Below, piece by piece: positions 1 through 30,338 of a stretch of 30,338 bases of DNA; position 1 is the stretch's first letter; each line of letters starts with the position of its first letter. The stretch covers positions 1 to 30,338 of the IMG/VR virus record IMGVR_UViG_3300045922_000603; one strand, given 5' to 3'. This DNA is from a virus. A model generated the notes under the pieces. That model did no database searches and was not told the DNA's origin. It saw only the letters and a program-made list of their open reading frames with translations. The position numbers and the translations under genes were made by a program.

Positions 1-49
1 TATCCGACCAGCGGTCGGGATCGGGGCGGTGGACAGTTAGAAGTAACAT
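1..49 (-). CDS. 5' fragment of early leftward gene (duplicate of the end copy)
   Basis: Reading leftward from the ATG at 49, this is the first 49 bases of the gene annotated in full at 29800-30231. It runs off the start of the window and is duplicated only because the two ends overlap. It is not a separate gene. Confidence 0.85.
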   Translation of the reverse strand, partial: MLLLTVHRPDPDRWSD

Positions 50-87
50 GGGGCACCTATAGGATTGGTTGTACATACTTGGCGTTG

Positions 88-215
88 ACCGCCGTTTTTG
101 TTTTCAATCTCTACAACGCAAAAATAAGAAACTTATTTTGAATATGCAAGCAAAATTTTTATGATTCGAAAAATTTTTTTTGCGAATTTTTGGCTCGGTT
201 TGGCACGCTGTTTGC
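88..215. repeat. Control-region direct repeat, unit 1
   Basis: Diverged direct repeat of unit 2 (244-371), offset by 156 bp over most of its length. Shared blocks include a leftward promoter (-7 boxes at 119-126 and 275-282), a run of five A followed by eight T flanked by G (168-182 and 324-338), and TTTGGCACG (199-207 and 355-363). Similarity starts near the shared CGCCGTTTTT (90-99 and 244-253). Over 182-207 versus 338-363, 19 of 26 bases match. Confidence 0.8.
119..149 (-). promoter_or_regulatory. Leftward Bacteroidota-type promoter (left terminal copy)
   Basis: Read on the minus strand there is TTG (149-147), 20 nt, then TATTTTTG (126-119), matching the Bacteroidota TTG / TAnnTTTG promoter. 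Transcription would start near 112 and run through the start of the early leftward gene, which in the circular genome continues from 30182. It is the same element as 30301-30331. Confidence 0.7.
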
Positions 216-243
216 TGTAGCCGACCTAAACCATCGTATTTCG

Positions 244-371
244 CGCCGTTTTTCAACGAACCGTTGTTCCATTGCAAAAATACGAAACGAAAAACAATTT
301 TGCAAATATTTTTTTTGATTTTTGAAAAATTTTTTTTGAATAATTTTGGCATAGTTTGGCACGGTGTTTGA
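244..371. repeat. Control-region direct repeat, unit 2
   Basis: Second, diverged unit of the repeat with period 156, carrying its own copy of the leftward promoter, the A5T8 tract and TTTGGCACG. Tandem promoter units with intrinsically bent A/T tracts suggest a regulatory or replication-origin role; this is inference. Confidence 0.8.
275..305 (-). promoter_or_regulatory. Second leftward Bacteroidota-type promoter
   Basis: On the minus strand TTG (305-303) is followed after exactly 20 nt by TATTTTTG (282-275). It is the repeat-unit-2 copy of the promoter at 119-149, so the early leftward operon appears to have two tandem promoters 156 bp apart. Confidence 0.65.
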
Positions 372-450
372 TGGCACTGGCTACAGCATGCAAAGGGCGT
401 GCCAGTTGAGTCTACAGCATACGTTATGCCAAACGGCGTGAAGAAAATGT

Positions 451-481
451 TTGCAGCGATGCCGTGCAATAGCTAAATTTG
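451..481 (+). promoter_or_regulatory. Promoter for the methyltransferase gene
   Basis: TTG at 451-453, 20 nt, TAAATTTG at 474-481. This fits the Bacteroidota consensus and lies 25 nt before the ATG at 507. The sequence around the upstream box, TTTGCAG, is shared with the promoters at 1445 and 2527. Confidence 0.7.
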
Positions 482-506
482 CAAAGTCAAATTATTCTCG
501 AAAGCT

Positions 507-1400
507 ATGCAGAACGAATTGCAATACGTCCAACCGATAAAAGGTGCGTTATTCGGTTACATGGGTGGTAAACACCTGATTGTAGACTGGCTACTCCAAT
601 ATCTACCCGAACGCGGCGTTAGCTGTTATGTCGAACCGTTCGCAGGGACGGCGGCGTTGTTCTTCAACCTGCCGCGGCGCTACAAAATCGAAGTCCTTAA
701 TGACCTCGACGGCCACATCATCAACCTTTACCGCGTGCTGCAACATCCCGAAACCTATACAGAATTCAATCACCGCATCACATACACGCTCTATTCGCGC
801 GCTGATTTTGAACGCGCCGTCGAGATTTTGAAGTCGGGGAGCTGGTCATCCGATGTTGAACGCGCCTGGGCTTTTTTTGTTCGGCAAAACCAAAATTATG
901 CAGGTGTCCCCGAAGATGACAATTGGGGAATATCACTAATAAATAAACATCCATCCTATTGGGATAACAAAAAACGTAAACTGCACAATTTTCACCGTCG
1001 GCTCGTAAATGTCTACGTTGAAAACGTTGACGCAATCGAATGCATTTGTAAATGGGATTCGATGGAAACGTTTTTTTACCTCGACCCTCCTTACACACCT
1101 GAATCGCGGAAAGATAAAATACTCTACAATCACGAAACAGACAACAGTTTTCACAACAATCTTATTGAAACGCTTTTGAACGTGAAAGGCAAAGTCATGT
1201 TATCTGGCTACCCAAACGAAACATACAATCAACTTGAACAACAAGGTTGGCGACGATACATTCGGAACACATTGTGCTTTGGTATTGTCAGGCGACGCGA
1301 TTCGCGGTGGACTGAAGAAAACGCATACAAAAACCATGCCAAACGCACCGAATGCATCTGGATAAACTATGAACCCCCTACGCTAAGCCTATTCGAATAG
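507..1400 (+). CDS. D12-class (Dam-like) adenine-N6 DNA methyltransferase
   Basis: Transfers a methyl group from S-adenosylmethionine to adenine N6 in DNA. The 297 residues show the D12-class signatures in order: the N-terminal YMGGKH (18-23), the cofactor loop EPFAGTAA (43-50) and the catalytic DPPY (193-196), the order expected of an alpha-class enzyme. The length is normal for the family. No restriction partner is adjacent, so it is probably an orphan enzyme that protects phage DNA from host restriction or marks it for regulation. Its own promoter (451-481) precedes it, and a 13-bp inverted repeat (351-363 and 1408-1420) flanks it. The target site cannot be read from the sequence; GATC sites remain common in this genome, so a Dam-like target is only a guess. 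Confidence 0.93.
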   Translation: MQNELQYVQPIKGALFGYMGGKHLIVDWLLQYLPERGVSCYVEPFAGTAALFFNLPRRYKIEVLNDLDGHIINLYRVLQHPETYTEFNHRITYTLYSRADFERAVEILKSGSWSSDVERAWAFFVRQNQNYAGVPEDDNWGISLINKHPSYWDNKKRKLHNFHRRLVNVYVENVDAIECICKWDSMETFFYLDPPYTPESRKDKILYNHETDNSFHNNLIETLLNVKGKVMLSGYPNETYNQLEQQGWRRYIRNTLCFGIVRRRDSRWTEENAYKNHAKRTECIWINYEPPTLSLFE

Positions 1401-1407
1401 CAAATAA

Positions 1408-1420
1408 CGTGCCAAACTAT
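1408..1420. repeat. 13-bp inverted copy of a control-region word
   Basis: CGTGCCAAACTAT here is the exact reverse complement of 351-363, so the pair brackets the methyltransferase gene. It contains the TTTGGCA word found four times in the control region and may be a protein-binding site near the recombinase promoter. Confidence 0.5.
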
Positions 1421-1431
1421 TTTTCCACTAC

Positions 1432-1448
1432 GCAAAAAAAGTTTTTGC
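1432..1448 (+). terminator. Weak A/T hairpin after the methyltransferase
   Basis: GCAAAAA (1432-1438) pairs with TTTTTGC (1442-1448) around a three-base loop. With only two G-C pairs it is a weak terminator at best. It overlaps the upstream box of the recombinase promoter, so it may instead be part of the promoter region. Confidence 0.3.
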
Positions 1449-1475
1449 AGAATTGATTATGGTGTTGTATATTTG
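1445..1475 (+). promoter_or_regulatory. Promoter for the tyrosine recombinase
   Basis: TTG (1445-1447), 20 nt, TATATTTG (1468-1475), a full match to the Bacteroidota pattern. Transcription would begin near 1482, so an ATG at 1483 would have essentially no leader; this favours the start at 1519. Confidence 0.75.
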
Positions 1476-1518
1476 AAGTGGTTTGTTCGCAAAATTCATT
1501 TTACACGCTACTGTAAAG

Positions 1519-2502
1519 ATGCACACAAACACCGCGCAACACGAGCAGCAGTTGGTTCTGGATTCGAAACCGTTGCCTTCGGTGCTCGAAATTTTGGACG
1601 AGGCGTTCGTTCAGTACTTGCAGCAGTACGTTGCAGACGGGGCGCCGTCGGAGGATACCGTTAGAATGTATCGTCACACGGTGAAACAATTCGTGAAATG
1701 GTGTCTTGAACGCAACGTGAACCCGCTGGAGGTGACCGAACACCAAATGGCGTTGTATCTGTCGGAACTTGTGCAGCGCTACGCACCGAATTCCGTGTCG
1801 TTCAAAATTTCCGTGCTCCGTCGCTATTTCGACGCGGTGCAGCAGGCGGGGTATCGTCAAGACAACCCATTGCGGCGGTTGCGTGTACGTCCAGACGGTG
1901 CGCCAGACGAGCGTCCCCTTAAGGTGCTTGCGGAGGATAGTTTGCAGCGTCTTGTGGACGCGTTGCCGTCACCTAAGACGGAGACCGGTGCACGTGATGC
2001 ACTTATCGTGCTGTTGATGGCGTTGCACGGGCTACGGGTGATCGAGGTTGTGCGGCTCGACCTGGAGGACGTGCAGTTGGATGGCGATACGGTGCGGCTG
2101 TACGTGCGCGGCAAATATCACGGTCGGACGGTGTACTTAAGACCTGACGTTGCAACGCTGCTCAATCGGTACTTGGAGCTGCGTGGAGACGGCAACGGAG
2201 CGTTGTTTTTGGCGCGTGCACCGCGCAACAACGGCGGTCGGCTATCGCGGCGGCGTGTGCGTCGTATTGTGGACGACATCCTCCAGCGTGCAGGGCTCAA
2301 GACTACACGGCTATCGTGTCACGCACTGCGTCACACAGCTGCAATGCTGGCTTACCGTTACACTAAAGACATTCGCGGCGTTCAGGAGATGCTTGGGCAC
2401 CGTTCGCCAGCCACGACGGCGCGGTATGCGCATCAGACAGAGGGCTACGGCAATACAGTAGCTACGGCGATTCCGATAGATTGTTTGAGTTTGACAAAGT
2501 AG
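1519..2502 (+). CDS. Tyrosine recombinase (integrase / Xer type)
   Basis: Cuts and rejoins DNA at specific sites through a tyrosine-DNA intermediate. Numbered from this start (327 residues), the complete catalytic set is present: R173 in HGLR, K199 in RGKYHGR, H268 and R271 in the HALRH motif, H294 in LGHRS and the nucleophile Y303. An N-terminal SAM-like, core-binding domain spans roughly residues 25-115. An in-frame ATG lies at 1483, but it coincides with the predicted transcription start, so 1519 is preferred. It could be a phage integrase or an XerC/D-like dimer resolvase. No lysogeny repressor is recognisable, so temperate life is possible but not shown. Confidence 0.9.
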   Translation: MHTNTAQHEQQLVLDSKPLPSVLEILDEAFVQYLQQYVADGAPSEDTVRMYRHTVKQFVKWCLERNVNPLEVTEHQMALYLSELVQRYAPNSVSFKISVLRRYFDAVQQAGYRQDNPLRRLRVRPDGAPDERPLKVLAEDSLQRLVDALPSPKTETGARDALIVLLMALHGLRVIEVVRLDLEDVQLDGDTVRLYVRGKYHGRTVYLRPDVATLLNRYLELRGDGNGALFLARAPRNNGGRLSRRRVRRIVDDILQRAGLKTTRLSCHALRHTAAMLAYRYTKDIRGVQEMLGHRSPATTARYAHQTEGYGNTVATAIPIDCLSLTK

Positions 2503-2526
2503 GTTTGTGCGCATTGCAATTTTTTT

Positions 2527-2557
2527 TTGCAGAATCACTTGCGGTTTCGTATATTGC
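2527..2557 (+). promoter_or_regulatory. Promoter for the 2589 gene cluster
   Basis: TTG (2527-2529), 20 nt, TATATTGC (2550-2557); it departs from TAnnTTTG at the last two positions. The word TTTTTGCAGAAT around the upstream box is shared with the recombinase promoter, suggesting common regulation. Confidence 0.6.
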
Positions 2558-2588
2558 GTTTGGAAGTACAACTATTCAAAACTACCCT

Positions 2589-2906
2589 ATGCCAACCGAA
2601 ATCACCCTCGACTACATGCACGAAGTCGCCTCAAAAATCGTGCCAGACGTCAAAGCACGTGGCGGCTTCTACATCGGGGGCAAATGGATTTCGCCTCAAC
2701 GGTTCACCGCGTGGACGCTGTGGCTATTGTTCAGCGAACTTGACGAGCTGTTAGGCACAACCGCTATCCGCGCTGCTCAAGACGCAATTGCTGACGAAGC
2801 ATTCGTGTCGCGGTGGAATTTCATGGGGATCTTGGCTGTGCTATGCGAAGTGTACGGCGATGACGTCAAAAAGATTGTGTTGAAGCATTCACAGGTGAAA
2901 TTATGA
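2589..2906 (+). CDS. Unknown 105-residue early protein
   Basis: Not recognised. The start at 2589 is 32 nt after the -7 box; the reading frame is open further upstream to 2481, but that would precede the promoter and overlap the recombinase gene. The protein is mostly helical in appearance, with a Trp-rich centre (FTAWTLWLLF) and a following acidic helix, and has no membrane segment or metal motif I can identify. Its stop overlaps the next ATG as ATGA, so the two products are probably made together, and it opens the cluster that leads to the putative replication initiator. Confidence 0.75.
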   Translation: MPTEITLDYMHEVASKIVPDVKARGGFYIGGKWISPQRFTAWTLWLLFSELDELLGTTAIRAAQDAIADEAFVSRWNFMGILAVLCEVYGDDVKKIVLKHSQVKL

Positions 2907-3469
2907 AAAAGAATTGGATACCTGTTTTCGGTGCAGAAAACTTAATACGAGAAGGTGAGGTTGTCTTGATTACAGGTAGAGATGGCTATGAAGTCGTCCC
3001 GCAAGTAATGCACATGTTGTTCTTATTAGAAAGGCACTGCTTATTTATTTCGGGTCGTAGCATAAAAGAGTTGTCTGAATTTGGAAAATCTATAAACATA
3101 CCAGAAGATATTGAAGATAACACGACCTTTGTTCTAATTTTAAAGCCAATAGATTGTTTAGAATGGGCAGATAGGATCGAGGGGATTGCAAACATAGACA
3201 AAGAAGTGATTATTATTTTTGACGACATACCTCATTTATGTCCCTATCCATTCAATCACCCGACAAAAGACTTAAGTATTATTGTAAATGCAGCTAAGAA
3301 GCACGGCGTTACACTTTTATTTCCTGAAAGCAGAAAAGAGATAGCGAATTATTTAAAACCCCTTTGCGACGTAGTATTAGAATTTGTAGAAGACAAGAAG
3401 AATCCTAACAACCGAATTATTCACGTTTACCGTAATGATGCCTACCCAATACGCTTTACAAAGAATTAA
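2903..3469 (+). CDS. RecA-fold-like protein with degenerate Walker A
   Basis: A 188-residue protein whose strand and loop pattern resembles RecA/DnaB/KaiC-type ATPases. A strand runs into GRDGYEVV (25-32) where a P-loop would be expected but lacks the GK[ST] residues. VIIIFDD (102-108) looks like a Walker B strand, and further alternating strands and helices follow. It may be a non-hydrolysing member or a scaffold; an ATPase role is not supported without the lysine. It is coupled to the preceding gene by ATGA, behind an AGGTGA ribosome site, and overlaps the putative initiator gene by 35 nt, so a helicase-loading or replication role is a reasonable guess. G+C is strikingly low: 16 of 60 bases at 3061-3120, against 31 of 60 at 3541-3600 in the next gene. 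This suggests recent acquisition. Confidence 0.7.
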   Translation: MKKNWIPVFGAENLIREGEVVLITGRDGYEVVPQVMHMLFLLERHCLFISGRSIKELSEFGKSINIPEDIEDNTTFVLILKPIDCLEWADRIEGIANIDKEVIIIFDDIPHLCPYPFNHPTKDLSIIVNAAKKHGVTLLFPESRKEIANYLKPLCDVVLEFVEDKKNPNNRIIHVYRNDAYPIRFTKN

Positions 3470-4631
3470 GACTATCAAAGATTATTTAGACACACGCTGG
3501 CGCCATAGCGTCTGGATCGCCTACGAAATCGCCTGCGAGGTTGAGCGAAACACCTTTGTCAACGTCCCCGCACTCGCAAAACGATTGCGGGTAGACACAA
3601 GCTATATAAACCGCATCCTTCGACGTCTCGAAAAAGCCCGAATCGTTTGCCGTTCGAAGGCAACGGGGAAAGGTACCCTCTGGACGCTAACCGATCACAA
3701 AGGCAACCCGCTTTTTAATTTTCCGAACCGACGCCCCCGAAAAAATAGCGCGAACAAACCTGGACGCATATGCAGCTTAATAAAGAAAGAACAGTCTAAA
3801 GAGAAAACGCCGAAGACGGCGCACTCTATTTTTTCTCCCCAAGGGAATGAAGAGAAGAAGGCTGATAAGGTATGGGAGAAGAAACCCAAACGCGAATGCA
3901 AACATATATGGGAACTCGATCTGGTCTTAGACAAACGCAAAGGCTACAAAATCAAGAAGGGGTACCCCTATTGGCGCGATCTCATGAAATGGACCCGCTG
4001 GAAGCTGCACCTTGCGGGTATCGACGACCGGAATGTGTGGGTTGCTGCTGGTAGGGTCGTCTCCTGGTTGGCGCTCAAAATTGGTGCAAGCGTGGAACTT
4101 GCGCTCAAAATCGTCGATCGAGTCGTCAAAGCCTGCCTGGAGGGCTACCGAACGGTGAAGCGAATCGCCTGGAGAATCAAAAAAATGTACTGGTCACCGT
4201 ATCGCAAAAAAGGCAAACCCGTCCCCCGCTATTACAAGCAAGTCTCCCCCGTCGAGCTGCACGGTGGACCGGTGCCACTGAAGGCAGTCATTGCTGCAAT
4301 ACCGATAGCGCAAACAGAACAACCATCCGAACCACCCCCTCCCCCGCCAGCGCCAGACTACCAAAAAGCCCCCCGCGGTCTTAGCCGTCTTGAAGCATAT
4401 CTGCACCACCTCCACGAGCGCCGGCAATACTATACGCAGGCGCAACCAGACCCCAAACCAGAACCCAACCCCGTGCAGGCAATCAACATCGAAATGCCTG
4501 GTAGCCGGTGGAACCCAAACGACCCCAAAGTGAAACAGGAACAAGAAGAAGCTTTCCGGCGTTACAACGAGTTGCGGCGCCGATACCGCGAAGCTGAAGA
4601 ACGAGCAAAACAATCACAGGTGACGCCATGA
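3435..4631 (+). CDS. Winged-helix DNA-binding protein, putative replication initiator
   Basis: A 398-residue protein with a MarR-like winged helix at about residues 25-90, with a recognition helix around TSYINRILRRLEKARIV. A basic linker (about 100-155), a conserved-looking helical middle (about 160-265), a proline-rich hinge with EPPPPPPAPDY and a charged C-terminal coiled coil follow. N-terminal winged helix plus long linker plus C-terminal interaction region is the plan of phage O-like and related initiators that bind an origin and recruit a helicase. No primase or helicase domain is seen. Two adjacent ATGs (3435 and 3438) are possible. It overlaps the preceding gene by 35 nt and is ATGA-coupled to the next. 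A transcription regulator is the main alternative. Confidence 0.65.
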   Translation: MMPTQYALQRIKTIKDYLDTRWRHSVWIAYEIACEVERNTFVNVPALAKRLRVDTSYINRILRRLEKARIVCRSKATGKGTLWTLTDHKGNPLFNFPNRRPRKNSANKPGRICSLIKKEQSKEKTPKTAHSIFSPQGNEEKKADKVWEKKPKRECKHIWELDLVLDKRKGYKIKKGYPYWRDLMKWTRWKLHLAGIDDRNVWVAAGRVVSWLALKIGASVELALKIVDRVVKACLEGYRTVKRIAWRIKKMYWSPYRKKGKPVPRYYKQVSPVELHGGPVPLKAVIAAIPIAQTEQPSEPPPPPPAPDYQKAPRGLSRLEAYLHHLHERRQYYTQAQPDPKPEPNPVQAINIEMPGSRWNPNDPKVKQEQEEAFRRYNELRRRYREAEERAKQSQVTP

Positions 4632-4960
4632 TCGGACACAGCAAACGCCGTGCCAGACAGCTTGGATTGCTACCCGCTGGGCAAACGTCACTCAAACAAT
4701 CGGAAGACATTACCCGCTGGGCAGTCTGGTTCGGTACGCTAACCGTGCAATCGGATGCAGAGTGGACAGAACCCGAACCGGTACAAGATGCACCGCAGCG
4801 AACGATTGAACCATTGCCCGAACACAAATCGACTCAAATTATTGATGCAGAATTTTTCGACGTTCCATCGCCAAAGCCGTTGGCACACTTTTTGCAACAG
4901 ATTTTGAATTTCTTGGAGTCAAAACAACATGCCATTCCGGAAAGAACTATATCCGACTAA
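4628..4960 (+). CDS. Unknown 110-residue early protein
   Basis: Not recognised. It is ATGA-coupled to the winged-helix gene, with an AGGTGA ribosome site about 10 nt before the start. The N-terminus is basic (HSKRRARQ); the middle is acidic and rich in Pro and Glu; the C-terminal third contains a probable helix (PLAHFLQQILNFLESKQ). The pattern suggests a small adaptor with a short interaction helix. Its last 32 nt overlap the HNH gene. Lying between replication and nuclease genes, it likely belongs to DNA metabolism, but that is inference. Confidence 0.7.
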   Translation: MIGHSKRRARQLGLLPAGQTSLKQSEDITRWAVWFGTLTVQSDAEWTEPEPVQDAPQRTIEPLPEHKSTQIIDAEFFDVPSPKPLAHFLQQILNFLESKQHAIPERTISD

Positions 4961-5222
4961 CTGGAAAGAAATTAGCCTTCGCATCCGTGAACGCGCTGGC
5001 TGGAAATGTGAATTTTGCGGCGCTGAAAATTACAAGCCGCATCCAATAACAGGTTCGAAAGTTGTGTTGACGGTTGCCCATCTTGATCACAATCCTCAGA
5101 ATTGTGCAGACGAAAATTTGCGTGCACTTTGTCAGCGCTGCCATCTAAGTTACGACCGAGAACACCGCAAAAAGATAAGACAATTACGCGTTGAGGAGAA
5201 AAATGGCACGTTACGAGCGTGA
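4929..5222 (+). CDS. HNH endonuclease
   Basis: A 97-residue protein with the beta-beta-alpha-metal (HNH) fold: zinc cysteines C27 and C30 (CEFC) and C68 and C71 (CQRC), with the likely catalytic H51 in AHLDH, N63 and H72. Such small HNH proteins nick or cut DNA. In phages they may act with the terminase, in recombination, or as free-standing homing nucleases. The terminase genes are about 1 kb downstream, so a packaging role is plausible. A solitary mobile homing enzyme is less likely because the gene is tightly packed, overlapping both neighbours, and its base composition matches them. Confidence 0.88.
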   Translation: MPFRKELYPTNWKEISLRIRERAGWKCEFCGAENYKPHPITGSKVVLTVAHLDHNPQNCADENLRALCQRCHLSYDREHRKKIRQLRVEEKNGTLRA

Positions 5223-5568
5223 AAAAGGCGCTGCATTCGAGCGCGAAATCGCGAAAGAACTGGAAGCTATACGCCAGCGCCTTACCGAACGACTTAGCGG
5301 GCGGGCTGAACATATATTCAATGGGTCGGTATGGCGAAACCTAAGGCAATACCAGTCGGCAAACGAGTGCGACATGCACCTTGGACCCTTAGCGATTGAA
5401 TGCAAACGGCGTGCCAAAATCGGAAACCTGTACGAATGGCTGGGTCAGGCAGAGCTTAGCGCCGAACCAGGCGAAATTCCCGTCGTAATTGCCCGTGCTG
5501 ATAGAAAAGAACCGGTCGTTATCCTCTATCTGAAAGACCTTGAAAAACTCTTGACATTACTTCTCTAA
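5203..5568 (+). CDS. PDDEXK-type nuclease, possible Holliday-junction resolvase
   Basis: A 121-residue protein beginning with an E-rich helix (E6, E8, E14) followed by the core D57-x8-E66-x-K68 (in CDMHLG and ECKRR), the signature of restriction-like PDDEXK nucleases. The last part, a hydrophobic strand followed by VILYLKDLEKLL, resembles small phage resolvases that cut recombination junctions before packaging. The ATG at 5203 follows the strong ribosome site GAGGAG; the frame is open to a TTG at 5191, which is less likely. It overlaps the HNH gene by 20 nt. Substrate is not determinable; Holliday-junction cleavage is inferred from size and context. Confidence 0.72.
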   Translation: MARYEREKGAAFEREIAKELEAIRQRLTERLSGRAEHIFNGSVWRNLRQYQSANECDMHLGPLAIECKRRAKIGNLYEWLGQAELSAEPGEIPVVIARADRKEPVVILYLKDLEKLLTLLL

Positions 5569-5581
5569 ATTCGTATATTTG
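5551..5581 (+). promoter_or_regulatory. Promoter for the packaging and tail block
   Basis: TTG (5551-5553, within TTGACA), 20 nt, TATATTTG (5574-5581), a full match. It begins inside the end of the nuclease gene and lies 20 nt before the ATG at 5602, so the first virion gene has a very short leader. It marks the switch from early to late genes. Confidence 0.78.
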
Positions 5582-5601
5582 CACAAACATAAAATTTGCA
5601 A

Positions 5602-6018
5602 ATGATAACCCAGGCGCTCTACAATTACCTTCGAACGAACGTCGGTGGCGTTGTCTTAGGTGACGACCCCACCGTTCGCGCTGGGCGCGATTTGCCCGTG
5701 CCTGGGGTGATTATAGAGTTTGTCGGGGGGTCGTTCCAGTTTCCCCCATACCAGCGGTATGCTGATCTAACCTATCGATTCAGCTGCCTGGCAAAATCTG
5801 ACGACATCGATGCGGCAATCGAATGGGCGCTGACGGTTGCTGAAGCGGTATCGGGTTTCGGCGAATACACGGCTACCGTGGCGGGTGTGATCCCACCTAA
5901 CCTAAGTGTGGCGCCTGTTCGAGATGCGTCGTTTGATTTTAGCCCGTTGCAGGGCGGTGACTTGCTGTTCGGTTTGTCTTTTACAGCGACATTTCGTGTG
6001 GTGATTGGATGCGATTAA
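5602..6018 (+). CDS. Tail terminator-like / minor tail protein
   Basis: A 138-residue protein with the layout of small phage tail terminators: an N-terminal helix (MITQALYNYL), a strand ending in PGVIIEFV, a central helix (AAIEWALTVAEAV) and a C-terminal beta region (FGLSFTATFRVVI). These proteins cap the tail tube and join it to the head. The start at 5602 is preferred over a TTG at 5596. It is the first gene behind the late promoter and precedes the terminase genes. The assignment rests on fold pattern and context, not on a diagnostic motif; a head-completion protein is the alternative. Confidence 0.55.
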   Translation: MITQALYNYLRTNVGGVVLGDDPTVRAGRDLPVPGVIIEFVGGSFQFPPYQRYADLTYRFSCLAKSDDIDAAIEWALTVAEAVSGFGEYTATVAGVIPPNLSVAPVRDASFDFSPLQGGDLLFGLSFTATFRVVIGCD

Positions 6019-6049
6019 TTCAACAAGTTTCAACATTTTTGCAATATCT

Positions 6050-6337
6050 ATGAATATAGAATTAACTAATTTGACCCTTGCTGACCTGGACCGTATGTTC
6101 TTGGAATTTGAGCAATATAGAGAAACGATTGAAGATCTGTTCCGTCAGGTCACAGGGCAATCGATGGGCAAATGCATGGCTTGCCGCCGTGAAGCCTATA
6201 TTATCCTTCACAACTACATTGTTCAGCGCGATGAACGATCAGCAAAAACCGAAACGCGGTTGGAAGAAGAAGGAGCGACACAGCACACGCCCCGACGCGG
6301 TCGCCGCCCGAAAGGAGGCGTGGCTGAAGGCGTATAG
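6050..6337 (+). CDS. Small unknown protein overlapping the small terminase
   Basis: A 95-residue protein with a leucine-rich N-terminus (NIELTNLTLADLDRMFLEF), one CxxC pair (KCMACRREAY) and a basic tail rich in Arg and Gly. It is read in a different frame from the terminase small subunit, and their coding regions overlap for 107 nt (6231-6337), an unusually long overlap. A single CxxC pair cannot hold zinc alone unless the protein dimerises. The start at 6050 was chosen because the frame upstream contains no better ATG outside the preceding gene. Function unknown; a packaging accessory is a guess. Confidence 0.6.
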   Translation: MNIELTNLTLADLDRMFLEFEQYRETIEDLFRQVTGQSMGKCMACRREAYIILHNYIVQRDERSAKTETRLEEEGATQHTPRRGRRPKGGVAEGV

Positions 6338-6728
6338 AGAACATGGCGGGGTTGCGGCTCGTGCGTGTAGATCTCTGGAAATTGATTGGTCGACCTATTG
6401 GTATTGGCTACAAAACGACCCCGATTTTCGTTCACGGAAGGAAGCAATCGACACAGAACTCAACGAGCGGCTTGTCGCTGAAGCGCGGGAAGCTGCGTTG
6501 AAGTTTGTAAAAGGCGAATTGGTGTATTATGTCAATGGCGTTGAATACTTTGTAAAGCCAGAACCGCGTGTTGTAATGGACACGCTCAACAAGCTCGGCA
6601 AATACATCGGCATTCAAAACGAATCGCTGCAACCCATTGAAAATGCTGAGTTTTTGGAATTCCTGAACGAAAAGCCGAACGAAAAACTTGAGCGCCATGA
6701 AGACGACGACGCTGAAAATAAACCCTAA
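6231..6728 (+). CDS. terS: Terminase small subunit
   Basis: A 165-residue protein that would bind phage DNA at the packaging site and pass it to the large subunit. The basic N-terminus is followed by a helix-turn-helix (about 37-62: GGVAARACRSLEIDWSTYWY) and then NDPDFRSRKEAI, a pattern typical of small terminases that resemble insertion-element HTH proteins. A helical oligomerisation region and an acidic tail (EDDDAENK) follow. It overlaps the large-subunit gene by 32 nt. Immediate linkage to terL supports the call strongly. Confidence 0.82.
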   Translation: MNDQQKPKRGWKKKERHSTRPDAVAARKEAWLKAYREHGGVAARACRSLEIDWSTYWYWLQNDPDFRSRKEAIDTELNERLVAEAREAALKFVKGELVYYVNGVEYFVKPEPRVVMDTLNKLGKYIGIQNESLQPIENAEFLEFLNEKPNEKLERHEDDDAENKP

Positions 6729-7836
6729 CCTTATATTCCTTCGGAACAACTTCTCGAAAAAGCGATTGCTGGTTCTGGAAGGGGGTACCCGTTCGGGGAA
6801 AACCTATTCAGTGTTGCAATTTATTGTTTGGCTTGCGATGCGCTTCGCGGGGGCGGGCATCAATATAACAATTGCCCGTCGGTACAAAACAGATGTGATG
6901 CAAACTACCTATCAGGACTTTAAAAAAATTTTGCAGGGGCTTGGGCAAACGGTTCGCGGCACCGAATGGACGTACGGTCGGAACACAGTTCGGTTCGTGG
7001 GGGCTTCGGAAGCGGCAAAGCTCCACGGTCTACAGCAGGATATCCTATATTGCAACGAGGTTTTGGAATTCCAAAAAGAGGAATACGACCAGCTTGCCCT
7101 TCGAACGAAATATAGGATAATTTGCGACTACAACCCAAGCTACTATACGCACTGGTTCTACGATTACATTTTGAAAGAAGAATCGGTTGCAACCTGCCAT
7201 TCAACGTACAAAGACAACCCCCACCTTTCGCGTTCGCAAATTGCCGAGATCGAATCTTATCGTGACAAAGACCCCGAAGTCTGGCGAATCTATGGAATGG
7301 GGCTACGTCGCGAACGGGCGGGAATTATCTACCGCAATTGGCAGATCGGCGATTACAACTGGGATATGTTAGACTACCCCGTAATGTACGGCTTGGACTT
7401 TGGCTATACGGCGCCATCTGCACTTTGCGGCGTCAAAATTGCCGATGGCGTCTTATACGTCCGTGAAATCTTATATCGCTCGTATCTTTCGACTTCAGAG
7501 CTTGCCGAACTTGTTCGCCGTGCTGCGGGCGGGGAAATTGTCGCGTGTGATTCAGCAGAGCCGCGAACAATTCTGGAACTTCAGCGGGCGGGGGTGAACG
7601 CCGTGCCCGTCAAAAAGCAAGCAAACATAATCGATTCGATTCGTCTTGTGCAGACGTATAGAATCGTCGTGACGCGTGATTCGCAAAACCTTATACGAGA
7701 ACTCGAAAACTATGCATTCAGCGTTGACCCGAACGGACAGATCATCGAAACCCCCGTCCGTGTGAACGATCACGCGCTCGATGCGATGCGCTACGCCGTG
7801 ATGAAATATAATCAGTTGACGTATGCAGTCTACTAA
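6697..7836 (+). CDS. terL: Terminase large subunit
   Basis: The ATP-driven packaging motor and nuclease. In the 379 residues, Walker A is GGTRSGKT (29-36) and the Walker B-like strand ends ILYCNE (116-121), as in PBSX/Terminase_3-type enzymes. The RNase-H-like nuclease domain has D234 in GLDFGYT, D285 in ACDSAEP and a terminal aspartate in NDHALDAMRY (D358, D362). All motor and nuclease motifs are intact. The ATG at 6697 is preferred to a TTG at 6688. Its last 14 nt overlap the next gene. The packaging mode (cos, headful or terminal repeat) cannot be decided from this gene. Confidence 0.96.
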   Translation: MKTTTLKINPNLIFLRNNFSKKRLLVLEGGTRSGKTYSVLQFIVWLAMRFAGAGINITIARRYKTDVMQTTYQDFKKILQGLGQTVRGTEWTYGRNTVRFVGASEAAKLHGLQQDILYCNEVLEFQKEEYDQLALRTKYRIICDYNPSYYTHWFYDYILKEESVATCHSTYKDNPHLSRSQIAEIESYRDKDPEVWRIYGMGLRRERAGIIYRNWQIGDYNWDMLDYPVMYGLDFGYTAPSALCGVKIADGVLYVREILYRSYLSTSELAELVRRAAGGEIVACDSAEPRTILELQRAGVNAVPVKKQANIIDSIRLVQTYRIVVTRDSQNLIRELENYAFSVDPNGQIIETPVRVNDHALDAMRYAVMKYNQLTYAVY

Positions 7837-8509
7837 CTTGCTCCCCCTCAAATACTGGCACGTTGTTCATGCGCAAACCGTCGGCGATGCGGTGCGGGCG
7901 CTGTGGGACGTTGAAGGCAAACCGGAAGAGGTGACCCCCGAAACAATCGTGCAATCACGGGACCATGTCGGGGAACTTGTCGAAGCGTACGGGAAGGAAC
8001 TCAAGTCTACGAAATTTCAAAAGGTTATCGAAATCCGCGGTCAACGCTACGAATACATGCGTGCCGATAAGGCACCTATAGGCTGGTATGCTGACCTTGT
8101 TTCGCTTCCCGAACGGCGTCCCGATTGGGTTGCGGCGCTGCTCTATATTCCAGCGGGCACGAAATACGGCGAAGTCGATGGCTACGGAAACATAAAGTAT
8201 CCGATGGAGGAGCGTGCAAAGTTATTTGCCGAACATTTCCCGCTGGCTATATTCACGCATGCGCTTGTTGACTTTGGCAAATGCATGGAGCGGATCGGGG
8301 AATTTATTCGAACGCATTATCATGTAACAAACGGGCAGCGTATGGGGTGGGAGGAGGTGTTTTACTATATCGCGAAATTCTATCGGCTTAGCTTTTTCGA
8401 CGTGATGGATTTGAACGTTCGGACGTTCTACCACCTGGTCACCGTCGCAAACCAAATAATCGAGAAAGAGAACGAACGTTACAAACGTAAACTTGCTGCG
8501 CGGTCATGA
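7823..8509 (+). CDS. Unknown virion-block protein, possible tail assembly chaperone
   Basis: A 228-residue protein, not firmly recognised. The C-terminal third (GWEEVFYYIAKFYRLSFFDV followed by a long charged helix) resembles helical regions of tail assembly chaperones that escort the tape measure protein. The N-terminal part is mixed alpha/beta and has no metal or catalytic motif. It overlaps terL by 14 nt and is ATGA-coupled to the head-tail completion gene, so it is made with the tail set. No slippery-sequence frameshift signal was found. A structural role at the neck is the main alternative. Confidence 0.55.
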   Translation: MQSTNLLPLKYWHVVHAQTVGDAVRALWDVEGKPEEVTPETIVQSRDHVGELVEAYGKELKSTKFQKVIEIRGQRYEYMRADKAPIGWYADLVSLPERRPDWVAALLYIPAGTKYGEVDGYGNIKYPMEERAKLFAEHFPLAIFTHALVDFGKCMERIGEFIRTHYHVTNGQRMGWEEVFYYIAKFYRLSFFDVMDLNVRTFYHLVTVANQIIEKENERYKRKLAARS

Positions 8510-9027
8510 CACAGTTCGACGCAATAGAACAACTTGGGCGCAAATTGGAAAGCTACGCTAAGCCGCTATTCGATGCGGACTTAGATGCGTACATTGAAGA
8601 CACGCGCATGGAGCTGCTTCGACTGAAGGTATTCGCAACGCGCAACCTTATGCAGTCGTTTGTTCCGATGATTGAGGCGAAGGGGCGGTCGCGGGTGGTG
8701 ATGAAACTCTATATGGCAGACTATTGGAAATACGTTCACTACGGCGTGAACGGTGTCGAGCGGCGCACAACCCCCATATATTGGAAGCGCTTAGGCATTC
8801 GTTCGAAAGGGCGCTGGTCGGATTTTCTCGAAAAACTTCGCGTCTGGAAAATGTTCAAAGGTATCCCCAGGCACGTTAGCGAACATGCGCTTGCTGAATC
8901 GATAAAACGCAAGGGCATCGTCGGACGTCCGTTCTTAGACCAGCCGACGCGCAACGCGTTGGAGCGTCTCGACAAGTCTATCAGCGGTTTTGTGCGAAAC
9001 CTTATCATCGACCTGCCGTGGCGGTAA
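8506..9027 (+). CDS. HK97 gp10-like head-tail completion protein
   Basis: A 173-residue basic protein of the gp10-like neck/tail-completion type. It has a long N-terminal helix, a centre with YWKYVHYGVNG and a C-terminal segment IKRKGIVGRPFLDQ, similar to the ending of such proteins in Bacteroidota phages, where it precedes a final helix. These proteins help join head and tail. It overlaps its predecessor by ATGA and the next gene by 10 nt. Assignment is by pattern; no catalytic residues are expected. Confidence 0.65.
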   Translation: MTQFDAIEQLGRKLESYAKPLFDADLDAYIEDTRMELLRLKVFATRNLMQSFVPMIEAKGRSRVVMKLYMADYWKYVHYGVNGVERRTTPIYWKRLGIRSKGRWSDFLEKLRVWKMFKGIPRHVSEHALAESIKRKGIVGRPFLDQPTRNALERLDKSISGFVRNLIIDLPWR

Positions 9028-10169
9028 CGTTCGAAAAATTCGGGTATACGGTTGCAGATGATTTTGACTTCAACGCCGACTGGCTTCACCTTTCGATGGA
9101 GCCGTTTCCGGTGACGGCGTCGTATATAGCCGATGACGGGGAGGTAGTTCGCTATGTGCTCTATGCACTTGAAATATACGACGGGGCGGCATGGCAGGCT
9201 ATCGGGCAATTTGCCGCGACCCCCGAAGTTGTGCAGGCAGTGACGGGTGGTGTACGGTTCGCGGCGAAATTCTACGACCCCCTGCTCTTAGATTCATTTG
9301 CCCCCGACCCGCTGAACATTGAATATATCGCTCCAACCTGGGCAGCTGGTGTGACGGTCATCAGCCTGCAAAACTATATATTGCGCTACCGGTACAAGGT
9401 GAAAGCCTATTATGTGCAGACCGACGGGGCGGCGAATTGGACCAGCGAAGACACGACCCCGACGCTCAAGGCGCTCAAGGGTGGACGGCACCGGAACGCT
9501 ATAGGTTGGGGATCGGTCTTGACGGAAGGTAGCTACGCCTATCGGTCGCGGGCGATACATGTGATGGGCTTCTTAGTTATCGGGAATCAGAATATAAAAG
9601 CATACGAAGATGGTTTACCTATTCACAATGCTTCGACCGGTGCGGGGGTGCACGCAATTCGCGTTGTACCATCAGCGGGAACGACGGTTAGCATTGACGT
9701 TGGCACGGAAATTGCTAAGTATACGGTAACCCGACCGGTCGTGTGTGAGCTGCCCGTGTCCCTGCGCTTTCGAACGACGTTTGGGTATACGGATAACCTT
9801 ATATTCGATGGGGTACTTAGCCGCAAGCGGGGCGTGGAAAAAGAAACCTATATTCGGCGGCATGGAGCATGGGTAAGTTATACGGTAGAAGAGGAGTTCG
9901 TTAAATACGACACGCGGCTCCGCAATGGCGTGCGCGCGTCAAAATTCGAAGCTTCGGAAACAATCGTGTTGACGTCGAACCAATTGCAAACGAACGAGAT
10001 AGCCGATCAGCTTAGCCTTGCGCGGGCGGTGTTGCTTGGTGACTACGGTAACCCGAATTTCATGCGACTCTATAGTATTTCTGGCACGTCGTTTGATGAT
10101 GCTTCGCCCGCCGATGCTCAACCGTTGACGGTCGAACTAATCGGGGAGGGGACCCCCGCACCGTTATGA
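9018..10169 (+). CDS. Tail-tip structural protein
   Basis: A 383-residue beta-rich protein with no membrane or catalytic motif. The start is a GTG at 9018; the first in-frame ATG (9096) would remove 26 well-composed residues, and the GTG gives a 10-nt overlap with the preceding gene. It is ATGA-coupled to the large hub protein that follows, as distal-tail and hub genes often are. It is therefore probably a distal tail or baseplate component. Family membership was not recognised; the call is from context, size and composition. Confidence 0.6.
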   Translation: MAVTFEKFGYTVADDFDFNADWLHLSMEPFPVTASYIADDGEVVRYVLYALEIYDGAAWQAIGQFAATPEVVQAVTGGVRFAAKFYDPLLLDSFAPDPLNIEYIAPTWAAGVTVISLQNYILRYRYKVKAYYVQTDGAANWTSEDTTPTLKALKGGRHRNAIGWGSVLTEGSYAYRSRAIHVMGFLVIGNQNIKAYEDGLPIHNASTGAGVHAIRVVPSAGTTVSIDVGTEIAKYTVTRPVVCELPVSLRFRTTFGYTDNLIFDGVLSRKRGVEKETYIRRHGAWVSYTVEEEFVKYDTRLRNGVRASKFEASETIVLTSNQLQTNEIADQLSLARAVLLGDYGNPNFMRLYSISGTSFDDASPADAQPLTVELIGEGTPAPL

Positions 10170-12658
10170 TGCTGCAGGTGTCGAATGATAAAGTCACATG
10201 GTACGAGGTAGAACTACCTGGTGACCTTATCATTCCGTTCGTGTTTGCAGTTGACGACCTGCGGGAAGGGGCGAAGCGGCTATCCTATTCGAAGCAATTC
10301 ACAATCTACGGCACCCCGCGCAACGTGCAGGTGTTCGCGGCGCTCTATCAGACGCACGCCGAAAACATAACCGCCTGGTCGATCATAAAATACAACCGTC
10401 CGCTCTATGCCCGTCTATACGGCGATGCCGTCTTAGCGTACGAAGGGCTGCTCATTCTGCAGGGGGCACGCTATACGGCGGGGACGCTCGAAATCGACTG
10501 CGTGCTCTACGACAACGCGCAAGAGCGGCTATCACTTGTGCTGTCGGAACCCCTTGGGATGCTGCCACTTAACCCCGTTACCTTCAGTCAGCTCCAAAGC
10601 TGGATGGGGGCTATGGGTGACGAATACAACCCCCCTTTCGCGCTCGTTCCACTTGACAAAGGGCAGGTCGAAGCACAAGAAGAGACGAACCCCGATAACA
10701 ATAATAACGTTCGGGAAGCTGGGGGAATACGAACGTGCTATATTCGAAAAACTCCTGTTTGGGCAAAGGTACGGGCAATTCTATCCATGATATTGGCACG
10801 GGCGGGGCTACGGTTTGACACAGAGTCGCAAGCGTTCTGGGGTGTGCAACCTGCCACTCGAATCCCGTCGAGCAATTACTATAGTCCTGCGTTAGACCCC
10901 TTTGCGGGCGACGTTAGCGTCCGCAACTTAGCTGTCACCAGCGGGAAGGTACCGCTGAAGCAAGCCAACCCAACGGCGGTGGCGGTGCAATACAATTATG
11001 TTGGCGCGAATGTTACAAGCTTCGCAAAATGGTATCTATATACAACAACTGAACTTGCAATCGCGTCGGGGGGTTCAACTACATGGCAATCTATACCGGG
11101 TAGCCCTATTAGATACCGCACAGCAGGGGATCGTATATATCTATCTTCACCGTGTCGCGTTGTTGTGCGCGTAAGTGGACAGACGCCAAGCGGTTACGAT
11201 GTATGGAGTAGTGTCGTACGGGTCAATGGCGTCCGCGCAGCGATGTCGGTAAGCGGTCCGAATTGGATCGGTGAAGTTACACTCAATCGCACAGACTCAA
11301 TAATTGTGCAAGCTGATGCAGCAGTGCGCGATCCCAACGGTCCCGAACCCCCTCCCCCTATGACCGTTTCTATCGGTATCCCCGTGCAGCTTGCGCAATC
11401 GCAGGGAGACCAATTAGACTGGGCGTCGATTATGCCCGATATGACGGTCGGGGAATTTATTTCGATGCTGATGCAGACGTTCAACTTGGTTTCCTATATT
11501 TACGGGGATACGTGGCGGTTTTTGCCCGCGGTGCAGTTCTGGTCGGGGGAGACGGTGGACCTATCTGACCGCTTAGACTACACGCGGGACATATACATAT
11601 CCTTGCCCGCGACACAGATGCCGCGTTACTGGATTCGCAAATTCGCCCACCTTGACGGCTATTATTATAATCGCTACAAGGCAGAGCGGGCAAAAGAATT
11701 TGGGGCTATTCGATACGATAGCCAGTTATTCTATAATCGCGACACGAACGAATACGAATGCCCCCTTTCAGTTGCGTATCCGACGTTCCACCCCGTGTTT
11801 CGCTTTGCAGCGGGACTTGGGGCGGTACAATGCCCGCGGCTAACGGATGGGTCACGCTACAGCGGCATCGATCCCGATAAGGGGTTAATCGGCTATATCG
11901 TTCCCAAGCCGACGGGGGAACCAGCGGACGTGTTCACAATGAACTGGGGGGCTGGTTACCCAACGTACAATTGTAATTGGCGGGTGCATTATCAAGATTC
12001 GGTAGGGGGGCAGTCGTTTTGCCTGCTCTATAGCCTGCCCGAAATTTCGTATACGCAAAACGCGCAACCTGGTTATTTGCCAACGAATTGGCAACGATTC
12101 CATGAACCCTATATTTCGGAGGCGGCTGCACAGGAGGCAAAGCTTGTCACGTGTTATTTGCGGTTCGACCCCTACGAGATAACAAGCGGTTCGACATTGC
12201 TCTGGCGCCCGATACAGGTAGACGGGGTCGTGTATAGATTTCACCAGATAGGCGATATAGACATATTGCGTGACGGTTTGTACAGTGTCCAACTGTTCCG
12301 ACGCCGTGCGGGGTCGGCTCCTCCGTCGGGACAGGTAGATATAACGCCTGTTGAATACCCCGATAAGCCAACCGACATCCCTACACACAATCAACGTTAT
12401 TATGGGGTCGGGGCGAACGTATCGGTCATCCCCCCTGGACTTGCGCGGGTGGATTACGATTCAGCATATGCAAGTGGCAACATAACATTTAGTTCTGAAA
12501 TCGGCAATGGACACATTATCGCGCTACGCAATAATTCGGCGTCACCGATAACGGTAGATACTGGTCATGAACTTGTAGATATTCCAATATCTTACAACGC
12601 TATATTTGCGACATCTGATAATGGCAAAGCACACTTATTAACGATGGTCCATGCCTGA
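10166..12658 (+). CDS. Tail hub / baseplate protein (Tal-like)
   Basis: An 830-residue protein. Its N-terminus (SYSKQFTIYGTPRNVQVF at about 40-57) matches the opening I know from tail hub proteins of Bacteroidota phages, in which a Ser-Lys and a following GTxxN precede a hydrophobic helix. A middle section (about 285-390) and a C-terminal section look like separate beta-sandwich domains, possibly for sugar binding, and their codon use is more AT-rich than the flanks. It would form the tail tip that contacts the cell surface. Either of two adjacent ATGs may be used; the first overlaps the preceding stop as ATGA. It lies before the tape measure gene, the reverse of the usual order. Confidence 0.72.
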   Translation: MMLQVSNDKVTWYEVELPGDLIIPFVFAVDDLREGAKRLSYSKQFTIYGTPRNVQVFAALYQTHAENITAWSIIKYNRPLYARLYGDAVLAYEGLLILQGARYTAGTLEIDCVLYDNAQERLSLVLSEPLGMLPLNPVTFSQLQSWMGAMGDEYNPPFALVPLDKGQVEAQEETNPDNNNNVREAGGIRTCYIRKTPVWAKVRAILSMILARAGLRFDTESQAFWGVQPATRIPSSNYYSPALDPFAGDVSVRNLAVTSGKVPLKQANPTAVAVQYNYVGANVTSFAKWYLYTTTELAIASGGSTTWQSIPGSPIRYRTAGDRIYLSSPCRVVVRVSGQTPSGYDVWSSVVRVNGVRAAMSVSGPNWIGEVTLNRTDSIIVQADAAVRDPNGPEPPPPMTVSIGIPVQLAQSQGDQLDWASIMPDMTVGEFISMLMQTFNLVSYIYGDTWRFLPAVQFWSGETVDLSDRLDYTRDIYISLPATQMPRYWIRKFAHLDGYYYNRYKAERAKEFGAIRYDSQLFYNRDTNEYECPLSVAYPTFHPVFRFAAGLGAVQCPRLTDGSRYSGIDPDKGLIGYIVPKPTGEPADVFTMNWGAGYPTYNCNWRVHYQDSVGGQSFCLLYSLPEISYTQNAQPGYLPTNWQRFHEPYISEAAAQEAKLVTCYLRFDPYEITSGSTLLWRPIQVDGVVYRFHQIGDIDILRDGLYSVQLFRRRAGSAPPSGQVDITPVEYPDKPTDIPTHNQRYYGVGANVSVIPPGLARVDYDSAYASGNITFSSEIGNGHIIALRNNSASPITVDTGHELVDIPISYNAIFATSDNGKAHLLTMVHA

Positions 12659-15600
12659 CACAATTCGCAAAGAGATAGCCTTCATTGCGTCGGTCGATAC
12701 AAGTAAAGTCGTTGCGGCGCTGGCGAAATTGCAGGAGCAACTTGCTGGCATGGGCAAGGGGGCGGGGGTGCTATCGGAACGGGTCGGAAATCTTATAGAA
12801 CAATTTCGCGGGGGGACGGCGACAGCTGAACAATTAGCGCATGCAATAGCCGAACTCGAAGCCGATGCCCAAGCGCTGGAAGTGGCAATCGGGGACGCAG
12901 CGCTGGTCGAACCGTATATGGACGCGGCGAAAGCGCTCAAAGGGGAACTATCATCAGCGCTTGGTGACGCGGTCGAGAAGGCGGGGTCGGCAGCGGAAGC
13001 GGTATTAGGTATCGGCAAAGCCATCGAGCTAACTGCACGCGTCGGGGCTGAACTACCTGACGAAGTCGTCAAGTCGATTGGAAGCATTGAAGATGCGGCA
13101 AACGGGCTACTGGACGAGCTAAGTGACGTCAGCGGAAAAAGTCTTGAAGAGATCGAAGCGGCACTAAACCATATATTGGACAGCGCTCAAGAGCTTGGGA
13201 CGGTCACCGGGGCGGGTGCGCTTGCTGCTGCACTTGCTGCGGTCGGGGAAGAGCTACAGACGGTCGCGGGGGAAACAGACGAAACCGCAAAACTAATGGC
13301 TGAACTTGACCGCGAACTGCTACGGGCGACCGATCACGCCGAAGGGTTCAGCGGGATTGCTGAACGCGTGGGGCATGCGAAAGAGGCGTTCAGCGGGATT
13401 GCGGGGGCGGTCAAAGAAGCGTCGGAGTCGAATATAGAACTAAGCGAAACGGTCAAAGGGATTGCCTCTGTCTATGCCCCGTCGATTGAGCGGCTACAGA
13501 AGTACGGCGAAATCTTAGAGTCAACGGGACTGAAGGAAAAAGCATTGCAACGTTTGCACGATGGTATGTCGTCAGTCGTGCAGGCGGCGGCAACGGCATA
13601 CAAGGAATCGGGTAATAGCGTTATCGGGTTTGCGCGGTCGCTGTTCACGGCGGAGACAGCCACGAAGGCGCTCAAAGCGGGGCTTGCGTCAACGGGTATA
13701 GGGCTGCTTGCGATTGCCCTGGGTGTGGTGATCGCGAACTTAGATAAAATCACCGCATGGGTCAAAGACTTCATCGACAAAGTTGGCTTTCTGAAGGACG
13801 CGGTGAACGTTGTGTTAGATTTTGCCGCGGCGCTGGGGTTGGCGGAAAAACGAGAAATCAGAGATGCACGCGAAGGGATTGCGAAACTGAATCGCCAGCT
13901 GCTCGAACTACAAAAGACAACAAAAGCCAGTCCCGAATCACTCAAAGAATCACTTGAACAAGAAGCCGAACTACGCAAACAACAATTAGACAATTACGCT
14001 GCGATTATCGCTGAACAGCGGAAGGCGGGTAAAAAGGCGAATGAAGAGGATGTAGAAGAAGCTGAAAAAACGATTGCGGCGCTGAATGAACTCTACGGTC
14101 GGGAACTTGAAGAATACAAATCGACGGTCGAGGCAAAACAAAGTCTCTTAGAATCGCTTGGGGTCAGCACCGTTGAACAGGAAGCGCAAATTCTCAACGC
14201 TGAACGCGAAACGCTGAACAAACGAATCGCGCTACTTGAAGACTTCGCGCAAAAGTCAGGTCAGCTAACTGACGAGCAGCGAAAAGAGCTTGCCGAATAT
14301 TACGCTCAACGTGAACAACTCGATGCGCGGGCAACGCTACTGGAAGTAAAACGCAAAGAAGAGATTGCAAACCGCGAAATCGCTGCACTGGACCGACGGG
14401 CGAAAGTCTTAGCTGCCGACGGAAGGTCCACGTACGCAATCGAGATGCAGAAACTCAAAATCCAGCGTAAAGCAACGGAAGAGCGGATCAAACTTATTAC
14501 TGCCGAACTCGAAAAGAAAAAAGAGCTAACCGAAGAAGATCGCAGGCAACTCGAACAGGCGAAAGACCAGCTAAAGGAAATCGACGCCGAAATCCGTGCA
14601 CGGGCGATTGAGCGGGCGAACGAAATCCGTGATGCCCTTCGCGACGTGCAACAAAAAACGCTCGACCTGCTTGGCGCTGGAGCTGGTGAGCTTGCGGGTA
14701 ACCTTGCCGATATTGCCAAACAATCGGTCCAAACACTACAAGACCTGGAACGGCAGCGAGATGAATACCTGCGTCGGTTCAAGCGGGACTCGAAGGTCTA
14801 TCAGTCTTATCTTGACTACGTCGAAAAAGCAACGGCGGCGGCGCGGGTGAACATAGCAAAGCAATACAAAGAGCTGGGGAACGCGCTGCGAGAGATTGTA
14901 ACGGAAGCGGATTCGGCGATACGTGAACTGAACGCGAACATCATTGAAGCACAGCAAAGCATTGCAGAACTGCAAACTGAAATCATCAGCCCCGAACAAA
15001 CGCAGGCGGTCGCGAATGTATTCGACGCGGCACGGCGGGGATACGGGGCGCTGCGGGACGTGATGCAGGATGCGAACTTCCTCTTGATTGACGCGGGCGA
15101 CACGGCGAAGCGGGCACGGGATGTACTGGCGGGTGTCGTCCGTGATTACACGGAATTCGAACGCCAGACAACAGCGGGGCGGGTAGCGGCGATTGAGCGG
15201 CGAAAGGAATTAGCGTTGAAACGCTTAGCGATAGATTACGAATCGCAACGCGCAACGCTCGAACGCGAACAGCGGCAACTTAGTGAACAGCTTGCGAAAC
15301 AAGAACAAGAGCTTGCGGGGCTGCAACAGCAAGCCGACGCAATAGCCCAGCGGCTCGCCAATGCACGCCAGCGAGCGCGTGAAACAACCGATGCGCGCCT
15401 GCGGGCGGAAATTGAAAAAGAGATCACAGCACTTGAAGAACAGCAAACTGCAATACAGGACCTAACCGCAAAAGGCGCGGCTGCCTTCGAACGTCTGCAA
15501 CGTGCACGGGTGGAGGCGGCTCAAAAAGCACAGGAGCAGATCTCGCTATTGAATGAACGCCAGGCACTCGAACAACGGAAGATCGAACAAGAGGCTGAAC

Positions 15601-16325
15601 AACAAAAGCTAATCGAACAGGAGACGGCAAAGCAGCGGGCGGCGCAGCTCGAAATCGACCTACAGGGCTACCGTGAATATAGCAGCGAACGCTTAGCCTT
15701 GGAGCGGCAAATTCTCGAATCGCAATTGCGTGTTGCACAGGCAACGGCTGCAAGCGGTGAAGAGGTCGGGAATCTAATGCGGCAGTTGAAAGAGCTGGAG
15801 ATGAAAGAAGCGGTTGCACCGCTAATGCAAATCAGTGAAGGAATGCAGACGGTCGGGGAATTCACGGAGGTGGCAGCTGAATCGGTCGGGCAATTCTTTG
15901 ACTTGTTTGCGAAACAGGGGCGGGCGTCAAAAGTCTACAAAGCGTTCGCCGTTGCCGACGTGTTAGCGAAGACCGCACAATCAATCATGAACGCCGTTCT
16001 GGTCGCACAGCAGGGGGCTATCGGTACCGGTCCCCTTGCGCCGTTCACGTTCGCAACGTTTTTGGCTTCCCAGCTTGGCGCGGTCTTCAGTGCGATCGCG
16101 CAGATTCGGGAGATTTTGGACGTGCAAATAAGTCCCCCTGACGTACAGACGCCTGAATTCGATTGGGGGCAGGCGATTGCAAACATGCAGAATGCGTTGC
16201 AGCAACGGCAAACAGTCGAGGCTGGATTGCCAACGGGCGAATTAAAAGTCTACGTGTTAGACTCCGATATTGTCGGGGTGCGTGAACGCAATAGTGCGGT
16301 TGTCAAGGGCAGCACGATCACATAA
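12651..16325 (+). CDS. Tape measure protein
   Basis: A 1224-residue protein that sets tail length and is ejected ahead of DNA. The N-terminal helical region is followed by a hydrophobic segment (about 345-365, TGIGLLAIALGVVIANL), typical of tape measures. A long Glu/Gln/Ala/Lys-rich coiled coil spans about 400-1060, and a second hydrophobic stretch (about 1095-1155) follows. At the usual 1.5 angstrom per residue of alpha-helix it would span about 180 nm, pointing to a long flexible tail; this is an estimate from general knowledge. It overlaps the hub gene by 8 nt and ends just before a hairpin terminator. No lysozyme or peptidase domain was noticed inside it. Confidence 0.93.
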   Translation: MPDTIRKEIAFIASVDTSKVVAALAKLQEQLAGMGKGAGVLSERVGNLIEQFRGGTATAEQLAHAIAELEADAQALEVAIGDAALVEPYMDAAKALKGELSSALGDAVEKAGSAAEAVLGIGKAIELTARVGAELPDEVVKSIGSIEDAANGLLDELSDVSGKSLEEIEAALNHILDSAQELGTVTGAGALAAALAAVGEELQTVAGETDETAKLMAELDRELLRATDHAEGFSGIAERVGHAKEAFSGIAGAVKEASESNIELSETVKGIASVYAPSIERLQKYGEILESTGLKEKALQRLHDGMSSVVQAAATAYKESGNSVIGFARSLFTAETATKALKAGLASTGIGLLAIALGVVIANLDKITAWVKDFIDKVGFLKDAVNVVLDFAAALGLAEKREIRDAREGIAKLNRQLLELQKTTKASPESLKESLEQEAELRKQQLDNYAAIIAEQRKAGKKANEEDVEEAEKTIAALNELYGRELEEYKSTVEAKQSLLESLGVSTVEQEAQILNAERETLNKRIALLEDFAQKSGQLTDEQRKELAEYYAQREQLDARATLLEVKRKEEIANREIAALDRRAKVLAADGRSTYAIEMQKLKIQRKATEERIKLITAELEKKKELTEEDRRQLEQAKDQLKEIDAEIRARAIERANEIRDALRDVQQKTLDLLGAGAGELAGNLADIAKQSVQTLQDLERQRDEYLRRFKRDSKVYQSYLDYVEKATAAARVNIAKQYKELGNALREIVTEADSAIRELNANIIEAQQSIAELQTEIISPEQTQAVANVFDAARRGYGALRDVMQDANFLLIDAGDTAKRARDVLAGVVRDYTEFERQTTAGRVAAIERRKELALKRLAIDYESQRATLEREQRQLSEQLAKQEQELAGLQQQADAIAQRLANARQRARETTDARLRAEIEKEITALEEQQTAIQDLTAKGAAAFERLQRARVEAAQKAQEQISLLNERQALEQRKIEQEAEQQKLIEQETAKQRAAQLEIDLQGYREYSSERLALERQILESQLRVAQATAASGEEVGNLMRQLKELEMKEAVAPLMQISEGMQTVGEFTEVAAESVGQFFDLFAKQGRASKVYKAFAVADVLAKTAQSIMNAVLVAQQGAIGTGPLAPFTFATFLASQLGAVFSAIAQIREILDVQISPPDVQTPEFDWGQAIANMQNALQQRQTVEAGLPTGELKVYVLDSDIVGVRERNSAVVKGSTIT

Positions 16326-16330
16326 CAAAA

Positions 16331-16350
16331 TAGCCCGCCGAAACGGGCTA
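16331..16350 (+). terminator. Hairpin terminator after the tape measure gene
   Basis: TAGCCCG (16331-16337) pairs perfectly with CGGGCTA (16344-16350) around CCGAAA. It lies 5 nt after the tape measure stop. The following bases contain only short T runs, so it may be an incomplete terminator or an mRNA-stabilising stem. It divides the tail block from the head block. Confidence 0.6.
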
Positions 16351-16438
16351 CTTGTCAAACCAACCTATATACCTATGCCAACTGTCCCCAATTGGTATTG
16401 TAGGTAGGCGTCGCAAAGATACGACGCAAAACCCTATA

Positions 16439-16481
16439 TTGTCAAGAGGGTGGAAAAATATTTTGCAAAACCCCTTGACAA
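16439..16481. repeat. Inverted repeat over the head-block promoter
   Basis: TTGTCAAG (16439-16446) and CTTGACAA (16474-16481) are perfect 8-base inverted arms 27 nt apart; the right arm contains the promoter's upstream box (TTGACA). Such an arrangement could be a repressor operator, but no cognate regulator is identified. Confidence 0.45.
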
Positions 16482-16505
16482 CGGCGGTTGGGAATTGTAT
16501 ATTTG
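16475..16505 (+). promoter_or_regulatory. Promoter for the accessory gene and head block
   Basis: TTG (16475-16477, within TTGACA), 20 nt, TATATTTG (16498-16505). It lies 27 nt before the ATG at 16533. No terminator follows the accessory gene, so this promoter probably also drives the head, lysis and fibre genes to 25706. Confidence 0.8.
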
Positions 16506-16532
16506 CATCGCGAACATATAAGAATAGGAAAT

Positions 16533-17072
16533 ATGCTGGTAAGAGCAGTGAAATATTCGTTTGGTTCGACTGAATCAACAAAATCCGTACTGGCGTTTGA
16601 GTATATCAAGCAAATTATAGAAGACACAAACAGCTTTGCAAAACAGATTAAAACCGCAAAAAGCGGCAGTGTTTTGATGGCATTACACATGTTCATGAGT
16701 ACTTTTTGGGACAAGGGAGCACTTAATAAAACACTGCTGCCGGAAACATGGAAAAAACAATTAGAGCAACGAGCAAGAGAACTCGGGGAGAATATGGTCA
16801 GTTCGATTGGACATTTCAGATTGACAGATACTTCTAATGAAAAACTTTCTATCGATTCTATAAAGCAAGTATTAAAGAAGGCTTACAGCTTCCGCGACGC
16901 GCTGCGAGAAATTGTAAACAAACTGGATAAAATAGATGAATACAAAACAATTCAATATGCGCATGCGGCAGTTGAATTTTACCTGGATTACAGGTGGCGA
17001 ATGGCACAGGATATTAAGCGGCTTATAATAGATGAAGTAAAGAAATATGGCGTAGTGATAAAGTCACAATAA
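16533..17072 (+). CDS. AT-rich accessory protein (moron candidate)
   Basis: A 179-residue protein, not recognised and apparently all-helical, with no membrane segment, signal peptide or metal motif. The start at 16533 follows the promoter; the frame is open to a TTG at 16488, but that precedes the -7 box. G+C is low: 19 of 60 bases at 16801-16860, in contrast to the neighbouring structural genes. It sits alone between a terminator and the protease gene, behind its own promoter. That placement is classic for a moron, an acquired cargo gene expressed independently of virion genes, which may affect host defence or superinfection. The function is unknown. Confidence 0.72.
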   Translation: MLVRAVKYSFGSTESTKSVLAFEYIKQIIEDTNSFAKQIKTAKSGSVLMALHMFMSTFWDKGALNKTLLPETWKKQLEQRARELGENMVSSIGHFRLTDTSNEKLSIDSIKQVLKKAYSFRDALREIVNKLDKIDEYKTIQYAHAAVEFYLDYRWRMAQDIKRLIIDEVKKYGVVIKSQ

Positions 17073-17082
17073 TCAACCGACT

Positions 17083-17631
17083 ATGCTTCGCTATGTTGAA
17101 CTAATTCTATCGGAAGACGAGCCGACCGGTGTGACGGGGGTCTCGATTGTTGACCAGCCTGCCGTGCAGCGCAACTTTGTGTTGTTCGGGCTGCGGTCTG
17201 ATATTGCAATCCCCCAACGGTTCAGCTGGGACGAGGGGTCGCAAACCCTATACGGTGTCCTCATGCTTGCAAACATACCGATATTGCGTTACGGCGATAA
17301 CAACGAGCCGTATTATGTATTTTTCCGACCCGAAACCATCCGCAAAATGATGGTTCGGGCGTCGAAGCGGGGGGCGTTGAATAACGTCAATCTTATGCAC
17401 GATCCAGGCAAAACCATCGACGGAGTCTACTATATCGGCGGCTACCAGGTCGATTCGGCGAAGGGGCTAACCCCCCATTTTGCGACCGGTAAGGTGACCG
17501 ACGGTAGCTGGATCGGAATATACCACATCGATAATTCTGACGTCAAAAACCTTATAAAAGAAGGAAAGTTTCGCGGCTTCTCTATAGAAGGCGAATTTGT
17601 TCACAAAGATGTTCCACTATTTGTCAAGTAA
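17083..17631 (+). CDS. XkdF-like prohead serine protease
   Basis: Cuts scaffold and capsid precursors during head maturation. The 182 residues have the order seen in XkdF-type proteases: SIVDQPAV near the N-terminus (21-28), FFRPETIRKMM (80-90), the active-site histidine in NLMHDPG (H106), and GFSIEGE (165-171) with S167 as the likely nucleophile. The third catalytic residue is not assigned. It lies 10 nt after the accessory gene and one base before the scaffold-like gene, as expected for a protease-scaffold-capsid module. Confidence 0.8.
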   Translation: MLRYVELILSEDEPTGVTGVSIVDQPAVQRNFVLFGLRSDIAIPQRFSWDEGSQTLYGVLMLANIPILRYGDNNEPYYVFFRPETIRKMMVRASKRGALNNVNLMHDPGKTIDGVYYIGGYQVDSAKGLTPHFATGKVTDGSWIGIYHIDNSDVKNLIKEGKFRGFSIEGEFVHKDVPLFVK

Positions 17632-17632
17632 C

Positions 17633-18385
17633 ATGGCAAAGCTTAGTTTTTTGGACCGGCTGCGCGGTCGGTCCGCAAAAGTCCGACGTTTCGGGCTTGT
17701 GCTATTCGGACAGGGCACGATTGAGGGCGGTCAGGCGGTTACCTGGGAAGGTGACCTTGCCGTTGGGACCGTACTGATGGTCGAGGCAACTGACGGTACT
17801 AAGTTGCCCCTGCCGCAAGGTACCTATGCCCTCACAACGGAGACGGGTGAGCAATATACGGTTACCGTTGATGATACGGGCACGATTACCGATTTGCAGC
17901 CCGTAGGCTCCACTGAATCGACCGAGGCAGCTTCGAACCTTACTGCACGCGCGGTCGCGATGCGGGTGTCGCCAAAGGCGAATCAAAACCATATATTCGA
18001 GCAAGTCACGACCTTGGAGGGCGCCGTCTTAGATTGGGATGGCGAGCTTGCGGTCGGAACGACGGTAAACGAGATCGGTGCTGACGGTACGCCCGTGCCC
18101 GCGAACGGTACGTACACGCTCGAAATCAACGGCGAACAGGTGCAAATCACCTGCGAAAACGGTGTCGTCACTGATATGCAAGTCGTTGGAAGCCAAGAAG
18201 CTACGGCTGCACAGGATACACAAGCCATCGCAGCGCTCAAAGCGCGAATTCAGTCACTCGAAAAGCAAGTCGATGCGCTTACGGCTCGATTGGACGTTAC
18301 GAAACAACACTATAGCGCCGCTAAACCAAACGGCACACAGGTAAATAGCCTTGTTGATGTAGCATACAAATTCCGAAATACCTAA
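17633..18385 (+). CDS. Scaffold-like protein with duplicated beta domain
   Basis: A 250-residue protein. After a basic N-terminus (SFLDRLRGRS) come two copies of one domain of about 60-70 residues: the first starts WEGDLAVGTV, the second WDGELAVGTT. Each contains a DGT motif, a GTY strand and a terminal TD-[LM]-Q-x-VGS. A coiled coil (about 197-223, ALKARIQSLEKQVDAL and on) and a short tail follow. Between the prohead protease and the capsid gene, a scaffold role is expected: the coiled coil directs capsid assembly and the protease removes it. An in-frame ATG at 17597 overlaps the protease; 17633 is preferred because it gives a one-base gap and a basic start. Confidence 0.68.
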   Translation: MAKLSFLDRLRGRSAKVRRFGLVLFGQGTIEGGQAVTWEGDLAVGTVLMVEATDGTKLPLPQGTYALTTETGEQYTVTVDDTGTITDLQPVGSTESTEAASNLTARAVAMRVSPKANQNHIFEQVTTLEGAVLDWDGELAVGTTVNEIGADGTPVPANGTYTLEINGEQVQITCENGVVTDMQVVGSQEATAAQDTQAIAALKARIQSLEKQVDALTARLDVTKQHYSAAKPNGTQVNSLVDVAYKFRNT

Positions 18386-18412
18386 CTTGTACCACTATCT
18401 ATAGCAAGAACA

Positions 18413-19408
18413 ATGTCTCTGAAACAATACCACGCATTCGGCTTCGATTTGGCTGGTCTCCCTGCCTATGTGGACCAGCAGCTCGATCAGATTATGCCGA
18501 TGTTGTTCAAAGCGACCCGCTTTTTGGATAACGTCACCATTCAGGAAGGGGTGAAGGGAACCATTCAATGGAACGGAATTAACATTACCGGTACCCTTCG
18601 CTCGAAGGCAGGTTGCGGCTTCAATGATGACGCGACCGTTTCGTTCCCGTCGGTCTCCCTTTCGACCGTTCCCGTTGGGATTGACGTTGCGCTTTGCCGA
18701 CGCGACCTCAACGGGAAGTGGACGCAGATTTTGAATCCACGCGGGGCGCAAAAGGAACTTGAATCGCTCTCGTTCCCCGACGTGCTGACGATTGGAATGA
18801 CGCAACTTGCGGCAACCAAGTGGCAACGGCTGCTATTGCTTGGCGATACCGCGTCGGTGGACGTCGAACTCGTGCATCATGATGGCTTGCTAAAAAAGAT
18901 GGTCACGACCCCCGGCGTTGGGACATATTCGCTGGCAGGTGTGACCGTGACTGACCCTATACAAATCTACGAAGCCATCGAAGACTTCGCACTTTCGTTC
19001 CCAGCCGAAGTTCGAGATAACCCAGGCGTGCAGCCGGCAGTATATGTTGGTTCGACGGTCTACGAGCGAATTCGTAAGGGGCTGTTCAAATTGAACTACT
19101 TCCACGTTGCCCCCGATTCGGAGAACGTCGGAACCAGCCGCGCGCAAATGATGCTACCGCGCTCTGGAGTGTGGCTTCGGAAGTTCCACGAGATCGACGC
19201 CCAGCCGGCGGACTTCGGCGGAACCGCAACGTCTTTGGCTTACGGTGTCGTCGAAAACTATATCGTCGTAGGTACCGACGACCCCGCAGACTACCAGGAC
19301 TTCAATTTGTGGTACGAAACCAGCGACCGTGAAATTCGCGGCTCGATTCAGTGGTATAGCGGTCTGGCACTTTGGCGCCCGAATATGTTCATCCGAACAG
19401 TTGCGTAA
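18413..19408 (+). CDS. Major capsid protein (HK97 fold)
   Basis: A 331-residue protein in the normal position directly after protease and scaffold. An N-terminal helical section (MSLKQYHAFGFDLAGLPAYV) is followed by mixed alpha/beta domains and a C-terminal WYSGLALWRPNMFIRTVA, consistent with HK97-type subunits in which the C-terminal strands belong to the axial domain. The size is typical for a small siphovirus. No covalent crosslinking residues can be assigned by eye. It is followed after about 30 nt by the tail tube gene. Confidence 0.82.
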   Translation: MSLKQYHAFGFDLAGLPAYVDQQLDQIMPMLFKATRFLDNVTIQEGVKGTIQWNGINITGTLRSKAGCGFNDDATVSFPSVSLSTVPVGIDVALCRRDLNGKWTQILNPRGAQKELESLSFPDVLTIGMTQLAATKWQRLLLLGDTASVDVELVHHDGLLKKMVTTPGVGTYSLAGVTVTDPIQIYEAIEDFALSFPAEVRDNPGVQPAVYVGSTVYERIRKGLFKLNYFHVAPDSENVGTSRAQMMLPRSGVWLRKFHEIDAQPADFGGTATSLAYGVVENYIVVGTDDPADYQDFNLWYETSDREIRGSIQWYSGLALWRPNMFIRTVA

Positions 19409-19440
19409 GTCTAACAAGTTCAACAATATAGAGAATTACC

Positions 19441-19953
19441 ATGCCTTGCGAAATTGCAGCGGGTTACGCCCGCAAAACTTGCAGCACGACTGGTGGAATA
19501 AAAGCCGTCTACGTGACGAACTTCGGCGATATTCAGTCGCTAACGAAAGACGCTTCGAACCCCCACCTGGTCACCGCGATCACAATGGAGTCGGGCAAAA
19601 AATTCTACGTTATCGGTATTGAGCCCGAATCGGTATCGTTCACTGAGACGCCGAACGTGAACCCGCAGGGGCGGACGATATATTACGAAACGCAAATCTC
19701 CCTGCAATTGCCCGTGCAAACGGCTGCCGACATCAAGTGGCTACACGACCTAAGTTCGGGCGTTGCCGCGTTCGTCGTCGAACTTAATGACGGCACGAAG
19801 CGGATCATCGGTCACGAATTCGGTTGCTTACGTTCGGGCGGTGATGAGCAATCAGGGCAGGCGTTTGGCGACCCACACGTCGTCAACCTGCAATTCACAT
19901 CGAAAAGTTCGACGCCATCGCCATTCTTTAGCGGTACAGTGCCCACAACATAA
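19441..19953 (+). CDS. Major tail tube protein
   Basis: A 170-residue beta-rich protein that would stack as hexameric rings to form the tail tube. It shows alternating strands, including KKFYVIGIEPESVSFTE and RTIYYETQISLQLPV, a central helix (AADIKWLHDLS) and a C-terminal NLQFTSKSS, a layout consistent with tail tube subunits. It follows the capsid gene, and no sheath gene accompanies it, arguing for a non-contractile tail. The start at 19441 has a short leader and no obvious ribosome site, like the other late genes. Confidence 0.7.
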   Translation: MPCEIAAGYARKTCSTTGGIKAVYVTNFGDIQSLTKDASNPHLVTAITMESGKKFYVIGIEPESVSFTETPNVNPQGRTIYYETQISLQLPVQTAADIKWLHDLSSGVAAFVVELNDGTKRIIGHEFGCLRSGGDEQSGQAFGDPHVVNLQFTSKSSTPSPFFSGTVPTT

Positions 19954-19961
19954 GATTAGTC

Positions 19962-20183
19962 ATGGCTGAGTGGCGACCGAAACCGGAATACAAAGGTAAG
20001 ATTGTGTACATTCCGAAACTCTATAAGGAAGTACACATCACCGATAACGCCGACTTGCTGCGACAGGAGCTGGGGGACTTGTTCGATGTATTTTTCGAGC
20101 GGTCCCCCGCCCCGCCCTCCGAGCGTAATCTCGTAAAAGGCGTAAAAGGCAAAGACTTAGGAAAACCGTCCGAAGATGAGTAA
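19962..20183 (+). CDS. Small unknown protein after the tail tube
   Basis: A 73-residue protein with a hydrophilic N-terminus (RPKPEYKGKIVYIPKLY), a central amphipathic helix (ADLLRQELGDLFDVFFE) and a Lys-rich tail. It overlaps the portal gene by 8 nt. Its position between tail tube and portal suggests a small chaperone or connector role. No motif supports a specific function. Confidence 0.62.
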   Translation: MAEWRPKPEYKGKIVYIPKLYKEVHITDNADLLRQELGDLFDVFFERSPAPPSERNLVKGVKGKDLGKPSEDE

Positions 20184-21894
20184 GGCGCGCGTTACATATG
20201 ATTTTCGGCGAATAGAACCACCCCGTCTGACCTATAGCCCAGCACGGGGTGAATTCTATCGGTATGGAGATGACAACCTCTATCCGTACTATCTCAATGC
20301 GTATCTCGAAAGCCCTATACATAAGGGCATCATCGAAACGAAAGTCTACTACATCACGCAGGCGCGGAAAATCCTATATCCGAATGCCGATGGGCTCTGG
20401 ATTGAAGACGGGCTCACATGGGCGCAATATATGGAGCAGCTTGCCCGCGATTACGAAATCAGCAACCAGGCTTATATAACCGTTCGGCGGGTATCGAACG
20501 GGTGGCTGTTAGGCTCTATACCGTTCTACAAAGTTCGCGTTGGCACGAATTTTGATAAGTATTTCGTTTCCGAAAACTGGACGCGTCCTATAGACAAGAC
20601 GGAAATCCCCGACATATCGCAAATGCCGATAGCTGACCCTCCTGTCGGTCAAATCTATATCTATCGGCTTGCGGCAACCCCTACGCCTGCGCTCTACGAC
20701 TTAGAGAATCGGTATTCGCTAACCTCCCTTGTCTATCCCCAACCGACGTATGCAGGGGGAATATACGCTATCCTTGCCGACATCGAGTCACAGAAATACC
20801 AATACCACGAAATTGCGAATTCGTTCAAAGGCGGTACGCTGGTCGAGCTGCCAGACTTTTTCAAGACCGAAGAAGAACGGGCAGAGATTGCGCGGCGAAT
20901 CAAAGAGGAACTAACCAGCTCCACAAGCGAAACGGGAATTGTTGTGTCGTTCCGTGCCCCTGGCGCCGACCAGGGAGCAAGTATTCAGCCGATTTCTGGT
21001 TCAGACACGGCGGCACGCTATTCGACTGTGCGTCAGGACATTATCACGTCAATTGTTGTCGCGCATTCGGTAACCTCCCCCGAACTTATCGGCGTTGCAA
21101 TCCCTGGGCAACTGGGTGGAACAACGTCGCGCGAAGAGTCGTATGCAATTTTCGAGCAGACCTATATTGCGGGGCGGCGCAACGCGCTTGTAACCGCGAT
21201 TAATAAGGTTTTGAAGCTGCTAAAGGTGCCCGCGCAAATCACCGTCGAACAGCCCGAAACGCAGGGGCAAACGATGGTATCGTTCGCGTCCGTTGATACG
21301 GTCGTTGACTTATTTGCACGGTCGGGGATGCCGCGGTCGAAGGTGTCGGCGTGGATTGCGTCGGAACCCGTCGTGGGGCGTGATGATTGGCATGCGGTCT
21401 TGGAATATACCAGCCATGAAGAATTTCGACCTGCATACAAGCCGACCGAACAAGATTTGATGTTGATTGAAATGGTATCGGCAGGCAGCGACCTAAACCA
21501 TATAATCCAGGCATTCCAGGGCAAGCGGTCGGAAGTCGTCCGGCGGCTTGCAAACCTTATAAAGCTGGGCTATATAAAGATGCCCGACGGGAACAATCCC
21601 CTACGTCCAACCGTCAAGGGGCTTATCGCGATACACGGGCGCCAAAACCTGCGGGTGGTCTATACATACGAAGAGCGCCCCGACGCTCCACCGCTACTGA
21701 CACAGTCGCGCCCGTTTTGCCGGCGAATGCTCTCGCTCAACAAGGCATACACCCGCGACGAGATCGACCGTATTAGCTCGATCATCGGTCGTGACGTATG
21801 GACCTACCGCGGCGGGTGGTACCACAATTGGCAGACGGGGCAAAACGAACCCGCTTGCCGACATGAATGGCGTCAACATCTTGTGCGAATCTAA
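20176..21894 (+). CDS. Portal protein with extra C-terminal domains
   Basis: A 572-residue protein forming the DNA channel at the capsid vertex. The first about 370 residues have the portal pattern: FYRYGDDNLYPYYLNAYLES near the start, a clip region, and a long stem helix region (EEERAEIARRIKEELTS). Two additions follow: a winged-helix-like stretch (about 430-470, EVVRRLANLIKLGYIKMPDG) and a C-terminal Cys/His domain (about 497-572) with C515 in SRPFCRR, YRGGWYHN and C561-x-H563. Similar endings occur in Bacteroidota portals and may be a fused minor head module. The stop shares one base with the next ATG (TAATG). Confidence 0.82.
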   Translation: MSKARVTYDFRRIEPPRLTYSPARGEFYRYGDDNLYPYYLNAYLESPIHKGIIETKVYYITQARKILYPNADGLWIEDGLTWAQYMEQLARDYEISNQAYITVRRVSNGWLLGSIPFYKVRVGTNFDKYFVSENWTRPIDKTEIPDISQMPIADPPVGQIYIYRLAATPTPALYDLENRYSLTSLVYPQPTYAGGIYAILADIESQKYQYHEIANSFKGGTLVELPDFFKTEEERAEIARRIKEELTSSTSETGIVVSFRAPGADQGASIQPISGSDTAARYSTVRQDIITSIVVAHSVTSPELIGVAIPGQLGGTTSREESYAIFEQTYIAGRRNALVTAINKVLKLLKVPAQITVEQPETQGQTMVSFASVDTVVDLFARSGMPRSKVSAWIASEPVVGRDDWHAVLEYTSHEEFRPAYKPTEQDLMLIEMVSAGSDLNHIIQAFQGKRSEVVRRLANLIKLGYIKMPDGNNPLRPTVKGLIAIHGRQNLRVVYTYEERPDAPPLLTQSRPFCRRMLSLNKAYTRDEIDRISSIIGRDVWTYRGGWYHNWQTGQNEPACRHEWRQHLVRI

Positions 21895-22340
21895 TGTTTA
21901 CAAGCGTTGCAGAACTGAAAAACCTATCGGTGCACCTAAGTTCGAACCTTGAAGACAAGGTACTCGAAACGTATCTTACTGGCGTTGATGAACTTGAGAT
22001 TCGCCCGCTATTGGGGGATTATTATCCTATATTGCAGGCGGCATTCGACGCGGACACGCTAACGCCTGAACAACAGGAGCTTGTAACTCTTATAAAGCGG
22101 GCGTGTGTGCGGTGTGTCGAACGCGATGCTGCTATTGGGCTGGCATATAAGATTACGAATGCAGGCTTGGGGGTCTATAGCCCCGACGGCTTCCAAGTGA
22201 AAGACGGTCACCAGATAATCGAATACTTCATTCGCGAAGCCGCGAAAGCCCTACAAGCGGTCAAAACGAAAGTTGACGAAATCACCGGCGCGGCAACGTG
22301 CCGAAGCGATAAGTATATATTGCCAATTGTGATGCGATGA
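21894..22340 (+). CDS. Head-tail connector protein
   Basis: A 148-residue helical protein: an N-terminal SVAELKNLSVHL, a middle DELEIRPLLGDYYPIL, then two long helices. This is the pattern of small head-tail adaptors (gp6-like, as seen in Bacteroidota phages) that bind below the portal. Its gene begins one base within the portal stop and is ATGA-coupled to the first membrane gene. An in-frame ATG at 21867 would overlap the portal gene further and is less likely. Confidence 0.72.
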   Translation: MFTSVAELKNLSVHLSSNLEDKVLETYLTGVDELEIRPLLGDYYPILQAAFDADTLTPEQQELVTLIKRACVRCVERDAAIGLAYKITNAGLGVYSPDGFQVKDGHQIIEYFIREAAKALQAVKTKVDEITGAATCRSDKYILPIVMR

Positions 22341-22564
22341 AAATGTTAGCTGAACAGACTATTCGTGACACCGTACGAGACATGGCAATTATCATCAGCG
22401 GAATGACTATATCCGCACTGCTCAAAGACATAAGTGTCGTTGTGCAAATATTGGTATCGCTGGCAACGTTTATTTTTATCGTGATTCGTATCGTTCAATC
22501 CCTAAAGGAAATGCGCAATGAAAAAGCAACGTCCAAACCCGAAACTCCTGATGCCGACGCTTAG
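22337..22564 (+). CDS. Small membrane protein, holin or antiholin candidate
   Basis: A 75-residue protein with one strong membrane helix (about 31-52, ISVVVQILVSLATFIFIVI) and a weaker hydrophobic stretch before it (AIIISGMTISALL). A charged, acidic C-terminal tail follows. Size, position before the endolysin and overlap with a second membrane gene fit a holin pair. Which of the two forms the lesion cannot be told. Confidence 0.62.
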   Translation: MKMLAEQTIRDTVRDMAIIISGMTISALLKDISVVVQILVSLATFIFIVIRIVQSLKEMRNEKATSKPETPDADA

Positions 22565-22802
22565 CACGTTGGCGGGTATTGTTATTCTTGTTGTGCTCCT
22601 CTATACTGCACCTGCATTCGCCGTCTGGGGCGAAGCGGTCTTAGGTGTCGGCTTGCTCTTAGGCGCACTCGTTGCGGCAGACACGTTTATATTCAGAGAA
22701 TTCAACACGTTGCACGAAATTCGCAATGGCAATGTTGCGTATGCTCTTCTACTTGTTGCCGCTGCTATCGTTATTCTGGCAGCCGCCATCATTGTTGGCT
22801 AA
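22518..22802 (+). CDS. Three-helix membrane protein, holin candidate
   Basis: A 94-residue protein with a basic N-terminus (MKKQRPNPK) and three predicted membrane helices (about 13-35, 39-55 and 72-93), as in class I holins that open the inner membrane at the end of infection. The gene overlaps the previous membrane gene by 47 nt and the endolysin gene by 77 nt. The third helix is encoded by the same DNA, in another frame, as the endolysin's export signal. Confidence 0.68.
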   Translation: MKKQRPNPKLLMPTLSTLAGIVILVVLLYTAPAFAVWGEAVLGVGLLLGALVAADTFIFREFNTLHEIRNGNVAYALLLVAAAIVILAAAIIVG

Positions 22803-23271
22803 CCCCCGCTGGTTGGATACGGCGAAATCCTATATCGGCACGCGGGAGACATCTCCGAACTGCTCCCCCGTGATTGAGCGGTTTTTGGGGCACGTCGGTT
22901 TGCCTTGCGGATATGCCTGGTGTGCAGCATTTGTAGCGTATTGCCTCGACGCGGGTGGGGCAACGTTCCCAACGGTGCGGTCAGCGGGTGCGCGCAAGTA
23001 TATTGTTTCGCGGTCAGTACCCGTAAAGCACGTGTTGAAGGGCTACCAAAGCGTCCAGCCTGGCTGGCTTGCGATATGGACTCGGTCAGCGGCGTGGACG
23101 GGGCATATAGGGTTTGTCGAGCGCGTTATCGCTGATAACCTTATACAGACCATCGAAGGCAATACCGGTTCAGCTGACCTTCGCGACGGAGATGGTGTCT
23201 ATCGCAGGCGGCGGCGGCTGTTCGATATCGGTGACCATTTGCGGATAACTCATTTCACGCCATGCTATTAG
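22726..23271 (+). CDS. Endolysin, NlpC/P60 or CHAP-like peptidase with export signal
   Basis: Degrades the peptidoglycan of the host at lysis. The domain (about residues 27-178) starts with PRWLDTAKSYIGTRE and contains the nucleophile C66 in AWCAAFV, H127 in TGHIGFV and N146 in IEGNTGS, the Cys-His-Asn arrangement of NlpC/P60 or CHAP cysteine peptidases. The ATG at 22726 gives an N-terminal hydrophobic segment (MLFYLLPLLSLFWQ) ending near residues 24-25 in LLA, so it is probably exported by the Sec system or held as a signal anchor. The first 77 nt lie inside the holin-like gene. The last 10 nt overlap the spanin gene. Confidence 0.82.
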   Translation: MAMLRMLFYLLPLLSLFWQPPSLLANPRWLDTAKSYIGTRETSPNCSPVIERFLGHVGLPCGYAWCAAFVAYCLDAGGATFPTVRSAGARKYIVSRSVPVKHVLKGYQSVQPGWLAIWTRSAAWTGHIGFVERVIADNLIQTIEGNTGSADLRDGDGVYRRRRRLFDIGDHLRITHFTPCY

Positions 23272-23633
23272 CGTTATTTTCAGCGGTTGTACTTTCTGGG
23301 TGTTGTTCCCCAACCGTTATCGAGCGGACGGTTCGGGATACGGTTGTGACCGTGCAGCCCGAATATATAGACCGTTATATCCCTGTTGTGGTGCACGATA
23401 CCGATACGATTATTGCCGCGGCGGGGCGGGATACGGTGACCGTGTATAAGAGCCGCAACCTTGTGCACGCAAAAATCTATCGGGACACAATCTACGTCCC
23501 CGTCAAATCGATTCAGACGGTCGAACGAGTTGTGCAGCATACCCCCTCCACCGTAGAACGCTGGTGGTGGTGGATTGTGATAATCGCAATTTTAGCGTTG
23601 TTCGGAATCTATAGGATATTTCGCCGTGGTTAG
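23262..23633 (+). CDS. Unimolecular spanin (lipoprotein with C-terminal membrane helix)
   Basis: A 123-residue protein with a lipobox LSGC (11-14; lipidation at C14) at the N-terminus and a membrane helix at the C-terminus (about 101-119, WWWWIVIIAILALFGIY) followed by RIFRRG. The periplasmic middle is rich in Val, Thr and Asp. A lipid anchor in the outer membrane plus an inner-membrane anchor in one protein is the layout of u-spanins, which fuse the two membranes in the last step of lysis. The lipoprotein signal lacks Lys or Arg after the Met, which is atypical. It overlaps the endolysin gene by 10 nt and the next gene by 8 nt. This implies a diderm host. Confidence 0.72.
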   Translation: MLLALFSAVVLSGCCSPTVIERTVRDTVVTVQPEYIDRYIPVVVHDTDTIIAAAGRDTVTVYKSRNLVHAKIYRDTIYVPVKSIQTVERVVQHTPSTVERWWWWIVIIAILALFGIYRIFRRG

Positions 23634-23919
23634 GTGGCAATCATTCAAAACTGGTGAAGACGTTCGCGTGCATGTAATTTTGCAGCGTGACGTAACGGGC
23701 TATACCTTCGCCTCGACGTTGCGGCGGCTCGACGGACGTATAGCAGCGGTTGGCACGGTTGTTGTAGCTGACCCAGCCAAGGGCGAAGTTTATATAGAGT
23801 TCCCCCGCACGCTACCGGCGGGGCGGTATTATACCGACTTGAAATACACCAACGGCACGAACTTCGAAAACATTGAAGGCTATATCTGGATCGAAATATG
23901 CCCAGCGGCAACCCTGTAA
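23626..23919 (+). CDS. Small baseplate / fibre-attachment protein (BppU-like)
   Basis: A 97-residue beta-sandwich-like protein from a GTG start. The pattern of strands (DVRVHVIL, EVYIEFP, GRYYTDLKYTNG) recalls the N-terminal domain of siphophage upper baseplate proteins that link receptor-binding proteins to the tail tip. It follows the spanin gene and overlaps the next small fibre gene by 22 nt. The assignment is based on a short pattern. Confidence 0.55.
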   Translation: MVRWQSFKTGEDVRVHVILQRDVTGYTFASTLRRLDGRIAAVGTVVVADPAKGEVYIEFPRTLPAGRYYTDLKYTNGTNFENIEGYIWIEICPAATL

Positions 23920-24194
23920 TTGTGCGTAAGCGTCCATCTGTGACGGTACTTCCGCAGGTCACCTCGTACGTTGACCAGGCGGGGGTTATCATCAACGCAG
24001 CGGGCACCGTGAAGCAGTATATTTCGCCAGCCCCTGCAACCGTACACACGTACGCGCACAACTTAGGACGCAACCCCATCGTCGAGATACAGACGCTGGG
24101 CGGGCTACCGATTGTAACTGATTACGTTGTAACCCCAACCCTTGTAACTGTATATCTGCAAACCCCATTGAGTATCATCATCACTGTAGCATAA
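23898..24194 (+). CDS. Small fibre protein sharing a domain with the tail fibre
   Basis: A 98-residue protein. Its C-terminal half (HNLGRNPIVEIQTLGG and on) resembles the last about 60 residues of the following fibre gene (HNLDTQDIVVSIRKASG), suggesting a duplicated beta domain used in fibre tips. The N-terminal part is low in recognisable signature. It probably belongs to a small complex of receptor-binding proteins. Confidence 0.6.
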   Translation: MPSGNPVIVRKRPSVTVLPQVTSYVDQAGVIINAAGTVKQYISPAPATVHTYAHNLGRNPIVEIQTLGGLPIVTDYVVTPTLVTVYLQTPLSIIITVA

Positions 24195-24197
24195 CCT

Positions 24198-24992
24198 ATG
24201 GCAACGCTCCTCTTAGGTACACTTGATGCCCAAAACGTCGGTAAAATTATTAACCTGCCGAACCCGACGGCAAACGGTGATGCGGCAAATAAAGCATATG
24301 TTGATGCCCTGGTGGAAGGGCTCAATTGGAAGGACAACGTCCGTGTCGCCACGACGGGAAACATAAACCTATCGTCAGCACCCTCTACCATCGACGGGGT
24401 AACGTTAGCGGTAAACGACCGTGTGCTCGTCAAAGACCAGACAACGGCAACGCAAAACGGTATCTATATTTTCAACGGGTCGGGCGCTGCGATGACGCGC
24501 AGCCCCGATGCGAATACAGCTTCAGAGCTGACAAACGCGGTTGTGATTGTTGATGAAGGCACGGCGAACGCGGGGTCGGCATGGCGTCAAACGGTGCCGA
24601 ATCCGACCATCGGGACGGATAACATCACGTTCGAAACGTTCGTTTCGCAGGTCCCCGACGCCAGCGAAACAGTGAAAGGCAAAATCCAAATTGCAACGCA
24701 GGCGGAAGTCAATGCGGGGACGAACGACACCAAAGCGGTAACCCCATTGAAGCTTGCGAACTACCCTGGCATGCTCAAAAAGTATGCCACAACAATAGGG
24801 GATACGTCGAACACGCAATATACGATTACCCATAATCTCGACACACAAGATATCGTTGTCTCTATTCGCAAGGCATCCGGTACCCTCGAAGCCGTCATCG
24901 CTGATTGGACGGTAACGGGGTCGAATACCGTGCAGCTCAACTTCGCGTCACCCCCAGGCAATAATGCAATTCGTGTTGTTGTTATCGGATAA
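24198..24992 (+). CDS. Tail fibre protein
   Basis: A 264-residue protein with the features of phage fibres: NKAYVDA (31-37), a conserved sequence in tail fibre shaft regions, a series of short beta repeats (NGIYIFNGSGAA, SELTNAVVIVDE), a TKAVTPLKL motif (about 177-185) and a C-terminal domain that resembles the preceding small protein. It would form part of the host-recognition apparatus. The C-terminal domain, rather than the shaft, is the probable binding part. Confidence 0.82.
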   Translation: MATLLLGTLDAQNVGKIINLPNPTANGDAANKAYVDALVEGLNWKDNVRVATTGNINLSSAPSTIDGVTLAVNDRVLVKDQTTATQNGIYIFNGSGAAMTRSPDANTASELTNAVVIVDEGTANAGSAWRQTVPNPTIGTDNITFETFVSQVPDASETVKGKIQIATQAEVNAGTNDTKAVTPLKLANYPGMLKKYATTIGDTSNTQYTITHNLDTQDIVVSIRKASGTLEAVIADWTVTGSNTVQLNFASPPGNNAIRVVVIG

Positions 24993-24995
24993 GCT

Positions 24996-25706
24996 ATGGA
25001 CTTCAAGAGCAAAATAAAGCTTCCCGAAGTTACGTCACTTCCGACCCCTTCGAGCGATACCGAAGGCGACGTCCTCAAAAAAGGCGATTCCGTCTATATT
25101 TGTCGCGACTCCCGCTGGCGCAAAATCTATCCACCTGTCAATTGGGGGATCGACGTGCCGCGGTTGTGTGGGTTGACCCCGCAGTATATTGTGTGGCCGC
25201 GGAGTAGTACAACAGCATCAATAACACCAGGTAATACACGGACATTCTATGTGCCTATAGTCGTGCCCTATGGCTGCGTCGTCTCGGCGATAACCATCAA
25301 TGTTACAACAGCTGCAAGTAGTGGCACTAATACCCTCGGCATCTACGACAGCCGGCATCTCAACAACTATTACTACCCATACAACTTATTGCGTAGTGGC
25401 AGTGTAGCCGTCAATTCGACTGGTTTCAAGACTGTCACATTTGGCACGTCACTTGAGTTGCAATCGGGGGAATTGTATTTTTTGGCGCTCAATAATCCGC
25501 TATCTACAAGCTACAACATCACATGCCTATCCAATACTGCTAGTGCCATCGGGCAATATTTTGGCGACACGACAAACAGCTTAGCACCTTGGTGTATAAT
25601 ACGATCAGAGTCAGCACTCTCCAACCCCGCTCCAACGAGCGGTTATTTGACATCAACAGTGATGCCCCTCTTCACGCTTACCCTTAGTGACATCTTCTTG
25701 TATTAG
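24996..25706 (+). CDS. Receptor-binding / fibre tip protein
   Basis: A 236-residue protein. The N-terminus (about 1-48), with GDVLKKGDSVYICRDSRWRK, resembles attachment domains of tail fibres. The rest is beta-rich, with many Ser, Thr, Asn and Tyr residues and no catalytic motif. Codon use is more AT-rich from about 25200 on, which may mark a recently exchanged receptor-binding module. It is the last rightward gene before the terminator. Confidence 0.7.
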   Translation: MDFKSKIKLPEVTSLPTPSSDTEGDVLKKGDSVYICRDSRWRKIYPPVNWGIDVPRLCGLTPQYIVWPRSSTTASITPGNTRTFYVPIVVPYGCVVSAITINVTTAASSGTNTLGIYDSRHLNNYYYPYNLLRSGSVAVNSTGFKTVTFGTSLELQSGELYFLALNNPLSTSYNITCLSNTASAIGQYFGDTTNSLAPWCIIRSESALSNPAPTSGYLTSTVMPLFTLTLSDIFLY

Positions 25707-25724
25707 CCGCGCCCACGCAAACAA

Positions 25725-25749
25725 AACGGCGCCCGTTGAAGGCGCCGTT
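25725..25749 (-). terminator. Convergent intrinsic terminator
   Basis: AACGGCGCC (25725-25733) pairs perfectly with GGCGCCGTT (25741-25749) around a 7-base loop. In the leftward direction the stem is followed by TTGTTTG, so it is a good terminator for the early operon; rightward the T-tract is weak. It sits between the ends of the two convergent transcription units. Confidence 0.85.
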
Positions 25750-25790
25750 GCAGCATGGGTGAAGAGGAGCGCTCCCCTCGTGTGCCTCCC

Positions 25791-26231
25791 CTAACCTGCG
25801 GTTGGACCATTGTCGACGTGGATTCGGGAGCCGATCCCAAATATACAGCTGCCGCCAATTGTGACTTTCCAGTACAAGATCGTCTCCTTGCCGAATTCGC
25901 AGAAAGATGAGATTACAGACCAACTGTGTATCACGCATGAATTACCAAATCGGCAATGCTTGCCAAAGATGCAGCTGAAGCCAAACTTACACTTATCGCC
26001 AAAGACACAGCCGCGTCCAAAAATGCAGCGGTCTCCGAATTGGCAGTTCTTTCCGAATTTGCAGCCATAACTAAAATGCGTATCATCGGCGAAAATACAG
26101 TCGTTGGCGAAATGCGTATATTTCGGGAACTCACTTATCTCGGAGTAGTCCCCCATTGGGCAGAATATGCCTCCATCTTTGAGACGACGGAATTTTTTTA
26201 GGTCGTCTTCTGTATACTTTTTGAGATTCAT
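25791..26231 (-). CDS. Cysteine-ladder hexapeptide beta-helix protein 2
   Basis: A 146-residue protein. Cysteines fall exactly every six residues at 57, 63, 69, 75, 81, 87, 93 and 99, with further in-register cysteines at 45, 111 and 129. The repeat is C-x-F-G-x-x, which is the left-handed beta-helix hexapeptide [LIV]-[GAED]-x-x-[STAV]-x with Phe and Cys in the two inward positions. It has an N-terminal helix and FCPMGDYSEI, shared with its paralogue upstream. ATGA-coupled start with a strong GAGGAGG ribosome site; the frame is open to 26276. Similar Cys/Phe/Gly-repeat proteins are known to me from gut phages, without an established function. Metal binding, disulphide ladders and protein mimicry are all possible. 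Confidence 0.8.
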   Translation of the reverse strand: MNLKKYTEDDLKKFRRLKDGGIFCPMGDYSEISEFPKYTHFANDCIFADDTHFSYGCKFGKNCQFGDRCIFGRGCVFGDKCKFGFSCIFGKHCRFGNSCVIHSWSVISSFCEFGKETILYWKVTIGGSCIFGIGSRIHVDNGPTAG

Positions 26232-26788
26232 TGCCCTGCCTCCTCGTTGTTGAAGTAGATAGGTCCGCGTGACCATGCGGCTGATGAGTCACTAAAACCG
26301 AGATAAAGTACACTATTGATCCCAAATCGGCAACTTCTACCAAATTGGCAACCACAATACAACACCGTCGATTCGCCAAATGTACAGTTGTCACCGATAG
26401 TACTCCATTTGCCAATTGTGCAATTGTCGCCAAAGACGCAATGATTGCCGATGTGGCTTTCTCCACCTATCTTAGCACCGTCACTTATCACGCATCCGTC
26501 ACCAAAAGCTACGTTGTAGCCAAATTTACAGTTCTTACCAAACCTGCAATTTTTACCAAACGACGTGGCGTGTTCAAACGTGCAATTATCGCCAAATGAG
26601 CAATTATCGCCGAAAAGGCAAGTATGTGTAAACTCTGTATCCGCGCCAAATATGCAATTGTCGGCAAAATCGCAGCTCTCCTCAAACTTATGTATAAAGC
26701 TGTAATCACCTGATGGGCAATTGCGCCAACCGATGTCAAAAGTATCGTGAGGAAGCTTGTCAAAGTCAAAATGTGTGTATCTCTTCAT
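26228..26788 (-). CDS. Cysteine-ladder hexapeptide beta-helix protein 1
   Basis: A 186-residue paralogue of the next gene. It starts with FDKLPHDTF and NCPSGDYSFI (23-32), then carries an unbroken six-residue register from 39 to 159 with Cys at 39, 45, 57, 63, 69, 81, 87, 99, 117, 123, 135, 147 and 153 and with T, V, A or S at the remaining steps. F-G pairs follow the cysteines. At 18 residues per turn this would be about seven coils of a left-handed beta-helix, with no acyltransferase-type active site recognisable. It starts within the preceding stop (ATGA) and has an AGAGGTG ribosome site. The last two genes of the early operon encode these paralogues. Confidence 0.82.
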   Translation of the reverse strand: MKRYTHFDFDKLPHDTFDIGWRNCPSGDYSFIHKFEESCDFADNCIFGADTEFTHTCLFGDNCSFGDNCTFEHATSFGKNCRFGKNCKFGYNVAFGDGCVISDGAKIGGESHIGNHCVFGDNCTIGKWSTIGDNCTFGESTVLYCGCQFGRSCRFGINSVLYLGFSDSSAAWSRGPIYFNNEEAGQ

Positions 26789-27030
26789 TGCTGCACCTCT
26801 TGAGTAGTGACCGTCGTCGGTGGCAATGTAACGCCGTCTGCATAACGCAGCACCTCATCAATCCCAGCTGCCTTCAAGGCTTGGGCAATAAGAGCAAGAT
26901 CGTTGGGCGTTGGAGTCCCATAGCGTCGACGGGTAATTATGTTCGACCGCTCTTTCTTTGGGACACCAATTGCTTTGAGCATTGGTTCGAGTTTCAACAT
27001 GTACAGGCAATTTTGGATATTAGCATCCAT
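26785..27030 (-). CDS. Small Cro-like or HTH-like protein
   Basis: An 81-residue protein. The region ERSNIITRRRYGTPTPNDLALIAQALKAAG (27-56) has the layout of a small DNA-binding helix-turn-helix: a basic recognition-like turn followed by a helix ending in LKAAGID. Evidence is weak, and a regulator of the early operon is only a possibility. A GAGGTG ribosome site precedes the start; the gene ends in an ATGA overlap with the first beta-helix gene. Confidence 0.5.
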   Translation of the reverse strand: MDANIQNCLYMLKLEPMLKAIGVPKKERSNIITRRRYGTPTPNDLALIAQALKAAGIDEVLRYADGVTLPPTTVTTQEVQQ

Positions 27031-27031
27031 T

Positions 27032-27232
27032 TTAGCACCTCGAATATAAGGTTAGACATACAAGTAGCAGTACAATAAGGGTAATTGTTATGTTCAGTCG
27101 CATTTGTTCGGCACGCTTTTTGCGGCGTTGGAGTTCGAATACCTCTTTCAGTTCGTCAATGGCTTCAGCGTGTTCGCGTTGTTGTTGTAGCCATTCGGGC
27201 AGCACTTCGATAGTTCCATCGTAGCGGTTCAT
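27032..27232 (-). CDS. Small tail-anchored membrane protein
   Basis: A 66-residue protein: a charged, mostly helical N-terminus (EWLQQQREHAEAIDELKEVF, likely a coiled coil), a basic stop-transfer stretch (QRRKKRAEQ) and one C-terminal membrane helix (LNITITLIVLLLVCLTLY). The ATG at 27232 follows GGAGGCTACGGAG and is ATGA-coupled, so it is preferred over an ATG at 27247. Such proteins can act at the host membrane early in infection; the function is unknown. Confidence 0.65.
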   Translation of the reverse strand: MNRYDGTIEVLPEWLQQQREHAEAIDELKEVFELQRRKKRAEQMRLNITITLIVLLLVCLTLYSRC

Positions 27233-27447
27233 CTCCGTAGCCTCCATTGTATACCTTTCATCATTCGATAGACTTCGATTGCTTCGCCTAAGGCGACGTC
27301 GCTTGCTATATCTTTGGCTTCATCGGGGGCGATGCCGCGTTCGGTTAGTTCGACTTTGAGCCGCCGATAGATCATCACCCGCAGGCGTTCAACGCCGTTA
27401 CCGATAGCGTTGTCAAGTTGGTACGGTTTTTGTGGTGTTAGTCGCAT
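27229..27447 (-). CDS. Small unknown early protein
   Basis: A 72-residue protein, predicted helical and basic, with NGVERLRVMIYRRLKVEL and DEAKDIASDVALGEAIEVY. The ATG at 27447 is preceded by CGGAGGACTGACC, a clear ribosome site; the frame is open to 27513. It is ATGA-coupled to the membrane gene that follows. Not recognised; its lengths and neighbours suggest a small host-modifying or replication accessory protein. Confidence 0.65.
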   Translation of the reverse strand: MRLTPQKPYQLDNAIGNGVERLRVMIYRRLKVELTERGIAPDEAKDIASDVALGEAIEVYRMMKGIQWRLRR

Positions 27448-27449
27448 GG

Positions 27450-27725
27450 TCAGTCCTCCGTCGATAATAGTATATGTACTTCTTTTGTGCCTTCGCCATT
27501 GCAAAGTGGGCATTCAACTTCTTCATTTGGCGGAGGTGAATCGTAACCTTGACTGCTCCACCATAACCGATATTCTGATTCGGGGAGCATATTGCCTTTC
27601 GTCCCGAATTGCTGCCAGTATCGAGCCCAGGCCGGATGCTGAATTATTCCTGTGCCTTTACAGTCAGGGCATTCGATCAGTGCATTGACTTCTATAGCTT
27701 TTAGTTTTCCAAGACCGATTTCCAT
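27450..27725 (-). CDS. Cys4 zinc protein (DnaJ-like zinc knuckles)
   Basis: A 91-residue protein with two knuckles, CPDCKGTG (19-26) and CPLCNGEG (72-79). CxxCxGxG is the zinc-binding unit of DnaJ-type zinc fingers. Two such knuckles, separated by a Trp-rich middle (ARYWQQF, RLWWSS), could bind one zinc ion. No J-domain is present, so it is not a DnaJ chaperone; nucleic-acid or protein binding is likely. A strong ribosome site, GGAGGACTAAAA, precedes the ATG. Confidence 0.7.
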   Translation of the reverse strand: MEIGLGKLKAIEVNALIECPDCKGTGIIQHPAWARYWQQFGTKGNMLPESEYRLWWSSQGYDSPPPNEEVECPLCNGEGTKEVHILLSTED

Positions 27726-27727
27726 TT

Positions 27728-28690
27728 TTAGTCCTCCAGATATAGTTTGTACTCTGTTTTTGTACCGCCAGGGACATAATAGGCTTCGTATAGTTCTGGC
27801 TTTTCCGCTTTCAGACGTTTCGCGTCCACGCGACCAGGCAATTTGCGTTCGCGTGCCTCTGCAAGTAGCGTGCCATCAGGCATCGTTAGGCGTTCGGGGT
27901 AGCCGTACATAGCTACAAGCTCATCGACCAGTGCATCCCGCATTTTCTCGAGCGCAGTTAGCGTCTCTTGTATAGCTTCAATTTGCGTCTCTAATTTTCG
28001 CAGGTCTTCAACACGATAGACGTGTTCAGACAGCAGCGCGTCAGTCGTTCCGGACTTGATTGCTTCTGGTTCGATATTCTTATGTGACCGCGGCGGCTCT
28101 TTGCCCGTCGCGATGTAGTTCACCCAGAACTCGTGGCACGCTGAATTGACCGCCGACCATAGTTCCCGCACGTCATCCCAAAAGACGTCGAATTCCGTAT
28201 ACCGCATTGCCGCAAGGTACACCACGCGGGCGGCGGTCTGCTCGTGGACGAACATTTGGCACGCAATTTGCGCAAGGTAGTACGGGGGGACTTCGGTGAC
28301 GCTTCGGGCACTTGTTTTTGCCTCGATGATCATTCGATGCTTGGCGTCGTAGCCGTCAATCGTTGCGCGATAAATATCGCGGTGCTTCTGCAGCTGTCGG
28401 CTACCGACTTCGACCCCGTGACGGCGCTGATAGATTTCGAGGATATCGTCTTCAAGTAGCGTGCCAATTTCCATGGCTTCGGTTGGTTGGGTTTCCTGTC
28501 CCTTCACGATTGCCGCCCAGACGTCACGCGGGGTTTGCCACGGGGATAGCCCCGCAACGGCAGCGACTTGGCTGGCGCCGATGTACTTTTTCTCAGTGTC
28601 GTCGAGCTTAGCAAGTAGCGATTCCGCCTCGGCAAGCTGCTCATCTAACTTTCGCCTCTCTTCTTCGTAGCTCTTATATACCAAGTTCAT
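27728..28690 (-). CDS. YqaJ-like recombination exonuclease
   Basis: A 320-residue protein of the YqaJ/lambda-exonuclease-like PDDEXK group, which resects DNA ends to expose a strand for annealing. Visible signatures are GASQVAAVAGLSPW (38-51), E80 in GTLLEDD, D112 in IDGYD and E123-x-K125 in IEAKTSA, the core E-D-ExK arrangement. A C-terminal coiled coil (about 230-268) may mediate oligomerisation. Starting at 28690 (ribosome site AGAGGAA) gives the full domain. It is ATGA-coupled to the annealing-protein gene, the usual phage recombinase pair. Confidence 0.87.
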   Translation of the reverse strand: MNLVYKSYEEERRKLDEQLAEAESLLAKLDDTEKKYIGASQVAAVAGLSPWQTPRDVWAAIVKGQETQPTEAMEIGTLLEDDILEIYQRRHGVEVGSRQLQKHRDIYRATIDGYDAKHRMIIEAKTSARSVTEVPPYYLAQIACQMFVHEQTAARVVYLAAMRYTEFDVFWDDVRELWSAVNSACHEFWVNYIATGKEPPRSHKNIEPEAIKSGTTDALLSEHVYRVEDLRKLETQIEAIQETLTALEKMRDALVDELVAMYGYPERLTMPDGTLLAEARERKLPGRVDAKRLKAEKPELYEAYYVPGGTKTEYKLYLED

Positions 28691-29475
28691 AGTAATTCCT
28701 CTTGTTTTGGTTCGACATTTTTCGCTTGCTTCGGCTCGACGTTCGGCAGCGCTTTCAATCGCGTGATCATGCTCGAGGCGATCGCTTTCGAGGGCGGCTC
28801 GATGTATTCGACGCCCTTCTGTTGGCACAGTGTTTGCAGTAATTTGATCTGCGCTTCGGTCGCGGGGGGTTCGTTCGGTTGTGATTGTTGTTGTTGCTGC
28901 CGAGGTAGGTCGCTAAACGGGTCTTCTTCGTATCGGTATTCCGACCCTACAACGGTTCGGTCTGTATCTTCACCGGCGACGGCGATGCCGGTGACCGCTA
29001 AGAATGTAATTCGGCAACCGGTTGTGCGGGCGGACACATGCAGGGCACGGGCAGACATGTAGTCTCCCGATTCCAGTGGGCAGGTGAACGTTGCGGTCTC
29101 TGAATGCCCGTCGCGATGGACGAGTCGGCAAGTTGTCTCGACGCCTTGTTCGGTTGCGCGGTGCTCCCAGGACCAGCTGAAGCCGTGTTTCGTCAGCACG
29201 GGACCAGCGACCGCGATAAGGTGATCGAGCGATGCGTAAGTGTACTGATAGGCGTCCCCCGTTCGACGGCTTTTGATTCGCGCCGTTCGGTTCGGGGCGA
29301 TAACGCCAATTTCGGCTAATGCAGCCGCTTTTGCCTCGCGGTATGCTTGCTGCGCAAGGTACCGGTCGACCTGGATTTTTAGGTCGATTAGTTTCTGCAG
29401 GGCTTCCACGTTGCCGGTCTTTGACTGGTCGGCAATAACCTGCAGCAAGTCCAGTTGTTGTTTTTGGGGATGCAT
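28687..29475 (-). CDS. ERF-like single-strand annealing protein
   Basis: A 262-residue protein likely to pair complementary single strands in phage recombination. YTYASLDHLI (78-87) followed by a KHGFSWSWE strand and, later, TGIAVAGEDTDRTV (about 162-175) fit ERF-type proteins. A Gln-rich hinge (about 193-202) leads to a small C-terminal helical domain (TEAQIKLLQTLCQQKG). Its partner exonuclease gene is coupled by ATGA. No clear ribosome site precedes 29475 and there is a 34-nt gap from the upstream gene, so translation is probably from the early leftward mRNA. Confidence 0.78.
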   Translation of the reverse strand: MHPQKQQLDLLQVIADQSKTGNVEALQKLIDLKIQVDRYLAQQAYREAKAAALAEIGVIAPNRTARIKSRRTGDAYQYTYASLDHLIAVAGPVLTKHGFSWSWEHRATEQGVETTCRLVHRDGHSETATFTCPLESGDYMSARALHVSARTTGCRITFLAVTGIAVAGEDTDRTVVGSEYRYEEDPFSDLPRQQQQQSQPNEPPATEAQIKLLQTLCQQKGVEYIEPPSKAIASSMITRLKALPNVEPKQAKNVEPKQEELL

Positions 29476-29509
29476 AGGTATATAGGATTATGGTTTGACA
29501 TACTTTGGG

Positions 29510-29803
29510 CTAATTATGCCCTGGTTTTCGCATTTGTTCGAGCATCATTTGACAAGCTTTGAGCGCGGTGATGACGTCACGTGATAGCCATTTTGCATAC
29601 GCGTCCATCGCGGGCGTGTCGGGCGGCGGTGGAACAACGTCTTCGTAGATGTACCGCTCGTAGCGCCCGAAGGGTGACTTATCACTTGGGTGGTAGGCGA
29701 TCTGCACCTCCTCGTCCCCGACCCAGAGCCATCCGTCATCAGAGACGTAGGCTACCAGGTCGGGTCGATTCAAGTCGCGGCGTAGTTCGATGCGGTATTT
29801 CAT
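29510..29803 (-). CDS. Small unknown early protein
   Basis: A 97-residue protein beginning MKYRIELRRDLNRPD. It contains an aromatic, acidic middle (DDGWLWVGDEEVQI), a Pro-rich turn (VPPPPDTP) and a C-terminal helix (AKWLSRDVITALKACQMML). It overlaps the preceding gene by ATGA. The function is unknown, although position suggests an early host-takeover or recombination accessory role. Confidence 0.62.
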   Translation of the reverse strand: MKYRIELRRDLNRPDLVAYVSDDGWLWVGDEEVQIAYHPSDKSPFGRYERYIYEDVVPPPPDTPAMDAYAKWLSRDVITALKACQMMLEQMRKPGHN

Positions 29804-30231
29804 TCCTGTTCTTGTTGTTCTTGTTCGTAACCCACAGTTGCTAACGACCGCTGTTGTGCAATTTCGCGAATTTCGGTGTAATTGGTGCAGTACAAGAAAT
29901 AATTCAAAGGCATAGCAGACACGTAGAAAATATCACCTACGTCTTCTCTGATACAATCTACCATCTCACGTACCGTCGCCTTACCATCGTGCTCAAAAAC
30001 CTGCCAATCAGTCTCAATGATAGCATCAAGTGGGTAATCTTGAATCTCAACGGGGACGCCGATAATAACCAGCGCGGCTACCCAAGTCGGATCATCGAGG
30101 CAGTATATGTAGTTTCGATCAGCATGACAGCGGAGGATTACCTCGTCTCCTGTGCTATCGACCGCAACTGCGCGGTCTAACATATCCGACCAGCGGTCGG
30201 GATCGGGGCGGTGGACAGTTAGAAGTAACAT
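29800..30231 (-). CDS. First gene of the early leftward operon, unknown
   Basis: A 143-residue protein from the ATG at 30231, preceded by AGGTG. An ATG at 30258 is also possible and would add nine residues, leaving a 36-nt leader from the promoter. The sequence is rich in Asp, Val and Tyr (DEVILRCHADRNYIYCLDD) and ends in an acidic Gln/Glu tail. Strand and helix alternate; no family is recognised. Because its start lies in the terminal repeat, it crosses the closure point of the genome. Confidence 0.68.
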   Translation of the reverse strand: MLLLTVHRPDPDRWSDMLDRAVAVDSTGDEVILRCHADRNYIYCLDDPTWVAALVIIGVPVEIQDYPLDAIIETDWQVFEHDGKATVREMVDCIREDVGDIFYVSAMPLNYFLYCTNYTEIREIAQQRSLATVGYEQEQQEQE

Positions 30232-30338
30232 GGGGCACCTATAGGATTGGTTGTACATACTTGGCGTTGACCGCCGTTTTTGTTTTCAATCTCTACAACG
30301 CAAAAATACGAAACTTATTTTGAATATTCAAGCAAAAT
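30183..30338. repeat. Terminal direct repeat, right copy
   Basis: Second copy of the terminal repeat, matching 1-156 at 154 of 156 positions. It contains the 5' end of the leftmost early gene and its promoter. Because the same coding start appears at both ends, the non-redundant genome is about 30,182 bp. Confidence 0.93.
30301..30331 (-). promoter_or_regulatory. Leftward early promoter (right terminal copy)
   Basis: On the minus strand TTG (30331-30329), 20 nt, TATTTTTG (30308-30301). It is the first in-window promoter of the early operon, about 43-70 nt before the two possible starts. The base just upstream of the -7 box (30309) is one of the two that differ between the terminal copies. 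Confidence 0.72.

Follow-up and report, generated by a model that had tools for sequence, protein, structure and literature searches.

The window, by which we mean the whole stretch of DNA that was analysed, is a virus record of 30,338 bases from an uncultivated, temperate phage. Its plus strand carries genes for an integrase, a DNA methyltransferase, a terminase, a tape-measure protein and an endolysin. The nearest relatives of the terminase are from Bacteroides and Phocaeicola phages, at only 33-34%, and a comparison of the phage DNA aimed at its host gave no near DNA match. After the tape-measure gene, a 572-aa protein with portal-like PHROG matches (20176-21891, plus strand) is found in an order that is unusual for a tailed phage. 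At the right end of the window, the minus strand carries an early-type operon with an ERF annealing protein, a YqaJ/RecE-like exonuclease, several small genes and then two adjoining genes, A and B. The features of this operon are as follows.

28690..29475, minus strand: ERF-type single-strand annealing protein, in the operon of A and B
27731..28693, minus strand: YqaJ/RecE-like exonuclease, in the operon of A and B
26788..27030, minus strand: small protein of 81 aa, immediately upstream of A in the same operon, kept in contig L001
26231..26788, minus strand: protein A, 186 aa, acidic (net charge -9), with an N-terminal cap, a 21-hexad solenoid and a low-confidence tail (open reading frame, profile and AF2 model)
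26681..26788, minus strand: residues 1-36 of A, the N-terminal cap with the motif CPSGDYSFI, a cap that also occurs in B, in L001 and in dozens of phage relatives
26303..26674, minus strand: residues 39-162 of A, the hexad array, with Cys at 13 of 21 steps, Phe or Ile at position i and Gly at i+1
25794..26231, minus strand: protein B, 146 aa, basic (net charge +4), with an N-terminal cap, a solenoid of about 17 hexads and a short tail
26124..26231, minus strand: residues 1-36 of B, the N-terminal cap with CPMGDYSEI
25920..26063, minus strand: residues 57-104 of B, eight Cys hexads in a row (CxFGxx, ending with CVIHSW)

The coordinates of A and B exclude the stop codon. The stop of A and the start of B overlap as ATGA, and a GAGGAGG Shine-Dalgarno sequence lies just upstream of B. 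The list of open reading frames contains an alternative upstream start for B (161 aa); relatives share the internal ATG at 26231. The same operon also encodes a 91-aa protein (27450-27725, minus strand) with two CxxC-type zinc-ribbon motifs and weak Anti-TRAP/DnaJ matches, which is replaced by a different 182-aa ORF in the corresponding part of L001.

The first-pass annotation described A and B as coupled paralogues with cysteines in a six-residue register, eight in a row in B and at thirteen of 21 steps in A. Their relation as paralogues is supported, and both a recount and shuffling agree with the described register. Eleven of the twelve Cys of B share a single mod-6 register, in which residues 57-99 supply an unbroken run of eight steps; thirteen of the fifteen Cys of A do so between residues 39 and 159, and the remaining eight of the 21 register steps hold T, S, A or V. 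The register count of each protein was reached in 0 of 20,000 shuffles of that protein, as was the run of eight in B (0 of 20,000), while the longest Cys run of A is only three and is unremarkable alone (1,320 of 20,000 shuffles).

One close relative was found, the 30-kb contig L001, which has the same gene order and carries A and B behind the same 81-aa gene. Its identity to the window is about 75% for A and 61% for B (overall range 61-76%), and every in-register Cys is kept (13 of 13 and 11 of 11), so that the Cys positions are conserved in this homologue. Sorted by position in the hexad, identity is 95% for Cys, 86% for Phe and 81% for Gly, against 53, 53 and 44% for the three outward sites; the core is thus fixed and the surface is changing between phages. 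A has a dN/dS of 0.16, indicating purifying selection, and for B synonymous change is saturated. The dN values of A (0.14) and B (0.29) are higher than those of two operon neighbours, the exonuclease (0.064) and the 81-aa gene (0.075), and this faster protein change could reflect relaxed constraint instead of an arms race. The counterparts in L001 have net charges of -8 and +6, so that the opposite signs are preserved.

A search of viral contigs for DNA that would encode three CxFGxx hexads matched 117 stretches, and removal of low-complexity sequences left about 90 distinct proteins, of which 73 have the N-cap motif. Arrays of the kind first noticed in A and B are therefore carried by dozens of other phage contigs. 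A typical member reads MKKYTQEEFDALPVVDG-x-x-x-CPTGDYSxI, followed by CxFGxx hexads and then a C-terminal module; A and B both have the N-cap, whose motif is of the CPxGDY type, and the hexads. Complete arrays in the family comprise 5 to 41 hexads, and Cys fills roughly 91% of the relatives' array sites, a figure biased by the search pattern. By motif, the C-terminal ends are PHROG_20532-like with GCFxG in 54 cases, a PYWDExGKH tail in eight, a PPLE/helical tail in six and IGCxNF in five, and six relatives, including that of B in L001, have none or another type. The PHROG_20532-like module is thus found in the majority of members, though not in every one, and is not strictly family-defining; A and B gave no PHROG_20532 match in the PHROGs library, and both end shortly after the array without a C-terminal module. 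Tandem paralogues are seen in L014, L017, L051, L097 and L105 as well, and the array charge per hexad ranges from -0.77 to +0.60 across the family (the array of B has a net charge of +3). In L040 (866-1565), the array is out of frame and the C-terminal module lies in another frame, probably a broken copy of which L084 is the intact relative. Among the matches listed by a pattern scan of genomes, almost all were low-complexity or antisense arrays, and this result says nothing on host or on absence from genomes.

In the PHROGs library, A matches the phage families PHROG_5353 (7e-15) and PHROG_2154 (2e-8) and B matches PHROG_5353 (6e-8); both entries are without a function and, in contrast to A and B, no cysteine pattern is noted for them. 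The Pfam model for CCCH zinc fingers scores above its cut-off on the CxFG arrays of L099, L119, L014 and L069, which is an annotation trap. These matches are short, score on spaced Cys and Phe/Gly in arrays without regular His, and were rejected as composition artefacts.

The place of A and B at the end of a recombination operon, which had seemed unexplained from the window, has a parallel in the family as a whole, whose named neighbours are largely replication and recombination genes. Among the neighbours of the relatives, 207 of 258 ORFs (mechanical ORFs, not curated genes) lie on the same strand. When 140 neighbouring ORFs were scanned against PHROGs, 20 of the 25 most frequent families were named, mostly for replication, recombination and DNA modification. 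They include polymerase, exonuclease, SbcC, Sak4, RusA, methyltransferase, primase and ligase families, as well as an HTH protein, a radical SAM protein and an ATPase, and no virion protein is among these named families. The position of A and B in the window fits this neighbourhood.

Both proteins match the Pfam Hexapep model (PF00132) above its gathering cut-off of 27, A with 61.4 bits (4e-17) and B with 29.2 bits (7e-7). In PDB sequence comparisons, A, B and their joint profile match left-handed hexapeptide proteins, above all LpxA and LpxD. Structure prediction with AF2 gave a beta-helix for each protein. The model of A, in which the block of residues 41-140 has a pLDDT above 90, comes from a four-sequence alignment and is weaker than that of B, which was obtained from 39 sequences and has a mean pLDDT of 94-95 in all five models. 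AF2 is, however, overconfident on repeats and overpredicts solenoids (PMC11795689).

The hand of the helix is less clear than the fold. When both models were compared by VIA-align with left-handed chains, Z was high (11-16), yet the rmsd was 11-12 Å, whereas right-handed chains (pentapeptide proteins and pectin-degrading enzymes) superposed at 2-4 Å, and the B model superposed on Thermus bactofilin at 2.0 Å over 101 residues. Since a distance-based Z is blind to mirror images, the models of A and B are most simply right-handed. Foldseek TM-scores are low for both models, and the fold assignment therefore rests on the VIA-align rmsd, DSSP and sequence. The literature records disagreement on the handedness of bactofilin itself (PMC6590870). 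Overall, of the left-handed beta-helix proposed in the first-pass annotation, the beta-helix is supported by Hexapep and AF2, while the hand is divided: sequence favours left and the AF2 models favour right.

Hexapeptide acyltransferases follow a rule of an aliphatic residue at i and a small residue (S/T/A/V) at i-2. Like other hexapeptide left-handed helix proteins (LpxA/LpxD, GlmU, gamma-carbonic anhydrase, eIF2B epsilon), A and B repeat every six residues, place Gly directly behind the inward residue and a small residue at i-2, and give significant profile and PDB sequence matches. They differ in having Phe in place of Ile/Val/Leu at i and Cys in place of S/T/A/V at i-2. Therefore, the contrast with the acyltransferases that was drawn from the sequence is real, but the statement that inward positions are aliphatic in those enzymes was too broad, as not all are. 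The placement of Cys at the small inward position beside an inward Phe agrees with Hexapep, with the AF2 models and with the high identity of both positions relative to the outward ones.

The C-terminal module of the family is not confined to cysteine arrays. The PHROG_20532-like module is also carried on Ala/Val hexads of the YdcK type (PF18836) in Ruminococcus phage phiRM10 gp34, in Bacteroides phage BF766P1 and in bacterial genomes, and on pentapeptide repeats in EBPR siphovirus gp3. The YdcK-type phage proteins share this module with most CxFG relatives; they have a different N-terminal cap, and A and B lack the module that they carry. In phiRM10, gp34 also has recombination genes beside it, as the Gam-like and Rad52-type genes follow it directly. 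The mixed hexapeptide solenoid of Shewanella phage Thanatos-1 has a C-terminal end of the same type as the CxFG relatives. Some of the solenoids bearing this module are poor in Cys, so rods with the module do not require Cys. The chief ground for assigning the function to the rod, and not to its thiols, is that one module sits on Cys, Ala/Val and pentapeptide rods.

Arrays differ in length by steps of one hexad. L028 and L074 differ by five hexads and are 98.3% identical over 6 kb, L069 and L121 differ by fifteen and are 99.8% identical over 2.4 kb, and L047 and L061 differ by five with 1.3 kb of identical DNA nearby; in metagenome contigs such differences may be real slippage or partly assembly collapse. 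A tie of hexad number to whole 18-residue coils was considered and rejected, as complete arrays have n mod 3 = 0, 1 and 2 in 14, 16 and 23 cases, and, for the commonest loop type, the GCF module lies at distances of 2, 8 and 14 mod 18 in 6, 6 and 5 cases. An array thus need not be a multiple of three hexads long, which leaves the C-terminal end free to point towards any face.

The function is one that we infer from this anatomy. The reading we favour, tentatively and at somewhat less than even odds, is that A and B are early, cytoplasmic, non-enzymatic accessory binding rods of a widespread phage family. Each coil would be built from six-residue sides, Cys-x-Phe-Gly-x-x, with Cys and Phe packed inside as a redox-silent core in which Cys serves as a small hydrophobic residue, and with the variable x residues forming the flat outward faces of the rod. 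The two proteins would be co-translated, remain in the cytoplasm and be expressed early, and their outward faces may contact a component of the host, of its defence or of phage replication early in infection. In most relatives, the separate C-terminal module at the end of the rod would also contact that component. This reading is consistent with the register and its conservation, the purifying selection on A, the architecture, the length variation, the neighbourhood and the absence of a conserved His column in alignments of 4 and 39 sequences. Acidic A and basic B probably act as a pair. As they lack the C-terminal module, their role may differ from that of most relatives.

Several other functions were weighed. 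In the first-pass annotation, a role of the cysteines in metal binding or redox stress was considered, and the exact register of eight to thirteen Cys, none of which is lost in the nearest relative, together with the high share of Cys at the array sites of the relatives, would suit ladders that bind metal for storage or sequestration or that buffer redox stress. Such a role is weakened by the occurrence of the same module on solenoids of the Ala/Val and pentapeptide types, which contain hardly any Cys or none; A itself has other small residues at eight of its steps, and the Cys are predicted to face inward next to Phe and would be poorly accessible, so that a thiol function appears quite unlikely. 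Mimicry of DNA or a nucleoprotein, by which the rods would inhibit gyrase or a DNA-binding defence protein as the pentapeptide proteins MfpA and Qnr (PF00805) do, is also unlikely. The early-type operon with recombination genes, the acidity of A and a model rod geometry near that of pentapeptide helices (rmsd about 3 Å) point towards it, and both groups are rod-like beta-solenoids. The pentapeptide proteins, however, have a five-residue repeat and a four-sided coil, and their profile matches neither A nor B. B is basic, and because the family contains rods of either net charge, the mimicry raised earlier is unsupported as a family trait.

A filament of the bactofilin type, with A and B stacked end to end into a polymer, is improbable. 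The three-sided geometry of bactofilin is near that of the B model, and the opposite charges and the lack of a large C-terminal module in A and B would suit stacking, but the Bactofilin profile (PF04519) has no match to A or B up to E = 1, the conserved N-cap and the C-terminal modules of relatives should hinder stacking, and the geometry itself comes from AF2 and its tendency towards solenoids on repeats. There is only a slim chance that A and B are virion or tail components. A related solenoid, TH1_197 of Thanatos-1 (L244:3818-4780), is located between the baseplate genes gp6 and gp7, and some relatives may accordingly have a structural role as virion parts; A and B, in contrast, lie on the strand opposite the structural genes and inside a recombination operon, and virion proteins are missing from the named neighbour families listed for the relatives. 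An acyltransferase acting on a host or phage sugar or lipid is highly improbable. The best named profile matches are LpxD, LpxA and GlmU, but all are far below the NCBIfam family cut-offs, the genes lie among replication and recombination genes and not among sugar genes, and this candidate was rejected for want of a conserved His.

The solenoid class is already known; the Cys/Phe variant, the architecture of caps and modules and the variable length are apparently undescribed. No paper on such proteins was found in the open-access literature, and Pfam, PHROGs and NCBIfam hold no name for the family beyond generic hexapeptide or spurious zinc-finger matches. It is possible, if rather doubtful, that the binding rods constitute a new class of early phage accessory proteins, whose conserved caps and exchangeable end modules are borne on a solenoid that changes in length one hexad at a time and has interchangeable chemistry (Cys/Phe, Ala/Val or pentapeptide), rod length and surface being the evolving trait, for instance for counter-defence or for taking over the host. 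The family is a naturally occurring set of rods with fixed ends, in which the effect of rod length and surface in infection can be probed, and it can test whether Cys-Phe packing gives a stable beta-helix, and of which hand. A natural near-arrayless version is found in the bacterial genome L247 (G252:C87; class of a Lachnospiraceae MAG), where the N-cap and the C-terminal module are joined by an array of about one hexad.
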